Origin: Emticicia oligotrophica DSM 17448 | Lineage (GTDB): Bacteria > Bacteroidota > Bacteroidia > Cytophagales > Spirosomataceae | Direction: 5' to 3' | DNA length: 64,000 nt | Assembly: GCF_000263195.1 (NCBI RefSeq) | Contig: NC_018748.1 | Location: 1,240,001-1,304,000, forward strand | Shown: piece after piece, positions 1 through 64,000 of the stretch | Layout: every line of letters starts with the position of its first letter | How positions within the stretch are numbered: position 1 is the first letter of the stretch | Position numbers and translations under genes: made by a program | The notes under the pieces: model-generated | Databases searched by the model: none | Seen by the model: the letters and a program-made list of their open reading frames with translations, nothing else | What the model was told of the DNA's origin: nothing

Positions 1-342
1 TAAATGAAACTAGCAAACATAATGTGGCTAATTTTAAGACTTTATTTTTCATGTTTAAATCGATTTCAATGATTATGATTTTCCATTGTTGCTGCTGGGG
101 CATCTCGCTATGCGAAGTCTGAGACTTTGCATTTGTGTCGTTACATCTCCTGATGTCAACGTAAATATTGTCATCAGGAGATGACTTTTCGCCCGTGCGA
201 AGTTCACAAACTTCGCACAACAAATAAATAATATTTAACTTATTTTCTACCAATATGAAGCCCTTCTGGGGCAAATACAAACTATTTTAAATCTCGCTAT
301 GCGAAATTCGGTAACTTAGCTCGGACGAAACCTATCAGATTT
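1..342. repeat. Hairpin-rich spacer with duplicated gene tail
   Basis: No intact gene is seen here. Three hairpins lie in series: 110-132 (arms atgcgaagt/actttgcat, one wobble pair), 144-183 (perfect 12-bp arms catctcctgatg/catcaggagatg) and 195-218 (perfect 10-bp arms gtgcgaagtt/aacttcgcac). The 15-mer atctcgctatgcgaa occurs at 102-116 and again at 291-305. The 19 bases at 68-86 repeat exactly at 345-363, where they encode the C-terminal MENHNH of the next gene; the upstream copy also ends with a stop codon. This suggests a repeat-mediated rearrangement or the remnant 3' end of a paralogue. Confidence 0.6.
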
Positions 343-3120
343 CTAATGATTATGATTTTCCATAGCGGGCATAGGATTAGCCCCACCTAATCTTCGCTTC
401 ATATACTCAGCAATTTTCGGAAGCTTAGCTTTTTCAGCCATTTGTATGGCTCTTTTTGCATCTACATCGGCCAAAGGTTCGGCGGCATACCAGACCATTA
501 GGGGTAAATTATGGTCATTGGCATCTTCCTCTTTTTGCACCAATGCTTCAACCACACTCCAACGTTTACTTGGTTCAGTTCGTTGCATTGCCGATGCTAA
601 ATACAAACGCACCAATGCCGAATTATCAGATTTAGCCATCTTAGCCATTTGCGTAAGAGCTTCTTCAGAAAGTGACTTATTTTCTGCCAATAACTGAATA
701 GCCCAACTTCTGAGATACTCACTTTGGTTGGCTAAAAGTGTTATTAACTCTTGCTCTGAAAGACCGTTAGTCACGTGCAAAGTCCATAAAGCTCTTAGTT
801 TACGCGTTACGTCTGGGTTTGTATTTAAAATTACTTTAAGAGCATCATGCACTTGCTTATTTCCACCTCTTTCTTGCAAAATTGTTCGAGCCTGCCGCAC
901 ATACCATTCATTGGCATGAAGCTGATAATTAACTAATTCTAAATCAGTGGCTTTTCTTAAATCGACTTGTGTCCATTTATCAGTTTCATAGCTAATTTTA
1001 AAAATCCTACCCATTGTTTTATCGTGAACATCTGGGTTTGGACTATGACATTGATTTTTATCGTACCAGTCGATGGCATAAACCGAACCACTTGGGTCAT
1101 ATTTAAAATTCAGCCATTGCGACCAACTATCATTCATAGCCATAAAATCTTTTTTATGCTTACCTACGTAGCCCGAACCTTCACGCGTGAGTTGGTCAAT
1201 GTTCAGTTTAGCACCATTGATATTATTCATGAAGATATTGTTATGAAACTCCTTTGGCCAATTACTTCCACCTAAATAAATCATTGCTCCAGCGTGAGCG
1301 TGTCCGCCCCCTGCAGCACCCGAACGAAAATTTCCTGCATGTGGGCCACGGTCTCCCAGCCAGTGTACATGGTCGGCAATGGTTTTAATATCATCGTAGA
1401 TATATGGATTGAAATGTTTGCCCGCCTGACGAAAATAACGCCCTCCTTGAATGATGTGGTACAAATGCGGAATCACACAAGCAGTAATGAATGGGTGTCC
1501 ATAATCATTGAAATCAAGCCCCCATGGATTACTCGAACCTTCAGCAAAAACCTCGAAAGTATGTTTGGTTGGGTGAAAACGCCAAACCCCAGCATTTATT
1601 TTGGTTCTTTGGTCATCTGGAGTACCCGGTTTACCCACTTTTGAGTGTGTAAATACGCCATGTGTGCCATACAACCAACCATCTGGCCCCCAGCGTAAGC
1701 TATTGAGTGTTTCGTGGGTATCTTGTGTACCCCAGCCATCCAATAGTTTTTGTGGTTCACCTGTTGGGGTATCGGTACTAAAATCAGTTGGAATAAATAA
1801 TAAATATGGGGCAGCTCCTAACCAAACACCTCCCATGCCTACTTCTATTCCACTTACTAAATTCAGGCCTTCTTTAAAAACCTTTCTACTATCTAAAGTT
1901 CCATCACCATTCGTATCTTCAAAAATCAGAATTCTATCTCGACCTTGTCCTTCGGGTGCTGGTACTGGATAGGTGTGTCCTTCCACTACCCAAAGACGTC
2001 CTTTCCAATCAATCGTGAAACAAATTGGGCGAACAACTTCTGGCTCGGCAGCCGCCAAGGTTATCTTAAAACCTTTAGGGGGAGTCATGGCCTTGGCTGC
2101 TTCAATACCCGAAAGTCCAGCATTCAGTACAGGGTCAAGTGGTGGTAAAACAATGATGTCTTTTTTAAATAATTCATTCGAAAATTCTGGTCGAGAAGGA
2201 TAAAAAAGGAAGTTATCGAAGTTGATATGAGCAAATTTTTCATCTGGAATGTAAGGAATCTGCGAGATACCCGTTTCTTTATCAATGATTCGGATAAAGA
2301 TATTTTTATTCAAAAAAGCCTTCAAATCAACAACTATTGGTTGAAGATTTGCTCTCCCCTGTCCGCTCGTTTGGAAAATAACCTTTTTTGTATCGGCCAA
2401 TACGATTTCAACGCGAGTATCTTGTAAAGCTCCACCAGAAACCATAAATGAAGCAAATGGATGAGTGATTTTAAAAGGAACTGAAGTAAGTGTACCAGTA
2501 AGTTTATAATTTACAGTTCCACCACTACTCAAGAAATACTTGCCCTCGGGACCAATAGTCATATCTTTGGCATGTACTGGCGAAGGGTCTGCTCCAATAA
2601 CGGGGTTCGCAAATGAATCTCCTGTTGCTGTCCAATCTTGTAAAGAACCCGTTTCAAAATTCAAATTTAGCGGTTTCCCATTTTTGGTTGGAATCACGCC
2701 TACTACTTGTTTTTCTATGATATCACCTTCATGCACTTCTAATTTTCCAAGCATACCCGCTGCACGGTGCCCCGGCACAGTACAATAGTAAGTATCATTT
2801 TTATCAGCCACGAAAGTTATGCTTGCTTTTGAGCCTTTTTCAGAAACTGCACTACTCTTGATACCCATTTTTTCTAAAGCAATATCATGGGTCATTACCT
2901 CGCCATTGACAATGTTTATCCTTACTCTGCTACCTTTTTTTACTTTTAAAGTTGGGTTTCTCGTACCATTCTTCGCAAAATAGCCCAACATTGTTGTTTC
3001 GAGTGTAAATTCTTTATCAATTTTACTTGTGTCTTGTGTAGTTTGTGGTGAAAGTGCCTTTACTTTCGGGCATAGAAATACTCCTACGAGTAAAAGAAAA
3101 AGTAAACGTGTTTTGTACAT
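343..3120 (-). CDS. Cupredoxin-fused PVC-type membrane-bound dehydrogenase
   Basis: Predicted secreted or periplasmic 925-residue protein. Residues 1-22 look like a signal peptide. Residues about 38-132 form a plastocyanin/azurin-like domain with a full type 1 copper set: His78, Cys113, His118 and Met123 (motif CTVPGHRAAGM). Residues about 150-310 resemble a beta-sandwich. Residues about 345-740 match the PVC-type membrane-bound dehydrogenase (sorbosone-dehydrogenase-like beta-propeller) family, with calcium-loop-like DTNGDGTLD. The remainder is helical, HEAT-like. Many relatives carry a C-terminal cytochrome c, but no CxxCH is visible, so the copper domain may take the electron-acceptor role; that is inference. 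The DUF1080 gene just upstream fits a shared role in oxidised-sugar breakdown. Substrate unknown. Confidence 0.85.
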   Translation of the reverse strand: MYKTRLLFLLLVGVFLCPKVKALSPQTTQDTSKIDKEFTLETTMLGYFAKNGTRNPTLKVKKGSRVRINIVNGEVMTHDIALEKMGIKSSAVSEKGSKASITFVADKNDTYYCTVPGHRAAGMLGKLEVHEGDIIEKQVVGVIPTKNGKPLNLNFETGSLQDWTATGDSFANPVIGADPSPVHAKDMTIGPEGKYFLSSGGTVNYKLTGTLTSVPFKITHPFASFMVSGGALQDTRVEIVLADTKKVIFQTSGQGRANLQPIVVDLKAFLNKNIFIRIIDKETGISQIPYIPDEKFAHINFDNFLFYPSRPEFSNELFKKDIIVLPPLDPVLNAGLSGIEAAKAMTPPKGFKITLAAAEPEVVRPICFTIDWKGRLWVVEGHTYPVPAPEGQGRDRILIFEDTNGDGTLDSRKVFKEGLNLVSGIEVGMGGVWLGAAPYLLFIPTDFSTDTPTGEPQKLLDGWGTQDTHETLNSLRWGPDGWLYGTHGVFTHSKVGKPGTPDDQRTKINAGVWRFHPTKHTFEVFAEGSSNPWGLDFNDYGHPFITACVIPHLYHIIQGGRYFRQAGKHFNPYIYDDIKTIADHVHWLGDRGPHAGNFRSGAAGGGHAHAGAMIYLGGSNWPKEFHNNIFMNNINGAKLNIDQLTREGSGYVGKHKKDFMAMNDSWSQWLNFKYDPSGSVYAIDWYDKNQCHSPNPDVHDKTMGRIFKISYETDKWTQVDLRKATDLELVNYQLHANEWYVRQARTILQERGGNKQVHDALKVILNTNPDVTRKLRALWTLHVTNGLSEQELITLLANQSEYLRSWAIQLLAENKSLSEEALTQMAKMAKSDNSALVRLYLASAMQRTEPSKRWSVVEALVQKEEDANDHNLPLMVWYAAEPLADVDAKRAIQMAEKAKLPKIAEYMKRRLGGANPMPAMENHNH

Positions 3121-3171
3121 AGTTTTGTTGTATTAGGTTGAATAATGTTTTTGTGTATGCTTAAAGTACGT

Positions 3172-3804
3172 TTATGGCAATTCTTGAATTTGAATATCTT
3201 TGAAAAAGACCTGTGCGGCACCTCCGCCATGAATTTGTAATCCAATGAGGCCCGTTTGTGGAATTGTTAGGTCAGGCTCTGTGTAGTCAGTAGTTTGTTT
3301 ACCATTGATAAATATTTGAATGTGGCGTCCCTCGGCTCGGAGTTCGTAATCGTTCCAATCATTCAAACGAATGTATTGTTGCGTAAACTTAGGGTCTTGC
3401 CCCGCAATCGTTTTGTTTCTTCGAGATTCATCGTAGAGTGTTCCCCAGTAGCCTTCGCCATAATCGGCCTGATAACCTGTCATTTCATGAGCAGGGTCTT
3501 TTAATCTTTGGCTTCTAAATTGTATGCCGGAGTTAATAAAACCCTTATTTCCTGTGAGTTTAATTTTGAGTTTTAGAATAAAATTAGCGTAGTTACGTGT
3601 GGTGCAGAGGAAATTATTGTGCGGAACATCTTTATCTAAATATCCACCTATGAGTACTCCTTCGGCAATTCGCCAAGTATTTTCAATATCTCCTTCCCAA
3701 CCTTTGAAGGTTTTTCCATCAAAAAGTGGTGTAAATTTAGGGGGTGTACGAAACGACAGAAAGGCGAAAGCCAATATGACTAAGCCCAAACAAAGTTTTT
3801 GCAT
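3172..3804 (-). CDS. DUF1080 family protein (3-keto-disaccharide hydrolase-like)
   Basis: 210 residues with an N-terminal hydrophobic signal segment (residues 1-18) and one concanavalin-like DUF1080 domain, recognisable from FTPLFDGKTFKGWEGD near residue 25 and NDWNDYELRAEGRHIQIFIN near 150. Members of this family hydrolyse 3-keto-glycosides or bind glycans, usually outside the cytoplasm. It lies 51 bp upstream of the cupredoxin-dehydrogenase gene on the same strand, so the two probably form a transcription unit. The catalytic assignment comes from the family and was not tested by residue comparison. Confidence 0.85.
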   Translation of the reverse strand: MQKLCLGLVILAFAFLSFRTPPKFTPLFDGKTFKGWEGDIENTWRIAEGVLIGGYLDKDVPHNNFLCTTRNYANFILKLKIKLTGNKGFINSGIQFRSQRLKDPAHEMTGYQADYGEGYWGTLYDESRRNKTIAGQDPKFTQQYIRLNDWNDYELRAEGRHIQIFINGKQTTDYTEPDLTIPQTGLIGLQIHGGGAAQVFFKDIQIQELP

Positions 3805-3894
3805 AAAAAAGAGTATAGGTTGATATAGAATATGACATTAAAAATAATGAAATGATAATTGATAATCAACTTATTACCTATTATTCATGCAAAA

Positions 3895-3930
3895 AAATTA
3901 GTGCTACCTGAAATCAGATAGCACTAATTT
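3895..3930 (-). terminator. Terminator after the reductase gene
   Basis: A 17-bp hairpin with one mismatch (arms end in aaattagtgcta and tagcactaattt). Read on the minus strand it is followed by a run of eight T, so it fits as the terminator of the 3956-5023 gene. Confidence 0.8.
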
Positions 3931-3955
3931 GAATCAAATATTTGTCTCTAAGAAA

Positions 3956-5023
3956 TTAATCAATCTCAATTACTACTCCTTTGGTCATTGGGTGAGCCAC
4001 GCAAGTAAGAATAAAGCCCTGTTTGATTTCTTTTTCAGTTAAACCCTCTTCTTCGTCCATTTTCACTTTTCCTTCTACACATTTACCCATACATGCCGTG
4101 CACATACCCGCTTGGCACGAATACGGTAAGTCGATATCTTCTTCCAAAGCGGCCTCTAAGATTGTTTGATGTGGTTTTACTTCAAACTCAAATTCTTCGC
4201 CTTCATATTTTACCTTCACAGTTTGTGTTTGTAGCGTTTCGCCATCCTCTTCTTTGTTATCGCCTTCATCTGCTATTGCGGCATGGAAGTTTTCTTTGTG
4301 GATACGGCTTTTCGGTACATTATATATTTCTAAACCCTTTATTATATCTTCCATCATTTCATTTGGGCCACACATGTAGAAGTTATCAGTCGAAAAATCA
4401 GTATTAAATTCTTTCATCAAGCGAATAGCTAGACCTTGACTAATACGACCTTTTTGTCCAACCCATACCTCTGAAGGGCGACTCAAAACATGACTCACTA
4501 CCAAACGATTTCCGTATTGAGCTTCAAGTTCATGGAGTTTTTGCTTGAAAATAATCGACTCTTCGCTACGATTTCCATAAACAAGACTCACTCTCGAATT
4601 TGGCTCCATTTTTAAAACCGATTTGGCCATTGAAAGCAAAGGTGTGATTCCACTACCTGCTCCAAACATTACTAAATGTCGAGCATTATCAGCATCTGTT
4701 TCTACCACAAAATTGCCCATCGGTTCAATGATTTCTAAGAAATCACCAACCTTAACTTTATCATTGAGGTAGTTCGATACCAACCCACCAGCTACACGCT
4801 TCACGGTTACACCAATTGAGGTATCGCTATGCGGTGAAGTAGACATAGAATAGCTACGACGTACTTTTTTTCCGCCTTCTCCTGCTGGTACAATAATGGT
4901 AATGAACTGACCTGCTTTGTATTTAATTTGCTCACTTAAAGGATGCCAGAAATAAATAGTTACACTATCTGAAGTTTCTTGTACAACTTCTTTTACCTGT
5001 AAGAAATAAGTTTTTAACGACAT
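3956..5023 (-). CDS. FAD/NAD(P)H reductase with C-terminal 2Fe-2S ferredoxin domain (PaaE-like)
   Basis: Soluble electron-transfer flavoprotein of 355 residues. The order is an FAD-binding beta-barrel with the RRSYS motif (residues 55-59), an NAD(P)H-binding domain (GAGSGITPLL at 121-130, MCGPNEMME at 217-225), a linker rich in acidic residues (250-265) and a plant-type 2Fe-2S domain. The cluster ligands are Cys303, Cys308, Cys311 and Cys341 (C-x4-C-x2-C-x29-C). This arrangement matches the reductase of phenylacetyl-CoA epoxidase and related oxygenase reductases. No paaABCD genes are nearby, so the physiological acceptor is unknown. Length is normal for the family. Confidence 0.9.
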   Translation of the reverse strand: MSLKTYFLQVKEVVQETSDSVTIYFWHPLSEQIKYKAGQFITIIVPAGEGGKKVRRSYSMSTSPHSDTSIGVTVKRVAGGLVSNYLNDKVKVGDFLEIIEPMGNFVVETDADNARHLVMFGAGSGITPLLSMAKSVLKMEPNSRVSLVYGNRSEESIIFKQKLHELEAQYGNRLVVSHVLSRPSEVWVGQKGRISQGLAIRLMKEFNTDFSTDNFYMCGPNEMMEDIIKGLEIYNVPKSRIHKENFHAAIADEGDNKEEDGETLQTQTVKVKYEGEEFEFEVKPHQTILEAALEEDIDLPYSCQAGMCTACMGKCVEGKVKMDEEEGLTEKEIKQGFILTCVAHPMTKGVVIEID

Positions 5024-5069
5024 TTTTGATTTTTATTTAGACCATGATTGATAAAACCATGTATCTGGA

Positions 5070-7535
5070 CTACTGACTAATTATTATCTTCTTAACAACT
5101 TCTTGCTCTGAAGTGTTTATTTTAAGGAAGTATTGGCCTCCAACTAAATTTCTAATATCAAATTTCTCTTGCTGAATTCCACCCAAGGCATTGATTTTTC
5201 TTTGTTCTACGATTCGGCCACGGCTATCTAAAATCGTAATGTTTAGAGCCTTGTTGGGTTGTAATTCGAAAGAAACGTTCAACTGTTCTGCTACTGGATT
5301 CGGGAAAACATTAACTAATGCTTTACTAAGTGGCTCGTTTGCCAAAATCGCACTTACCTTTATTTCCGTTTGGGCAGTTCCAAAGCAATTATTAGCATCT
5401 GTTACTTTTACAGTATAAGTACCCGTAGCATTAATTCCAATATTCAAAATACTCGGATTTTGAATATTGGCGGCAAAGCCATTAGGCCCACTCCATTCGT
5501 ATTTCAAAGGAGCCGTACCACTTGTTGCATTGCTGCTCAACTTCAATAATTCTCCTTCAAAATAAGGCCCAGAATTACTGGCAGTTACCGCTAATTTAAT
5601 GGCTTGTATCAGTAGGGCATTGGAAATACTACTTTCTTTACAGCCCGCAACCGCACATGTAGCAGTATAAGTAGTATTGTCTACTGGCGAAATGGCAATT
5701 GTAGTACCTGTCGAGCTATTTGACCATTTTAGCACGCCATCTTTACAGCTACTTGACGTGAGCGTTACTTTCTCGTTTCCGCCCGCACAAATGGATAACT
5801 TATCAGCTGCGATTACTGGAGGAGGAGTTTGACCAACGGTAATGTCTAGCGTATTGGTACTTTCAATTATTGGTGAAGTAGAAACCACCTTAACCTTATA
5901 AGTTCCGCTTTCTAAATCTTGGGCTGTTTTTACATTAACCGAGCGGCGAGGGTCACGGCCGATTTCGATGGCTTTATCAAAGCTTCCTGTTTTATCTGAT
6001 AATAATATTCTAAAATTATTATCAAGATTGAAATTTGCATCAGCCGTTGTGAAGGCAACCGTGAAACTTTGTCCTGCACAAAAGCTATTTGAGCTCAAAT
6101 TTGATAGCGTAATACTTGGTTGAACCTCTAAGCCAAATTTACCATTTTCAGTAAAATAATTAGTATATAAATCTACTGAACCCCCACGCCCGTCTTCTAC
6201 TTCTTTATTACAGCCATATAGCACAATCACGCCACCATTTTTAGGGTGAAGCATGAGTCTATAATCACTGTAAAATGTATAATCTTTGATTGCAACACCA
6301 TCTTCCCCAAACTTTGGATTGCCATTGGCATCGAAGTGCTGAACGGTTAGGTCATACCCAATATCTTTAGGTTTCAGCCAAAGCGTATAAACGCCATCTT
6401 TACCATCAGAAATCAGTTTATTTGGCAAAAAATAAGCTTTATCCGAACGAGGTGTAAAAACTTCATTTTTCCAAATAATATTGCCATTGGCATTAATTTT
6501 AGCTTTCTGAAAAGGTCTTGATTTATCACCAGTTTCTATCCAAGTGGCAAAACCACCACCATCACTTGTTGGTATAATCTGTACATCAAAAGTTGAATTT
6601 GACCCTAAATTTACTCCACTTATTCCCCATAAGTTTTTTCCGTCTTTATTTATTTTATGAACGAAAACTGTTCTTTTGTCTTCACCCGAAATTGTTCTTC
6701 CCACAATGGCGTTGCCATCAGTATCAACCTTAAACATATCAATTCGAGATTTGCCGTTGAAAGGATTAGGTAATGCTGCTGTGAGTGGAAGGATTTCCTT
6801 ATTACTGGTATCGAATGTTTGGAAAGAATAATCAGCATTAGGGTCTCGAACGAGGGCTAAGAACTTACTGTTTTTTTCATCGTAAATTACTTTTGTTTCC
6901 AAACCTTTGGCTTGCAACAATTTCGTTTCCTCCTCAATAACCGCACCTGAATAATTGAGTTTTTTTGTGTAAACTACATTATCATTGGTAGTTCGATTAA
7001 AATTATTGAAGGTTATTAGTAATTTATCATTTTTCAAATCATTCAACTCCAGTACTCCGTCATTAGCATCATCGCTTGTAAGTTCTTGTTCGGTTACTTT
7101 CACCCCATCAGCTGCCCATTGTGCTTTCCCTTCACTAGAAACATATTGTGCATATAAATTTCGGCGGTCGGTCTTATTTACATCAATACATCTATGCCAA
7201 AGAATATACGCTCCACCTTTGCCATCAGGTTTAATGAGTTTTGGGGTATAAATAAAAGTAGATTTATCTAAAATACGGCCAATTCTTAAACCATCTTTTG
7301 TCCATTGTGGAGTTCCTTTGGCATCTAGCTTCTGAGCATACAAATCAATCAAGTTATCACGATAATCCGCCCATACATAAAAGCTATTGGCATTATCATC
7401 TATTGAATATAAAACAGCATACTGAAAATCAGGGGCAGCACTAACTACAGTCGGAGTTGACGTGTTAGATTTCCACTGAGTATATCCCATTTCAACGGAG
7501 CATATGAACAGTAAGCTTACAAGAAAATATTTCAT
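5070..7535 (-). CDS. Secreted multidomain protein with T9SS type A sorting domain
   Basis: Start chosen at 7535, where MKYFLVSLLFICSVEMGYTQ gives a proper signal peptide; an upstream in-frame ATG at 7604 would bury it. The protein has about 821 residues. The first ~480 carry repeated segments of the type DGKGGAYILWH and DGGGFATWIE, suggesting a beta-propeller. Then follow Ig/PKD-like modules with cysteines (around 500-740, e.g. YEWSGPNGF) and a C-terminal T9SS sorting domain beginning near VFPNPVAEQLNVSF and ending KKIIISQ. It should be exported by the type IX system and anchored or released at the cell surface. No enzymatic motif was recognised. A minus-strand TAAATTTG box at 7602-7609 may be its promoter -7 element. 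Confidence 0.85.
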   Translation of the reverse strand: MKYFLVSLLFICSVEMGYTQWKSNTSTPTVVSAAPDFQYAVLYSIDDNANSFYVWADYRDNLIDLYAQKLDAKGTPQWTKDGLRIGRILDKSTFIYTPKLIKPDGKGGAYILWHRCIDVNKTDRRNLYAQYVSSEGKAQWAADGVKVTEQELTSDDANDGVLELNDLKNDKLLITFNNFNRTTNDNVVYTKKLNYSGAVIEEETKLLQAKGLETKVIYDEKNSKFLALVRDPNADYSFQTFDTSNKEILPLTAALPNPFNGKSRIDMFKVDTDGNAIVGRTISGEDKRTVFVHKINKDGKNLWGISGVNLGSNSTFDVQIIPTSDGGGFATWIETGDKSRPFQKAKINANGNIIWKNEVFTPRSDKAYFLPNKLISDGKDGVYTLWLKPKDIGYDLTVQHFDANGNPKFGEDGVAIKDYTFYSDYRLMLHPKNGGVIVLYGCNKEVEDGRGGSVDLYTNYFTENGKFGLEVQPSITLSNLSSNSFCAGQSFTVAFTTADANFNLDNNFRILLSDKTGSFDKAIEIGRDPRRSVNVKTAQDLESGTYKVKVVSTSPIIESTNTLDITVGQTPPPVIAADKLSICAGGNEKVTLTSSSCKDGVLKWSNSSTGTTIAISPVDNTTYTATCAVAGCKESSISNALLIQAIKLAVTASNSGPYFEGELLKLSSNATSGTAPLKYEWSGPNGFAANIQNPSILNIGINATGTYTVKVTDANNCFGTAQTEIKVSAILANEPLSKALVNVFPNPVAEQLNVSFELQPNKALNITILDSRGRIVEQRKINALGGIQQEKFDIRNLVGGQYFLKINTSEQEVVKKIIISQ

Positions 7536-7659
7536 GATTTTGGGTATGGATATAAAGGAAGAGTTTTTATGAAAGAACCCTAATGCGACTTGATATAAGT
7601 ACAAATTTACGTTCTTATCTTGAAATCAACTAATTAGAGATAAAATAATTCATAAGTTA

Positions 7660-7690
7660 TTGCTTTTATCAAAACAAATCTATAATTTTG
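7660..7690 (+). promoter_or_regulatory. Bacteroidota-type promoter for rplM
   Basis: TTG at 7660-7662, a 20-base spacer, then TAATTTTG at 7683-7690, an exact match to TAnnTTTG. Transcription would start near 7697, leaving a leader of about 230 bases before rplM. Confidence 0.7.
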
Positions 7691-7696
7691 CAGCCC

Positions 7697-7926
7697 CAAA
7701 ATACCACCCTCGTAGCGTAGCCCGTTTGTTCGAGGGAGCTATCAAGTTAGGGAAGTTAACTGTTCCGGAGTTGGCTAAGTGTTGTTTCAGCACCCCATAA
7801 CTTTCTGAAAAAGGTCATCGAAAAGCAGCCGTAATCGTTGGGAATGAAAGCTGAAAATAGTTGACAAATGCTTTTTTCAAATCGCCAGTAAAATGGCGTA
7901 TCGAACATTTAAAATAAATAAAAACA
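7697..7926 (+). promoter_or_regulatory. Long 5' leader of rplM, possible r-protein autoregulatory RNA
   Basis: Untranslated stretch between the promoter and the GTG start. It contains a hairpin at about 7706-7737 (ccctcg/cgaggg arms) and further GC-richer segments than the surrounding spacers. Leaders of this length upstream of ribosomal protein operons often bind the encoded protein. No named RNA family could be assigned by eye. Confidence 0.4.
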
Positions 7927-8373
7927 GTGAAGCATTTAAGTTACAAGACAGTTGCGGCAAACAGCCAAACTGTAAATAAAGAATGGGTAGTTGTTGATGC
8001 TACCGACAAAGTATTGGGCCGCTTGTGTAGCCAAATCGCGAATATTATTCGTGGTAAGAACAAAACAAACTATACTCCTCATGTAGATTGTGGTGACAAC
8101 GTGATTGTTATCAATGCTGAGAAAATCCGTTTGACTGGTAAGAAAATGACTGACAAAGTTTATATCCGTCACACAGGTCATCCAGGTGGACAGCGTTTCG
8201 CAACTCCACGTGAAATTTTGGCTAAAGATGGCCGTCGTGTAGTTGAAATGGCTGTAAAAGGTATGTTGCCGAAAGGTCGTTTAGGACGTCGTTTATATAC
8301 AAATCTTTATGTATATGCAGGTTCTGAGCACCCACACGCCGCTCAATCACCAAAAACAATCGAATTGGCTTAA
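7927..8373 (+). CDS. rplM: 50S ribosomal protein L13
   Basis: 148 residues, full length for L13. Diagnostic segments include WVVVDATDKVLGRL near residue 20, HTGHPGG near 82 and GMLPKGRLGRRL near 110. It starts with GTG at 7927; no ATG lies in frame nearby and the protein begins correctly at MKHLSYKT. It is first in the conserved rplM-rpsI-rpsB-tsf cluster, with 134 bases to rpsI, and is a structural 23S rRNA-binding protein of the large subunit. Confidence 0.98.
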   Translation: MKHLSYKTVAANSQTVNKEWVVVDATDKVLGRLCSQIANIIRGKNKTNYTPHVDCGDNVIVINAEKIRLTGKKMTDKVYIRHTGHPGGQRFATPREILAKDGRRVVEMAVKGMLPKGRLGRRLYTNLYVYAGSEHPHAAQSPKTIELA

Positions 8374-8507
8374 TTGATAAATTTGTTATTGGTCATTAGT
8401 TATCTTTTTGATTTTAAAAGCTAACTTTTCTCAAATAACATTCAATCAATTTCCCGATATCAGAATTCTTTATTAATCTCAGAATATTTTCAAATTTCTA
8501 TATACAA

Positions 8508-8894
8508 ATGCAAGTTATCAACGCAGTAGGTAGAAGAAAAACAGCCGTAGCTCGTATCTATATGAAAGCGGGAAATGGTGAAGTTTCTATAAATGGAAAA
8601 GGTTTGAAGGAATACTTCCCTTCAGAAATTCTTCAAATTATCTTAAATCAACCGTTCAATACAACAAGCACGGCTGGTCAATACGATCTTAAAGTAAACG
8701 TAAGTGGTGGTGGTATTGCTGGACAAGCTGAAGCTGTTCGTATGGCAATCTCTCGTGCATTGTGCGAAGCAAATGCAGAGAACCGTCCAGCGTTGAAAAA
8801 AGAAGGATTCTTAACTCGTGATGCACGTATGGTTGAACGTAAAAAACCAGGTCGTCGTAAAGCACGTAAGAGATTCCAATTCTCGAAACGTTAA
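8508..8894 (+). CDS. rpsI: 30S ribosomal protein S9
   Basis: 128 residues with the S9 signature VSGGGIAGQAEAVRMAISRAL near residues 65-85 and the canonical basic C-terminus ending FSKR, which reaches the P-site tRNA in the ribosome. It starts with ATG at 8508 and follows rplM in the standard order. Length and both ends are normal. Confidence 0.98.
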   Translation: MQVINAVGRRKTAVARIYMKAGNGEVSINGKGLKEYFPSEILQIILNQPFNTTSTAGQYDLKVNVSGGGIAGQAEAVRMAISRALCEANAENRPALKKEGFLTRDARMVERKKPGRRKARKRFQFSKR

Positions 8895-8898
8895 TACT

Positions 8899-8979
8899 AA
8901 TTTGGAGATTTGTCAATTTGAAGATTTGAAAATGATAATAATGAATTTTCAAATTACCAAATCGCCAAATTTCCAAATT
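8899..8979. repeat. Large imperfect inverted repeat of AATTTGnn units
   Basis: The 35-base arms 8899-8933 and 8945-8979 are inverted copies matching at 29 of 35 positions, separated by 11 bases. Each arm is built from phased ATTTG units about every 8 bases. It sits in the rpsI-rpsB spacer and is followed by a GC-richer hairpin (CAGCAC/GTGCTG) ahead of rpsB. Confidence 0.8.
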
Positions 8980-9069
8980 TATTATTATAGTCCAGACAGC
9001 ACTTAATCGTGTCCGGTGTGCTGTGCTGCGTAGTTTAATTTATTATTTACCTTTTACTAATTTAGTCAA

Positions 9070-9885
9070 ATGGCACAATTAGAATACAAAGAATTATTAG
9101 ATGCAGGTGTACACTTTGGTCACCTTACCCGTAAATGGGATCCCAAAATGGCTCCATATATTTTCATGGAGAAAAACGGAATCCATATCATCGACCTTAA
9201 CAAAACTCTTGCTTGTTTACAAGATGCACAAGAAGTTGTAAAAGGTATCGTTCGTTCTGGCCGTAAAATCATGTTCGTAGCTACTAAGAAACAAGCTCAA
9301 GAAATCGTTTCTGAAGAAGCTCGTCGCTTGAAAATGCCATACGTAACTGAGCGTTGGTTAGGTGGTATGCTTACAAACTTTGCAACTATCAAAAAATCTT
9401 TGAAGAAATTGCAAAATGTAGAGCGTATGTTGAAAGACGAAGCTACTGCTAAAAATATCGCTAAGCGTGAGCGTCTAATGTTAGACCGTGAGCGTATCAA
9501 ATTAGAGCGTTTATTAGGTGGTGTTTCTGACCTTTCAAGACTTCCAGCTGCATTATTTATCGTTGACGTTAAGCGTGAACACCTTGCAGTTGCTGAAGCA
9601 CACCGTTTAGGTATTCCAGTAATCGCTATCTGTGATACTAACTCTAACCCTGAAGCGGTTGAGTACCCAATCCCAGCAAATGATGATGCTTACAAATCAG
9701 TAGCTTTAATCACTTTGGCTATCGGTAAGGCAATCGAAGAAGGTATCATGGAGCGTAAACTTGACAAAGATAACGCTGCATTACAAGAAGAAGAAGATGC
9801 AAAGCGTGCAGTTGATGAAGCAAAAGCAATCATTTCTGCTCCAGAAGAAGCAGCTGCCCCTGCACAAGAAGAAACAGAAGCTTAA
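9070..9885 (+). CDS. rpsB: 30S ribosomal protein S2
   Basis: 271 residues, starting MAQLEYKELLDAGVHFGH, a typical S2 N-terminus. Family segments RWLGGMLTNF (near 95) and PVIAICDTNSNPE (near 190) are intact. The C-terminus has an acidic, alanine-rich extension (EEAAAPAQEETEA) beyond the core, common in the phylum. It lies 175 bases after rpsI and 107 before tsf. A hairpin at about 9912-9944 (gaatagccc/gggctgttc) sits in the rpsB-tsf gap and could attenuate transcription. Confidence 0.98.
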   Translation: MAQLEYKELLDAGVHFGHLTRKWDPKMAPYIFMEKNGIHIIDLNKTLACLQDAQEVVKGIVRSGRKIMFVATKKQAQEIVSEEARRLKMPYVTERWLGGMLTNFATIKKSLKKLQNVERMLKDEATAKNIAKRERLMLDRERIKLERLLGGVSDLSRLPAALFIVDVKREHLAVAEAHRLGIPVIAICDTNSNPEAVEYPIPANDDAYKSVALITLAIGKAIEEGIMERKLDKDNAALQEEEDAKRAVDEAKAIISAPEEAAAPAQEETEA

Positions 9886-9992
9886 TATAAGGCTAATGAT
9901 ATAATTCAAAATAGAATAGCCCGAAGCGAAAGTTTTGGGCTGTTCTGTTTCAAAATGACAAAGTATTAATACAAACTTAATAAAAATATAAA

Positions 9993-10823
9993 ATGAATAT
10001 CACAGCAGCAGATGTAAACAAACTCCGTCAAATGACAGGAGCGGGTATGATGGACTGTAAAAAAGCTTTGACAGAAGCTGAAGGCGACTTCGACAAAGCA
10101 GTTGAAATACTCCGTAAAGCTGGACAAAAAGTTGCAGCAAAACGTGCTGATAACGAAACAAACGAAGGTGTAGTATTAATTGACGTAAGCGATAGCGGTA
10201 AGAGTGCTAAAATTTTAGCTTTAGCTTGTGAAACAGAACCAGTTTCTAAAGTTGAATCATTCCGTGAATTAGCTAACGAAATTTTACAAGTAGGCGTTAA
10301 ACACCATACTAAAGATAAAGAAACTTTATTAACTCTTGCTACTTCTGATGGCCGTACAGTTGAAGAGCGTATCGTTGAGCTAGTAGGTAAAATCGGTGAG
10401 AAAATCGTTATCACTGAGTTCCAACACGTAGAAGCTGAGCAAGTAGTATCTTATGCTCACTCAACTGGTAAATTAGGTGTATTGGTTGCGTTTGATAACA
10501 CACAAGGTAATGATGTGACTGAAGTTGGTAAAGACGTAGCGATGCAAATTGCAGCGATGAAGCCAGTAGGTCTTGACAAAGACGATGTTGACCCAGCAAT
10601 CGTACAAAAAGAAATCGAAATCGGTATGGAAGTTGCTCGTCAAGAAGGCAAACCAGAAGCGATGTTAGAAAAAATTGCAATGGGTAAATTGGGTAAATTC
10701 TACAAAGAGAACACTTTGTTGAACCAAGAATTCGTAAAAGATAACTCTATCACAATTGCTCAATTATTAGAAAAAACTGTAAAAGGCTTGAAAATCACAG
10801 CTTTCAAGAGAGTTCAAATCTAA
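9993..10823 (+). CDS. tsf: Translation elongation factor Ts
   Basis: 276 residues. The N-terminal UBA-like domain contains LRQMTGAGMMDCKKAL (residues 11-26), the classic EF-Ts signature, followed by the core domain and the usual KITAFKRVQ C-terminus. It exchanges GDP for GTP on EF-Tu. It is last in the ribosomal cluster and is followed by a strong terminator at 10848-10886. Confidence 0.98.
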   Translation: MNITAADVNKLRQMTGAGMMDCKKALTEAEGDFDKAVEILRKAGQKVAAKRADNETNEGVVLIDVSDSGKSAKILALACETEPVSKVESFRELANEILQVGVKHHTKDKETLLTLATSDGRTVEERIVELVGKIGEKIVITEFQHVEAEQVVSYAHSTGKLGVLVAFDNTQGNDVTEVGKDVAMQIAAMKPVGLDKDDVDPAIVQKEIEIGMEVARQEGKPEAMLEKIAMGKLGKFYKENTLLNQEFVKDNSITIAQLLEKTVKGLKITAFKRVQI

Positions 10824-10847
10824 TTGATTAGTTGCAAACACGATATA

Positions 10848-10886
10848 AAAGGCTCTTTCCTAACTATTTGGAAAGAGCTTTTTTTG
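10848..10886 (+). terminator. Terminator of the rplM-tsf cluster
   Basis: Perfect 9-bp stem gctctttcc (10852-10860) and ggaaagagc (10870-10878), followed by a T-rich tract. Confidence 0.9.
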
Positions 10887-10945
10887 TGTAATACCTATCG
10901 TGCTCACTACATTAATATTTTTTCTAAAAAAAATTCAACAATTTG

Positions 10946-10977
10946 TTTGTTTTTTCAAAATCCGAATTATACATTTA
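10946..10977 (+). promoter_or_regulatory. Candidate promoter of the first beta-helix gene
   Basis: TTTG at 10946-10949, a 20-base spacer, TACATTTA at 10970-10977 (7 of 8 matches to TAnnTTTG). It lies 143 bases before the start codon, nearly the same distance as the promoter of the paralogue at 17205. Confidence 0.5.
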
Positions 10978-11120
10978 TATCATACTTCCCATTAAGTAAT
11001 ACCTTATAATCTACCATTAAAGCAATATAGCCAAGCTATGTCGCTTCATTCCAAAAAGTAAAAATTATTTTTTATTGTCTAATTGGTTAGCTCTACGCGG
11101 GCTACTAAAATTCTACAGCC

Positions 11121-13559
11121 ATGAAAAAAATAATTGCTTTTGGGATGTGTATGCTATTCTGTACAATTTCAAGCGTAAACGCACAATCTTGTAACTGTAG
11201 CCGAACAATTTCGGCAAGTGGTGTCTACAACGGACAAACTATGAATGTTCAACCAGGTGAAGTCATCTGTATTCAAGCTGGAAACTATTCACTATTAAGG
11301 TTTGTCAATTTCATCGGAACTGCGTCTCAACCTATCATCTTTAAAAACTGCGGTGGACAAGTTACCATTGCTCACAATCAATATTATGGAGCTTTAGACT
11401 TTTTAGGTTCTAAATATTTCAAAGTTACTGGAAGTGGAAGTGCTAATATTCCGTACGGTTTTTTAATCGCTGGAACTGGTGCTAATGCTAGTGGCCTTTC
11501 AGTCGCCGGTTTAAGTACAAACTGTGAAATCGAACGTGTAGAAGTAAAAAATACTGGCTTCGCAGGTATGCTCATTAAAACCGACCCTAATTGTGACTCT
11601 AGCACGTGGAGAAGCAACTTCACTATGACTGATGTTTCGATTCATGACAATTACGTGCATGATACTGGTGGCGAAGGTTTATACGTAGGTAGTAGCTTCT
11701 ACAATGGAAAAAGCATTACCTGTAATGGTCAAACAATCACTGTATTTCCTCACTTGATAGAGAAATTAAAAATCTACAATAATATTATTGCTAATACAGG
11801 TGCTGACGGGCTTCAATATTCATGTGCTCCTCAAGCAGAGGTTTATAATAATTCTATTAGCAATTATGGCATTGCACCTTTCGAAGCATTTCAAAACAAT
11901 GGTATCCAATTAGGAGCTGTAAGTGGTAAATTCTACGGTAATAAAATCAAATCTGGTACTGGTAATGGTATCCAAATTACACAACCGATAGGTGATATAT
12001 CAGTATATAATAATGTAGTTGAAAGTGCTGGTCAAAGTGCTTTATTCAGTGATGATCGTAGTTCAACTAATAATATATTGATTACGAATAATACCTTCGT
12101 AAAATCTCCAATCGAACTTTTAAAAATTTATGGTAATACAAGTACAAAAAAGATATACAACAACATTTTAGCAGAATCAGCTACCAATGTATATGTAACA
12201 TACGGACTTGGTGCAACTGCTGATGAAAAAAATAATTTGAAAGTAAGTAGCACTGCTAATGTAGACTTTGTAAGCTCAACTGATTTCCATCTTAAAATCA
12301 ATTCACCTGCGGTAAATACGGGAATAAACCCTCAATTTAGTAGCCTTTCAACTGATATTGAAGGAAATCAAAGACCTAGTGGTGGTTTCTACGACATGGG
12401 AGCTTATGAATCAATGGTAAATCCACCAATCTTAGCTCCCATTAGCGATAAAAATTTATCTGCAAATACTGCATTATCATTCAATATTTCGGCATCTGAC
12501 CCAGATGGAGGCACTCCAAGCCTAACAGCATCGAGCCTTCCTTCTTATGCTAAATTCACTGATAATGGTAATGGAACTGGCACATTTACTGCTACTCCGC
12601 AATCAACAAATACTACATTTAATGTAACATTTACTGCTTCTGATGCAACTGGTGGTGTAAGTAATCGTACGATTCAAGTTCGCCTTTATGCAAGTTTACC
12701 AACTAGCCAGCAAACTATGTATAGAATCAACGCTGGTGGCGAAGGACTTACTGACAACAATGGCATACTTACAGAAGATAGCAACACAAAACCTTCAAAC
12801 TATACAAACGTTACGGCTGCTGGAAGCGTAAGTGGTACTAGTAGCGTAACAACTAATCAAACAGGCTTACCTAATCAAGTATTTCAGACTTTCAGACGTG
12901 ATAGCCAAACTGGTGATGATATGCGTTGGAACTTCCCCGTTTATTACGATGCTGGTTGGTATATGTTAAATCTATATTTTATAGAAAGTGTAAGTTCAGC
13001 AAATAGAGTATTCAACATCATCGTTGAAGGAAATAATGTAGCTCCAAACTTTGATATTAAAGCAGCAGCAGGTGTTAGAGTTGCTTTGAAAAAAAGTTAC
13101 TATATTTATGTAGCTGATGGAGCAATGAATATCCAATTCCAAAGAATTTTAGATAACCCACTTGTTTCAGCTATAGAAGTGGTTTCATTGGGAACAGGTA
13201 CTCCTCCAAATGCTCGTGTAAGAACTTCAAATCAGTCTAATAATGATGATTTCCAAGAATACTACGAAATTGCAAGCAACAATTATTCTAACGAGGTTGC
13301 TGAAGTTACAGAAAACCCTGTGGAAATAGTGACTTATCCTAACCCTGTTCAAGATGTACTTTACTTAAATACTAATAATACCACAGAACCTCTTAAAGTT
13401 ACTTTAATCAACATGAGAGGAAACATCTTGTGGGAAGGTACTTTAAACGATGGAAATACCCAAAATAGTATTCCTTTCGCACAATACACTGCCGGTACTT
13501 ATGATGTTGTTGTAAATAATGACCAAAAACGCTGGGTTAATAAAATCGTAAAATTATAA
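11121..13559 (+). CDS. Secreted right-handed beta-helix / malectin-like protein with T9SS domain (copy 1)
   Basis: 812 residues. The signal peptide covers residues 1-21. Residues about 25-420 form a parallel beta-helix with repeated turns such as VYNNSISNYG, IKIYNN-type and ILITNNTF segments. Residues about 430-530 form a cadherin/Ig-like module (ISASDPDGG). Residues about 535-690 form a malectin-like domain (YRINAGGEG, RRDSQTGDDMRWNFP, WYMLNLYF). A T9SS sorting domain (VTYPNPVQDVLYL to NKIVKL) ends it. It is probably a surface carbohydrate-binding or polysaccharide-cleaving protein; no catalytic residues are assigned. Its paralogue at 17205 is near identical in the helix part and more divergent in the last ~130 residues. 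Confidence 0.88.
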   Translation: MKKIIAFGMCMLFCTISSVNAQSCNCSRTISASGVYNGQTMNVQPGEVICIQAGNYSLLRFVNFIGTASQPIIFKNCGGQVTIAHNQYYGALDFLGSKYFKVTGSGSANIPYGFLIAGTGANASGLSVAGLSTNCEIERVEVKNTGFAGMLIKTDPNCDSSTWRSNFTMTDVSIHDNYVHDTGGEGLYVGSSFYNGKSITCNGQTITVFPHLIEKLKIYNNIIANTGADGLQYSCAPQAEVYNNSISNYGIAPFEAFQNNGIQLGAVSGKFYGNKIKSGTGNGIQITQPIGDISVYNNVVESAGQSALFSDDRSSTNNILITNNTFVKSPIELLKIYGNTSTKKIYNNILAESATNVYVTYGLGATADEKNNLKVSSTANVDFVSSTDFHLKINSPAVNTGINPQFSSLSTDIEGNQRPSGGFYDMGAYESMVNPPILAPISDKNLSANTALSFNISASDPDGGTPSLTASSLPSYAKFTDNGNGTGTFTATPQSTNTTFNVTFTASDATGGVSNRTIQVRLYASLPTSQQTMYRINAGGEGLTDNNGILTEDSNTKPSNYTNVTAAGSVSGTSSVTTNQTGLPNQVFQTFRRDSQTGDDMRWNFPVYYDAGWYMLNLYFIESVSSANRVFNIIVEGNNVAPNFDIKAAAGVRVALKKSYYIYVADGAMNIQFQRILDNPLVSAIEVVSLGTGTPPNARVRTSNQSNNDDFQEYYEIASNNYSNEVAEVTENPVEIVTYPNPVQDVLYLNTNNTTEPLKVTLINMRGNILWEGTLNDGNTQNSIPFAQYTAGTYDVVVNNDQKRWVNKIVKL

Positions 13560-13583
13560 ATATAATTAAATATCTATTTCTAC

Positions 13584-13620
13584 AGCTCCTTTTTCTTCAA
13601 TGAGAAAGGAGTTTTATTTT
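13584..13620 (+). terminator. Terminator after beta-helix copy 1
   Basis: Stem ctccttt/aaaggag followed by gttttattttt. It fits the 3' end of the upstream plus-strand gene. Confidence 0.75.
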
Positions 13621-13681
13621 TCATAATTCCCTATAAAAGTATTCGATAGCTCAGCAATGTTCATTTTCTATGGAACTTCTA

Positions 13682-13960
13682 TCAACTGTCTCCAATATAT
13701 CTGTTCTCTGTTTTGAATGATAATTGTTTGATATGGTTACCAAATTCTTTTGTTATTTCTAATACTCCATTTGGCTCAGTAACAACTCTAAATGGAATAA
13801 ATTTTAATGTTTTGTCAAGACCGTTAAGAATTGAAACACTAAATTTAGGTGATTCAATTGTAGCATCTGAACTTTGTGGGTTTAACGAGATTTCTTCAGC
13901 TTTATAAAAGCAGAAGTTTAAAACTAAAATAGTACATATAAATATGAATATATTTTCCAT
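13682..13960 (-). CDS. Small putative secreted protein, unknown function
   Basis: 92 residues, start MENIFIFICTILVLNFCF giving a plausible signal or membrane anchor (residues 1-17), then a polar, beta-rich region. No family was recognised. It stands alone on the minus strand between the plus-strand beta-helix gene and a decayed region. It could be a short real gene or chance; the hydrophobic N-terminus and an uninterrupted frame favour real. Confidence 0.5.
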   Translation of the reverse strand: MENIFIFICTILVLNFCFYKAEEISLNPQSSDATIESPKFSVSILNGLDKTLKFIPFRVVTEPNGVLEITKEFGNHIKQLSFKTENRYIGDS

Positions 13961-14088
13961 TTTAAAAATTCGTTTAACTATTAAATACTATATCAATACT
14001 AATGCCAAAAACATAATATACTGATAATCAACATTTTAGTTTTTGCCATACCACTAATTTGTTCCATATTTTGGAAATATTTTGTAAT

Positions 14089-14118
14089 TTTGGAATTTAC
14101 GAACAAAATTTACCTTTG
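14089..14118 (+). promoter_or_regulatory. Candidate orphan promoter
   Basis: TTTG at 14089-14092, an 18-base spacer and TACCTTTG at 14111-14118, an exact TAnnTTTG. The only frame downstream is the interrupted small ORF at 14133, so this may be the promoter of a dead gene. Confidence 0.45.
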
Positions 14119-14132
14119 CTTCGTTAAACAAA

Positions 14133-14306
14133 TTGATAAAAAAGAAGCTTGAAAAGCTGCTTAACAATCATTCAACTGCATTAGAAGAAAGAAAGAGATT
14201 TATAATATCAAAAAAAATCATTTAAAATTTCCGTTCAAATTCCACAGCAAAGGACCTCGATTATGTTCTTAAATTTATGAGGGCATTTGATATAAATAAA
14301 GGATAA
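14133..14306 (+). pseudogene. Interrupted small ORF
   Basis: One frame reads from a TTG at 14133 through 30 codons (beginning LIKKKLEKLLNNHS), meets TAA at 14223-14225, then continues in the same frame for 26 more codons with protein-like composition (KDLDYVLKFMRAFDINKG) to TAA at 14304-14306. A single in-frame stop in an otherwise coherent 57-codon frame behind a good promoter suggests a decayed small gene. No family was recognised, and chance cannot be excluded. Confidence 0.35.
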
Positions 14307-14672
14307 ATAATTTCATTAAAACCAATGAATAGTTTAGTTTTTTGAAAATTTGCGGGGTCGCCCAGTCAATTTCGATTCACTCATAATACTTTTGCTCAAA
14401 AGTAATCTTAACTCTCTTACCCGCCGAAAGTATTAGATTTATTGTTGTTTGGGGCTTATCCCAAAGAATTGACAACTATCTCGAATATCATTGCCACATT
14501 TTTATTGAAATTCTACTATTGGGTTTGCTTCTTGATAAAAATATTCCCATCAAAAGTGTTTTTTACCTAAAAACATTTCTGACTCTATTGTTGTTAAAAG
14601 GTATAGGTTTATCACAAAGCATTTGGGTTGCCCAACTACTTTTACCATAGAAAAAACTAAAAACCGAATCAT
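14307..14672. other. Gene-poor stretch with an unstarted open frame
   Basis: No gene with a start codon was found. On the plus strand a frame from about 14387 to a TAG just before 14651 is open for about 87 codons and is strongly hydrophobic (e.g. LLLGLLLDKNIPIKS), but it has no ATG and follows directly on a stop. It may be a membrane-protein remnant or chance. Confidence 0.3.
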
Positions 14673-15173
14673 ATGGAGTATTTAGGAATACAAGCACGAA
14701 AAAAAAGTGTCAAGGTACACTCTCCCCTATTGTCTTGGAGTATTGCCCACCCCTTACTTTCTAAACAACTTCAAATCGCTGAAGATATCGTGCAGCTTGC
14801 CCAATTAAAAAAGCAATACCAGTGGCAAATAGATTTTGATTTTAGAAATTTATTAATTGAAAATAAATCCTTAGTCATTACCAATCTTTACCAAGAAATT
14901 ATCTGGGTGAGTAAGAATTTTACCAACCTAACGGGTTATTCAGCAGAAGAAATTGTAGGACATAAGCCATCTATGCTTCAGGGTGAAAAAACCAATGAAA
15001 AAAACAGAAAGATCATTCGTGAAAAGCTTACCAAGTTTGAAAATTTCAAATCAAAAGTCTTAAATTATCGAAAGAATGGAGAAGAATATGATTGCCAAAT
15101 CGAAATATTTCCGATACAAAACCGAGCGGGCGATTTTGTTCATTTTCTAGCAATTGAAAAAGAAATATGTTGA
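14673..15173 (+). CDS. Stand-alone PAS protein, LOV-like without the photoactive cysteine
   Basis: 166 residues. Residues about 55-164 form one PAS domain with strong resemblance to LOV sequences: NFTNLTGYSAEEIVG (82-96), LNYRKNGEEYDCQIEI and FPIQNRAGDFVHFLAIEKE. At the flavin-binding loop, where LOV proteins have GxNCRFLQG, it reads GHKPSMLQG (96-104), so the adduct-forming cysteine is proline (Pro99). There is no kinase, HTH or other output domain; residues 1-55 are a helical N-terminal cap. The CWC gene follows after 3 bases, so the two are probably co-transcribed. It is a likely small-molecule or redox sensor acting by protein contact; the ligand is unknown. Confidence 0.8.
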   Translation: MEYLGIQARKKSVKVHSPLLSWSIAHPLLSKQLQIAEDIVQLAQLKKQYQWQIDFDFRNLLIENKSLVITNLYQEIIWVSKNFTNLTGYSAEEIVGHKPSMLQGEKTNEKNRKIIREKLTKFENFKSKVLNYRKNGEEYDCQIEIFPIQNRAGDFVHFLAIEKEIC

Positions 15174-15176
15174 TTA

Positions 15177-15377
15177 ATGGAAAAACATGCACCAAGTAGT
15201 TGCCCTAGATGTGGAAAAATATTTGTATGTAAAGCCAATAATATACACCAATGCGACTGCCAAAGTATTTCTATGACCTTCGAAGAAAATCAGTACATCA
15301 GAGAAATGGTCAAACATGATGAAACGTTTTTGTGCTTGGCTTGTTTAAATGAACTTAAAGACGAATTTAAAACCTGA
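15177..15377 (+). CDS. Cysteine-rich CWC family zinc protein
   Basis: 66 residues with Cys9, Cys12, Cys18, Cys26, Cys28, Cys53 and Cys56, arranged as C-x2-C, C, C-x-C and C-x2-C, as in the small CWC family. It probably binds zinc. It starts 3 bases after the PAS gene stop, so translational coupling is likely. Biochemical role unknown. Confidence 0.8.
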   Translation: MEKHAPSSCPRCGKIFVCKANNIHQCDCQSISMTFEENQYIREMVKHDETFLCLACLNELKDEFKT

Positions 15378-15506
15378 AAGGTGTTTAGCAATCACTTATA
15401 AAGCATAATCATCATTTAGTCAACGGTTTTACTTAATTTTGTAAAAGAAAGCACTCGCTTAGTTGATGGCGTGAAAACCTTCAACCTTTTACAAATAATT
15501 AATTGG

Positions 15507-16865
15507 ATGAATTTACCCGAAAATTTTATAAGTCAAATGCAACACCTTTTAGGTGTAGAAGAATATCAAGCATTCGCTGAAAGTCTTGAAAAAGAAGCTC
15601 CAACAGCCATTAGGCTCAATCCGCACAAACAACTTTCTACCGAAACTTTATTTGGCCAAGAACTTGAGGCTGTCAAATGGAATGCAGATGGCCATTATTT
15701 AGCTCAAAGACCAATTTTTACGCTCGATCCTGCTTTCCATGCGGGAGCGTATTATGTGCAAGAAGCTTCTTCAATGTTTGTGGCAGAAGCCATCAAACAA
15801 ACATTAGATTTAAAACAACCCCTTAAAGTTTTAGACCTTTGTGCCGCACCCGGGGGAAAAACCACGCTTCTAGCTTCTATGCTCAATGAAAATAGCCTAT
15901 TAGTGGCTAACGAAGTGATTAAAAGTAGAATTGCTCCTCTAAAAGAAAATCTCGAAAAATGGGGTTTCCCAAACTATATTGTAAGTAATCATGACCCAGA
16001 AGAATTAATCGACTTAGAAGGGTTTTTCGATTTAGTACTAACCGATGCTCCGTGTTCAGGAGAGGGTCTTTTCAGAAAAGACCCAAAAGCAAGAAACGAA
16101 TGGTCGGTTGATAGTGTGCAGCTTTGCTCAGCACGTCAAAAACGTATTTTACAAGCAGCAGCTATGCTCGTTGCTCCCAATGGGTACTTATGTTATTCTA
16201 CTTGTACCTACAACGAAAAAGAAAATCAAGAAAATGCCAAATGGCTTACACAAACGGCTGATTTTGAAGAAGTAAAGCTTAATATACCAGCCGACTGGCA
16301 AGTGGTAGAAAAAGGTATGGGTTATCAGTTTTTCCCTCATCGCACGAAAGGCGAAGGTTTTTATTTAGCTGTCTTTAAAAAAACTCAAGGGGCTAAAACC
16401 GAAGCCCGAGGTAAAATCAAATTCAATCGTTTACCACAAAGAAAAGTTGAATTATTAAAGAAATGGTTAGAAAAACCAGAAAACTTTGAATTTTACGAAA
16501 AGCCCGAAGGTTCGATTGTTGCCATTCCTGCTAAACTCACCAATGAATATGCCACTCTTTTCAGAACTTTACAAAAACGTTCGTCTGGCTTTGAAATTGG
16601 ACAATTTAAAGGTGAAGACTTTATCCCAAGTCATGATTTGGCCTTAAGCACGGCCATTTCACCAAAACTACCTGCGATAGAGTTATCAAAAGAAGATGCT
16701 CTTAAATTCTTAAAAAAAGAGCATATAAATATAGAGAACGCTCAAAACGGTTGGCTATTAACTCGCTATCAAGGTTTAAATTTAGGATTCATAAAAGTAA
16801 TTGGTGATAGAATGAATAATTATTTGCCCAAAGAATGGCGAATAAGAATGGATATCCCCGAATGA
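15507..16865 (+). CDS. RsmF/NSun-type rRNA cytosine-5 methyltransferase
   Basis: Start taken at the ATG at 15507 (MNLPENF); a GTG at 15471 would add 12 residues. The protein has about 452 residues. The SAM site DLCAAPGGKTTLLA lies near residue 110. DAPCSGEGLFRKDP near 175 and CYSTCTYNEKENQENA near 225 carry the two conserved cysteines of the NOL1/NOP2/Sun family, one of which forms the covalent adduct with cytosine. The C-terminal part matches the RsmF C-terminal and PUA-like RNA-binding region. It should methylate C5 of 16S rRNA or tRNA in the cytoplasm. A TAATTTTG -7 box lies at 15434-15441. Confidence 0.92.
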   Translation: MNLPENFISQMQHLLGVEEYQAFAESLEKEAPTAIRLNPHKQLSTETLFGQELEAVKWNADGHYLAQRPIFTLDPAFHAGAYYVQEASSMFVAEAIKQTLDLKQPLKVLDLCAAPGGKTTLLASMLNENSLLVANEVIKSRIAPLKENLEKWGFPNYIVSNHDPEELIDLEGFFDLVLTDAPCSGEGLFRKDPKARNEWSVDSVQLCSARQKRILQAAAMLVAPNGYLCYSTCTYNEKENQENAKWLTQTADFEEVKLNIPADWQVVEKGMGYQFFPHRTKGEGFYLAVFKKTQGAKTEARGKIKFNRLPQRKVELLKKWLEKPENFEFYEKPEGSIVAIPAKLTNEYATLFRTLQKRSSGFEIGQFKGEDFIPSHDLALSTAISPKLPAIELSKEDALKFLKKEHINIENAQNGWLLTRYQGLNLGFIKVIGDRMNNYLPKEWRIRMDIPE

Positions 16866-17031
16866 TATTCTATCTCATGGAAACTTCATAAATTCATATC
16901 AAAATATCATGGTGTGAATTTATGAAAATCATGCTTCTGTAGTCGCTTATTACTTAGGAAGTGCCAAAAACTTAATGCGAAATAGCTTCCATTGAAAAAG
17001 TGAAAAACGTAAAATAAAAAGCTTAAAAAAC
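16866..17031. repeat. AT-rich spacer with a long hairpin
   Basis: Part of the 339-base gap after the methyltransferase gene. It contains a perfect 12-bp inverted repeat, ttcataaattca (16885-16896) and tgaatttatgaa (16915-16926), with an 18-base loop and no T-run. Nothing else was seen. Confidence 0.6.
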
Positions 17032-17062
17032 TTGCTTTTACGGTTTATATATTCTATATTTG
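17032..17062 (+). promoter_or_regulatory. Promoter of beta-helix copy 2
   Basis: TTG at 17032-17034, a 20-base spacer, TATATTTG at 17055-17062 (exact TAnnTTTG). It lies 142 bases before the start codon. The last ~75 bases of the leader resemble those of copy 1 (aaagtaaaaat, ttaattrgtta and gagctac-type segments). Confidence 0.7.
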
Positions 17063-17204
17063 CTTCGTACTACTTCGCGAGCGATATCATACAATCTCCT
17101 TACAAAGTGATGTTAAAAAACATTTCTTAATATCGAAAAGTAAAAATCTTTATTACATTTTTTTTAATTAGTTAAACTGCACGAGCTACAAAAATTTCGC
17201 TGCT

Positions 17205-19634
17205 ATGAAAAAAACAATTGCCGTTTGGATAGGTATCCTTTTCTATACAATTTCAAGTGTAAACGCCCAATCTTGTAACTGTAGTCGAACAATTTCGGCC
17301 AGTGGCATTTACAATGGCCAAACAATGAATGTTAAACCAGGTGAAGTCATCTGCGTTCAGGCAGGAAACTACTCACTGCTTAGATTTGTCAATTTTATTG
17401 GTACTGCTTCTCAACCTATCATCATTAAAAACTGTGGGGGGCAAGTTACTATTGCTCATAATCAGTACTACGGAGCTTTAGACTTCTTAGGTTCTAAATA
17501 TTTCAAGGTTACTGGAAGTGGAAGTACTGACATCCAGTACGGCTTTTTAATCGCTGGAACTGGAGCTACTGCTAGTGGCCTTTCAATCGCTGGTTTGAGT
17601 ACAAACTGTGAGGTTGAGCGTGTAGAAGTAAAAAATACTGGTTTCGCAGGTATGCTCATTAAAACCGACCCTAATTGTGACCCTAGCACTTGGAGAAGCA
17701 GCTTCACTATGACTGATGTTTCGATTCACGATAATTACGTACATGATACGGGAGGCGAGGGTTTATACATTGGCAATAGTTTCTACAATGGTGAAGTCAT
17801 CACTTGTAGTGGTCAGAAAAGGACTGTATTCCCCCACTTGATAGAGAAACTCAAAATTTACAACAATACCGTAGTCAATACGGGTGCTGATGGCATTCAG
17901 TATGCATGTGCACCTGACGCAGAAGTTTATAATAATTCCGTTAGCAATTATGGTATTTCACCTTTTGAGGCATTCCAAAATAATGGTATGCAATTAGGTT
18001 CTGTAAGTGGTAAATTCTACGGTAATAAAATTAAATCTGGCAATGGTAATGGTATTCAGATTGTACAACCTTTAGGTAATCTATCTGTATACAATAATAT
18101 AGTTGAAAGTGTTGGCCAAAATGCTTTATTTAGCGATGACCGTTTTTCTACGAATAATCTCCTCATTGCTAATAATACCTTCGTAAAATCTGGTCAGGAT
18201 TTAATGAAAATTTATGGTAGTACAACCAGTAAAAGAATATATAATAATATATTGGCAGAATCAAGCATCAATTCATATATAGTATACGGACTTGGTGCAG
18301 CTGCTGATGAGAAAAATAATCTGAAAGTAAATAGTGCAACCAGCGTAGGATTTCTCAGTGATAAAGATTTCCATCTTACTATAAACTCCCCTGCGATAAA
18401 TGCTGGAATAAATCCTGATTTTATAAGTCTTTCAACTGATATTGAAGGAAATAAAAGACCCAATGGTGGTTTTTATGATCTCGGAGCCTATGAATCAATG
18501 GTAAATCCACCAATCTTTACCCCTATAGGTGATAAAAACTTATCGGCAAGTAGCTCATTGAAATTTAATATTTCAGCCTCTGACCCTGATGGTGGAGTGC
18601 CAAAGCTAGCCGCTTTAAATATTCCTACTTATGCTAATTTTAAAGATAATGGTAATGGAACTGGTACATTTAGTGCTACTCCACAATCGAGCAACATGAC
18701 ATTCAATGTAACGTTTGCGGCTTCTGATACCACTGGAGGTGTAACTAATCGCACGATTCAAGTTCGCCTTTATGCAAGCATACCTACCGGACAACAAACT
18801 ATGTATAGAGTCAACGCTGGAGGACCAGCTATTGGTGATAGTAATGGCATACTTACAGAAGATAGCAATGCTAATCCTTCACCGTATACCAATGTTACCG
18901 CCGCTGGAAGTACAACTAGCACTAGTAGCGTAACAACCAATAAAACAAGTTTACCAAATCAAGTGTTTCAGACCTTCAGACGTGACAGCCAAACCGGTGA
19001 TGACATGCGTTGGAATTTCCCTGTGTACTACGATGCGAGTTGGTATATATTAAACCTATATTTTATAGAAAGCATTAGTTCGGCAAATAGGGTATTTAAT
19101 ATCCTTGTTGAAGGTAATAATGTAGCTCCGGGCTTTGATATTAAAGCATTGGTGGGTACTAAAGTTGCGATGAAAAAAAGCTACTACGTTTATGTTTCCG
19201 ATGGAACACTAAATATTCAATTCCAGAGAATTCTGGATAATCCACTTGTTTCGGCTATAGAAGTTATTTCGTTAGGAACAAGCACTCCTCCTAATATTCG
19301 TCAGGATGAGCCTCATGACGATAACTTACCAACATATTATGAAATAGTAACAAATAGTCATCCTAATGACCATGACATTGACCTTAATGCCAACCCTTTA
19401 GGAATAGTGGCTTTTCCGAATCCTGTTCAAGATATACTTTATCTAATCACTAGTAGCACTGACCCTCTTAAAGTAACTTTAATCAATATAAGTGGTAATG
19501 TTTTGTGGGAAGGTATACTAAACGATGAAAATGCACAAAACAGTATTCCTTTTGGGAAATATGGTGCTGGAATTTATGAAATTATAGTTACCAATGACCA
19601 TAAACAGTGGGTTGGTAAAATCGTCAAATTCTAA
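17205..19634 (+). CDS. Secreted right-handed beta-helix / malectin-like protein with T9SS domain (copy 2)
   Basis: 809 residues with the same domain order as copy 1: signal peptide, beta-helix (about 25-420), cadherin-like module (about 430-530), malectin-like domain (about 535-690) and T9SS sorting domain (FPNPVQDILYL to GKIVKF). The helix region is nearly identical to copy 1, while the segment before the sorting domain (about 700-730) differs and is more acidic and histidine-rich. The two copies are separated by unrelated genes, so they are dispersed paralogues and not a fresh tandem. Leader and promoter spacing are also shared, suggesting co-regulation. Confidence 0.88.
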   Translation: MKKTIAVWIGILFYTISSVNAQSCNCSRTISASGIYNGQTMNVKPGEVICVQAGNYSLLRFVNFIGTASQPIIIKNCGGQVTIAHNQYYGALDFLGSKYFKVTGSGSTDIQYGFLIAGTGATASGLSIAGLSTNCEVERVEVKNTGFAGMLIKTDPNCDPSTWRSSFTMTDVSIHDNYVHDTGGEGLYIGNSFYNGEVITCSGQKRTVFPHLIEKLKIYNNTVVNTGADGIQYACAPDAEVYNNSVSNYGISPFEAFQNNGMQLGSVSGKFYGNKIKSGNGNGIQIVQPLGNLSVYNNIVESVGQNALFSDDRFSTNNLLIANNTFVKSGQDLMKIYGSTTSKRIYNNILAESSINSYIVYGLGAAADEKNNLKVNSATSVGFLSDKDFHLTINSPAINAGINPDFISLSTDIEGNKRPNGGFYDLGAYESMVNPPIFTPIGDKNLSASSSLKFNISASDPDGGVPKLAALNIPTYANFKDNGNGTGTFSATPQSSNMTFNVTFAASDTTGGVTNRTIQVRLYASIPTGQQTMYRVNAGGPAIGDSNGILTEDSNANPSPYTNVTAAGSTTSTSSVTTNKTSLPNQVFQTFRRDSQTGDDMRWNFPVYYDASWYILNLYFIESISSANRVFNILVEGNNVAPGFDIKALVGTKVAMKKSYYVYVSDGTLNIQFQRILDNPLVSAIEVISLGTSTPPNIRQDEPHDDNLPTYYEIVTNSHPNDHDIDLNANPLGIVAFPNPVQDILYLITSSTDPLKVTLINISGNVLWEGILNDENAQNSIPFGKYGAGIYEIIVTNDHKQWVGKIVKF

Positions 19635-19656
19635 TTCCACCATAAATTAGCTTAGG

Positions 19657-19710
19657 AAAACTCTATTTTTCGTTAAGCATCAAAAGCTCGAAAAATAGAG
19701 TTTTTTATTT
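19657..19710 (+). terminator. Strong terminator after beta-helix copy 2
   Basis: Perfect 16-bp stem, aaaactctatttttcg (19657-19672) and cgaaaaatagagtttt (19689-19704), running into T-rich sequence. Confidence 0.92.
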
Positions 19711-19917
19711 ATATTTAATTGATTTAAAAGGATTTCTCATCAAATCCGAAGAAAAGTTTATTGAAGGATTATAAATTAAAATAAAAATCTTAAAGCATAT
19801 TTTATAAGCAACTCTTATTTACCAAATAAGTATTTCTAATTCAGAGACACGCTTATTTCTTCAAACTTTATTGAAAATTGTTTTGTTTCATGAATATAAT
19901 CATCATACAGAAAACCA

Positions 19918-21075
19918 ATGTTCAATAATTTTGTCTATCAAAATCCAGTAAAAATACTTTTCGGCAAAGGTCAGATTGCCCAATTAGGCAAGCAAATTCC
20001 AACTGAAGCCAAAATCCTACTCACCTACGGCGGTGGAAGCATTTTCCAAAATGGTGTTTATGAACAAGTAAAAAAAGCTCTCGAAGGCCGAAACGTCGTT
20101 GAGTTTGGTGGTATTGAAGCCAATCCTACCTACGAAACCCTCATGCAAGCAGTTGAGCTTGGGCGTCAAGAGCAAATCACATTTTTGTTGGCAGTTGGTG
20201 GTGGTTCGGTACTCGATGGCACGAAGTTTATTGCTGCCGCTATTCCTTTTGAGGGAGAAGATGCTTGGCAAATTGTAACTGGAAAGGAAAAATATAAAAC
20301 AGCCATTCCGTTGGGGGCGGTGCTTACATTACCAGCCACAGGTTCGGAAATGAACTACTATGCAGTAATTAGCAAGAAATCTACGCAAGAAAAGAAAGGA
20401 ATGGGCGGGCCATTGGTTTATCCTAAATTTTCAATTCTAGACCCGGAAACTACCTATTCATTGCCTCCACGACAAATTGCCAACGGTATTGCTGATGCCT
20501 TCACACACGTGATGGAACAGTATATGACCTACCCTGTCGATGCTCAAATCCAAGACCGTTTTGCAGAATCGGTTTTACAAACACTCATTGAGGTTGCCAC
20601 TAAAACTCTCGAAAATCCTACTGACTACGAAGCTCGTGCCAATTTCATGTGGGCGGCAACGGTAGCACTCAATGGTTGGATTGGATTAGGTGTACCTCAA
20701 GATTGGGCAACTCACCAAATTGGACATGAAATTACGGCATTCCATGGGGTTGACCATGCCCGTACACTGGCAGTTGTGCTTCCGCATTTATTAAAATTCA
20801 AAGAAGTTGACAAGAGAGCTAAACTCATTCAATATGCCAAAAGAGTTTGGAATTTAAGTGGTACGGATGATGAATTAGTGGCAGGAGCTATTCAGAAAAC
20901 AGGAGCGTTTTATGAATCATTGGGCTTACCAATCAAAGCTTCTGAATATGGTGTTAATCAAGAAACTATTGCTAAAATTAAGCAAAGATTCATTGAAAGA
21001 GGTGTCAATTTTGGCGAAAAAGCCGATATTACCCCTGAAGCTGTTGAACAGATTTTAGCAATGAGTATTGCGTAA
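19918..21075 (+). CDS. Iron-containing alcohol dehydrogenase (YqhD/BDH-like)
   Basis: 385 residues, the normal length for group III metal-dependent alcohol dehydrogenases. The nucleotide-binding motif is GGGSVLDGTK (near 99-108), followed by PATGSEMN (near 140). The metal ligands are presented by ADAFTHVMEQ (Asp and His near 195-200) and by HQIGHEITAFHGVDHARTL (histidines near 265-280). It probably reduces aldehydes or ketones with NAD(P)H in the cytoplasm, like YqhD. It stands alone. A bidirectional terminator at 21128-21164 separates it from the convergent DUF6807 gene. Confidence 0.92.
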   Translation: MFNNFVYQNPVKILFGKGQIAQLGKQIPTEAKILLTYGGGSIFQNGVYEQVKKALEGRNVVEFGGIEANPTYETLMQAVELGRQEQITFLLAVGGGSVLDGTKFIAAAIPFEGEDAWQIVTGKEKYKTAIPLGAVLTLPATGSEMNYYAVISKKSTQEKKGMGGPLVYPKFSILDPETTYSLPPRQIANGIADAFTHVMEQYMTYPVDAQIQDRFAESVLQTLIEVATKTLENPTDYEARANFMWAATVALNGWIGLGVPQDWATHQIGHEITAFHGVDHARTLAVVLPHLLKFKEVDKRAKLIQYAKRVWNLSGTDDELVAGAIQKTGAFYESLGLPIKASEYGVNQETIAKIKQRFIERGVNFGEKADITPEAVEQILAMSIA

Positions 21076-21127
21076 GGCGAATTACGATTTAGGAATGTAG
21101 ACCGGACCGCCCGTGGTGTGATAATGA

Positions 21128-21164
21128 AAAAACGTGACACATTTTAATAATGTGCCACGTTTTT
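21128..21164. terminator. Bidirectional terminator with GTGNCAC core
   Basis: 16-bp stem with one mismatch, aaaaacgtgacacatt (21128-21143) and aatgtgccacgttttt (21149-21164), between convergent genes. A and T flanks allow termination in both directions. Confidence 0.85.
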
Positions 21165-21184
21165 CGCTTCTAAAGACCATATTA

Positions 21185-22216
21185 TCACTGCACTTTAGCA
21201 AAATCAGCAGTTAATTTATTCATTTCTGCATCTGAAACTTCACCCGAAGTTACCACTAAGCGAAAACGCATGATTGTTGACTGTTTTGGAGCAAGTTTAA
21301 AATTAAGTTCTTCTTTACCATTAGAAAACACCTTTTGACCGAATGGATTTGCAGAGAAAAGCCCATATCCACGTGAGTGCCAGTAGGTTGGATAACCCAC
21401 ATTTTTAGGGTGGTCGATGATAGCTACTGAAATTTTCTCATCGCCAATTTTACCACGAAGGTTCACCCAATCAGAGCGTTTTGCCCAAGTATCTTCACCT
21501 TCAATTCCTTCTTTGTTTCGGTAACTTCCCGTAATTCCTGTATTATCAAGCACTGGTACTTTCGTAGCTACACCACTTGCATCAGTAAAGACCTCTGCTT
21601 TATTTGATGGGTGCTCAAGCTGGCGAGCTAAGCGGATAGCAAATGCCCCATCTTTCACATCTTTGAAGGTCACCTCTTTATCAGCCGCCGTTAAAGTAGT
21701 AATACGGTCAGTAATGCGTTGTTTATCAGTACCTTGGAAAATATAAGTTGTAGTTTCTTTCAACATTATTTTTCCATCTTTATCCAACCAATCGGCCGTA
21801 ACTACTAATGAACCTTTATTTGTACCTGATTTTACTGATTTAATACCTGTATGAACGATTGTTCCGTAAACCCCTTTCGGATTAGGAGGTGTATTTGAGT
21901 TATTCCAAAAATCATGGCCATTTACATCTTCATAATTAAACCATACTCCTACATGATGCGGGTGGTCGATACGCTCGCCCGGACGTGGGTCCATTGGCCA
22001 ACCACGCGTAATCAGTGTGCCTTCAGAAGTACGAACAGGATACAAAACTGCTTTTTTTAGCACTTCAGGGCCTGGATAGATGTATGAAGTAAAGGGCTTC
22101 CCATCAACCAACACATCCACTTTCTTATTGGCATCATCACGCACGAGTTTTACGGGCTTTGTCTGACCGAAAACTACAGCAGGAACAAGTGAAAAAAGCA
22201 AAAAGATTTTTTTCAT
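21185..22216 (-). CDS. DUF6807 (PmoA-like) secreted protein
   Basis: 343 residues. Signal peptide MKKIFLLFSLVPAVVFGQ (1-18). The body shows family features: SYIYPGPEVLKKAVLYPVRT, RGWPMDPRPGERIDHPHHVG and a histidine-rich HPHH near residue 85, with DHPKNVGYPTYWHSRGYG near 268. Such proteins are annotated as PmoA or DUF6807 and usually sit among carbohydrate-degradation genes in this phylum; the biochemical role is not established. It is a single gene in its context. Confidence 0.8.
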   Translation of the reverse strand: MKKIFLLFSLVPAVVFGQTKPVKLVRDDANKKVDVLVDGKPFTSYIYPGPEVLKKAVLYPVRTSEGTLITRGWPMDPRPGERIDHPHHVGVWFNYEDVNGHDFWNNSNTPPNPKGVYGTIVHTGIKSVKSGTNKGSLVVTADWLDKDGKIMLKETTTYIFQGTDKQRITDRITTLTAADKEVTFKDVKDGAFAIRLARQLEHPSNKAEVFTDASGVATKVPVLDNTGITGSYRNKEGIEGEDTWAKRSDWVNLRGKIGDEKISVAIIDHPKNVGYPTYWHSRGYGLFSANPFGQKVFSNGKEELNFKLAPKQSTIMRFRLVVTSGEVSDAEMNKLTADFAKVQ

Positions 22217-22344
22217 AAATTTGATTTGGATAGAGTAAAATAATGTAACAAAGTAAATCTACTTTTACTATCTTAACTAACGAAATATTTGCTTTTTCTT
22301 ATATTTTTTTGACTTTAACTCAGTTGGCAGTGGTTAATGTAGAA

Positions 22345-23073
22345 CTACAAACGATACATGAGACCTACCACGACAGCATTTTCATTATCTATTTCATCAG
22401 ATGTACGACGGCGGCGGAATATATATCGATAACCTAACTCCGACTCTAAGTGCTTCGTGAAATTATGGTTGAAAGTAACTCCTAATTGATTTTGTTCATA
22501 TTTCTTAGTAGAATTTGGCGGTGCCCCGAATAAAGCTTCTTGTAGAAACACTAAACTATTTGTTTTAGAAATAGGTTGTCGAAACTGTAATCGCTGTCTG
22601 AAACGCCCAGCAGTTCTATCCACAAAAGAGCGGTATTCATACTGTGTACGCCACTGAAAAGTAGATTTATTAAAATTCTTAAAATACTCTATTCCAGGAG
22701 TGAATCGCCACTCAATGGTGGGTAATTTTACAAAATCTGCCTCTTTACCCAAAATTTGATAAGCATGCCAACGACTAATAGCTACATTAAATAACCAACT
22801 TTTTGTACGATACCCAACGGTGATACGCTGAGCATCTAACAGGGGCTTCGCCAAAAAATTATATTTGGAATAACGAAAATCATTTTGGCGACGATAAGCA
22901 ACATCACCCGATACTGTCCATTTACCAAATTGCTTACTCACTAGCAATCTTGACCAAACAGAAGCATGATTATACGTTTGGGAAAAGGCCGATAAAGAAC
23001 AAAAGACTACAAACAAACAAAGTAATGATAACTTGGAAGTTTGAATTTTTAGTTTTAGATATAAATGTTTCAC
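22345..23073 (-). CDS. DUF2490 outer-membrane beta-barrel protein
   Basis: 242 residues. The N-terminal signal anchor is near residues 14-31. The rest is a series of amphipathic strands rich in Tyr, Trp and Arg (VSGDVAYRRQNDFRYSKYN, STFQWRTQYEYRSFVD, GYRYIFRRRRTS) ending in an aromatic-rich strand (VVGLMYRL), typical of DUF2490 barrels. Predicted outer-membrane location; function unknown. Confidence 0.8.
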   Translation of the reverse strand: MKHLYLKLKIQTSKLSLLCLFVVFCSLSAFSQTYNHASVWSRLLVSKQFGKWTVSGDVAYRRQNDFRYSKYNFLAKPLLDAQRITVGYRTKSWLFNVAISRWHAYQILGKEADFVKLPTIEWRFTPGIEYFKNFNKSTFQWRTQYEYRSFVDRTAGRFRQRLQFRQPISKTNSLVFLQEALFGAPPNSTKKYEQNQLGVTFNHNFTKHLESELGYRYIFRRRRTSDEIDNENAVVVGLMYRL

Positions 23074-23325
23074 TGAACGTAATTAGCTGATAAACAAGGG
23101 TCTTGAAATTTTCGCTACAAAATTATAATAAAAAAATATTAGCCGAGATTAAAATACTTCTAAATCTACCAAACTACTTAGGTTAAAGGTTATAAAACGA
23201 CAAAGTATCGACATCTGTTGGATTAGTAATTATTCATTTTTTCGAAAATAATTGTACTATTCTTATTAACAATTTGATAATCAGGGGATTGTCTGAACTA
23301 CATAAGGTTTTCTCATTTTTATTAA

Positions 23326-23333
23326 CTAATTTT
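23326..23333 (+). promoter_or_regulatory. Promoter -7 box of typA
   Basis: TAATTTTG, an exact TAnnTTTG, about 90 bases before the typA start. No clear TTTG at the -33 position. The rest of the 23074-23424 spacer shows nothing else. Confidence 0.5.
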
Positions 23334-23424
23334 GCGGTTTATTACAGAAATATTGTTCTTCGTCATTGTTTATCCGTCGTGCGTTGGGTAAATGCTGACG
23401 CCACGAACTAAACAATTACATTTA

Positions 23425-25245
23425 ATGAATAACATCAGAAACATCGCCATCATTGCTCACGTTGACCACGGTAAAACTACATTGGTTGATAAAATCATTC
23501 ACGCTTCAAAAATTTTCAGAGAAAACCAAGAATTCGGTGATTTGATTCTTGACAATAATGACCTTGAGCGTGAGCGTGGTATCACTATCGTTTCTAAAAA
23601 CGTATCGGTGAGATACAATGGCGTAAAAATTAACATCATTGACACCCCAGGTCACTCTGACTTCGGTGGTGAAGTGGAACGTGTATTGAAATTAGCCGAT
23701 GGCGTAATTTTATTAGTTGATGCCTTTGAAGGACCAATGCCACAAACTCGTTTTGTATTAGGTAAAGCTCTTCAGTTAGGGTTGAAACCAATCGTTGTTG
23801 TAAATAAAGTTGATAAAGAAAACTGTCGCCCAGACGAAGTTCACGAGCAAGTTTTCGATTTGATGTTTAACCTCGAAGCGACCGAAGACCAACTTGACTT
23901 CCCTTGCTTATATGGTTCATCAAAACAAGGTTGGATGAGTACTGACTACAAAAAACCAACAACTGATATCATTCCATTGTTAGATGCTATCATTGAGCAC
24001 ATTCCAGCATCTCCAGTAGTAGAAGGTTCGGCTCAATTACAAATTACTTCACTTGATTATTCTTCGTTTGTGGGTCGTATTGCCATTGGTCGTGTAGCAA
24101 GAGGTGTTTTGAAAGAGGGTATGCAAGTAGCTCTTTGCAAAGCTGATGGCTCAATCAAAAGAAACAAAATCAAAGAATTACAAGTATTTGAAGGTCTTGG
24201 AAAAGTAAAAGTTACAGAAGTAGCTTCAGGCGAAATTTGTGCGATTACAGGTATCGAAGATTTCGAAATCGGTGATACAATCGCTGATATGGAAAATCCA
24301 GAGGCATTGCCACGTATTGCAATCGACGAGCCGACAATGAACATGTTGTTTACGATTAACAACTCTCCTTTCTTCGGAAAAGAAGGTAAATTCGTAACAT
24401 CACGCCACCTCCGCGACCGTTTGATGAAAGAAACTGAGAAAAACCTTGCTTTGAGAGTTCAATCGGGCGATACTGAAGATAAATTCTTAGTATTTGGTCG
24501 TGGTATTCTTCACTTATCAGTTCTTATCGAAACCATGCGTCGTGAAGGATATGAGCTTCAAGTTGGTCAACCACAAGTATTATACAAAGAAGGCGAAAAC
24601 GGTGAGCGTTTAGAGCCAATCGAAACTTTGGTTGTTGACGTTCCAGAAGAAACCGCTGGTAAAGTTATCGAATTAGCTACTCAACGTAAAGGTGAATTGT
24701 TGATTATGGAGCCAAAAGGCGACTTACAACACCTTGAGTTCAATATTCCATCACGTGGTTTGATTGGTTTGCGTTCGAGTGTATTGACAGCTACTTTCGG
24801 AGAAGCCATCATGAACCACCGTTTCAAATCGTATGAGCCATTCAAAGGAGCAATTCCTGGTCGTGTAAATGGTTCATTGATTGCTAGCGGTAACGGTCCA
24901 GCAACTCCTTATTCAATTGATAAATTACAAGATAGAGGAGCGTTCTTTATCGATCCAGGTGAAGAGGTTTACATGGGTATGGTAATTGGTGAGCATAACC
25001 GTCAGAACGACATCGTTGTGAACGTACAAACTGCGAAACAATTAACCAACATGCGTGCATCTGGTTCAGATACTAACGTAAAGATTGCTCCAAAAATTAA
25101 CTTCTCGTTGGAAGATGCCATGGAGTATATCCAAAAAGATGAATACTTAGAAATCACGCCAAAATCGATTCGTATGCGTAAGATTTATCTTGACGAAAAC
25201 GAGCGTAAACGTGCAGAAAGTAAAGGTACTTTCGCAATGGCGTAA
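23425..25245 (+). CDS. typA: GTPase TypA/BipA
   Basis: Start at the ATG at 23425 ([18 protein letters not shown]); an upstream in-frame start at 23392 would add 11 residues before the P-loop. The protein has about 606 residues. G1 [11 protein letters not shown]2 [12 protein letters not shown]3 [12 protein letters not shown] and G4 NKVDKE are intact, followed by EF-Tu domain 2, EF-G-like domains III and V and the BipA-specific C-terminal domain. It is a ribosome-associated translational GTPase involved in 50S assembly and stress adaptation. Terminator at 25286-25329. Confidence 0.97.
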
Positions 25246-25285
25246 TTATCAATAGAGTCTGTACCGTGGGTCTGACTCATTTTCT

Positions 25286-25329
25286 AAAAGCCTTGATAGT
25301 CTAATGATTATCAAGGCTTTTTTTGTGTA
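25286..25329 (+). terminator. Terminator of typA, left copy of a 44-bp direct repeat
   Basis: Hairpin ccttgata/tatcaagg with a T-run. The same 44 bases recur at 26185-26228 with one mismatch (43 of 44), so the transposase region between them is bracketed by direct repeats. Confidence 0.9.
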
Positions 25330-25354
25330 AAAAATTTGCACAAAGTTTCCAGTT

Positions 25355-25394
25355 CCCCCAGAGTCTCCCGAAGGCACGTAGGGGACTCTGGGGG
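25355..25394. repeat. REP-like palindrome upstream of the transposase
   Basis: 11-bp perfect arms cccccagagtc (25355-25365) and gactctggggg (25384-25394). It shares the CAGAGTC...GACTCTG core with the palindrome on the other side of the transposase gene. Confidence 0.75.
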
Positions 25395-25448
25395 GCGAGG
25401 GGCTCAGGCAAACCAAATTAGTAAATAGAAGAAAAAAACATAGAACTC

Positions 25449-26012
25449 ATGGCCGTAAAAGTAAGGCAGAGCCAACGAGCAACAATCTATTTTATAACAT
25501 TTACTTGTCATAAGTGGTTGCCGCTTTTTGAAGAAACAAAACTATATGATAATATTTACTGTTGGTTCAAAATCTTACAAGAGCAAGGTATAAAAACAGT
25601 AGGCTATGTACTCATGCCCAATCATTTGCATTGTATGCTTTATTTACCCAAAGAAGCACCCGAACTTTATAAAATTATCAGTAATGTTAAGCGATTCATG
25701 GCGTATGAAATAGTCAAAAGATTAGAGCATGCAGGCAATACAACATTATTGGCAAAATTAGAAGAAGGTGTAAAAGTCAAAGAAGGGAAAAAGGGGAAGT
25801 TACATCAAGTATTTAAAGAAAGTTATGACGCAAAAGAGTGTTTTAATCAAAATTTTATCATTCAAAAATTAGATTATATGCACAAAAATCCAGTTAGTGG
25901 TAAATGGTATTTAGCAAGTGATTATTTACAATATAAACATTCATCAGCAAGATTTTATGATTTGAATGAAATAAATGAACTTGTAGTTTTAACCCATTAT
26001 CAAGATGTCTAA
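25449..26012 (+). CDS. REP-associated tyrosine transposase (RAYT, Y1 family)
   Basis: 187 residues, a HUH single-strand nuclease. The HUH motif is PNHLHC (His59 and His61) and the catalytic tyrosine is Tyr143 in LDYMHKNPV. The N-terminal ATIYFITFTCHKW is typical of RAYTs. It is flanked by REP-like palindromes at 25355-25394 and 26029-26064, which are the expected substrates. The frame appears complete. RAYTs are usually single-copy domesticated enzymes that move or maintain REP sequences. Downstream, in the same frame after two stops, about 25 acidic codons are open up to 26171, possibly a lost tail. Confidence 0.9.
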   Translation: MAVKVRQSQRATIYFITFTCHKWLPLFEETKLYDNIYCWFKILQEQGIKTVGYVLMPNHLHCMLYLPKEAPELYKIISNVKRFMAYEIVKRLEHAGNTTLLAKLEEGVKVKEGKKGKLHQVFKESYDAKECFNQNFIIQKLDYMHKNPVSGKWYLASDYLQYKHSSARFYDLNEINELVVLTHYQDV

Positions 26013-26028
26013 GTAGGACAGACCAATG

Positions 26029-26077
26029 CCCTCAGAGTCCCGTGAAAAACGGAGACTCTGAGGGAACGAACGTTCCC
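26029..26077. repeat. REP-like palindromes downstream of the transposase
   Basis: 11-bp perfect arms ccctcagagtc (26029-26039) and gactctgaggg (26054-26064), overlapped by a second 7-bp hairpin gggaacg/cgttccc (26062-26077). Confidence 0.75.
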
Positions 26078-26184
26078 ACACCATAAACACGCAGGGAATG
26101 AAGATAAAATCGAAGAATCAGAAGAAATGACTTTAGAGAAAGTACTGAATTTTATTAGTGACTCTTTCTAAATCTCAAAAACAC

Positions 26185-26228
26185 AAAAGCCTTGATAGTC
26201 GAATGATTATCAAGGCTTTTTTTGTGTA
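26185..26228 (+). terminator. Second copy of the typA terminator repeat
   Basis: 43 of 44 bases identical to 25286-25329. It lies just before proB, whose -7 box follows immediately, and could insulate proB from transcription through the transposase region. Confidence 0.85.
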
Positions 26229-26240
26229 GTTTGAAAATCG

Positions 26241-26248
26241 TATCTTTG
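26241..26248 (+). promoter_or_regulatory. Promoter -7 box of proB
   Basis: TATCTTTG, an exact TAnnTTTG, only 5 bases before the proB ATG, so the leader would be extremely short or absent. The nearest upstream TTTG (26221-26224) has a 16-base spacer. Confidence 0.5.
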
Positions 26249-26253
26249 CCATT

Positions 26254-27291
26254 ATGATTCAAAAACCTATCCTCATACTAAAATTCGGAACGGCTTCGAT
26301 TACTCAAAAAAACGGAGAACCTGACGAAACCATCATTGCTGATATTGCTCGCCAAGTGGCCATTCTTCACGCTGATTATCAGATAGTTATGGTATCTTCG
26401 GGTGCGGTGGGTGCTGGAAAGCATTTTATCAAAAATTATTCGGGCGAAATTGCCGAGCGTAAGGCCGCCGCTGCCATCGGAAACCCACTTTTGTTGAATA
26501 TTTACTCGAAATACTTCTCACAATACGGCATTCAGATTGCCCAAAGCTTGTGCGAACGTCAACATTTTGGCAACCGTGAGCAGTTTTTGCAGTTGAAAGA
26601 AACTTACCAAGAATTGTGGGAAAACGATATTATTCCGATTGCCAACGAAAACGACGTAGTGAGTAACCGTGAGTTAAAATTTTCGGATAACGACGAATTG
26701 GCGACATTAATCGCCACAGGTTTCGGAGCAGAAACACTGATGATTTGTACTTCGGTTGGTGGACTTTTAGATAAAGACAAAAACATCATTCGTAAAATAG
26801 AAAATATTGATAATCAGATTCTTGGCTTGGTCGATAACTCAAAATCGGCACTTGGTTCGGGCGGAATGGCTTCTAAATTAACTTTTACGAAACTCGCCAC
26901 TCGAATGGGAATCAAAGTGATTATTTTTGGGATGAAAGAGCAAGATGGTATCTTAAAAGCAATCAAAGGTGAGGCAGGAAGCGAGTTTTCGGCACAAGAA
27001 GTCAATCTTTCATCAAGAAATAAATGGTTGGCCAGCGGAAGCGTTGCGGTAGGCACATTACAAATTGATGCAGGTGCAGCCAAAGCCATTCAAAAGCGTA
27101 GTAGTTTATTAGCCGTTGGCATACGCAAAATCAAAGGAGAATTTGAGATTGGTGAAGTTGTAGAAATTGTCGATAATCACGGCGAAATGCTAGCCGTTGC
27201 CCGCACAAAGGTTTCTTCGGTTGAGTTGGCCGAAAACCTCAAAACCATCAATTATGAAGTAGCAAATGCCAACGATATTGTATTGATTTGA
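26254..27291 (+). CDS. proB: Glutamate 5-kinase
   Basis: 345 residues. An amino-acid-kinase domain covers about 1-255: LILKFGTASIT at the N-terminus, VSSGAVGAGK (near 49), NENDVVSNRELKFSDNDELA (near 130) and ALGSGGMASKL (near 200). A C-terminal PUA domain covers about 262-340 (GAAKAIQKRSSLLAVGI). It phosphorylates glutamate in the first step of proline synthesis and is usually feedback-inhibited by proline. No proA lies next to it in this window. Confidence 0.95.
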   Translation: MIQKPILILKFGTASITQKNGEPDETIIADIARQVAILHADYQIVMVSSGAVGAGKHFIKNYSGEIAERKAAAAIGNPLLLNIYSKYFSQYGIQIAQSLCERQHFGNREQFLQLKETYQELWENDIIPIANENDVVSNRELKFSDNDELATLIATGFGAETLMICTSVGGLLDKDKNIIRKIENIDNQILGLVDNSKSALGSGGMASKLTFTKLATRMGIKVIIFGMKEQDGILKAIKGEAGSEFSAQEVNLSSRNKWLASGSVAVGTLQIDAGAAKAIQKRSSLLAVGIRKIKGEFEIGEVVEIVDNHGEMLAVARTKVSSVELAENLKTINYEVANANDIVLI

Positions 27292-27327
27292 GGCGAGTAA
27301 TAAATTATATCCTAACCAAAACACAAA

Positions 27328-27693
27328 ATGTACTTCCTCTATTTAGCGATTGCCGTTTTAGCTTTCATTTTCAATATTTTGATTGTGACCAGTAGTACAG
27401 CGGGCAGAAAAGTAGGCATTGCTCCTGTTATACAATTGGTTTTTATAATTCCGATTTTTATTAGTTGTTCGCTTATTTTTTATTTTACCAAAAACACCAG
27501 TCTGGGGCAGAACTACCAACATTTATATATTTTGTTACCATTCTTACTGGAAATCACCTACTTTGGTTTTACCAAAGACCTTTTTGGTATTTTCAAAGCA
27601 GATGGCTTCGTAATTCGCTCTTATGTTTTATCAATCGGATTAGCCACGATTGCTGCCTTTTTTCTCAATTGGTTATTCCTAAATATCTTCTAA
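27328..27693 (+). CDS. Small four-helix membrane protein
   Basis: 121 residues with four hydrophobic segments (about 1-20, 32-52, 66-84 and 97-119). No family was recognised. It ends one base before the start of the GlcG/HbpS-like gene and lies 36 bases after proB, so the three may be co-transcribed. Confidence 0.7.
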   Translation: MYFLYLAIAVLAFIFNILIVTSSTAGRKVGIAPVIQLVFIIPIFISCSLIFYFTKNTSLGQNYQHLYILLPFLLEITYFGFTKDLFGIFKADGFVIRSYVLSIGLATIAAFFLNWLFLNIF

Positions 27694-27694
27694 A

Positions 27695-28147
27695 ATGACA
27701 CCTCAAAAACGCCAACAGATGATTCATCAAATACTTGAAAATCTTTCTGCTCAAGTACCTACATACAAAAGTAGCCAAGCTGATTGGGAAATTTGTGAAG
27801 GAAATGTAGCAGTTTGTATTATTGACCATGAAGGGAATATTTATGGAAAAATTTGGGGCGATGATAAATTAAAAGGCCGACGATACTACGATGTTGCTTA
27901 TAGAAAAGCCTCGCAAGTTTGGATAACAGGCTACAAAACAGGTGAATTTGAACGTTTGATTTTCACCGATAAACTTAATTATCGAGATTTTGGCATTCCA
28001 CTACCCGAGCTCATGGGTTGGGAAGGTGGCCAACCAATTCAATTAGATGATGAAACTATTATCTCATGTGGTTTTAGTGGCTTTAAAGGGGCAACCGACT
28101 TAGCAATTGTAAAAAAAGCCGCAGAAGCGGCTTTGCAACAAGTCTAA
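27695..28147 (+). CDS. GlcG/HbpS-like domain protein
   Basis: 150 residues matching the haem-degrading/GlcG fold: VAVCIIDHEGNIYGKIWGDD near 34-54, YDVAYRKASQVW near 64-75 and a C-terminal helix DLAIVKKAAEAALQQV. Relatives bind haem or act in unknown redox roles. It starts one base after the upstream stop. No signal peptide, so probably cytoplasmic. Function not defined. Confidence 0.75.
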   Translation: MTPQKRQQMIHQILENLSAQVPTYKSSQADWEICEGNVAVCIIDHEGNIYGKIWGDDKLKGRRYYDVAYRKASQVWITGYKTGEFERLIFTDKLNYRDFGIPLPELMGWEGGQPIQLDDETIISCGFSGFKGATDLAIVKKAAEAALQQV

Positions 28148-28163
28148 AGATACTTGGGAAAAG

Positions 28164-28868
28164 CTATTTTTCTTTTCCCCAAATTTCATTTACGGGGTCG
28201 CCTTTAGAGCTTTTACCCGAATGGTACCATTTATCTGCTTCTACCTTAGCATCAAAAGTCAGTGACGCCCCTACCCGACTGTTATCTCTTGAAAAAAACT
28301 CAAGTGTTTCGGTATATTTTCCATCTTTGAGGGTGTATGTTCCTCCGCCTGTGCCGAAAAATTCCTTAGTTTCGGGGTTAATTGCAAACCATTGAAACCT
28401 CGTACCTGAGCAAATTTTCAATGTTTTTCTGGCCGTACGCTTCATTTCAGTCATTTGTCCATCTTGCCCTACACGAGCCGTAATTCTCCAATTACCCGAA
28501 AGAGCATCATTGCCAGTATCAATTCGTTTCCAAGTAGCTTTTGCCTGATTTTCAAGGGTAAACTCGTTGTCTTTTCTTGTAAATTTATAACTAACTTTCG
28601 TCCCAACGCTCTCAGGATTTTTGTCGTTAAATTCGAGTGTTAAAGTTAACCCTGATTCATTTATTTCATAAGTCCCCCCGTAGGCACGGATATAAAGATT
28701 TTTCTCAAAAATGGCTATTGAAAGATAATTCTCAGTTGCAATCATTACTGCTCTTTCGGTAGAACCACTGCTTTCTGGCTGCATTTCCCATGCCCCACGA
28801 AGTGTTCCTGCTAAACTTTCAAAGACCAAAGCTAAAGCAAAAAAGAAAGTTATAATCGTTGTTTTCAT
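28164..28868 (-). CDS. Secreted protein with two lipocalin-like repeats
   Basis: 234 residues. Signal peptide 1-20. Two homologous halves of about 105 residues: LRGAWEM to WKRID (residues about 22-117) and LSGNWRI to NEIWGKEK (about 124-234). Each contains a GGTYxxxxxxxTxTLEF block (YGGTYEINESGLTLTLEF and GGGTYTLKDGKYTETLEF). The pattern suggests an internally duplicated beta-barrel. It is often labelled only as a membrane or secreted protein; role unknown. Confidence 0.75.
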   Translation of the reverse strand: MKTTIITFFFALALVFESLAGTLRGAWEMQPESSGSTERAVMIATENYLSIAIFEKNLYIRAYGGTYEINESGLTLTLEFNDKNPESVGTKVSYKFTRKDNEFTLENQAKATWKRIDTGNDALSGNWRITARVGQDGQMTEMKRTARKTLKICSGTRFQWFAINPETKEFFGTGGGTYTLKDGKYTETLEFFSRDNSRVGASLTFDAKVEADKWYHSGKSSKGDPVNEIWGKEK

Positions 28869-28900
28869 ATTTTTAGAATTTTAGGTTGAATCTCATTTTC

Positions 28901-28933
28901 AAGGTCGGCAAGGCTTTGAACTTTGCCGACCTT
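28901..28933. repeat. Palindrome with GGTCGGCAA arms
   Basis: Perfect 11-bp arms aaggtcggcaa and ttgccgacctt with an 11-base loop, between two minus-strand genes. No T-run, so it is not an obvious terminator. Confidence 0.8.
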
Positions 28934-28941
28934 CTAGAGTG

Positions 28942-29565
28942 TTATCTATTTTTCAAAGCTTTTACTCCCCAAGCTCCCAAGGCACTTAAAACAGTAAGAA
29001 GGGTTATTCCTGCAAAAAACCATTTAATTAAGCCATTGTTTGAGGCAAATGCGGCCCAGAAATCAACTCTTTCTGGAAAAGCCCGCAGCATTTGAATGAT
29101 TCCCGTATTTTCAAGCAAATCAAAGGTCAAGCCTCCAATAGGAATGACATTTAAAAAAGCCAAACGTTGCTTTTCCCATCCATTTTTCTTGAATAAAAAG
29201 CTAATGAGCATAATAAAAGAAAGCGTATAAATAATCGGATAAACAACATCAATCAGCGATTCTACCAATAGATAAACTGCTCGCCCATTCTCTCCATAAC
29301 TTTCAATAATTTGATAACCACGCTCGGCACTAAAGCCAAAACTTAAATCCATTAAACCTCGATTCAATTCGGGGTCGAATTGCTTCTGAAAATAAGGCAA
29401 AATAGCTCCCGAAAAGGCAAATTGAAGGGCTAATAAACCTAAAACTAAATAGCCATTTGTACGGGCATAAAAGAAATCGGACAGTTTTTTCATGGTTTCT
29501 ACTAAGGTTGGTTCTTGAAAAGATTGAATCGAATTTACCGCTTTATTTGAAGCTACATCTGTCAA
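28942..29565 (-). CDS. Multipass membrane protein, unknown function
   Basis: 207 residues with hydrophobic segments near 38-56, 100-122, 135-152 and 178-200. The first start gives an N-terminal polar tail of about 25 residues; an internal ATG (MKKLSDFFYARTNGYLV) is a possible alternative start at about 29493. No family was recognised. The promoter region must lie in the short gap shared with the divergent dehydrogenase gene. Confidence 0.7.
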   Translation of the reverse strand: MTDVASNKAVNSIQSFQEPTLVETMKKLSDFFYARTNGYLVLGLLALQFAFSGAILPYFQKQFDPELNRGLMDLSFGFSAERGYQIIESYGENGRAVYLLVESLIDVVYPIIYTLSFIMLISFLFKKNGWEKQRLAFLNVIPIGGLTFDLLENTGIIQMLRAFPERVDFWAAFASNNGLIKWFFAGITLLTVLSALGAWGVKALKNR

Positions 29566-29646
29566 TGATTACAAAACTAATAATTTTGACTTAAAATACT
29601 AATTATCAAGTTTTTGAAAAGAAATTCCCATTCATCAATAAAGTGT

Positions 29647-29677
29647 TTTGACAAGAACATTTTAGGTGATAATTTCG
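29647..29677 (+). promoter_or_regulatory. Candidate promoter of the D-2-hydroxyacid dehydrogenase
   Basis: TTTG at 29647-29650, a 19-base spacer and TAATTTCG at 29670-29677 (7 of 8). It supports the start at 29704. Confidence 0.55.
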
Positions 29678-29703
29678 AGACAAATTTTAAGATTCTAAGA
29701 TTT

Positions 29704-30657
29704 ATGAAAATCGTTTTCCTTGATGCCTATACCCTAAATCCGCTCAATGATTTAGACCTTTCAGTGCTAAACACACTCGGAGATATTACACTTTTTGACC
29801 GCACACCAATCGACCAAATTGTTGAGCGGGCTAAAGATGCCGAAATTATTCTCACCAATAAATGCCCACTTAGTGCTCAGACTATCAAGCAATTACCAAA
29901 CTTGAAGTACATTGGTGTAACAGCTACTGGCTATAACATCATTGATATTGAAGCAGCCAAATCACAGGGCATTATGGTAGCCAATGTACGTGGTTATAGC
30001 TCGGCAGCAGTAGCTCAATTGGTATTTTCTCTGATTTTAGGCTTTACGAACCGAGTGGCCGAACACGCCGAGCATATTGATAAAACATGGCCTTCTGCAG
30101 CCGATTGGTGCTTTTATCATTATCCATTGGTGGAGTTAGAGGGGAAAACTTTGGGTATCATCGGTTTGGGTGATATTGGCAAGAAAGTAGCCAACATTGG
30201 CTTAGGATTTGGCATGAAAGTTTTGGCAAATAAGCGAGATTTGAGTTCGGGTGGAATGACAGGCGTGGAGCTATGTACTCAAGAAAAAATTCTACAAGAG
30301 AGCGATTATATTTCTTTACATTGCCCATTAACTCCTGAAAATCAGAATCTTATTAATAAGCAAACACTGGACTTAATGAAGCCATCGGCCATTTTGATAA
30401 ATACTTCAAGAGGTGGATTGATTCATGAACAAGATTTGGCTGACGCCCTCAACAATGGTCGTATTGCTGGTGCAGGGCTTGATGTGCTCTCTGCCGAACC
30501 ACCCGCTGCATCAAATCCATTATTAACGGCAAAAAATACGATAATCACGCCACATATTGCTTGGGCGGGTGTAAACGCACGCAAAGATTTACTGAAAGGT
30601 GTGGTTGAAAATATAGTCGATTTTCAGCGAGGAAAGACACCAAAAGGCAAGATTTAG
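29704..30657 (+). CDS. D-2-hydroxyacid dehydrogenase (glycerate dehydrogenase-like)
   Basis: Start taken at 29704 (MKIVFLDAYTLNP); an upstream TTG frame from 29614 adds 30 unlikely residues and overlaps the promoter. The protein has 317 residues. The Rossmann motif is GIIGLGDIGKKVANIGLGFG (near 148-167). The catalytic Arg is in NTSRGGLI, the Glu in LDVLSAEPP and the His in ITPHIAWA. The protein fits hydroxypyruvate/glycerate dehydrogenases. Stand-alone gene. Confidence 0.9.
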   Translation: MKIVFLDAYTLNPLNDLDLSVLNTLGDITLFDRTPIDQIVERAKDAEIILTNKCPLSAQTIKQLPNLKYIGVTATGYNIIDIEAAKSQGIMVANVRGYSSAAVAQLVFSLILGFTNRVAEHAEHIDKTWPSAADWCFYHYPLVELEGKTLGIIGLGDIGKKVANIGLGFGMKVLANKRDLSSGGMTGVELCTQEKILQESDYISLHCPLTPENQNLINKQTLDLMKPSAILINTSRGGLIHEQDLADALNNGRIAGAGLDVLSAEPPAASNPLLTAKNTIITPHIAWAGVNARKDLLKGVVENIVDFQRGKTPKGKI

Positions 30658-30670
30658 TGCAATTTGTTCG

Positions 30671-30678
30671 TACCTTTG
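30671..30678 (+). promoter_or_regulatory. Promoter -7 box of the DUF5916 gene
   Basis: TACCTTTG, an exact TAnnTTTG, 47 bases before the start codon. No clear -33 element was seen. Confidence 0.45.
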
Positions 30679-30724
30679 CCTTCTAAAACCTAATGACAAC
30701 AAACTACATTTTTTAAAATCCTTT

Positions 30725-33058
30725 ATGAAAAAACTATACTTTACCATAGGAGTAATCCTATTGGGAATAAATCTATTATTTGCCCAAGAATCAAAAAACA
30801 GAGATGAAGAAAAATATACCATACGCATCAAGAAAGCTAAGGAGGCTCTAAAATTAGATGGTGTATTAGATGAAGGCTCATGGAATACAGCCGAAATTGC
30901 TAAAAATTTCTTTCTGAATCGTCCTTACGATTCATCTTTTGCCAAACTCCAAACCGAGGTTAAGGTATTATTCGACGATAACTTTATATACGTTGGAGCG
31001 ATTTGTTATGAACCCCGCAGTATGTACACCGTTGCCTCTCTAAAACGTGACTTCGAAGGTGGTACAAGTGATGTTTTTACAGTAAATTTCGATACTTTCA
31101 AAGATAAACTTAATGGTTTTCAGTTTGCTATTAACCCCTATGGAGTACAACGTGAAGGCTTGATTTTTAATGGAGAAGAAACTTCTAATTTTTGGGATAA
31201 TAAATGGTATTCGCATGTAAAGCAACACGATGATTTTTGGGTGGTTGAAATGGCAATTCCATTTAAAACACTTCGCTATAAGGTAGTGGAAGGACAAAAT
31301 TCATGGCGAGTAAACTTTGGTAGAAATGTATTAAAAGCCAACGAGGTATCTACTTGGGGACCAGTTCCAAGAAATTTTCGCCCTGCCAACTTGGCATTCG
31401 CTGGTAATCTGATTTGGGACGAAAATCCACCAAAACCCGGAGCAAATGTTTCACTAATTCCTTTCGTTTCGTTTTCTTCTCAAAAAGATTTTCCACGAAA
31501 TGAATCTGACCTAAAGGCCTTGCCAACTACTTCGAGTACGCCTGCGGGTGTGGGGTTAGATGCAAAAATTGCCGTAACCCCTTCGCTCAATCTAGACTTG
31601 ACCGTAAATCCTGATTTTTCTCAAGTAGAGGTAGATAAACAAGTAACCAATTTGAGTCGCTTTGAATTGTTTTTCCCAGAAAGAAGACAATTTTTTCTAG
31701 AAAACAATGACCTTTTTGGCACTTTTGGTTTCCCTGATACACGTCCTTTTTTCTCACGTCGTATCGGTATTACGCGTAATCCAAATACGGGTTTGACCCA
31801 ACGAGTACCTATCTTGGCGGGGGCAAGATTAAGCGGAAAACTCAACGATAATTGGAGAATTGGCTTGATGAATATGCAAACGAGAAAAGTAAATTTCGGA
31901 GAAGATAAATATCTTCCTGCGGCCAATTATTCGGTTGCCGTTGTACAACGAAAATTGCTTAATCGCTCTACTTTGGGAGGTATTTTTGTCAATAAAGAAA
32001 ATGATTTCAGTAATCTAACAAGTGAGCAAACATCTGGTTATCGAAAATTCAACCGTGTAGGAGGTTTAGAATTTAATTTCTATTCAAAAGATAGTCGTTT
32101 TGAATCTGAAAGCTATTATCATCAATCTTTTTCACCCGAAAACAATAAAGATGCTGGTAGTTTAGCTCATTTTATGGGCTACCACCACCCACACATCGAC
32201 CTTAATTTAGGTGTACAACGAATCGGACAAAATTATCGTGCCGACGTAGGTTTTGTGCCACGTACGGGTATCTGGCAGATTTATCGCCCAGCCAATATCA
32301 TTCTTAACCCAAAATCGAAGAAAGTGGTTAAATATATCAATGCTTACGGAATTGGTACAGAAGGAAGCGATGTTTTTGATTTAACAGGAAAACGTTTAGA
32401 TGGCGAAACCAATGTGTTTTTATTTGCTAATAATGCGGCCGGTTCAGAGGTGTACTTAGCCAAAGGATGGAGTTTTACGCATTTATTTGCCACTTTCGAC
32501 CCTACCAATGCAAGTAATAATCCAAATCCAGATAATTTTAAGAATGTAGCAGAATTGCCAATTGGTGATTATCGCTCAAATTTTATCAGCTTTGGTTATA
32601 CAAGTAGTAAAAGAAACAACCTAAATGGCTCTTTTAGCTACACTAAAGGTGATTACTTCACGAATAAAGCCCAAGGTGTAAAAGGTACTGGTTTGTTTTT
32701 AGAGGGTAGTCTTGGTTATCGTTACCAGCCTTATGGGGTCTTTGGAGTAGATTTTAACTACACTCAAATTGATATGTCAAAGCCTTATAATAGCGTAAAA
32801 TACTGGCTTGTAGGCCCACGTGCTGAGCTCTCTTTCTCGAAAAGTGTATTTTTCAGCACATTTTTCCAGTATAATACGCAAACCAATAATACCAATATTA
32901 ACTCACGATTACAATGGCGTTTCCGCCCTGTATCTGATTTCTTCTTAGTATATACTGATAATTATTTCGCTGAAAATATCCCTAATTATTATATTAAAGC
33001 ATGGACACCTAAAAATCGTGCCTTAATTTTCAAAATGACATACTGGCTGAATGTGTAG
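30725..33058 (+). CDS. CBM9-like / DUF5916 outer-membrane protein
   Basis: 777 residues. Signal peptide 1-20 (ends LLFAQE). Residues about 30-220 match a family-9-like carbohydrate-binding domain (LKLDGVLDEGSWNTAE, FDDNFIYVGAICYEP). The remainder is a DUF5916 beta-barrel (FELFFPERRQFFLEN near 310, RFRPVSDFFLVYTDNYF near the end). Proteins of this class are predicted outer-membrane barrels with a periplasmic or surface glycan-binding head. Function not known experimentally to me. A terminator shared with the convergent GntP gene lies at 33071-33106. Confidence 0.85.
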   Translation: MKKLYFTIGVILLGINLLFAQESKNRDEEKYTIRIKKAKEALKLDGVLDEGSWNTAEIAKNFFLNRPYDSSFAKLQTEVKVLFDDNFIYVGAICYEPRSMYTVASLKRDFEGGTSDVFTVNFDTFKDKLNGFQFAINPYGVQREGLIFNGEETSNFWDNKWYSHVKQHDDFWVVEMAIPFKTLRYKVVEGQNSWRVNFGRNVLKANEVSTWGPVPRNFRPANLAFAGNLIWDENPPKPGANVSLIPFVSFSSQKDFPRNESDLKALPTTSSTPAGVGLDAKIAVTPSLNLDLTVNPDFSQVEVDKQVTNLSRFELFFPERRQFFLENNDLFGTFGFPDTRPFFSRRIGITRNPNTGLTQRVPILAGARLSGKLNDNWRIGLMNMQTRKVNFGEDKYLPAANYSVAVVQRKLLNRSTLGGIFVNKENDFSNLTSEQTSGYRKFNRVGGLEFNFYSKDSRFESESYYHQSFSPENNKDAGSLAHFMGYHHPHIDLNLGVQRIGQNYRADVGFVPRTGIWQIYRPANIILNPKSKKVVKYINAYGIGTEGSDVFDLTGKRLDGETNVFLFANNAAGSEVYLAKGWSFTHLFATFDPTNASNNPNPDNFKNVAELPIGDYRSNFISFGYTSSKRNNLNGSFSYTKGDYFTNKAQGVKGTGLFLEGSLGYRYQPYGVFGVDFNYTQIDMSKPYNSVKYWLVGPRAELSFSKSVFFSTFFQYNTQTNNTNINSRLQWRFRPVSDFFLVYTDNYFAENIPNYYIKAWTPKNRALIFKMTYWLNV

Positions 33059-33070
33059 TAATAGTTTATA

Positions 33071-33106
33071 GAAAGTACTCAAAATATTTACTATTTGGGT
33101 ACTTTC
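33071..33106. terminator. Shared terminator between convergent genes
   Basis: 13-bp arms gaaagtactcaaa (33071-33083) and tttgggtactttc (33094-33106), with one wobble. It fills nearly the whole 49-base gap. Confidence 0.8.
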
Positions 33107-33107
33107 T

Positions 33108-34439
33108 TCAAAACACTAAATAAATTAAGCAAACTACAATCAAGCTTACAATACCTTGCAGACCCGAAAGTAGTGTATGTGTACGATAAGCATCTCGTTG
33201 ATTGATTCCTGTAAATTGTGAAACTACCCAAAACCAAGCATCATTAGCGTGCGATACCGTCATGGCTCCACTGCCTACTGCCATTACTAAAAGGGTAAGT
33301 TCGAATGGTGATGCAAAACCTACGGATGTAGCTAATGGAGCTAAAATTCCAGAAGTAAGTACCATTGAAGTAGTAGTTGACCCCTGAGCTGTTTTGAAAA
33401 ATGCCCCTACTAAAAAAGCTATCACTAAAAACATCACGCCTGTTGTCTGATTGGCTAATAACCAAGTGCTAATCATGTCTTTTAAAGCTGTTTCTTTCAA
33501 AATTGCCCCAAAAGCTCCACCTGCTCCTACCAACACGAGCGTAGTGCCACAATGCTCAATTCCGCTCTTAAAACAAGCTAATAATTTATCGGCAGGTTTT
33601 TCAGGGAAAAGTGTGTATGAAAAAGCAATAGCCAGCAAAAACGAAACCAAAGGACTTCCTAAGAAACCCAGCCAATGCAATACTTCGTCGCTGAAAAAAT
33701 GCGTAATCTTAGCGAAAGAAGCGATTGTTATGAGCAAAATCGGCAATAAGATAGGCATAAATGCTTTCCAGGCAGGTAAATTACTTTGCGTATCAGCGAG
33801 GGAAGTATCCCATTCGTCATCTTCAATGATTTCGATGTTATTGGCATATTTTTGAGCAAACCACGTAGAAACAAACAAACTTGGAATAGCAACTACCAAG
33901 CCCAATAAAATAACTAAGCCAATAGAATCAGTTAAGTTTAAATTACCAGCAGCCGAAAGTGGCCCCGGTGTAGGTGGTACAAGTGTATGTGTGGCAAAAA
34001 GTCCACCAGACAATGCGATGGCAATCGTACCAAGTGGACGATTTACCATTTTTGCCACAATTTTATTGAGTTTTGCTAAAATAATAAAGCCCGAATCGCA
34101 AAAGACGGGTATTCCTACAATAGCTCCAATGACCGACATCGCAAAAGCAGGATATTTCTCTCCAAAAATTTTCAAAATCACATCTGCGACTTTAATTGCT
34201 GCTCCCGATTTATCTAAAATTGCTCCAATCACACAACCCAAAATAACCATCAAGCCAATTTTTGACATTAATTCCCCAAAACCTTTGCCAATGGTTTCGG
34301 CCAATTTATCAATCGGTAAACCTGCATAGATACCCACCGATAAAGCAGCCAACAATAAACCAGCCAAAGGGTGCAATTTGAACCAAGTAGAAGAAATAAC
34401 TATAAAAGCTATCGCCAAGAATACAACGAGGATTATCAT
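33108..34439 (-). CDS. GntP-family permease (gluconate/H+ symporter-like)
   Basis: 443 residues with a dozen or so hydrophobic helices throughout. Family segments include GFGELMSKIGLMVILG near 54-69, GIPVFCDSGFIILA near 110 and ATHTLVPPTPGPLSAAGN near 148. GntP permeases import gluconate and related sugar acids or hydroxy acids. It is downstream of the glutamine-synthetase-like gene on the same strand, separated by 270 bases with palindromes, so co-transcription is possible but not certain. Confidence 0.9.
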   Translation of the reverse strand: MIILVVFLAIAFIVISSTWFKLHPLAGLLLAALSVGIYAGLPIDKLAETIGKGFGELMSKIGLMVILGCVIGAILDKSGAAIKVADVILKIFGEKYPAFAMSVIGAIVGIPVFCDSGFIILAKLNKIVAKMVNRPLGTIAIALSGGLFATHTLVPPTPGPLSAAGNLNLTDSIGLVILLGLVVAIPSLFVSTWFAQKYANNIEIIEDDEWDTSLADTQSNLPAWKAFMPILLPILLITIASFAKITHFFSDEVLHWLGFLGSPLVSFLLAIAFSYTLFPEKPADKLLACFKSGIEHCGTTLVLVGAGGAFGAILKETALKDMISTWLLANQTTGVMFLVIAFLVGAFFKTAQGSTTTSMVLTSGILAPLATSVGFASPFELTLLVMAVGSGAMTVSHANDAWFWVVSQFTGINQRDAYRTHTLLSGLQGIVSLIVVCLIYLVF

Positions 34440-34553
34440 AGGGTTGATGTTAGAATGTATAAATAAGTTGATTTTTAGTTTCTAACTTTCATACATTTAG
34501 ATATTAATTTCCAATTTTTGTTTGTGTGTAATATTCGATGATTGAATATGCTC

Positions 34554-34623
34554 TTCGGTGGTTGAGCGTATCCGAAACCATCGAATTTTTCTTGGTGGGT
34601 AGCTTCGACTTCACTAAGCTACC
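34554..34623. repeat. Bacteroidota interspersed palindromes
   Basis: Two adjacent hairpins in the 270-base spacer. The first, 34554-34585, has a core of tggttgagcg, tatc and gaaacca-type sequence; the TGGTTGAGCG...CGAAACCA pattern is one I recall as a common interspersed repeat in Bacteroidota genomes. The second has arms ggtagctt (34598-34605) and aagctacc (34616-34623) around cgacttcac. Confidence 0.65.
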
Positions 34624-34709
34624 AATATGATTCTACATGCATTTAACAATTAGTTTTATTTCTTTGATAAATGCTCTTAGTCAACTATTTTCATGTTCTA
34701 TTTTTGAGT

Positions 34710-36059
34710 TTATATAATCTCAAAATATCGCTTTAGCTCAAAATCGGTTACCACTTTGGCGTATTGCCTCCATTCCCATTCACGGGTTTGCGTAAAGTGA
34801 TGCACAAAAGCATCGCCAAATAATTCTTTTGCAACTGCCGAATTTTTCATAGCTTGTGTAGCTTCATACAAATTGCTTGGTAATACGCCATTACTCAAAT
34901 CTTTGTAACCATTACCAACAGTAGCAGGTTGCTCAAGCTTGAGATTATTCCGAATTCCGTAAAGGCCAGCTGCCAAACAAGCGGCCAAAGCCAAATATGG
35001 ATTAGTGTCTGAGCCAACCACGCGGGTTTCTAATCGGCATGATTTCTTACCTAATGGAAGGGCACGCAATGCGACAGTCCGATTATCAACTGCCCATGTA
35101 AGCGTTGTTGGAGCCCAAGCACCTTCTACCAAACGCTTATAACTATTAATTGTTGGAGCAACCATAGGTAAAATATGGGGTAAACAATACAATTGTCCAG
35201 CCATATAACTTTGCATCAACGAACTAATATGATTTGGAGCACTTTCATCATAAAAAAGGTTCGTTTTCTCACTCGAATCCCATAAACTTTGGTGTACGTG
35301 ACCACTACAACCAGGCAGATTTTCGTTGATTTTTGCCATAAATGTGGCCATAATGCCCAATTTGTTGGCAATTTCTTTAACTGAAGTTTTGAATAAAATC
35401 GCTCGGTCGGCTGCTGAAAGAATATCTGAATAAGTGATAGCTGCTTCATAAACACCAGGGCCTGTTTCGGTATGAAGGCCTTCGAGTGGCACATTAAATT
35501 GTGTCAATTGTTCAAAAATATTGGTCATAAAATCATTACGAAGACTACTTCTCAGCAATGAATAACCAAACATTCCCGGTGTAATGGGTTGAAGATTCTG
35601 AAATCCTTTTTCATGAACAGACGCAGGTGTTTCTTCAAAATTAAACCATTCAAATTCTTGCGAAAAGAAAGGTCTATAACCCGCAGCTTCGGTATCTTGA
35701 ATAACCTTTTTCAAGATATTTCTAGGGCATACCTCGGCCGCGTCCTCAATAAAATCAGCCAAGAAAAAAGGAATATCATTTTCCCAAGGGATTTTTCGAA
35801 ATGTACTTAAATCTAGCTTAGCTTTAGCATCTGGATAACCTGAATGCCACCCCGTAAACGAGGCATTATCGTAGCAAACATCGGCCATATCCCAGCCAAA
35901 AACAACATCACAAAAACCTAAATCGCCTTCCAACAACGACATGAATTTTTGCTTACTAATGTATTTTCCACGTAAAACTCCATCAATATCAGCGATAGCT
36001 AATTTAACTTTCCCCGAAGGATGATTATTTACGTAATCTATGATTTCTTGTTGAGTCAT
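34710..36059 (-). CDS. Glutamine synthetase family ligase (GlnA/PuuA-like)
   Basis: 449 residues. The catalytic set is complete: Glu in FFSQEFEWFNF (near 130), TETGPGVYEAAI (two Glu near 196-204), His in GCSGHVHQS (near 252), the NSYKRLVEGAWAPTTLTW block (near 312), and RLETRVVGSDTNPYLALAA (near 345). It lacks the adenylylation tyrosine loop NLY of classical GlnA by eye. The length and N-terminal IADIDGVLRGKYIS fit the gamma-glutamyl-polyamine synthetase-like branch more than a housekeeping GS. It is 87 bases after the ATP-grasp gene, so the two ligases probably act together on one substrate. Confidence 0.85.
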   Translation of the reverse strand: MTQQEIIDYVNNHPSGKVKLAIADIDGVLRGKYISKQKFMSLLEGDLGFCDVVFGWDMADVCYDNASFTGWHSGYPDAKAKLDLSTFRKIPWENDIPFFLADFIEDAAEVCPRNILKKVIQDTEAAGYRPFFSQEFEWFNFEETPASVHEKGFQNLQPITPGMFGYSLLRSSLRNDFMTNIFEQLTQFNVPLEGLHTETGPGVYEAAITYSDILSAADRAILFKTSVKEIANKLGIMATFMAKINENLPGCSGHVHQSLWDSSEKTNLFYDESAPNHISSLMQSYMAGQLYCLPHILPMVAPTINSYKRLVEGAWAPTTLTWAVDNRTVALRALPLGKKSCRLETRVVGSDTNPYLALAACLAAGLYGIRNNLKLEQPATVGNGYKDLSNGVLPSNLYEATQAMKNSAVAKELFGDAFVHHFTQTREWEWRQYAKVVTDFELKRYFEII

Positions 36060-36146
36060 TTTGATTGAAGATTTACGAAATACAAATCACGATTGATAGG
36101 ATAAAACTTAAATTTATAAATCCAAAATCGTCATTCATAAATCAAA

Positions 36147-37352
36147 TTAATGCACGGGTTTATCAGGAGCGGGAGCCGAGGCATGGTAACCCAAATCTCG
36201 AATCATGATGGCGTACTTTTCCATCAATTCAAGCACTTTTGCTCTACTTTCTGAGCGAACGATAAGTCCAATATGGTATTCCTCATTCATTTTCCAGACA
36301 ATTTCTGGGTCATTAAATGGCGTGTAATCTGGGTGTTCATACGAAGAAAGAGAAATGATAATACCAGAATAATAATCTTCAACTTTAGGTAGTTCATAAG
36401 TGTCCCCCGTAGCTATCATGGTTTCTATTTTAGCCCACTCTTTCCAGAGATTTATACCCGATGAATATTCTACCATTTCGGCCAAATTGGCTCCCCCCAC
36501 GCGTGAAGCAGTTTCTAGGAAATAAAACTGCCCATCTTCGTAGCATTTTATCATTTCGGTATGTGATGCACTTGACCTCATACCAAACGCACGCATAACA
36601 TCTTCGTTTACCTTTTTAAGAAGCTTGGCATCTTCAGAACCATGTTCAACAGTCACTGAACGAAAAATACCACCCCCATGAGCTACCTCAAATGGGGTAT
36701 TCAGATATTGGTTACATCTCGTAAAAATCACTTTTCCATTAATTGTGAGAGAATCTACGTGATAAACATCGCCCGGTTTGAATTGTTCAATAAGAAAATT
36801 ATGACGCTCTTCACCCAAAGCATGAATGGTATCCCATGCTTCTTGAAAACTATGAACTTTCTTTATACCCGCTGCCGAAGCTTCTGAACGAGGTTTGATA
36901 ACCCACGGTGCAGGAGTACGTTGTAGGTACTCGGTAATATCAATATCGTGGAAAAGTGGACTGAATGGGGGCACTGCAATACCTAAATCTTGAGCCTGTA
37001 CACGCATAGCGAGTTTATCTCTAAAATAACGGGCAGTAGTTTGCCCCATCCCCGGAATACGGAAATGCTCACGAACTAAGGCGGCTTTTTCGACATCAAA
37101 ATCATCTAGAGCTACTACTCTATCAATTTTTACAGTACGCATCAGGTTAGCTAATCCTGTTAATATTTTGTGATAAGTATCAAAGTTGTTATCGACATTA
37201 TCTAGGTAAAACACTTCATCTATCGACTCCCATGGCCAAGGTTTATCTTTCAATTTTTGGTTAGTTAGCAAAAAAACTTTATTTCCTTCTGCTTTACATG
37301 ATTTCAAAAATTCGACACCTTTAAAATAAGTACATATACAAAGAAAATTCAT
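36147..37352 (-). CDS. ATP-grasp ligase
   Basis: 401 residues. N-terminal pre-ATP-grasp domain (about 1-105), then the ATP-grasp fold: PWVIKPRSEASAAGIKKV near 153-170 (nucleotide-binding Lys), FLIEQFKPGDVYHVDSL near 190-206, and FYFLETASRVGGANLAEMVEY near 265-285 with the metal-binding Glu and Asn-type residues. It resembles ATP-grasp enzymes that join a carboxylate to an amino acid (BacD/CARNS group). With the glutamine-synthetase-like gene downstream, a small peptide or gamma-glutamyl amide product is plausible; the product is not known. Confidence 0.85.
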   Translation of the reverse strand: MNFLCICTYFKGVEFLKSCKAEGNKVFLLTNQKLKDKPWPWESIDEVFYLDNVDNNFDTYHKILTGLANLMRTVKIDRVVALDDFDVEKAALVREHFRIPGMGQTTARYFRDKLAMRVQAQDLGIAVPPFSPLFHDIDITEYLQRTPAPWVIKPRSEASAAGIKKVHSFQEAWDTIHALGEERHNFLIEQFKPGDVYHVDSLTINGKVIFTRCNQYLNTPFEVAHGGGIFRSVTVEHGSEDAKLLKKVNEDVMRAFGMRSSASHTEMIKCYEDGQFYFLETASRVGGANLAEMVEYSSGINLWKEWAKIETMIATGDTYELPKVEDYYSGIIISLSSYEHPDYTPFNDPEIVWKMNEEYHIGLIVRSESRAKVLELMEKYAIMIRDLGYHASAPAPDKPVH

Positions 37353-37437
37353 AGGATAGAGTCTTACTTGATGGTTAAATATGGTTTGATACTCAAATAT
37401 AGAAATTTGGCTTTTATAATCAATATTTCTTCAAACA

Positions 37438-37475
37438 AAAAGCCCTACTCTCTTTTCAGCAGAATAGGGCTTTTG
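37438..37475 (-). terminator. Minus-strand terminator
   Basis: Arms aaaagcccta and tagggctttt; read on the minus strand it is followed by tttttgttt. It precedes the ATP-grasp gene and cannot belong to it. Confidence 0.75.
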
Positions 37476-37613
37476 TGTCAAAAATTAAACTCTACAATAA
37501 AATAAACTCAAAACAAATTTTAGGCTATAAAGTATGTGCTTTTATACTTTCTCTAAGACAATGTAGATACGAAAATACTTGGAGTTAGGTTGCGGAAGAG
37601 CAGAAATTAAACA

Positions 37614-37645
37614 AAAAGCCTCCTGACGTTTGTCAAGAGGCTTTT
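37614..37645 (-). terminator. Terminator of the DUF1573 gene
   Basis: 13-bp stem aaaagcctc-tgac with one mismatch; T-rich on the minus strand. It lies 25 bases after the DUF1573 stop. Confidence 0.85.
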
Positions 37646-37670
37646 AGATTCAAATAATCTTTATAGAAAA

Positions 37671-38102
37671 TTAAGATTTTTTCTTTGCTTTTGGAGCTGA
37701 AGCTGGTGCTGAAGCAGGTGCCGAAGCAGGAGCCGAAGTAACCTCACCTTTAATTGTAAGAATTACTGATGAATTTTCAGCATTGCTTGATACAGTAATT
37801 GTTTTTGTAAATGCACCTGGACGACCAGAAGTGTTATAACCAACTTTTATTACACTTTTTCCACCTGGCATAATTGGGTCTTTAGAGTACTCAGGAGTTG
37901 TACATCCACAAGATGCTTGTGCGTTTGAGATAACTACTGGAGCAGTACCAGTATTTGTTACTTCAAAATTGTAAGTTGCTAATGGACCTTCAGTAATTTT
38001 ACCGAAATCATGTACTTCTTTATTAAATTTTAAAACACCTTGAGCATTTGATGCTGCTACAAAAGCAAATACTACTGCAATCGTTAAAAATAATTTTTTC
38101 AT
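37671..38102 (-). CDS. DUF1573 secreted protein with proline/alanine tail
   Basis: Start taken at 38102 (MKKLFLTIAVVFAFVAASNAQG, a clear signal peptide); an upstream ATG at 38150 adds 16 residues. The protein has 143 residues. Residues about 20-118 form the Ig-like DUF1573 domain with FGKITEGPLATYNFEVTNTG and the SCGCTTPEY motif. The tail is APASAPASAPASAP followed by KAKKKS, a low-complexity periodic segment. It is probably periplasmic or surface exposed; role unknown. Confidence 0.85.
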   Translation of the reverse strand: MKKLFLTIAVVFAFVAASNAQGVLKFNKEVHDFGKITEGPLATYNFEVTNTGTAPVVISNAQASCGCTTPEYSKDPIMPGGKSVIKVGYNTSGRPGAFTKTITVSSNAENSSVILTIKGEVTSAPASAPASAPASAPKAKKKS

Positions 38103-38256
38103 TGATTTAATTGATTTTAAGTTTTGAAATACAATTTTTATTTTAGTCAAGCATATTTATTAATACAAATAAACAATATTAGATTATACAAGACAAATTT
38201 TTAACAATCCATTAACAATTGCTAAATCGTAAAGAAAGCCTAGGTATTAAAAAACA

Positions 38257-38280
38257 AAGAGCAGTCAACTGACTGCCCTT
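38257..38280 (-). terminator. Terminator of the CpsB-like gene
   Basis: Stem gcagtca/tgactgc extended by partial pairing. On the minus strand it is followed by tttgtttttt, 75 bases after the stop of the 38356-39096 gene. Confidence 0.7.
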
Positions 38281-38355
38281 GTAAACTAAATTAAATTTAT
38301 TTGTTCGTATGTCACTTTAATTTTCAATGCAAATACCACAACTAACTCCTTAAGA

Positions 38356-39096
38356 TTACAAAAGGTTTAAATTTTTAAAGTGATATCGCTTTATTAAATC
38401 GTACAATTCACGATTTTTTGCACTATTGTCCAATAACTGAAAATGTTTATCATGGTATAAGTTTGTTCCTAAAAAATCTACAAATTTTTCATCTATCAAC
38501 TTTAAAGCAACTTTTTTAGTGGTTCGACCATAGTAACCCAATAATGAAAGTATATTTACTTGCATTAAACATCCAATATGATTGAGACGTCTATAGATTC
38601 TTGGTGAATTATGCCAAAAATGGTATCTTTCAGGTTGAGATAAAATGGGTTGATACCCCTTCATGTGTAGATTAAAAATTACTTCTTCAAAATTATTAGG
38701 AGGGGCAACTGCGTGTGACATTGATATTAAAACATATCTTTTATCCCCAAAGCTTAGAATATCATTTGAATTTAATAATTTTTCAAATTCGGTATCTAAA
38801 TAATATTCCGCTGTTGCCTCAATACTTATTGAAATATTTCTTGCATATAATTCTTTTTGCAATTCCAACAATCCTCTCTTTATAGCATCACTACTATTAA
38901 TATAGGATTCATTTATGTAATTTGGTGTGGTAATAATTTTCTGATATCCTAACGATTTAAGATTCTTTATGTATTTAATACTTGTTTCTAAATCAGTATT
39001 TCTATTGGCAACTCTTGGTATGAGATGAGCATGCACATCCACTTTCAACATTTCTCCAAATGTTGTTTTTGCCTTTTTTTCAAAAAAAGAGAACAT
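38356..39096 (-). CDS. CpsB/YwqE-like PHP phosphatase homologue with lost metal ligands
   Basis: 246 residues aligned by eye to bacterial tyrosine phosphatases of the CpsB/Wzb-PHP group, which use a trinuclear metal site. The first motif DVHAHLIP (Asp20, His22, His24) and AEYYLD (Glu97) are kept. Other ligand positions are changed: TPH is TPN (Asn59), the Glu of FEMS is Ser125, AHPERY is SQPERY (Gln154), and GTDLHH is GTNLYH (Asn212, Tyr214). Five of eight ligands are therefore replaced, so activity is doubtful. No capsule genes are nearby; instead it lies downstream of the signalling genes. It may be a regulatory pseudoenzyme. Confidence 0.8.
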   Translation of the reverse strand: MFSFFEKKAKTTFGEMLKVDVHAHLIPRVANRNTDLETSIKYIKNLKSLGYQKIITTPNYINESYINSSDAIKRGLLELQKELYARNISISIEATAEYYLDTEFEKLLNSNDILSFGDKRYVLISMSHAVAPPNNFEEVIFNLHMKGYQPILSQPERYHFWHNSPRIYRRLNHIGCLMQVNILSLLGYYGRTTKKVALKLIDEKFVDFLGTNLYHDKHFQLLDNSAKNRELYDLIKRYHFKNLNLL

Positions 39097-39370
39097 TATA
39101 ATTTTTAGTTATTAGGTAAGCAAATAAGCCGCGAATCCGAATAGACAACTCAGCTCTATAAGATAATATTAGTACAATAGCACTAACCTATATTTTGTGA
39201 CATTTCCCATCAAAATTTAAAATATTCAAATAGCAGTATTACCCATATATTTTATAAGAATATATGAACTGTGATACTAAAAACAACTTTTAATGTATTG
39301 GAATATTCTATATAGATTTGGTAAAAACTAAATCTATTACATGCTTTCTTAAGTTTTTTTTATTTAAAAC

Positions 39371-39847
39371 TTAATTTCCGTAAGAGGTTCTCTCTATTCT
39401 ACCCTGTATTTTAGTAGTAATATCTTGTATGATATTATCTAACTCTTTAGCAGTTGATTGAATATCTTGAAAAAAGGATTCTTTCTCAGAATCTGATAAC
39501 GAATTGTCTTGCAGGATGCTAACTATACCCATTAAACGTGCTAAAGGAGCTCTCACCAAATGTGATTGTTGCCATACAATTTCGTTCAACAATTTAGTTT
39601 GTTTTGTGAGTTTATTTACACACTCCTTCATAAACATATCATCTTTATTGATATTCGATAATAGACTCTTTTTTGGTACCTCAGATATAGCTTCTATAGT
39701 ATTTTGATTTTCCACAATATATTTTAAAGCTCGCATTTTATCTGTCTGAACACCAATTCCAGCGAAACTTGATCTTCTACCTAAATTACTATAGACCCCT
39801 ATATCCTGCAAGCCACTTGAGGATAACTCATAAAATTTATCAACCAT
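39371..39847 (-). CDS. DHp-domain protein without a kinase ATPase domain
   Basis: 158 residues. The segment LLNEIVWQQSHLVRAPLARL (about 88-107) matches the HisKA dimerisation and phospho-acceptor helix of Bacteroidota PAS kinases, including the phospho-accepting His in QSH. The frame ends right after the second DHp helix (ELDNIIQDI), and there is no HATPase domain or room for one. Residues 1-85 do not form a recognisable PAS domain. It may be a phosphotransferase (Spo0B-like idea), a dimerisation inhibitor or a truncated kinase. It is 42 bases after the CheY-like gene, so probably in one operon. Confidence 0.7.
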   Translation of the reverse strand: MVDKFYELSSSGLQDIGVYSNLGRRSSFAGIGVQTDKMRALKYIVENQNTIEAISEVPKKSLLSNINKDDMFMKECVNKLTKQTKLLNEIVWQQSHLVRAPLARLMGIVSILQDNSLSDSEKESFFQDIQSTAKELDNIIQDITTKIQGRIERTSYGN

Positions 39848-39889
39848 TATTTTGTATACTTGATTATTAGGAATTTGTATATTCGATTA

Positions 39890-40303
39890 TTAGGAAATTG
39901 CGTTTTTTAGCGATTTAAGCATGTCGATATTAATGGGCTTAGTCAAAAAAGAAATTACTTGTGGATAAGATTCTGCTTTCTTGAAGTCGGCCGCACTGAT
40001 TGAGGAGCTAACAATTACAATCAGTAAATTATCTTTTAATCTACTTTTGTTAATACTATCTAAAAACTCCCATCCATTCATAATCGGCATGTTAATATCT
40101 AGAAAAACAAGGTATCGTGAAGGGTTTTGCTCCGAAATAAAGTCTAGGGCATCTTTTCCATTATCAAATAACATTGGTTTAGAAGATAGCCCAGCACTAT
40201 TCAGCAAAAAAGTATGCATCCTTTGAATGATTTTGTCATCATCAACAATCAATGTGGCAATATCTGAGGGGATGTCTAATGTTTCAATATTTTTTTGATA
40301 CAT
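39890..40303 (-). CDS. Single-domain CheY-like response regulator
   Basis: 137 residues, one receiver domain: acidic Asp21-Asp23, phospho-acceptor Asp69 (VFLDINMPIMNG), Thr/Ser near 99-101 and Lys122 (LTKPIN). No output domain. It lies between the LytTR regulator (48 bases upstream) and the DHp protein (42 bases downstream), suggesting an intermediate in a phosphorelay. Confidence 0.9.
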   Translation of the reverse strand: MYQKNIETLDIPSDIATLIVDDDKIIQRMHTFLLNSAGLSSKPMLFDNGKDALDFISEQNPSRYLVFLDINMPIMNGWEFLDSINKSRLKDNLLIVIVSSSISAADFKKAESYPQVISFLTKPINIDMLKSLKNAIS

Positions 40304-40351
40304 GACTATATAAAAGTTGTATTAAAAGGGATACTAAACAGGTTGAAATAC

Positions 40352-41056
40352 TTACTTATTATTCAAAAAAAACTCTAAAAATTGTTTTCTTTGAGCTCTA
40401 CTTAATGGTAGTTCTTTAAGATTATTACCACTAAGAATAATTTTACTTTCTTCTACCGAGATTATTTTGCTTTTATTGGCCAAAAACCTTCTGTGCACTT
40501 GAATAAAACAACTTTCTGATAAGGTCTCTTTCATTGATTTCAAGGAAGCTAAATGCACGTAACATTCATTCCCCACAAAAATTTTTACATAATCAGAATA
40601 TGACTCCACGTAATCTATATCGTTAATCGGAACTTTTATAGATCTTCCTTTATCTTTCAAAACAATAAACCCAGAACAATCTGCTACATTATCTAACTTC
40701 ATCATCTTTTTTACTTTCTCCATGGCTTGCATGAATCTTCGAAAAGTGAAGGGTTTTCTCAGATAATCTACTACATTGAACTCAAATGCTTGCACTGCGT
40801 ATATATCATAAGCCGTTGTTATAATAACATAGGGCATTATTGGCAATTCAGGTAGGAAATCTAGGCCGTTTTTATCTGGTAAGATTATATCTAAAAATAT
40901 TACATCAATCTTAACAGAATTTTTTTCTATAAAAGTACGAGCTGCTTCTATAGTTTCAAAAACCCCTAAAATGTTTAGTTCTCCATCGAAAGCCTTACAA
41001 TTTCTGATGAGCGTCTGCTGTGACAAAAAATCATCTTCTATTATAATACAATTCAT
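40352..41056 (-). CDS. LytTR-family response regulator
   Basis: 234 residues. Receiver domain 1-~118 with Asp56 (FLDIILPDKNG) and Lys in LRKPFTF (near 103). LytTR DNA-binding domain about 130-232 (IKVPINDIDYVESYSDYVKI, FIQVHRRFLANKSKI). LytTR regulators bind paired imperfect repeats upstream of target genes. It is first gene of the minus-strand signalling unit and divergent from the hybrid kinase across a 1.1 kb gap. Confidence 0.92.
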   Translation of the reverse strand: MNCIIIEDDFLSQQTLIRNCKAFDGELNILGVFETIEAARTFIEKNSVKIDVIFLDIILPDKNGLDFLPELPIMPYVIITTAYDIYAVQAFEFNVVDYLRKPFTFRRFMQAMEKVKKMMKLDNVADCSGFIVLKDKGRSIKVPINDIDYVESYSDYVKIFVGNECYVHLASLKSMKETLSESCFIQVHRRFLANKSKIISVEESKIILSGNNLKELPLSRAQRKQFLEFFLNNK

Positions 41057-41512
41057 AAGACTTTTCCCCCTGATACATGTAAAAAACGACTAGCCGTTAT
41101 AATTCTGTAATAAAACATTTACTTAAAGCACAAAATGCAAGAGTAATAACTAATAACAACCAGACTAACTCAAATTATTTTTGTACTTAATTCGCAAGAA
41201 CTGATACAATATTAGCTAATCTGATAGACAAAATTACTATACAATTCGACGAATTGCCATTTATACTCTATAAATGGCAAGTGATTCGAACTAAAAGAAT
41301 CTTTCGGACAATTTACTTCATTAACGAACCTTTTTACCTATTTGTTTATATATATGCTACTGCGAATAGCAATATTTACCAAATAATAATTAAATGTATA
41401 CTTCTTTTTTGAAACTTTATACTTTTTGGGCATTATTTGTATAGAACTTTTTAACCGTAAAATATGCTCTTTATTCAATCCATAGATTTTTGACAACCAA
41501 TCATAGATTTTT
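41057..41512. other. AT-rich non-coding stretch with palindromes
   Basis: No ORF of note. A perfect 12-bp hairpin ttgccatttata/tataaatggcaa (41254-41280) overlaps the palindrome caattcgacgaattg (41242-41256). A tandem-like repeat catagattttt...aacca occurs twice around 41480-41527. It probably holds the promoters of the LytTR operon and operator sites. Confidence 0.5.
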
Positions 41513-41545
41513 TTTGCTTACAACCATTTAGCTTACGTACTTTCG
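41513..41545 (+). promoter_or_regulatory. Candidate orphan promoter
   Basis: TTTG at 41513-41516, a 21-base spacer and TACTTTCG at 41538-41545 (7 of 8). No ORF follows before the terminator at 41744. Confidence 0.4.
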
Positions 41546-41551
41546 AGAAAA

Positions 41552-41771
41552 ATAAAGAGATTTGATTAACAGTTTTTATTTGGAGTCTTGAGTGTAATGT
41601 ATTTAAAGAAAAAGTAAATAGTCTTATATAAGTAACATAATAAGTGTTTTAAAAGTTTACCTAACCCCTATTTAAGTATAAATACTCAATAACAAGTTTA
41701 AATTGTTTTATTTAAGTAAAGTCACAGCAAGAAGTTTTTTGGTAAAAAGGAAGGTTTTACCTTCCTTTTTC
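41552..41771 (+). ncRNA. Candidate small RNA ending in an intrinsic terminator
   Basis: About 220 bases between the candidate promoter at 41513 and a perfect 12-bp terminator hairpin, aaaaaggaaggt (41744-41755) and accttccttttt (41759-41770), followed by more T and C. No plus-strand gene lies upstream to explain this terminator. The body is AT-rich with no clear ORF. The terminator could also work in the opposite direction. Confidence 0.4.
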
Positions 41772-42170
41772 TTTCCAATTAAATTTTTGTTTGAAACCCA
41801 TGAGCAACTTCATAACATAATTTATTCTACCTAAAACTCAAAGTCAATAAATGTTCGCTTATCGAATGTTTGTTCACTCGTCGATAAAAAAAAACCACTC
41901 GTAGAATTTCTTCAAATAAGAATACATACATTTTAAAATTAGTATTCCTTTTGCAGAATAATTAATACGACAAAACTCTTTATCTCTATTTTAAAAATTA
42001 ATATTTACTATTTTTAAAATTCAATAGTTTCCTAAATACTTATAATTATAATTTTCAAGCCATAAAAACTAAGTATTTTTACTTATAACAGTAGCACTAT
42101 TTTGAGATAAAAAACAACTTTGGGAGATTAAATCCATTTTTATAATCTGTGAACCAATTCTTATAAAATC
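41772..42170. other. Upstream region of the hybrid kinase gene
   Basis: Very AT-rich, no ORF, no clear promoter match. Nothing definite seen. Confidence 0.4.
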
Positions 42171-44933
42171 ATGATTACGCTAAGAAAAAGCCAATTAACT
42201 TACCCAAAATTTCTTAACCGAACTTTTGCTTATTATCCTTCATTTTCAAGTATTATTACACCTCAGTTTTTCAACAAGTACCAATACTTAGTATCAAACA
42301 TCGACAATTTATTATTTGCAGTTAGTGCAAATGGCCTTGTAAAATTTAATTCCCAAAACATCAGATGTGATTATCCCTTAAAAATTGATTCCTCTACTAA
42401 AAGACTCTTCTTCGATTTTTATTACGATTATGTTTGCAGTGTTTTTAGTTTGGTGGACGAAAAAGTACAAACGACTTATCCGTATATCGAGCTGCCAATA
42501 AAAAACAGTGTTGGCAAGCACGCTTGGGTAAAAGTTAACTTATTTTTAACAAACCTACAAAATGAGCCATTACTTTATGGTACCGTACAAGATTTTTCGC
42601 ATGAGAAATCATCTAATGAGCACAAAGTTGATATTACCAATGAGGCAGCTTCAACACTGATAAGCAGCCTTGAAACAGGTGTATTGATGGAAGACGAAAA
42701 TAGAAGAGTGATTATTACGAATAAATCTCTCCTAAATATTTTTGACTTAAATCTAAATCCTAATGATTTAATTGGGCAAAATTGTCAGTTAATGGCTCAC
42801 GAGATGAAAAGCTATTTCAAATATCCTGAGCAGTTCATCGATTTTATAGAGATGAATGTTCAAGGACATACCGTAAAAAATGGAGAGATTTTAGAGTTAA
42901 AAAACGGGAAAATACTGGAAAGAGACTATTTACCGATTCAAAATAAAAATGGTAAATACCGCCATATATGGAAATATCGTGATATTACTCTAAAATATAA
43001 TATTGATAAGCAAATCAAACAAAGCGAGGAGAAACATCGTGGGATTATTGAAAACATGCAATTGGGAATCATTGAGGTTGATACCAACGATATTATCATA
43101 AACGCCTACAATAAGTTGTGTGAAATGACTGGTTACGAGCCAGACGAGTTGATAGGAAAGAAAGCTTATCAAGTTTTGATAAAAAATAGTAATATTGAAA
43201 CCTATAAAGAGGCTAAAAATAGAATTATTAAGGGCGATGGAAAACCTTATGAAATTCCAGTTATAAGAAAAGATGGTACCACTATTTGGGTGATTATCAG
43301 TAGTAGTCCGATTTACAACGAGCAAAATCAATTAACAGGCTTACTGAGTATTTTCTATGATATAACCGAAAGAAAGAAGCTCGAACAGGAGCTCGAATTG
43401 GCCAATAAAGTTGCGGCGGCAGCACAAGAGAGCGAACGCTTGTTTTTAACAAGTATGACTCACGAACTTAAAACGCCAATTAATGCCATTATTGGCATGA
43501 CAGATTTACTTAAATTAACACAACTCAACCGAGAGCAGTTAGACTATTTGGGCATTTTAGAAACCTCTACTAAATTTCTCCAAAAGTTAATTACTGATAT
43601 CCTCGATATTTCTAAGATTGAATCTGGTAATATTCAAATCAATGCTATTTCATTTGATTTGAATAAGATGCTGACGGATACCGTAAAAACCTTTGAGCAT
43701 ACCTTAGGTAAAAAGAATATTGACCTTGTGCTTGATTTAGATTTTAGTCTTGATTCATACATCATTGGAGACCCACTTTTACTACAACAAATTTTAATCA
43801 ATTTATTATCTAATGCTGAAAAATTCACCTCTGAAGGTCAAATAACTGTCAAGATATCCATAGTGAATCAAACGAATCAAAACGTTAAGATAGGATTTTC
43901 GGTTAAGGATACTGGAATAGGATTTGAACTTGACAACAAAGACTTGATATTCAACAAGTTCTTTCAGTTGCCTTCTGTAAGCCAGCATAAATCAGAAGGA
44001 GTAGGTTTAGGCTTAACGATTGTAAAAAAACTCATTGAGCTTCACGAAAGTGAAATTAAAGTAAAAAGTAAAAAAGGTAAAGGTTCGGAGTTTTCATTTG
44101 AACTCACCTTCGACAAAGGCCTTAAATTGGAAGCACCTAAGGTTTTAAATTCAAGAACTGAAGATAATATTCCAACTAACTTCCAAAACTTAAGGATTTT
44201 GGTTGTGGAAGACAACTTACTAAATCAACAATACTTAGAGCGAGTAATGAACAAATGGTCTGTCAATTATGATGTTGCCAAATCGGGTGAGGAAGCAATA
44301 CAGATTTTTGACAAGAAAAGGTTTGATTTAGTTTTCATGGACCTACAATTACCAGGCATTGATGGATTCGAAACTGCTGTTAAACTCCGTACAAATTTCC
44401 CAGAACGTACTTTTATTATTATTGCCATGACGGCGGTGGTTTTTCCTAAAATTGAACGAGAAGTACTCAAGTTTGGAATGGATGATATTATCAAGAAACC
44501 ATTTACGCTAACTGAGCTTTCAAATAAAATTAATTCATATTTCCCGAAGTCAAGTTTTGATGAAACAACAGAACCTCAAAATATCTTTATCAGTGAATTA
44601 GATAAAGACTTTTTGAATGAATTCTATATAGATGATTACCGCTATGCTCTAGAAGTTTTCAAAGTATTTGAAAGCGAATATCTTAAAGAGCTTGAAAGTA
44701 TTTTAGCATCTACTAAAAAAGATGATTTATCAACTATAAAAAAGAGACTTCACAGAATCAAAGCTTCTTTTAAAATGGTTGGTCTTTCTGAACTTGAAAA
44801 CATAATCTCGTTTTTTATTCTGAAGAACAACAATACTATTGCAGATTTGAAAAAAATGGTCAATCCAAATGATATTACCTACATAAAAAATATCATAAAG
44901 AAACAAATTAGTATTCTTGAGAATGTAACATAA
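42171..44933 (+). CDS. Hybrid sensor histidine kinase (PAS-PAS-PAS-HisKA-HATPase-REC-HPt)
   Basis: 920 residues, no signal peptide or membrane helix seen, so cytoplasmic. Residues 30-145 are PAS-like, about 155-275 a second PAS and about 285-402 a clear third PAS (GIIEVDTNDIIINAYN, LCEMTGYEPDELIG). HisKA has His431 (SMTHELKTPINAI). The HATPase has N (LLSNAEKF), G1 (DTGIGF) and G2 (GVGLGLTIVKKL) boxes. The receiver has Asp724 (FMDLQLPGIDG). The C-terminal HPt domain has His861 (KKRLHRIKASFKMVGL). All phosphorelay steps are in one chain. The divergent LytTR and CheY-like regulators are plausible outputs. Confidence 0.92.
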   Translation: MITLRKSQLTYPKFLNRTFAYYPSFSSIITPQFFNKYQYLVSNIDNLLFAVSANGLVKFNSQNIRCDYPLKIDSSTKRLFFDFYYDYVCSVFSLVDEKVQTTYPYIELPIKNSVGKHAWVKVNLFLTNLQNEPLLYGTVQDFSHEKSSNEHKVDITNEAASTLISSLETGVLMEDENRRVIITNKSLLNIFDLNLNPNDLIGQNCQLMAHEMKSYFKYPEQFIDFIEMNVQGHTVKNGEILELKNGKILERDYLPIQNKNGKYRHIWKYRDITLKYNIDKQIKQSEEKHRGIIENMQLGIIEVDTNDIIINAYNKLCEMTGYEPDELIGKKAYQVLIKNSNIETYKEAKNRIIKGDGKPYEIPVIRKDGTTIWVIISSSPIYNEQNQLTGLLSIFYDITERKKLEQELELANKVAAAAQESERLFLTSMTHELKTPINAIIGMTDLLKLTQLNREQLDYLGILETSTKFLQKLITDILDISKIESGNIQINAISFDLNKMLTDTVKTFEHTLGKKNIDLVLDLDFSLDSYIIGDPLLLQQILINLLSNAEKFTSEGQITVKISIVNQTNQNVKIGFSVKDTGIGFELDNKDLIFNKFFQLPSVSQHKSEGVGLGLTIVKKLIELHESEIKVKSKKGKGSEFSFELTFDKGLKLEAPKVLNSRTEDNIPTNFQNLRILVVEDNLLNQQYLERVMNKWSVNYDVAKSGEEAIQIFDKKRFDLVFMDLQLPGIDGFETAVKLRTNFPERTFIIIAMTAVVFPKIEREVLKFGMDDIIKKPFTLTELSNKINSYFPKSSFDETTEPQNIFISELDKDFLNEFYIDDYRYALEVFKVFESEYLKELESILASTKKDDLSTIKKRLHRIKASFKMVGLSELENIISFFILKNNNTIADLKKMVNPNDITYIKNIIKKQISILENVT

Positions 44934-44943
44934 ATATTATTAT

Positions 44944-45027
44944 AAAATGAGTCATCCAAAATTCTGAAAGAAATAATACTTCTTCCATCAGTTTAAACTG
45001 ATGGCAATATACGGGATGACTCATTTT
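44944..45027. repeat. Composite palindrome after the hybrid kinase
   Basis: Perfect 14-bp outer arms aaaatgagtcatcc (44944-44957) and ggatgactcatttt (45014-45027) enclose a perfect 20-base palindrome ccatcagttt/aaactgatgg (44985-45004). The 84-base unit could form a branched hairpin. It may act as terminator or be a small non-autonomous element. Confidence 0.8.
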
Positions 45028-45230
45028 ACACCACTCATTCAAATTCAATAAAATATTACTCATTGATAATGAGAATTTAGAAGAATTTATTGAAACTATC
45101 AGTAACAAGCAGCAGTTTGTGGGTATTATTCTACTGTATTTACTTTATTATTTCTTGTTGTCTTTCAACTCTCCTTAGGCTTACTTCGCTTTATTTTGAA
45201 TTTTGAAATATTTTTTTCTAATTTTACATG

Positions 45231-45263
45231 GAAAATAGTTGTTATGCTAACTATTTTCTTTTT
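45231..45263 (+). terminator. Hairpin with T-run upstream of the E1 gene
   Basis: Perfect 10-bp arms gaaaatagtt (45231-45240) and aactattttc (45249-45258) followed by tttttt. It could terminate leftover transcription or attenuate the E1 gene. The rest of the 44934-45330 spacer is AT-rich and featureless. Confidence 0.6.
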
Positions 45264-45330
45264 TAAGAATACAGACCCATATTTTTGGTTCTATAGCCAG
45301 TAGTGAGCCATTCACTCTATTTTTCATTTT

Positions 45331-47745
45331 ATGACAAACCTACTTGCCTCAGTTGCCTCTACCGATGTTCTTTTAACGAAAGAAGAAGTACTCAATGATT
45401 ATAGAATAGCTTGTGAAAGCCGTGAAGTAAGTTACATTGGCCGACAGGACGTTTTCAGGGGTAGAGCCAAATTTGGTGTCTTTGGAGATGGAAAAGAATT
45501 GGCTCAAATTGCTATGTCGAAAGTTTTTCGTATGGGTGATTTCCGCTCGGGATATTACCGTGACCAAACATTTTTGGCCGCTGTTGGTGGGCTTACTTGG
45601 CAACAGTTTTTTGCTCAATTATACGCACACACTGATACTGCCCACGACCCATTTACAGGTGGCCGCTCAATGAACGCCCACTACGGCAATAAATTATTGG
45701 ATGAAAAAGGCGAATGGCTAGACCAAACCCAGATGTATAATACCATTTGCGATGTTTCGTCAACGGCGGGCCAAATGCCACGTGCGATTGGATTGGCCTA
45801 TGCTTCAAAATTGTTTAGAGAGAATCCTGCTTTACACCAATTTACAAAATTTTCGAAAAAAGGAAATGAAGTATGTTTTACCACCATTGGTGATGCCTCT
45901 ACTTCACAAGGTATGTTTTTCGAATCTATCAATGCGGCTGGTGTCTTGCAAATTCCCATCATATTTTCGGTTTGGGACGATGGCTATGGTATCTCTGTTC
46001 CGATAAAATATCAAACCACCAAATCGAGTATTTCGGAAGCTTTGGCGGGTTTCCAACGCAAAGAAAATTCTAATGGCATTGAAATAATTGTTGCTCGTGC
46101 ATGGAATTATGTAGAGCTAATTGATGCCTACCAAAAAGCAGCCCTTTATGCCCGCGACCAACACGTGCCTGTACTCGTACACGTAGTTGAAGTAACTCAA
46201 CCACAAGGACACTCTACATCTGGTTCGCATGAGCGTTACAAATCAAAAGAACGTTTAAAATTTGAACAAGAATTTGATTGTAATACACTTTTCAAAAAAT
46301 GGATTTTGGAAAATGGATACGCCACAACAGAAGAAATCAGCGAAATAGAAGCCAATGCCAAAGATGTAGCAAAAAAATCACGCAATGCTGCTTGGAGTGC
46401 CTACCGTGACTCACTAAAGCCAGAGTATGACTCAGCCTTAGCGATACTCAAAAAAGCAACCACCGAAAGCAAAAATGCCAAGGCTATTTCGAACATAAGA
46501 GAGGGGCTCGAAAAAACTGAAAATGCAGCCAGACGCGATGTAATCGCTGCTGTAAAAAAAGCCATCAGAACCATGCGTTTTGAAGAGAATACGGCAAAAA
46601 AAGAACTAAGCAAATGGCTCAATGATGTAGCTCCCGAAAACTACAAACGTTTTAATTCTCATTTGCTGAGTGAGTTCCCATCTTCACCAATGTTTGTCAA
46701 ATCAGTAGCACCTCAATATACTGAAGAAAGTCAATTTGTTGATGGTCGTGAAATTATCAATACCTATTTCGATAAATTATTAGAGCGAGACCCACGAGTA
46801 TTTGCCATTGGAGAAGATGTTGGAAAAATCGGCGATGTAAATCAAGGTTTTGCGGGGCTTCAAGAAAAATACGGAGAAATTAGAGTTACCGATGCCGGGA
46901 TTCGTGAAACAACCATTATTGGGCAAGGCATTGGAGCCGCGATGCGTGGCTTACGTCCGATTGTAGAGATTCAATACTTCGATTATATTTATTACGCCTT
47001 AGCAACCTTAACCGACGATTTAGCCTCGCTACGCTACCGTACGGTTGGACAACAGAAGGCACCACTCATAGTTCGTACACGTGGCCACCGTCTTGAAGGA
47101 ATTTGGCACTCAGGTTCACCAATGTCAGCCATGTTAGGTTCTTTGCGTGGTATGCATGTGTTAGTGCCAAGAAATTTCGTACAAGCCGCAGGTTTTTATA
47201 ATACAATTCTTAAAGGCGATGACCCCGCTCTTATTATTGAATGTTTGAATGGCTATCGAATAAAAGAAAAGTTACCGACTAACCTCGATGAAATTTGTCT
47301 GCCTTTAGGCGTTCCCGAAGTTTTAAAACAAGGTACTGACCTCACAATCGTTACATATGGTTCGATGTGCAGAATTGTCATGGAAGCAGCCCAGCAGTTA
47401 GAAGAGGTTGGAATTAATGTAGAAGTGATAGATGTACAATCGCTATTACCTTTTGATGTGCATCATTCAATTACTGAGTCTATCAAAAAAACCAATCGTG
47501 TCATCTTTGCCGACGAAGATGTTCCGGGGGGAGCATCAGCATTTATGATGCAAGAAGTGGTTGATAAACAGGGAGCCTATCGCTGGTTAGACTCTGCTCC
47601 TAAAGCAGTTTCGGCACAAGCCCATAGACCAGCGTATGCATCTGATGGTGATTATTTTTCAAAGCCAAATGCTGAAACCATCTTCGATGCTGCCTACGAA
47701 ATCATGCACGAAGCCAAGCCAACATTATTCCCGAAACTATATTAA
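45331..47745 (+). CDS. Branched-chain 2-oxoacid dehydrogenase E1, alpha-beta fusion
   Basis: 804 residues. The E1-alpha half (about 1-400) has the thiamine-diphosphate site GDASTSQGMFFESINAAG followed by VWDDGYGISVP, where the usual GDG...NN is GDA...DD as in this fused branch. The E1-beta half (about 465-804) has EDVGKIGDVNQGF, VTDAGIRETTIIGQGIGAA and FADEDVPGGASAFM. Between the halves is a helical linker rich in Lys, Ala and Glu (about 370-455). The enzyme decarboxylates branched-chain 2-oxoacids from Val, Leu and Ile breakdown; E2 and E3 are not in the window. Terminator at 47766-47813. Confidence 0.92.
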   Translation: MTNLLASVASTDVLLTKEEVLNDYRIACESREVSYIGRQDVFRGRAKFGVFGDGKELAQIAMSKVFRMGDFRSGYYRDQTFLAAVGGLTWQQFFAQLYAHTDTAHDPFTGGRSMNAHYGNKLLDEKGEWLDQTQMYNTICDVSSTAGQMPRAIGLAYASKLFRENPALHQFTKFSKKGNEVCFTTIGDASTSQGMFFESINAAGVLQIPIIFSVWDDGYGISVPIKYQTTKSSISEALAGFQRKENSNGIEIIVARAWNYVELIDAYQKAALYARDQHVPVLVHVVEVTQPQGHSTSGSHERYKSKERLKFEQEFDCNTLFKKWILENGYATTEEISEIEANAKDVAKKSRNAAWSAYRDSLKPEYDSALAILKKATTESKNAKAISNIREGLEKTENAARRDVIAAVKKAIRTMRFEENTAKKELSKWLNDVAPENYKRFNSHLLSEFPSSPMFVKSVAPQYTEESQFVDGREIINTYFDKLLERDPRVFAIGEDVGKIGDVNQGFAGLQEKYGEIRVTDAGIRETTIIGQGIGAAMRGLRPIVEIQYFDYIYYALATLTDDLASLRYRTVGQQKAPLIVRTRGHRLEGIWHSGSPMSAMLGSLRGMHVLVPRNFVQAAGFYNTILKGDDPALIIECLNGYRIKEKLPTNLDEICLPLGVPEVLKQGTDLTIVTYGSMCRIVMEAAQQLEEVGINVEVIDVQSLLPFDVHHSITESIKKTNRVIFADEDVPGGASAFMMQEVVDKQGAYRWLDSAPKAVSAQAHRPAYASDGDYFSKPNAETIFDAAYEIMHEAKPTLFPKLY

Positions 47746-47765
47746 AAACCTTCCTTAGGTAGCTT

Positions 47766-47813
47766 AAAGAGCTAATGCGTTTGAAATTATAATTTTGAGC
47801 GTATTGGCTCTTT
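47766..47813 (+). terminator. Terminator of the E1 gene
   Basis: 14-bp stem aaagagctaatgcg/cgtattggctcttt with two wobble pairs, followed by T-rich sequence. Confidence 0.75.
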
Positions 47814-47860
47814 ATCTTATTTTGCTTTTCTTTCAATTTATGATATAGTACCCAATAACC

Positions 47861-48455
47861 ATGCTGAATCTAGAGCACCCAATGTTACTAGGCTTACAAC
47901 AATATGCCCAATTTACACAAGAAAATCTCCAAACGGTTGCCCAATATTTTAAGCTTGAATCTTACGAAAAAGATACTATTATCTTAGATATAGGTCATGT
48001 AAACAATAAACTCTATTTTGTAGAAGAAGGGGTTTGTTTTACAAGAGTTTTCTTACCAAGAAGATGGTCTGCTTACTAATACACGCTGGCTTATACCAGA
48101 GGGTAGCTTTGCTTACTCAACTATAAGCTTTATCAATGAAGTTCCTACTCAAATGGGAATTAAAGCGATTGAGCGAGTAAAACTTTGGGCTATAACTAAG
48201 GAAAACATTCAAAATATCTACATGACAGTACCTCAAATGGAGCGAGTGAGTAGGCTCGTAATCGAACAGCACCTAATTACTTACGAAAAATTTCTATTAT
48301 TGATTAGGTATTGTAGTTCTGAAGAAAAACTAACTTGGTTTGAGGAAACTTTTCCTACACTAACCAACCGCATACCTCAGAAATACATTGCCTCATACTT
48401 AAATATTCGCCCTGAAACTCTTAGTAGAGTGCGTTCTAAAAGAGCTGAGCGTTAA
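47861..48455 (+). pseudogene. Crp/Fnr-family regulator broken by a +1 frameshift
   Basis: The first frame reads 72 residues (cNMP-binding-domain-like, KLYFVEEGVCFTRVF) and stops at 48079. The rest, in the next frame from about 48054, continues the same domain (QEDGLLTNTRWLIPEGSFAY) through the dimerisation helix to an HTH (RIPQKYIASYLNIRPETLSRV) ending at 48455. Removing one T near 48048-48054 (gttttctta) would restore an about 197-residue protein of normal family length. It is either a true pseudogene, a sequencing error or, less likely, programmed frameshifting. The absence of other lesions suggests a recent or artefactual event. Confidence 0.85.
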
Positions 48456-48482
48456 GCACTTAACAAGGCAACCTTTCATTTC

Positions 48483-48527
48483 TTGACTTATGTCAATTTT
48501 AATTTATCAAAACAATCCTCAAATTTG
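48483..48527 (+). promoter_or_regulatory. FNR-box-like palindrome and -7 element
   Basis: TTGAC-TTAT-GTCAA at 48483-48496 is a perfect inverted repeat of the Crp/Fnr operator type. CAAATTTG at 48520-48527 matches TAnnTTTG in 7 of 8. The box centre lies about 43-45 bases before the expected start, close to the position for activation. It is 28 bases after the broken Crp/Fnr gene. Confidence 0.55.
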
Positions 48528-48532
48528 TAAGG

Positions 48533-48592
48533 ACTATAAATCCATATCCTAATTACTAGCCATCGAGCCCTACTTGCTTGGTGGCTTTTTAT
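48533..48592 (+). ncRNA. Candidate small RNA under the FNR-like box
   Basis: About 60 bases from the expected start to an intrinsic terminator, agccatcgagc (48558-48568) and gcttggtggct (48576-48586), an 11-bp stem with two wobbles followed by ttttta. No ORF fits. Alternatively the hairpin is just the terminator of the Crp/Fnr gene. Confidence 0.4.
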
Positions 48593-48958
48593 TTTATTAA
48601 CTATTTCTATTTCTCCTGTAAAACAAAAGACGCACACCTTACAGGAATGCGTCTCTCATCGTATATATATAGATAAATTGTTAAAAAGGCAAAGGGGGCA
48701 TAAAATGTCCCCCGATGAACCCAAAACAACTTTTGCTGTGACTAAAAAAGTGAATTTCTTAGTTTAGTGTGCGATTTCTCTAAAATTTGTCGTTAAGACA
48801 ATAGTCAGAATGACTAAACAACTATACGAAACTAACAAAATACTTATAATCAGTTGTTTACATAAAATATTATTCAAAAAAAAACTTAACTAATTCTCTT
48901 TTATTTAGTTTTAGAATAAAGCCTAATAACAATTTCCTAACTTATTGATATTCAAAAA
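48593..48958. other. Non-coding stretch with overlapping hairpins
   Basis: Contains two interleaved inverted repeats at 48614-48654 (tcctgtaa/ttacagga and agacgca/tgcgtct) that cannot both form fully, and a ggggg/ccccc hairpin at about 48694-48713. Otherwise AT-rich, no ORF. Confidence 0.5.
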
Positions 48959-49744
48959 TTATAGAACACCAACCATTCTACATATTTGTATCAATGCAGT
49001 TGTATCTCTCGTACCCGTACGGGCAAGCATATTTCTACGATGATTATCTACTGTATTTGGGCTAATTTTCATTTCGGTTGCAATGTGTTTAGTATCTAAA
49101 CCTTGTGCAATGTATTGAAGCACTTCTCGCTCTCGCTCCGAAACAATATCATGTTCTAATGTTCTTTTTTCTCCTGAATAGTAAACAAAAACTTTTTTTT
49201 CTTGCATACCAAATGAACCTCTAATACAATATTCATCTCCTTTTACCAAATGTGTTACATCTTGAATAGAAAGAATAACCACCGTTGGATATTTCTCTAC
49301 ATTAAATTCAACTGGAATTATATTGATATACCAACGCATGAGACGGTTCTCTTTATCACGCAGTTTCATTCCCCATGCACTGATGAATTGCCGAGTTTTA
49401 TATACAAAATCTAAGTTTTTTTCAATATTCAATACCCAATTTATAATTGTGCTCATGAATAAATGATGCTCTTTCTCAAACATTGTCAGAAACTTCATAA
49501 GAATACCCTCTGAGAATTCTTCTTCACTGTAACCTGTGTACTTCAATATGTTTCCGCTTGCTTGAACTACCCTTAAGTGTCTGACATCTATTAAAAAAGA
49601 GAGATTCCCTTGTTGGTTATTCAACAAGTTGATAAGCCCTGACTTTTCAAGATACTTTTTATCATCTATCTTTACATCATCAGGATAAAATCGCTCTATG
49701 GTTTCGTAGAGTTTTCTTAAAATATTTTCTATTTCCCTATGCAC
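48959..49744 (-). CDS. LuxR-family regulator with PAS-like sensor
   Basis: 261 residues. Residues about 45-165 form a PAS-like domain (FLIDVRHLRVVQASGNILKYTGYSEEEF). Residues about 195-258 form a LuxR-type HTH (IVSEREREVLQYIAQGLDTKHIATEMKIS, then NTVDNHRRNML). No receiver domain. It is likely a one-component transcriptional activator. Stand-alone, convergent with the broken Crp/Fnr gene. Confidence 0.9.
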   Translation of the reverse strand: MHREIENILRKLYETIERFYPDDVKIDDKKYLEKSGLINLLNNQQGNLSFLIDVRHLRVVQASGNILKYTGYSEEEFSEGILMKFLTMFEKEHHLFMSTIINWVLNIEKNLDFVYKTRQFISAWGMKLRDKENRLMRWYINIIPVEFNVEKYPTVVILSIQDVTHLVKGDEYCIRGSFGMQEKKVFVYYSGEKRTLEHDIVSEREREVLQYIAQGLDTKHIATEMKISPNTVDNHRRNMLARTGTRDTTALIQICRMVGVL

Positions 49745-49920
49745 TTTTTGAGAAATTTTTCTTCTTATAAAACTATTTTTTAATACAAATTACGATATTT
49801 TTTTTATTTTATCAAAATTTATGTTTTGCTTAAAAACCGATGAAAAATGGGCATTTAAAGACTTTTTTTTGATAAATTGGCCAGTCGTTTTAAAAATTTT
49901 TAAATTAACTAAGAAATATA

Positions 49921-51570
49921 ATGCTTAAACAAACAACGAAACTACCGTACATCATCTTATTAGGATTAATATTTTATTTTCCATTTCTAGGGGGTGTCCA
50001 TCTTTTCGATTGGGATGAAATAAACTTTGCCGAGTCGGCCCGAGAAATGATTCTTACCGGTAATTATAGTCGTGTACAAATTGATTTTAAGCCTTTCTGG
50101 GAAAAACCTCCACTTTTCTTTTGGATGCAGACCATTGCTATGCATATTTTCGGAGTGAATGAGTTTGCAGCACGCTTCCCAAATGCCTGTATTGGAGTTA
50201 TCACTCTAATTACATTGTTTATAATTGGGAAAAAACTTAAAGATAGCACCTTTGGTTTTATTTGGTCGCTGATGTATTTGGGTGCATTCACACCTCATTT
50301 GTACTTCAAATCTGGTATTATTGACCCAACATTTAACTTGTGTATCTTTTTAGGCATCTATTTCTTTTTTACAGCAAAAATTGAGCCAATTCAATATTTA
50401 AAAAGCATCATATTTTCTGGATTTTTCATTGGGCTTGCAATCTTGACTAAAGGACCCGTTGCTGGCCTCATTTGGGGTTTAACTATATTTTTCTATGGTC
50501 TCAATATAAGATTTAAAAATTATATCAAATGGAAAGAAATGGTAATTTTTGGAATAAGCTGCCTACTAATAACCTCTATTTGGTTCGCAAATGAGCTTTT
50601 CAACAATGGCCCTTGGTTTTTCAAAGAATTCATCACTTATCAGATAAGACTTTTCAGTACGCCTGATGCTGGTCATGGTCAGCCATTTTATTATCATTTC
50701 GTTGTAGTGCTGATTGGTTGTTTTCCAATTTCGATTTTTGCCATTCGTGCTTTTACATATAATCATGCAAAGATTGATAGTACTTTTAATGAACTAACAG
50801 CTTTTGTACCGTGGATGAAAACTACTTTTTGGGTAGTAATGATTCTTTTTAGTATCGTCACGACTAAGATTGTGCATTATTCTTCGATGGCTTATTTCCC
50901 GGTTTCGTTTTTAGCCGCCAAATTTATCTACGATTGGCTCAATGAGCGTGCCACTTGGAATAAATGGGTTAGTTTTGGCTTAATTAGCATTGGAGGTATT
51001 TTATCATTAATCTTGGCCGCAGTTCCACTAGTGGGCATGAATACCAGGGCCATTATTCCGTATATCAAAGACCCTTTTGCTGTAAAAAACCTCGAAGCGG
51101 TAGTAGAATGGCATACTTACGAAATATTTATTGGAATACTTTATTTTGCCGTAATTCTTTATGCAGTTTTGGTATTAAGACACAAACGAAAAGAAGTGTT
51201 TATTTATACACTCTCCTTATCTACGGCCATTTGTTTGTTTTTATTTGGAGCAATGGTGGTTCCAAAAATCGAGCGTTATACACAAGGAGCAGCCATTGAT
51301 TTTTATGAGTCGAAACGTGGGCAAGAAGTTTACGTTCACGTATTAGGTTTTAAGAGTTACGCTCATTTATTTTATTTCCAGAAACCAGTTTCTGATGTTT
51401 CGGCAAAACTTGGAGAAAAATACGAAGATTGGCTATTGAATGGAAAAGTTGATAAACCTGTTTTCTTCGTAACGAAATTCGACCGATACGATGAATACCG
51501 AAATCACCCAAACCTTGAGCTTATCAAAGAGCAAAATGGATTTGTGTTTTTGAAGCGTAAAAACCTTTAA
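49921..51570 (+). CDS. GT39/ArnT-like membrane glycosyltransferase
   Basis: 549 residues with about 11-12 hydrophobic helices. The first periplasmic loop holds DWDEINFAESAREMILTGNY (about 36-55) with the acidic pair conserved in GT83/GT39 (ArnT/PMT) enzymes, and FWEKPPLFFWMQ (near 62). The soluble C-terminal domain is near 450-549. It should transfer a sugar from a lipid-phosphate donor to lipid A or a protein on the outer face of the inner membrane. Donor and acceptor unknown. Confidence 0.88.
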   Translation: MLKQTTKLPYIILLGLIFYFPFLGGVHLFDWDEINFAESAREMILTGNYSRVQIDFKPFWEKPPLFFWMQTIAMHIFGVNEFAARFPNACIGVITLITLFIIGKKLKDSTFGFIWSLMYLGAFTPHLYFKSGIIDPTFNLCIFLGIYFFFTAKIEPIQYLKSIIFSGFFIGLAILTKGPVAGLIWGLTIFFYGLNIRFKNYIKWKEMVIFGISCLLITSIWFANELFNNGPWFFKEFITYQIRLFSTPDAGHGQPFYYHFVVVLIGCFPISIFAIRAFTYNHAKIDSTFNELTAFVPWMKTTFWVVMILFSIVTTKIVHYSSMAYFPVSFLAAKFIYDWLNERATWNKWVSFGLISIGGILSLILAAVPLVGMNTRAIIPYIKDPFAVKNLEAVVEWHTYEIFIGILYFAVILYAVLVLRHKRKEVFIYTLSLSTAICLFLFGAMVVPKIERYTQGAAIDFYESKRGQEVYVHVLGFKSYAHLFYFQKPVSDVSAKLGEKYEDWLLNGKVDKPVFFVTKFDRYDEYRNHPNLELIKEQNGFVFLKRKNL

Positions 51571-51593
51571 TGTAAGCAATTTTCTGAAAAAGA

Positions 51594-51625
51594 TTTGAAA
51601 GATTAAGAAGATTTAGCAAACTTTG
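51594..51625 (+). promoter_or_regulatory. Candidate promoter of coaX-nadC
   Basis: TTTG at 51594-51597, a 20-base spacer and AAACTTTG at 51618-51625 (7 of 8). It predicts a start near 51632, only about 13 bases ahead of the TTG start of coaX. Confidence 0.5.
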
Positions 51626-51644
51626 GCATCAAAAAAACTCAACA

Positions 51645-52448
51645 TTGACTCAAAACCCAGCACCCATTACGCAAAACCCATCCTTATTACTAGTCATTGA
51701 CGTTGGTAATACAGATGCCACATTTGGCCTTTTCGATGGCGAAAAACTTTTGCATAATTTTAGAATTAAATCATTAAAAGACGAAAACTACGTGTATTTT
51801 GAATACCGTTTTCGTCAGTATTTTCTTGAAAACAACCTTCGTTTTTCTGATATTACGAAAGTGGTATTAAGTAGTGTAGTTCCACCGCTTACACCTGTTT
51901 TCAAGTCGTTGATTATTAATCTTTTTGGCATTGAGCCAATTGTTGTCAATGCTCATATCTTCCCTGCTTTATCGGTTTCTATTGATAACCCTGACGAAAT
52001 CGGTAGTGATTTAGTGGCGAATGCAGTAGCGGCCTTTACCAAATACCAACGCAACTGCGTAGTAGTAGATTTCGGTACTGCTCTTACATTTACGATTGTA
52101 TCGGCAGAAGGAAAAGTTTTGGGTGTATCAATTGCTCCGGGTTTACGCACAGCCGTAAAGGCCTTGTTTTCGAATACAGCCCAATTACCCGAAGTACCTT
52201 TGGAATTACCGAATTCGGTGCTTGGGAAGAACTCTGTTCACGCCATTCAAGCTGGAATTTTGTGGGGTTATGAGGGTTTGGTAAAAAATATGATTCATAA
52301 AATAAGAGCCGAACTCGGAGGCGACTGCATTGCCATCGCCACAGGTGGACTTTCTTCGATTATTTCGACTTTAAAAGAAGAGTTCGTAGAAGTTAACAGA
52401 GAATTAACTTTGGAAGGGTTAAGAATTATTGGGGAAGAATCACATTGA
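51645..52448 (+). CDS. coaX: Type III pantothenate kinase
   Basis: 267 residues. It starts with TTG at 51645; no ATG or GTG gives a complete N-terminus before the phosphate loop DVGNTDATFG (near 19-28). DFGTALTFTIV (near 141), PGLRTAVKALFSNTAQLP (near 166) and ATGGLSSII (near 231) are the remaining type III motifs. It phosphorylates pantothenate in the first step of CoA synthesis and needs a monovalent cation. nadC follows after 59 bases that hold a palindrome. Confidence 0.95.
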   Translation: MTQNPAPITQNPSLLLVIDVGNTDATFGLFDGEKLLHNFRIKSLKDENYVYFEYRFRQYFLENNLRFSDITKVVLSSVVPPLTPVFKSLIINLFGIEPIVVNAHIFPALSVSIDNPDEIGSDLVANAVAAFTKYQRNCVVVDFGTALTFTIVSAEGKVLGVSIAPGLRTAVKALFSNTAQLPEVPLELPNSVLGKNSVHAIQAGILWGYEGLVKNMIHKIRAELGGDCIAIATGGLSSIISTLKEEFVEVNRELTLEGLRIIGEESH

Positions 52449-52477
52449 AAGAATAAAACACTTTTCAAAACATAAAC

Positions 52478-52499
52478 GGTCGGCACCTTGGTACCGACC
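52478..52499. repeat. Palindrome in the coaX-nadC gap
   Basis: Arms ggtcggcacc (52478-52487) and ggtaccgacc (52490-52499) with one mismatch and a 2-base loop, 8 bases before the nadC start. No T-run. Its GGTCGGCA core resembles the palindrome at 28901-28933. Confidence 0.75.
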
Positions 52500-52507
52500 T
52501 TAGAAAT

Positions 52508-53359
52508 ATGAAATTAGATAAAAGAGCAATCAATAAATTTATTAAAGCCGCTCTTGCCGAAGACGTTGGCGATGGCGACCACACTTCTCTTTCAACGGTA
52601 CCAACCGATGCCATTGGTAAAGCAAAACTATTGGTAAAAGATGAGGGTATTTTGGCAGGTGTTGAGTTAGCCAAGATGATTTTTAAGATTGTTGATAAAG
52701 ACCTCAAAGTACAGGTTCTAATTAAAGATGGAAAACCTGTAAAATACGGTGATATTGCCTTTTATGTAGAGGGTCGTGACCGCTCGATTCTTACCGCCGA
52801 AAGATTGGTTTTAAACTGTATGCAACGCATGAGCGGAATAGCTACTACAACCAGCCAAGTGGTTAAACTACTCAAAGGAACAAAAACCAAGGTTTTGGAT
52901 ACCCGTAAAACCACGCCTTGTTTCAGAATGATTGAAAAATGGGGCGTGCAGATTGGCGGCGGAGTAAACCACCGCTTTGGCTTGTTTGACATGATTTTGA
53001 TTAAAGATAACCACGTAGATTATGCCGGAGGCATAAAGAATGCCTTAAATGCGGCCCATCAATACTTAAAATCTACTGGAAAAGATTTACCAATCGAAAT
53101 TGAAGTGCGAAACCTTACCGAACTCCAAGAGGCACTCGAAATAGGCGGCGTAGTACGAATTATGCTCGATAACTTTAGTTTTGAGAATATCAGAGAAGCT
53201 ATCAAAATCGTAGATGGACGATTCCCATTGGAAGCTTCTGGCAATATTTCGCCAAAAAATGTAAAAGAATATGCCGATTGTGGCGTTGACTATGTTTCAA
53301 TGGGCTATCTAACTCACTCAGCTAAAAGCCTTGATTTAAGCTTGAAAGCCGTAAAATAG
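52508..53359 (+). CDS. nadC: Quinolinate phosphoribosyltransferase
   Basis: 283 residues. Family motifs: EDVGDGDHTS (near 18), ERLVLNCMQRMSGIAT (near 98), DTRKTTPCFR (near 138), GGGVNHRFGLFDMILIKDNH (near 156), EIEVRNLTEL (near 199) and MLDNFS (near 222). It converts quinolinate and PRPP to nicotinate mononucleotide in NAD synthesis. nadA and nadB are not in the window. Likely co-transcribed with coaX. Confidence 0.96.
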   Translation: MKLDKRAINKFIKAALAEDVGDGDHTSLSTVPTDAIGKAKLLVKDEGILAGVELAKMIFKIVDKDLKVQVLIKDGKPVKYGDIAFYVEGRDRSILTAERLVLNCMQRMSGIATTTSQVVKLLKGTKTKVLDTRKTTPCFRMIEKWGVQIGGGVNHRFGLFDMILIKDNHVDYAGGIKNALNAAHQYLKSTGKDLPIEIEVRNLTELQEALEIGGVVRIMLDNFSFENIREAIKIVDGRFPLEASGNISPKNVKEYADCGVDYVSMGYLTHSAKSLDLSLKAVK

Positions 53360-53410
53360 TATTACGTTTTTCGGGAAGAGTTGTAATAATATTGTATGTT
53401 TGATATAGGA

Positions 53411-53455
53411 TTCGTGCCACGACTTGATTTTGATAAATTAAGAGCGTGGCACGAA
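53411..53455. repeat. Long hairpin with GTGGCAC arms
   Basis: Perfect 11-bp outer arms ttcgtgccacg (53411-53421) and cgtggcacgaa (53445-53455), continued by an inner 8-bp stem (cttgattt/aaattaag, one mismatch). It lies after nadC and may act as terminator or an interspersed repeat. Confidence 0.8.
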
Positions 53456-53493
53456 GTACTTAACTACAAAACTATTCAACCTTTCTCTAAAAA

Positions 53494-55044
53494 ATGAAAA
53501 CTTCTCGCCGTGATTTCATCAAAACCACAGGGCTTGGCTCTATTGGTTTGAGTATCTTACCTAATTTTTATTCTTTTGCCGAAACGCCCCAAAGTTTAGC
53601 CCGAAAGAGTCCTGAATCACAGGGTATATCTTCCGAAGGCATTCGAAACTTCTTAAAAGCTATCAAAGATTCTGGTCTTGAGTGGCACAGCTTTATGCTA
53701 CTTCGACACGGAAACGTAGTAGCTGAAGGTTGGTGGAAACCATTTTCAGCTGCCAATAAACATACACTCTATTCGCTCTCAAAGAGTTTTACGAGTACAG
53801 CCATCGGTTTCCTTGTTACAGAAGGCAAGATTTCTGTAAATGACCAAGTCATTAAATTCTTTCCAGAAGAAACACCCGCATCGCCATCTGAAAACTTGAA
53901 AGCGATGAAAATCAAGCACTTACTTACGATGAATACCGGCCATCACACAGATTCGATGCCCGATATTCGGGCAAAGCCCGACCAAAGTTGGGTGAAGTCT
54001 TTTCTTGAAAAACCTGTGGAACACGAACCAAGCACTTTCTTTATGTACAATACAGGGGCAACCTACATGCTCGGTGCAATATTACATAAAGTAACTGGGC
54101 AAATCCTTGAAGAGTATCTTCAACCACGTTTGTTTGCTCCACTGAATATCAAAGGCTACGACTGGGAAAAATCGCCACAGGGCTTAAATACCGCAGGATA
54201 TGGCTTACGAGTTAGTACGGAAGATATTGCTAAATTCGGACAGCTTTATTTGCAAAAAGGCAAATGGCAGGGCAAGCAATTATTACCCGAAAGTTGGATA
54301 AATGAAGCTACAAGCAAGCAAACTACTTCACAGGCGGGTGATAATGATTGGTCGCAGGGATATGGTTATCAATTTTGGCGTTGCAAGCCAGGTTTTTATC
54401 GTGGCGATGGTGCGTATGGACAATTTTGTATGGTAATGCCTGAGCAAGATGCAGTTTTGGTAATGACTTCTGAAAGTTGGAACCTACAAAAATCAATGGA
54501 TACTGCTTATCAAACCATTTTGCCAGCAATTAAAAATACAACTTTACCAGAAAATCCTTCGGAGCTATCGGCTTTGAAAACAGAACTTGCGGAGTTATCA
54601 CTTTCAGTACCAAAGGGTTCAACTAAATCTTCGTTGATGAGTAAATACAGCGATAAAATTTTTAATGTAGAAAAAAATGCGTTTGGTATCACCCAAATGG
54701 GTTTTGGCTTATTTGATGATGCAGGCGTTTTACGCTTGAATTTTGGTAAAGGAATGGAAAAAATTGGTTTCGGTTGGGAAAAGTGGAAAGTAAATCCTGC
54801 TAAACAGAAAAATCCATTTTCAGCCAATCCTATTGTGATTCCTTCACGAATTGCCAGCACCGCTACTTGGCTTAACGATAATACCTTACAAATAAACTTT
54901 AAGTTTGTTGACCAAATTCATGGCGATAAACTAACTGTAGTTTTTGATGAAAATAAAGTTTCAATAGCACTTTTGGGAAGTGTTGCCGAAAACACGAAGA
55001 ACAATCCAGAGAAGAGAGAAAAGCTAATCGGAACTTTGGCTTGA
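53494..55044 (+). CDS. Serine beta-lactamase-like hydrolase, Tat-exported
   Basis: 516 residues. N-terminal Tat signal (SRRDFIKTTGLGS). Class C/DD-peptidase fold: SxxK in SLSKSFTS (near 92-99), the second motif YNTGATYML (near 186), and a later segment GYGYQFWRC (near 288). The C-terminal ~130 residues form a separate beta-rich domain. Family members act as esterases, DD-peptidases or beta-lactamases; the substrate cannot be told from sequence. Stand-alone. Confidence 0.88.
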   Translation: MKTSRRDFIKTTGLGSIGLSILPNFYSFAETPQSLARKSPESQGISSEGIRNFLKAIKDSGLEWHSFMLLRHGNVVAEGWWKPFSAANKHTLYSLSKSFTSTAIGFLVTEGKISVNDQVIKFFPEETPASPSENLKAMKIKHLLTMNTGHHTDSMPDIRAKPDQSWVKSFLEKPVEHEPSTFFMYNTGATYMLGAILHKVTGQILEEYLQPRLFAPLNIKGYDWEKSPQGLNTAGYGLRVSTEDIAKFGQLYLQKGKWQGKQLLPESWINEATSKQTTSQAGDNDWSQGYGYQFWRCKPGFYRGDGAYGQFCMVMPEQDAVLVMTSESWNLQKSMDTAYQTILPAIKNTTLPENPSELSALKTELAELSLSVPKGSTKSSLMSKYSDKIFNVEKNAFGITQMGFGLFDDAGVLRLNFGKGMEKIGFGWEKWKVNPAKQKNPFSANPIVIPSRIASTATWLNDNTLQINFKFVDQIHGDKLTVVFDENKVSIALLGSVAENTKNNPEKREKLIGTLA

Positions 55045-55052
55045 TATTATTT

Positions 55053-55082
55053 AGTAGAGACGTTGCGTGCAACGTCTCTACT
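55053..55082. repeat. Perfect 14-bp palindrome AGTAGAGACGTTGC
   Basis: Arms agtagagacgttgc (55053-55066) and gcaacgtctctact (55069-55082) with a 2-base loop, between convergent genes. The sequence matches a palindrome I recall from many cyanobacterial and Bacteroidota genomes. Confidence 0.85.
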
Positions 55083-55089
55083 GAAATTC

Positions 55090-56673
55090 TTATTTCATTT
55101 CCATAGCCATTTTCACGGCATTATAGGCATTTACAACTCCACCCGTGGCCGATAAGTCGTCAAACATCACTAATTCTTCGCTACCTGGCTTTTTCACTCT
55201 CATATCCGATAATTTTATTGAAGAATCTAAAATAATTTTCTTGATTTGAGCAGCCGTAAGATTAGGAAAATATGATTTCAATAAAGCTGCTACCCCAGTT
55301 GTAGCTGGAGCTGCCATACTTGTACCACTTTTCTCTTCGTATTTAGAACCCGGTACTGTTGAATAAATATCTACCCCCGGAGCAAAAACATCTACGCTTT
55401 TCTTACCAAAGTTACTGAAAGTTGCCACCGCATCGGCATCTGCTTTCCACGATAAAGCACCTACCGAAATCCAGTTTTCAGCAACACTCCCATTTTCGTA
55501 AGTATCGGTTGGATAATGTACATCAACATCGGTATCTAAATTATCATTTCCAGCGGCTGCTACTAATAAAACTCCCTTCGATTGAGCATATTTTACGGCA
55601 TCATCAACCCATTTTTTTTCTGGAGAGTATTTCTTACCAAAACTCATATTGATAATTTCAGCACCATTATCAGCAGCATAGCGAATGGCATTGGCTACGT
55701 CTTTATCACGCTCATCGCCATCTGGCACTGTGCGAACAATCATCAATTGTACATCGTTGCACACGCCCATAATACCCAAATTGTTATTGCGATTTGCTCC
55801 AACAATACCCGCTACGTGCGTACCGTGCATGGCATCTGGCCCAGTAACTTCATTATTGCCATATTCGCCGTATTCGAGCTTTTTAGGATTATCGCCTATT
55901 ACTTTGCGAGCATTAAAATCAAGGTTGTAGTTGTATTTCAACTCGCTCTCAAAATGTTCAACTGCTTCTTTAATATCAGCACCTGTTGCCCCTAATTCAA
56001 TAAACTTTTCGAGTGTTTTTTTTGCCGCTCTTACCTTACGGTCGGCTTGGCTTTCATCAATACCTTTGATGGCCGCTTGAGTAAGGTTATCTACTTTCAA
56101 ATATTCTTTTATTACTTTTTCCGATTCTACGTAGTTGTTGTATAGTTGTTTGTAGAAAGGAGCATATTGTTCGCTTTCAGCCTTTTTCTCATCAAATTCT
56201 TTCTGTAATGCTTGATACAACTCGTACTCCTCTTTGTTTTTACGGATAAGCTTTTTTGAAGGTTTATCACCGAATTTATCTTTCATTGCTTTCAACATAC
56301 GAGTCATTTCGACTTGCTCATGGTGCACATCTGTACCATCTTTTCCTCCGATAAAATCCCAACCGTTTATATCATCCACAAATCCGTTTTTGTCATCATC
56401 TTTACCATTTCCAGCAATCTCTTTGCTGTTTACCCAAAGTTTATCTTTCAAATCTTCGTGGTTTACATCAGTACCGCCATCAATAATGGCTACTACAACT
56501 GGTTTAGATTTTTTATCTTTCAAAAGCTCATTGTAAGCACGCTCAACGCTCATTCCACGAATACCGTCTTTCTCAAAATCAAGGTTAAACCAGTTTAGTT
56601 TTGTTTTTAGTTCTTGGGCGTTTGTTTGAAGAAGAAACGAGGATATTAAAATCGAAAAAAGGATTTTTTTCAT
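55090..56673 (-). CDS. S8 family serine peptidase (subtilase)
   Basis: 527 residues. Signal peptide 1-19. Catalytic Asp in AIIDGGTDVNHEDL (near 65), His in HGTHVAGIVG (near 285) and Ser in SGTSMAAPATTG (near 450). Asp and His are separated by an insertion of about 150 charged, coiled residues (about 120-265) typical of a Bacteroidota subtilase branch. No T9SS domain, so it is probably periplasmic. The oxyanion Asn is in VAAAGNDN. Confidence 0.92.
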   Translation of the reverse strand: MKKILFSILISSFLLQTNAQELKTKLNWFNLDFEKDGIRGMSVERAYNELLKDKKSKPVVVAIIDGGTDVNHEDLKDKLWVNSKEIAGNGKDDDKNGFVDDINGWDFIGGKDGTDVHHEQVEMTRMLKAMKDKFGDKPSKKLIRKNKEEYELYQALQKEFDEKKAESEQYAPFYKQLYNNYVESEKVIKEYLKVDNLTQAAIKGIDESQADRKVRAAKKTLEKFIELGATGADIKEAVEHFESELKYNYNLDFNARKVIGDNPKKLEYGEYGNNEVTGPDAMHGTHVAGIVGANRNNNLGIMGVCNDVQLMIVRTVPDGDERDKDVANAIRYAADNGAEIINMSFGKKYSPEKKWVDDAVKYAQSKGVLLVAAAGNDNLDTDVDVHYPTDTYENGSVAENWISVGALSWKADADAVATFSNFGKKSVDVFAPGVDIYSTVPGSKYEEKSGTSMAAPATTGVAALLKSYFPNLTAAQIKKIILDSSIKLSDMRVKKPGSEELVMFDDLSATGGVVNAYNAVKMAMEMK

Positions 56674-56744
56674 TAGTATTAGTTTTGTTTTGAGAAAAGT
56701 ACTCTTTTAAAATTATTTGCGAATTAAACGAATAAGTTTGAGTT

Positions 56745-57878
56745 TTATGCGAGAGCCTGTTTGAAATCCGCAATCAAATCATCTATATTCTCAATGCCTA
56801 CCGAAATACGCAAAAGGTTTTCGGGGCTAGTTGAATGAATACCTTCCACCGAAAAACGATGTTCGATTAAACTTTCAACTCCACCCAAACTCGTTGCGTG
56901 CTTAAATATCTTTAGTTTCGATGCCAATGCCATTGATTCTTTTTGTCCACCTTTCACTAAAATCGACATCATTCCGCCAAATCCACCAAGCATTTGCTTT
57001 TTAGCAACCTTATGATATTCATTTGATTTCAGTCCAGGGTAATTTACTTTTTCGATTTGCGGTTGAGCCTCCAAAAAAGCAGCCAATTTCAGGGCATTTT
57101 GGGCATGAATAGGCATTCTTATAGCATAAGTTGATAAACTTCTATTCAATAACCAACAATCAAAAGGTGAAGGTACTCCGCCCCCAACACTTTGGAAAGT
57201 ACGAATTTTTGTGGCTAGTTCGCTTGAGGACGCATTAGGTGGTAGAATCACACAGCCCCCTAAAATATCAGAGTGACCACCAAAATATTTGGTGGTTGAG
57301 TGCATTACTACATCAACACCAAAATCGAATGGACGAGTAAAAAATGGGGTAGCCCAAGTATTATCGCATCCTACCATGATATTTTTCGACTTAGCGATTT
57401 TCACCACTGCTTGAATATCTGTGATTTTTAAACTCGGATTCGAGGGGGTTTCAATCCAAATCAATTTTGTATTTTTCTTGATTGCCTTTTTGATTGCTCC
57501 TAAATCTGTCATATCAACGGCCGTGCAAGTAAGTCCGAAATTGGCGTAAAGCCCCTCAATAATTACTCTGGTATTGTAGTAAATATCATCGGGTAAAATT
57601 ACGTGACTCCCTGCTCCCAAAGTATGAAAAATACTCATTGTTGCTGCTTGTCCAGAAGCAAAAGCAATGGCCTCACTTCCACCCTCTAAGGCTGCTAATT
57701 TTTCTTCTAAAGCTCGTCGATTAGGGTTCGACGCTCGTGTATAAATATCACGCCCTTCTACGATGCTCCCATCTTCGGCACGCTCAAATGTAGTAGATAA
57801 AACCAACGGAGGCACAACTGCACCAGTAGTTGGGTCGCCATGATTTCCTGCATGAATCGCAAGAGTTTCGATTTTCAT
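56745..57878 (-). CDS. Trans-sulfuration PLP enzyme (cystathionine gamma-synthase/lyase type)
   Basis: 377 residues, cys/met metabolism PLP family. The PLP lysine is in [16 protein letters not shown] (near 195), with [22 protein letters not shown] near 47-68 and [15 protein letters not shown] near 145. Whether it makes cystathionine (MetB), cleaves it (MccB/CGL) or degrades methionine cannot be settled by sequence alone. Its minus-strand promoter reads TTG-N19-TATATTTG at 57935-57906, on the edge of the palindrome shared with argB. Confidence 0.9.
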
Positions 57879-57905
57879 TTTGTAATTTTGTATTATTAAA
57901 GTTTA

Positions 57906-57935
57906 CAAATATAGGTAAAAGCCTATATTTTTCAA
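57906..57935 (-). promoter_or_regulatory. Promoter of the metB-type gene
   Basis: On the minus strand TTG (57935-57933), a 19-base spacer and TATATTTG (57913-57906), an exact TAnnTTTG. The -33 triplet overlaps the end of the palindrome at 57934-57966. Confidence 0.6.
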
Positions 57936-57966
57936 GGAAGTCTTCGCTTGAAGCGAAGACTTCCTT
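57934..57966. promoter_or_regulatory. Perfect palindrome between metB-type gene and argB
   Basis: 15-bp perfect arms aaggaagtcttcgct (57934-57948) and agcgaagacttcctt (57952-57966) around 3 bases. It touches the metB -33 element and ends 14 bases before the argB ATG, so it could be an operator or a leader hairpin covering the argB start. Confidence 0.7.
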
Positions 57967-57980
57967 AATAAAGAAATAAA

Positions 57981-58763
57981 ATGAAACTTAACATTATCAA
58001 AATCGGAGGCAATGTCATAGATAATCCTCGCTCATGTAAGCAATTTTTAGAAGATTTTGCCGCACTCGAAGGCTCAAAAATCTTGATTCATGGTGGTGGA
58101 AAAGTAGCCACGAAAATTGCCGTCAAACTCGATGTAGAAACCAAAATGGTTGATGGTCGCAGAATTACAGACTTACCCATGCTTGAAGTAGTTACGATGG
58201 TTTATGGCGGCTTGGTCAACAAACAAATTGTTGCACAATTACAAGCTCTTGGTTGTAATGCTCTTGGCCTAACGGGTGCTGATGGTGGTGTAATTTTGGC
58301 AAAAAAACGCCCAGTTAAAGAGATTGATTACGGCTATGTGGGCGATATAGAAAAAGTGAATGCCCCTTTGATTGATAATTTCTTGCAGCATAATCTTACT
58401 CCGATTTTTGCTCCACTTACTTTCGATAAAGAAGGAAATATGCTCAATACCAATGCCGATACACAGGCATCTTCGGTGGCGGTTGCCATGGCCGAGCAGT
58501 ATGAAGTAAATTTAATTTATTGTTTTGAGAAAAAAGGCGTACTTTCAGACCCTAACAATGATGACTCGGTGATTCCGCAGCTAACACCAAGTGTTTATGC
58601 CGATTACAAGGCATCAGGGGCTATCAATGCAGGCATGATTCCGAAACTTGACAATGCTTTTGCGGCCCTCAACCGTGGCGTTGCGAAGGTTACGATTTGT
58701 CATGCTGATGAACTAAAACAAGCGGTTGCTGAAGGAACTAGAGGAACACAGATAATTTTGTAA
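57981..58763 (+). CDS. argB: Acetylglutamate kinase
   Basis: 260 residues, amino-acid-kinase fold: IKIGGNVID at the N-terminus, LIHGGGKVATKIA (near 35), LVNKQIVAQLQALGCNALGLTGADGG-type segment near 75-100 and SGAINAGMIPKLDNAFAAL (near 213). Second step of arginine synthesis. In Bacteroidota the substrate may be N-succinylglutamate instead of N-acetylglutamate. It is followed after 112 bases by an M20 deacylase that could serve the same pathway. Confidence 0.95.
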   Translation: MKLNIIKIGGNVIDNPRSCKQFLEDFAALEGSKILIHGGGKVATKIAVKLDVETKMVDGRRITDLPMLEVVTMVYGGLVNKQIVAQLQALGCNALGLTGADGGVILAKKRPVKEIDYGYVGDIEKVNAPLIDNFLQHNLTPIFAPLTFDKEGNMLNTNADTQASSVAVAMAEQYEVNLIYCFEKKGVLSDPNNDDSVIPQLTPSVYADYKASGAINAGMIPKLDNAFAALNRGVAKVTICHADELKQAVAEGTRGTQIIL

Positions 58764-58875
58764 GTACACTGTTCACAGTCAACAATATAAATCATATTAT
58801 TTGAGCAAATCAGAAGATTTTTCTATCATTCGCTCAGTCAAAACGGGCGGCGTTCCGCTTTAATCATTGAACTTT

Positions 58876-59955
58876 ATGCTTCAAAATTCAGAATTAGTTG
58901 AAACACTTACCAAAGATGCCATTGAGCTTCTGAAAGATTTGATTCAAACCGAATCTTTCAGCAAACAAGAAGACGAAACGGCGGCAATTATCGAAGAGTT
59001 TTTCCGTGAAAGAAATATTCCGTATCGCCGTAAAAAAAATAATATTTGGGCTAAAAACAAGCATTTCGATGCTTCAAAACCAACCGTTTTATTAAACTCC
59101 CATCACGACACTGTAAAGCCAAATCCATCTTGGACTCTCAACCCATTAAACCCATTGGTAAAAGATGGCAAACTTTATGGTCTTGGAAGCAATGATGCTG
59201 GCGGTTGTTTGGTTTCGTTGATTGCTACTTTTTGCTATTTCTACTATCAGACAGACCTCAAATATAACGTTGTGATGGCTGCCACGGCCGAAGAAGAAAT
59301 TTCTGGACGTGAGGGGCTTGAAATGGTTGTACCTGAATTACCCGAAATCGAGTTTGCCATTGTGGGCGAACCTACGCAAATGCACTTAGCCGTTGCCGAA
59401 AAAGGTCTTTTAGTTTTAGATTGTATTGCTCACGGAAAATCAGGACACGCTGCCCGTGATGAAGGCGAAAATGCTCTCTATAAAGCAGTAAAAGATATTG
59501 CGTGGTTTCAGAATTATAAATTCCCAAAAGTTTCCGAAAACTTAGGACCAATCAAAATGAGCGTGACGATGATTAGTGCGGGTTCTCAGCACAATGTTGT
59601 GCCTGATACCTGCAAATTCACCGTTGATATTCGTGTAACAGAGCAATATACTTTGGAAGAAATTACGGAAGTAGTGAAGAAAAACATCGAAAGTGAAGTT
59701 GTGCCTCGCTCAATTCGTTTGCGTCCGTCGAGTATTCCGAAGGAACATCCGATTGTGCAAGCAGGAATCAGCATGGGTCGTAATACTTATGGTTCGCCTA
59801 CCACCTCTGACCAAGCCTTGCTCGATTGTCCTTCATTAAAAATGGGTCCAGGCGATTCAGCTCGCTCACATACAGCCGATGAATTTATCTATCTTGATGA
59901 AATTGAAGAAGGTATAAAACTGTATATTACCATGCTTGGCAAGGTAATTCTCTAA
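58876..59955 (+). CDS. M20 family deacylase, ArgE-like
   Basis: Start taken at the ATG at 58876; a TTG at 58867 adds 3 residues. The protein has 359 residues. Zinc ligands: His and Asp in NSHHDTVKP (near 76), Asp in GSNDAGG (near 105), Glu-Glu in AEEEISG (near 139) and a final His in RSHTADEFI (near 335). It matches the acetylornithine (or N-succinyl-citrulline/ornithine) deacetylase group, which fits its position after argB. The exact acyl group is not determined. Confidence 0.9.
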   Translation: MLQNSELVETLTKDAIELLKDLIQTESFSKQEDETAAIIEEFFRERNIPYRRKKNNIWAKNKHFDASKPTVLLNSHHDTVKPNPSWTLNPLNPLVKDGKLYGLGSNDAGGCLVSLIATFCYFYYQTDLKYNVVMAATAEEEISGREGLEMVVPELPEIEFAIVGEPTQMHLAVAEKGLLVLDCIAHGKSGHAARDEGENALYKAVKDIAWFQNYKFPKVSENLGPIKMSVTMISAGSQHNVVPDTCKFTVDIRVTEQYTLEEITEVVKKNIESEVVPRSIRLRPSSIPKEHPIVQAGISMGRNTYGSPTTSDQALLDCPSLKMGPGDSARSHTADEFIYLDEIEEGIKLYITMLGKVIL

Positions 59956-59962
59956 AAAATTG

Positions 59963-60016
59963 TATCGCACTAATGGTGCCACACCTGTTTTCTGCGATAA
60001 TAAGGTATGGCACCAT
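59963..60016. repeat. Interleaved inverted repeats with GTGCCAC core
   Basis: Arms tatcgca (59963-59969)/tgcgata (59993-59999) are interleaved with atggtgccacacct (59973-59986)/aggtatggcaccat (60003-60016, one mismatch). Only one of the two hairpins can form fully at a time. Confidence 0.75.
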
Positions 60017-60031
60017 CAATAGTCCAAAGTC

Positions 60032-60475
60032 ATGAGCATCATCTACTATATTCTTGCCTTTTTGTGTGGTGTAACCAACAGCACGCAATCGGGCGTAAAT
60101 GCGGAATTACGGAGGTCAATCAATAACCCTATTTACGCTGCTATCATTTCATTTGCCTCGGGTTTATTGGGCTTAATTTTGATAACTCCTTTTTTCAAAG
60201 AATCAGTGCCAACGCTGACAACCTTGAAATCATTAGAATGGTGGAAGCTAACCGGTGGTGTACTAGGTGCTTTTTTTGTAACAACGGTTATTTTGAGTGT
60301 ACAAAAAATCGGCTCGGCCAATATGATTTGTTTAATCGTAGCAGGGCAGCTCATAACAGCCATGCTACTTGACCATTATGGGCTTTTAGGCTTCAAACTA
60401 CACCAAATTAATGGTTGGAGAATTGCAGGTGGGCTGCTAATTGTAGCTGGTGTTTATTTAATCGTTAAGAATTGA
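60032..60475 (+). CDS. YdcZ/DUF606 family small membrane transporter
   Basis: 147 residues with five hydrophobic segments (about 1-17, 32-52, 70-88, 95-113 and 125-145). NSTQSGVNAELRR near 15-27 and KIGSANMICLIVAGQLITA near 91-109 match the DMT-superfamily half-size YdcZ proteins, which may work as dimers. Substrate unknown. Its 3' end overlaps the convergent waaA gene by 18 bases. Confidence 0.85.
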   Translation: MSIIYYILAFLCGVTNSTQSGVNAELRRSINNPIYAAIISFASGLLGLILITPFFKESVPTLTTLKSLEWWKLTGGVLGAFFVTTVILSVQKIGSANMICLIVAGQLITAMLLDHYGLLGFKLHQINGWRIAGGLLIVAGVYLIVKN

Positions 60476-61789
60476 TTGAGTTATTGCCATTACTTTTTCG
60501 GTAGCACCAATATTCTGCAAAACGTAATTCTGCGAAATTTTATCAGATTCTTTCTTTTTTACTTCGTTTGAGCGTAAATCTTTTAATATTTCGGCCAATT
60601 CTTCGGTTGAAGAGATGGCGAATGCACCTCCGAGTCTGACCAAATCAACCGCTTCTTTGAATTTATGATAAGCCCTATTACCAAAGAAAATAGGCATTCC
60701 GAATGTTGCCGCTTCTAAAGTATTGTGTAAGCCTTTTCCAAACGAACCACCAATAAAAGCAAAGTCGGCGTATTGATAAAGCGATGACAACATTCCGATA
60801 TTATCAACAATAAGTACCTGATAATTATTGAGTTGTGTTTCATCTTTTACTTCTGAAAAACAAATACTTTTCAACTCAATTTGCTTTTGCCAAGTATTTA
60901 TTTCCTCTCGATGAATTTCGTGTGGAGCAATAACGAAGGTTAAGTTTGAATCATTTTGAAGTGAATTCATCAACGGAATCAAGACTTCCATATCAGTTTG
61001 CCATGCCGAACCTACCATAAATACTTGTCGGTTTGCTTTGAATCGCTCGGCAATCGGAATATCTTTTTTAGCATCAACAATTTGTTTTACACGGTCGAAA
61101 CGTGTATCGCCTGCCAATGTAATTTGCTCAATATCAATACTTTTCAGCAAATCAAAAGACTCTTGATTCTGCACCAAAATATGTTTAAACTTCTTCAAAA
61201 TTTCTCTATAAAATCTTCCATAAGGTTTAAAAAAAAATTGATTTGGGCGAAAAATTGTAGAAAATGAAATTGCAGGAATTTGCTTTCTTTCTAGTTCTGT
61301 TAAGTAATTTCGCCAAAACTCATACTTCACAAAATAAACTATCGAGGGCTGTACTATTTCTATGAATTTTCGGGCATTTGAAGGTGTATCTGCTGGAAGA
61401 TAAAATATAAAATCTGCACCAGCATAATTCTTCCTAATTTCATAGCCCGAAGGTGAAAAGAACGTCACTAAAATCTTATAAGCAGGATATTTTGCTCGAA
61501 AAGCCTCGATTACTGGCCTTCCCTGCTCAAATTCCCCTAAAGAAGCACAATGAAACCAAGCAAGACTACCTCGACTTCGTTCGGTAAACGAGTTGCTGAC
61601 CGAAGCCGAACTACGGTTGGAGAGCGAAGCCGAACTACGGTTGGAGAGCGAAGCCGAATCAAGCCTTTCAAAAATATTTTTCCTACCATCAACCCAAAGT
61701 TTTGCTTTTGAATTAAATGGAGCTAAAACATTAATGATAAATGTATATGCGTATATCGAAAAATTATAGAGTATCTGAAGCATTGGCAA
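60458..61789 (-). CDS. waaA: Kdo transferase with an in-frame palindromic-repeat insertion
   Basis: 443 residues, GT30 family. N-terminal membrane anchor 1-24; acceptor-side segment WFHCASLGEFEQG with the catalytic Glu86; YFVKYEFWRNYL near 150; GDTRFDRV near 230; GGSFGKGLHNTLEAATFGMP near 345. It adds Kdo to lipid IVA. Between residues about 46 and 74 it carries SLSNRSSA-type repeats and SFTERSRG, encoded by a tandem 24-base repeat and a palindrome (61571-61658), which ordinary WaaA sequences lack. The frame is kept, so the enzyme may still work. Confidence 0.92.
   Translation of the reverse strand: MPMLQILYNFSIYAYTFIINVLAPFNSKAKLWVDGRKNIFERLDSASLSNRSSASLSNRSSASVSNSFTERSRGSLAWFHCASLGEFEQGRPVIEAFRAKYPAYKILVTFFSPSGYEIRKNYAGADFIFYLPADTPSNARKFIEIVQPSIVYFVKYEFWRNYLTELERKQIPAISFSTIFRPNQFFFKPYGRFYREILKKFKHILVQNQESFDLLKSIDIEQITLAGDTRFDRVKQIVDAKKDIPIAERFKANRQVFMVGSAWQTDMEVLIPLMNSLQNDSNLTFVIAPHEIHREEINTWQKQIELKSICFSEVKDETQLNNYQVLIVDNIGMLSSLYQYADFAFIGGSFGKGLHNTLEAATFGMPIFFGNRAYHKFKEAVDLVRLGGAFAISSTEELAEILKDLRSNEVKKKESDKISQNYVLQNIGATEKVMAITQSILND
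61574..61658. repeat. 24-bp tandem repeat and palindrome inside waaA
   Basis: The unit cgaagccgaactacggttgg plus agag is present at 61601-61624 and 61625-61648, with a 10-base third copy to 61658. Next to it (61574-61607) ttcggt/accgaa arms form a palindrome. On the coding strand it encodes repeated SLSNRSSA and SFTERSRG. Confidence 0.9.
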
Positions 61790-62036
61790 CCAAACAAGTT
61801 CTTCACTTGTCTTGAATTATGTTTTTATAAAGGCAAAACTAAGGAAAAAGCCTTGAAATCACATAAAAAATGGTGTTTTGAGTACGATTTTCAGGGCTTA
61901 TTTTCATAAATACTTCACATTATTAGCTATATCAGTCAATACTCCAATAAATAAAAATGAGCCAATTCTTTTTTGCAACAAAAAAACTTCTCTTAAATTC
62001 AATCAAAATAAACAACCATTTACCGAACCTTTTAAT

Positions 62037-62744
62037 ATGGAAAATCCAATGCTTGATTACTCTAATACCGAAAGAATTGGTCTAGAGAAACAAACAACGC
62101 TACGAATTTTAGTAGGAGTTTTGGGGATGCTTTTACCACTTCTCCTTTGGCTACTTTTATTAATCCAAAATGGTGTTCAAAGCCCCATGGACTCAATAAG
62201 CCACTATTTTTACACACGAGCAGGTACTATATTTACCATTATTGTGAGTTTATTAGCTATTTTTCTATTAGTTTATAAAGGGTATGAGCCCATTGATTTT
62301 ATCCTTTCCTCAATAGCTGGCGTGTGTGCATTATTACTACTTTACTTTCCTACAAGCAATATTACGTGTGATACTAATCTTATTAATTGTGACTACATCA
62401 TTACTCATTTGAATGATAATGAAATTAGAATTAAGTTTCATTTCATTATGGCAGGAATGTTTTTGGGCAGCTTGGCATTAATGTCGATATTTCTTTTTAC
62501 CAAGAAAAAAGGTGACCCAGAAGGGCTAGTTTTACCTGAATTGAAAGGCGAAAAAATAATCTTTGTTATATGTGGCTTATTAATGCTTCTCTCAATGCTG
62601 ATAATTGCCACCAATTGCTTTGGAATATTTTCTAAAACAGAATTCGATCATTATAACCTTACTTTCTGGTTTGAAGTAATTGCCTTAGAAGCCTTCGGGT
62701 TTTCGTGGTTTGTGAAAGGTAATGTGTTTGATAAAAGGCAATAG
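62037..62744 (+). CDS. Membrane protein, unknown function
   Basis: Start taken at 62037 (MENPMLDYSNTERIG); a longer frame from 61878 has an unlikely basic N-terminus and no support. The protein has 235 residues with six hydrophobic segments (about 24-44, 62-82, 88-105, 135-155, 180-200 and 205-228). Motif SPMDSISHYFYTRAG near 50-64, typical of a DUF998-like or uncharacterised bacterial membrane family. Terminator at 62771-62803. No function assigned. Confidence 0.75.
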   Translation: MENPMLDYSNTERIGLEKQTTLRILVGVLGMLLPLLLWLLLLIQNGVQSPMDSISHYFYTRAGTIFTIIVSLLAIFLLVYKGYEPIDFILSSIAGVCALLLLYFPTSNITCDTNLINCDYIITHLNDNEIRIKFHFIMAGMFLGSLALMSIFLFTKKKGDPEGLVLPELKGEKIIFVICGLLMLLSMLIIATNCFGIFSKTEFDHYNLTFWFEVIALEAFGFSWFVKGNVFDKRQ

Positions 62745-62770
62745 CTAATAAATTTTGAGGTCTCTTTCAG

Positions 62771-62803
62771 AAGGCTTTCTCTTTTATAGAGAGGCCTTTT
62801 TTT
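62771..62803 (+). terminator. Terminator after the membrane protein gene
   Basis: Stem aaggc...ctc/gag...gcctt followed by seven or more T. Confidence 0.75.
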
Positions 62804-62891
62804 ATTTCTTTCATTAAACTAAAATAAATTCAACAGAAGTATTAAACTTTCTCTTATTTTTACCTAATCAACTTCCTAAATTATCAACAAA

Positions 62892-64000
62892 ATGAAGAAA
62901 GTTTTACCTATTCTCCTTACACTATTTTGCTTTTTTAGTATATCATTTGCTCAAAAGGCAACCACAGCACCTACACCGCCTCTATTCAATCCTGAGCTTT
63001 ACAAAGGTTTAAAGTGGCGAAATATTGGCCCGTTTCGCGGCGGTAGAAGCGTAACCGCTACGGGCGTCAAACAAAACCCTATGACCTATTATTTCGGCTC
63101 GACTGGTGGCGGAATCTGGAAAACTGAAGATGCTGGTATCTCGTGGAAAAATATTTCCGACGGGCAATTAAAAACTGGCTCAGTTGGAGCAATTACGGTT
63201 GCCGAGTCTGACCCTAATGTACTTTATGTAGGAATGGGCGAACACCCCGTTCGTGGCATGATGACCTCGCATGGTGATGGGATCTATAAATCGACCGATG
63301 CTGGAAAAACTTGGAAAAATATTGGCCTCGAAAAAACAAAGCACATAGCGGCAGTCAGAATTCACCCGACCAATCCAGACGTCGTTTATGTAGCAGCTCA
63401 AGGTGCTTTACACGGCCCCAGCGAAGACCGAGGCATTTATCGTACTACTGACGGAGGTAAAACTTGGCAAAAAATATTCTATGTTGATGCCAACACCGGC
63501 TGTGCCGATTTGAGCATGGATATGACCAATCCAAGAATTTTGTATGCTGCCATGTGGCAACATCGCCGCTATCCTTGGAAAGTTGAAAGTGGTGGAGCAG
63601 GTTGTGCTTTATACAAATCGGTTGACGGTGGCGATACTTGGACCAAAATGACCGAAGGTTTACCAAAAAATATAGGCAAAGCGGCGGTTTCGGTTTCAAG
63701 GGCAAATCCTAACCGAGTTTATGCCAATATCGAAGCCGAAGGCGATAAAGCAGGTGTTTATAGAAGTGATGACGCAGGAAAAACTTGGACTCAATCATCG
63801 AAACAAAGAATCACGATTACACGTGCTTGGTATTACATCGAAATCTTTGCCGACCCACTCAATGCCGATTTGGTGTATATCATGAATGCTCCATTCTTAA
63901 AATCGAGCGATGGTGGCCGTAGCTTTGCTCCTATGCGTGTGCCTCACGGCGATAACCACGACCTTTGGATAAACCCGACCAATAACCAAGTAATGATAAA
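62892..64000 (+). CDS. Sortilin/VPS10-like BNR-repeat protein, cut by the window end
   Basis: 369 codons are visible with no stop before the window ends. Signal peptide MKKVLPILLTLFCFFSISFAQ (1-21). Then WRNIGPFRGGRSVTATG and at least five BNR/Asp-box-like blades: GGIWKTEDAGISWKNI, DGIYKSTDAGKTWKNI, RGIYRTTDGGKTWQKI, ALYKSVDGGDTWTKM and GVYRSDDAGKTWTQS. This is a secreted beta-propeller of the VPS10/sortilin-like family common in the phylum, usually near 1000 residues long. Substrate unknown. Confidence 0.88.
   Translation, partial: MKKVLPILLTLFCFFSISFAQKATTAPTPPLFNPELYKGLKWRNIGPFRGGRSVTATGVKQNPMTYYFGSTGGGIWKTEDAGISWKNISDGQLKTGSVGAITVAESDPNVLYVGMGEHPVRGMMTSHGDGIYKSTDAGKTWKNIGLEKTKHIAAVRIHPTNPDVVYVAAQGALHGPSEDRGIYRTTDGGKTWQKIFYVDANTGCADLSMDMTNPRILYAAMWQHRRYPWKVESGGAGCALYKSVDGGDTWTKMTEGLPKNIGKAAVSVSRANPNRVYANIEAEGDKAGVYRSDDAGKTWTQSSKQRITITRAWYYIEIFADPLNADLVYIMNAPFLKSSDGGRSFAPMRVPHGDNHDLWINPTNNQVMI

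Follow-up and report, generated by a model that had tools for sequence, protein, structure and literature searches.

A conserved FNR-type box, putative promoter and terminator behind a Crp/Fnr-family gene in Emticicia, a predicted regulator-linked small-RNA gene

In a 64-kb stretch of the 5.22-Mb genome of the freshwater bacterium Emticicia oligotrophica (the window), an FNR-type box, a TTTG-type promoter element and an intrinsic terminator lie behind a gene of the Crp/Fnr family. Comparison among Emticicia genomes shows that these elements form a single unit with fixed spacing, a conserved terminator and a coupling to the regulator gene. We favor, as the likely reading overall, a regulator-linked small-RNA gene, in which the box would be the operator of the adjacent Crp/Fnr protein and the product a discrete small RNA. 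That the box and promoter serve the adjacent regulator is predicted with high confidence, and that the box promoter yields a discrete small RNA is, in our estimate, probable. The features of the locus, in window coordinates, are as follows.

45331-47745: fused E1 dehydrogenase gene, upstream of the Crp/Fnr gene
47861-48455, plus strand: Crp/Fnr-family regulator gene, frameshifted here and intact in four relatives
48483-48496, plus strand: FNR-type box TTGACTTATGTCAA, predicted operator of the adjoining regulator, conserved in four relatives
48520-48527, plus strand: -7-like element CAAATTTG, its TTTG ending 31 nt past the box, with gap-free spacing in 5/5 genomes
48532-48592, plus strand: predicted short noncoding RNA of about 60 nt, its start placed from the published TAnnTTTG position of -12 to -5
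48540-48544, plus strand: start of the conserved, unpaired 5' segment, ATAAATCCACAC in relatives and ATAAATCCATAT here, from the alignment
48558-48586, plus strand: intrinsic terminator stem-loop of 11 pairs with tail TTTTTATTTTA, T-rich to about 48597
48959-49744, opposite strand: PAS-LuxR gene, downstream of the predicted RNA

A conserved unit coupled to the regulator gene

A sequence-only reading of this DNA had proposed a perfect TTGAC-N4-GTCAA box, a -7 element 23 bases later and a strong terminator, all next to a Crp/Fnr gene. The box is exact and is the sole perfect match in the window, compared with a mean of 0.06 in shuffled sequence (5 of 100 shuffles held at least one); with one mismatch allowed, three matches against 2.37 expected represent no excess. 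The -7 element begins at the proposed distance and contains TTTG, but its first base is C rather than T. The terminator is present as described, its hairpin being the sole fold of the predicted RNA (fold z-score of -4.07 from position 48532). The Crp/Fnr gene is likewise present, but frameshifted in E. oligotrophica.

Of 11 genomes searched, 6 proved to have orthologous DNA, E. oligotrophica being one of them. Four other Emticicia genomes (G003, G004, G008, and G010) carry the box, the 31-nt spacing, TTTG, and the terminator behind an intact Crp/Fnr gene, so that the elements of the earlier reading stand as one conserved unit. In all five aligned genomes the box reads TTGAY-N4-GTCAA, no gap falls between box and TTTG, the distance from box start to TTTG end is 45 nt, and the stem has 11 pairs; two relatives have TTGAC/GTCAA, and two have TTGAT in one half-site. 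The distance from regulator stop to box varies (27, 59, 20, 27, and 20 nt). Mean pairwise identity across the five genomes is 0.88 in the box, 0.78 from box end to TTTG, 0.57 in the 5' part of the RNA, and 0.74 in the stem-loop, with 0.38 from stop to box and 0.40 past the terminator.

Within the aligned stem, 98.2% of cells pair and three pairs are changed on both sides, while sliding the partner by 1-3 columns as a control gave 24-51% pairing. Drawn from five related sequences only, these compensatory changes are supportive rather than strong evidence. G004 and G010 have a short T tract (TTTCATTT).

These comparisons bear on two other explanations. A perfect box is expected somewhere in 64 kb with a chance of about 6% (mean of 0.06), which would allow a chance palindrome beside an ordinary terminator; the retention of the box at a fixed spacing in four further species contradicts this, and the helix-box match and the 30/31-nt rule described below also speak against it, making coincidence highly improbable. 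Alternatively, the regulator mRNA could simply end at the hairpin, with the box as a binding site in its 3' region, used for example in autoregulation, and no separate RNA made. Terminator and gene do co-occur, and the stop-to-terminator distance is short enough for a 3' UTR. Such an arrangement, however, leaves unexplained both the constant 31-nt TTTG spacing and the recurrence of that spacing behind many Crp/Fnr genes with a gene next, and it sits poorly with an unconserved stop-to-box stretch; we consider it quite unlikely.

Regulator and unit are also lost together. In G009 a stop interrupts the regulator copy, the box is degraded (TTGATAAATGTGAA), and the terminator is missing, and G002 has a C-terminal regulator remnant, a damaged box (TTGATACAGGTCGA), and an unrecognisable stem. 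G001, G005, G006, and G007 have neither regulator gene nor box at the syntenic site; a search of 800 nt in these four with up to two mismatches returned no box apart from two matches, which by our own reading lie inside the dehydrogenase gene. The earlier reading had drawn attention to possible loss of the box in close relatives that keep the terminator. All four terminator-keeping relatives (4/4) keep the box too, and the two relatives with a decayed box have a decayed terminator. E. oligotrophica itself is the exception to joint loss, with the gene broken and the unit kept.

A covariance model of the unit matched 6 of 222 family genomes, all of one genus and one of them (G002) weakly; the same RNA was not found in other genera among these genomes. 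A search for the box plus an AAATCC motif matched 13/222 family genomes. The extra matches look like chance, and the one that was opened (L104) lies inside an ORF. Only L034 (G024), where the copy of the regulator is broken, has a layout that looks related to that of the unit.

Promoter geometry and spacing behind Crp/Fnr genes

Class II activators classically bind a site centered near -41.5. At the Emticicia locus, TTTG is invariant in 5/5 genomes, the first bases of the -7 element are CA in four and GA in one, not TA, and no TTTG-type -33 element was seen by eye between box and -7 in these five genomes. In the available part of a study of Flavobacterium psychrophilum, the sigma-A consensus TAnnTTTG sits at -12 to -5 (PMC9723704), which would place the start near 48532 and the box center near -42.5. 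With the TTTG end at -5 as in that source, spacings of 30 and 31 nt put the box center at -41.5 and -42.5, respectively.

Genome-wide, 19 perfect boxes occur, compared with 3 in a reversed control. A genome-wide FNR regulon was considered and rejected, because most of this excess is an intergenic repeat, TTTGACTTTAGTC...GACTAAAGTCAA(ATTTG): by sequence, 11 of the 19 boxes carry the core or the second copy of this unrelated repeat (contexts were inspected for 15 of the 19). The repeat imitates FNR boxes with a -7 element, as at L005, L006, L007, L009, L010, L012, and L014. A box followed by NANNTTTG at 17-29 nt occurs at nine places genome-wide and at four in the reversed control; by our own reading, eight of the nine are the repeat, and the 48483 locus is not.

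Loci of 24 Crp/Fnr homologs in other genomes contained seven TTGAY-N4-RTCAA boxes, against 0-2 per altered spacer. In 45 distinct loci, the region from -40 to +100 relative to the gene end contained six TTGAY/RTCAA boxes with the 4-nt spacer and none with any other spacer from 0 to 9. Over 47 distinct loci, the density of perfect 5-4-5 palindromes, whatever their sequence, was 5.3 per kb up to 60 nt past the stop, compared with 1.67 elsewhere, and those with a spacer of 6 were likewise raised (4.96 per kb).

The distance from palindrome end to TTTG end was then scored for perfect 14-bp palindromes over offsets of 15-55 nt, in loci that are best-scoring matches, a non-random sample, after 25 near-duplicate rows had been dropped. 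Set 1, made up of 63 loci of which 51 were distinct, had 14/20 palindromes at 30 or 31 nt. In set 2, comprising 40 further loci (28 distinct) fetched after the 30/31 prediction had been written down, 6/15 did so. Pooled over 78 distinct of 103 loci, 20/35 fell at 30/31 compared with 15 over the 39 other offsets. With one mismatch allowed, 42 matches stood at 30/31 against 9.5 expected per two offsets, three or four of them being the Emticicia unit itself, and 39/78 loci had such a match. Matches to the rule outside the family include L041 and L052.

Many rule promoters have a codirectional gene next, about 55-175 nt from the regulator stop. Loci of this kind raise the possibility of a remnant cassette, whose promoter once drove a regulated gene, since lost, so that the short transcript would be a functionless leader with a hairpin. 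The box-30/31-TTTG promoters followed by a codirectional gene at L045, L050, L052, L054, L158, L023, and L157 fit this idea, as do the Emticicia paralogs L150, L151, and L155, with a leader hairpin ahead of an ORF, and the breakage or loss of the regulator in several Emticicia. Yet the terminator persists, with compensatory changes, in the four genomes whose regulator is intact, scans of three relatives gave no downstream gene and no ORF of 45 aa or more on the RNA strand within about 500 nt, and a dead leader would not be expected to retain box spacing and stem. The first codirectional ORF to reach 45 aa is at 599 nt in G004, none is listed within 700 nt in G003 or G010, and the gene downstream of the RNA (LuxR) points the opposite way. 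A remnant therefore seems unlikely, if still worth weighing, and we retain the regulator-linked small-RNA gene as the preferred reading.

Two rule loci resemble the Emticicia unit in plan. L046 (G016) has tandem TTAGTT boxes 22 nt apart, TACCTTTG, and a 12-bp hairpin running into T6, with the next gene at 343 nt. L141 (G242) has a TTGCT box, TAACTTTG, two strong hairpins, and then a convergent gene. Scans of L046 and L034 for consensus terminators returned none; folding of both gave hairpins ahead of T runs. Given L046, L141, and the hairpins of the Emticicia paralogs, predicted short structured transcripts at rule promoters are not unique to the 48483 locus. Multi-species conservation of such a unit is shown only there.

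Two further patterns were observed behind Crp/Fnr genes. Seven paralog loci of Emticicia relatives (L148-L153 and L155), with boxes as varied as TTGCN6GCAA and GTAGN6CTAC, have a common leader hairpin distinct from that of the unit, AAGCCCCCGAT...GGGGGCTT, followed where the contig allows (L150, L151, L155) by short exported or lipoprotein-like ORFs. At L046, L149, L166, and L168, two boxes lie 22 nt apart, about two helical turns, suggesting two bound dimers.

The regulator and its recognition helix

In E. oligotrophica the regulator gene consists of a 72-aa ORF (47861-48079) and, in another frame up to 48455, a 100-aa ORF, split by what the alignment indicates is a short insertion relative to the relatives, whose intact copies (G003, G004, G008, and G010) encode 195-197 aa. 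The remaining protein is 78-81% identical to these copies and has no further stop in frame, which points to a recent break or a sequence error. With its regulator frameshifted, the unit may depend on a paralog instead, or its own decay may have begun. One of the five paralogs examined in the genome has LETLSR, the same helix class as the broken regulator, and could thus stand in for it.

The protein combines the cNMP-binding-like domain and C-terminal HTH of the Crp/Fnr superfamily. The cNMP_binding family PF00027 scores above cut-off in two intact orthologs, and PDB 3dn7 matches over residues 10-191 (E 7e-21). The HTH was recognised by its residues, the Pfam HTH_Crp_2 match being sub-threshold and confined to the C-terminal piece in the window. 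The sequence-only reading had also drawn a parallel with oxygen-responsive small RNAs, and an oxygen response is not supported. The four intact orthologs contain no cysteine, so the four-cysteine [4Fe-4S] cluster of FNR is impossible in them; an oxygen-responsive FNR was accordingly rejected for the adjacent regulator, and the signal of this protein is not the FNR iron-sulphur cluster.

The recognition helix, RPETLSRVR in the window and in the orthologs, has the Glu, Ser, and Arg of FNR, where, in the available part of the source, Glu209, Ser212, and Arg213 contact TTGAT (PMC4505428). It therefore matches the TTGAC/GTCAA box at the 48483 locus. Across loci, E[TH]LSR helices go with TGA/TCA half-sites in 15/16 cases, the miss being the decayed G009, and other helices in 1/23 (Fisher p ~1e-8, on rows that are not phylogenetically independent). 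Among the other pairs are FTLSR with TTGCT, PQSLSR with TTCAC, and VTLSK with (G/T)TAGT. The accessible text of PMC1274295 describes a correlation of residue 181 with the site, E going with the A of TTGA and serine or glutamine with other boxes, and our correlation agrees with this pattern and with the FNR contacts in the part of PMC4505428 available.

In set 1, TTGAY boxes sorted perfectly with E181, a claim we dropped after set 2 yielded exceptions: L161 and L166 have TTGAY boxes despite A or S at the residue 181 position. The helix-box relation is for this reason described as a strong correlation and no more. In addition, no box stands at the rule spacing in 16 distinct E[TH]LSR loci. Together, the wider box spacing and the helix-box pattern make it most likely that TTGACTTATGTCAA is a class II operator of the neighboring regulator, predicted to drive a short noncoding RNA.

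The predicted RNA, its neighbors and its proposed role

The first 25 nt of the predicted RNA are unpaired, and here it has no start codon ahead of the hairpin. Its 5' part has the core TAAATCC, or TAAGTCC in G010; the next bases are ACAC in the four relatives and ATAT here. The CACAC core of the segment is lost in E. oligotrophica, and the identity of the segment is moderate (0.57). Rfam gave no gathering-level match in the window, and no match in 48440-48960 was credible even with E values up to 5 allowed. A SAM riboswitch match of 15.2 bits (cut-off 44.4, E 1.9) was taken as chance, and plasmid records gave no match.

Other elements lie between this RNA and the PAS-LuxR gene. A second, convergent hairpin, GACGCA...TGCGTC (window 48620-48660 and relatives; AAAAAGGCACATTTG...CAAATGTGCCTTTTT in G003), separates the RNA from a minus-strand element and is likely a two-way terminator. 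The minus-strand element (48684-48815) is near-invariant (103/110 alignment columns identical across five genomes) and ends in a terminator-like GGGGGACATTTTATGCCCCC hairpin. It occupies the same site in 11/11 genus genomes searched, with extra full or partial copies in G001, G005, G007, and G009 and a single one in a different genus (G035). Rfam gave no match for it, and it is probably an unrecorded small RNA, better conserved than that at 48532-48592. A likeness is seen among the 5' parts of the RNA (48533-48550, AAATCCACACAAA in relatives), the minus-strand element (48750-48800, AAATCGCACACTAAA), and the G024 unit (AAATCCGCACACAAC, L034 about 1860-1885, reverse strand), reflecting either a shared target or chance.

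FnrS and other FNR/ANR-dependent small RNAs of proteobacteria combine a Crp/Fnr-family activator, an FNR-type box, and a short terminator-ended RNA. The Emticicia unit would be alike in all three respects, but no sequence relation was found (no Rfam match), its regulator has no cysteines, its predicted RNA gene lies directly behind the regulator gene, and its putative promoter is of the Bacteroidota TTTG type. OxyS beside oxyR and SgrS beside sgrR are small RNAs encoded next to their activators, again as neighbors of an activator gene; unlike them, the Emticicia unit is tandem and on the same strand, with its promoter in the 3' intergenic region of the regulator, which belongs to another family.

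In the available part of PMC1274295, HcpR and FNR-type sites read TTGACnnnnGTCAA, a consensus identical to that of the Emticicia box and with the same residue 181 (E) correlation. HcpR there controls hcp and redox genes, whereas the nearest site of the Emticicia regulator would drive a predicted RNA. Closer in phylum, GibS of Bacteroides thetaiotaomicron, 145 nt with an unpaired 5' seed (PMC7366714), and Rfp18 of F. psychrophilum (PMC9723704) are Bacteroidota small RNAs that, in the accessible parts of these sources, come from TAnnTTTG-type promoters, which the putative TTTG promoter of the Emticicia RNA resembles, and are longer than this RNA is predicted to be. The words Crp and Fnr do not occur in either text. 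In the open-licence literature, we found no report of a small RNA in Emticicia or of a Bacteroidetes small RNA tied to Fnr/Crp, and, by title, no FnrS-like small RNA in Bacteroidetes.

We propose that the Crp/Fnr-family protein encoded immediately upstream would bind the box as a dimer through its E-T-L-S-R helix. The box would be centered about -42 in a weak promoter, one with TTTG in its -7 element but lacking an evident -33 element, and binding would lead to class II activation of transcription; we infer activation rather than repression. The product would be a noncoding RNA of about 60 nt, made up of a short unpaired 5' segment and the terminator hairpin, with no codirectional gene past it. 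The RNA may act in trans, with base-pairing of its 5' segment as the most likely means, and pairing to AUAAAUCCACAC is predicted. Base-pairing through an unpaired 5' end is the default expectation by analogy with small RNAs such as GibS, as described in the available text of PMC7366714.

More tentatively, and with appreciable doubt, the small Crp/Fnr regulators of Cytophagales may commonly form self-contained cassettes, a subset of which would drive a short hairpin RNA as one module. The plan would be a regulator gene, a cognate palindrome 0-60 nt past its stop, and a promoter TTTG 30-31 nt further on. The subset driving an RNA and no protein gene would include the Emticicia unit, with L046 of G016 and L141 of G242 as candidates, and regulator and small RNA would evolve, diversify in DNA specificity, and be lost as one module.

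If these readings are true, Emticicia would provide a Bacteroidota small RNA controlled directly by a Crp/Fnr protein and linked in cis to this regulator. The order of regulator stop, palindrome, 30-31 nt, and TTTG would then serve as a reading rule, allowing the DNA site of many uncharacterised Cytophagales Crp/Fnr proteins, and their first target, to be predicted from sequence alone.
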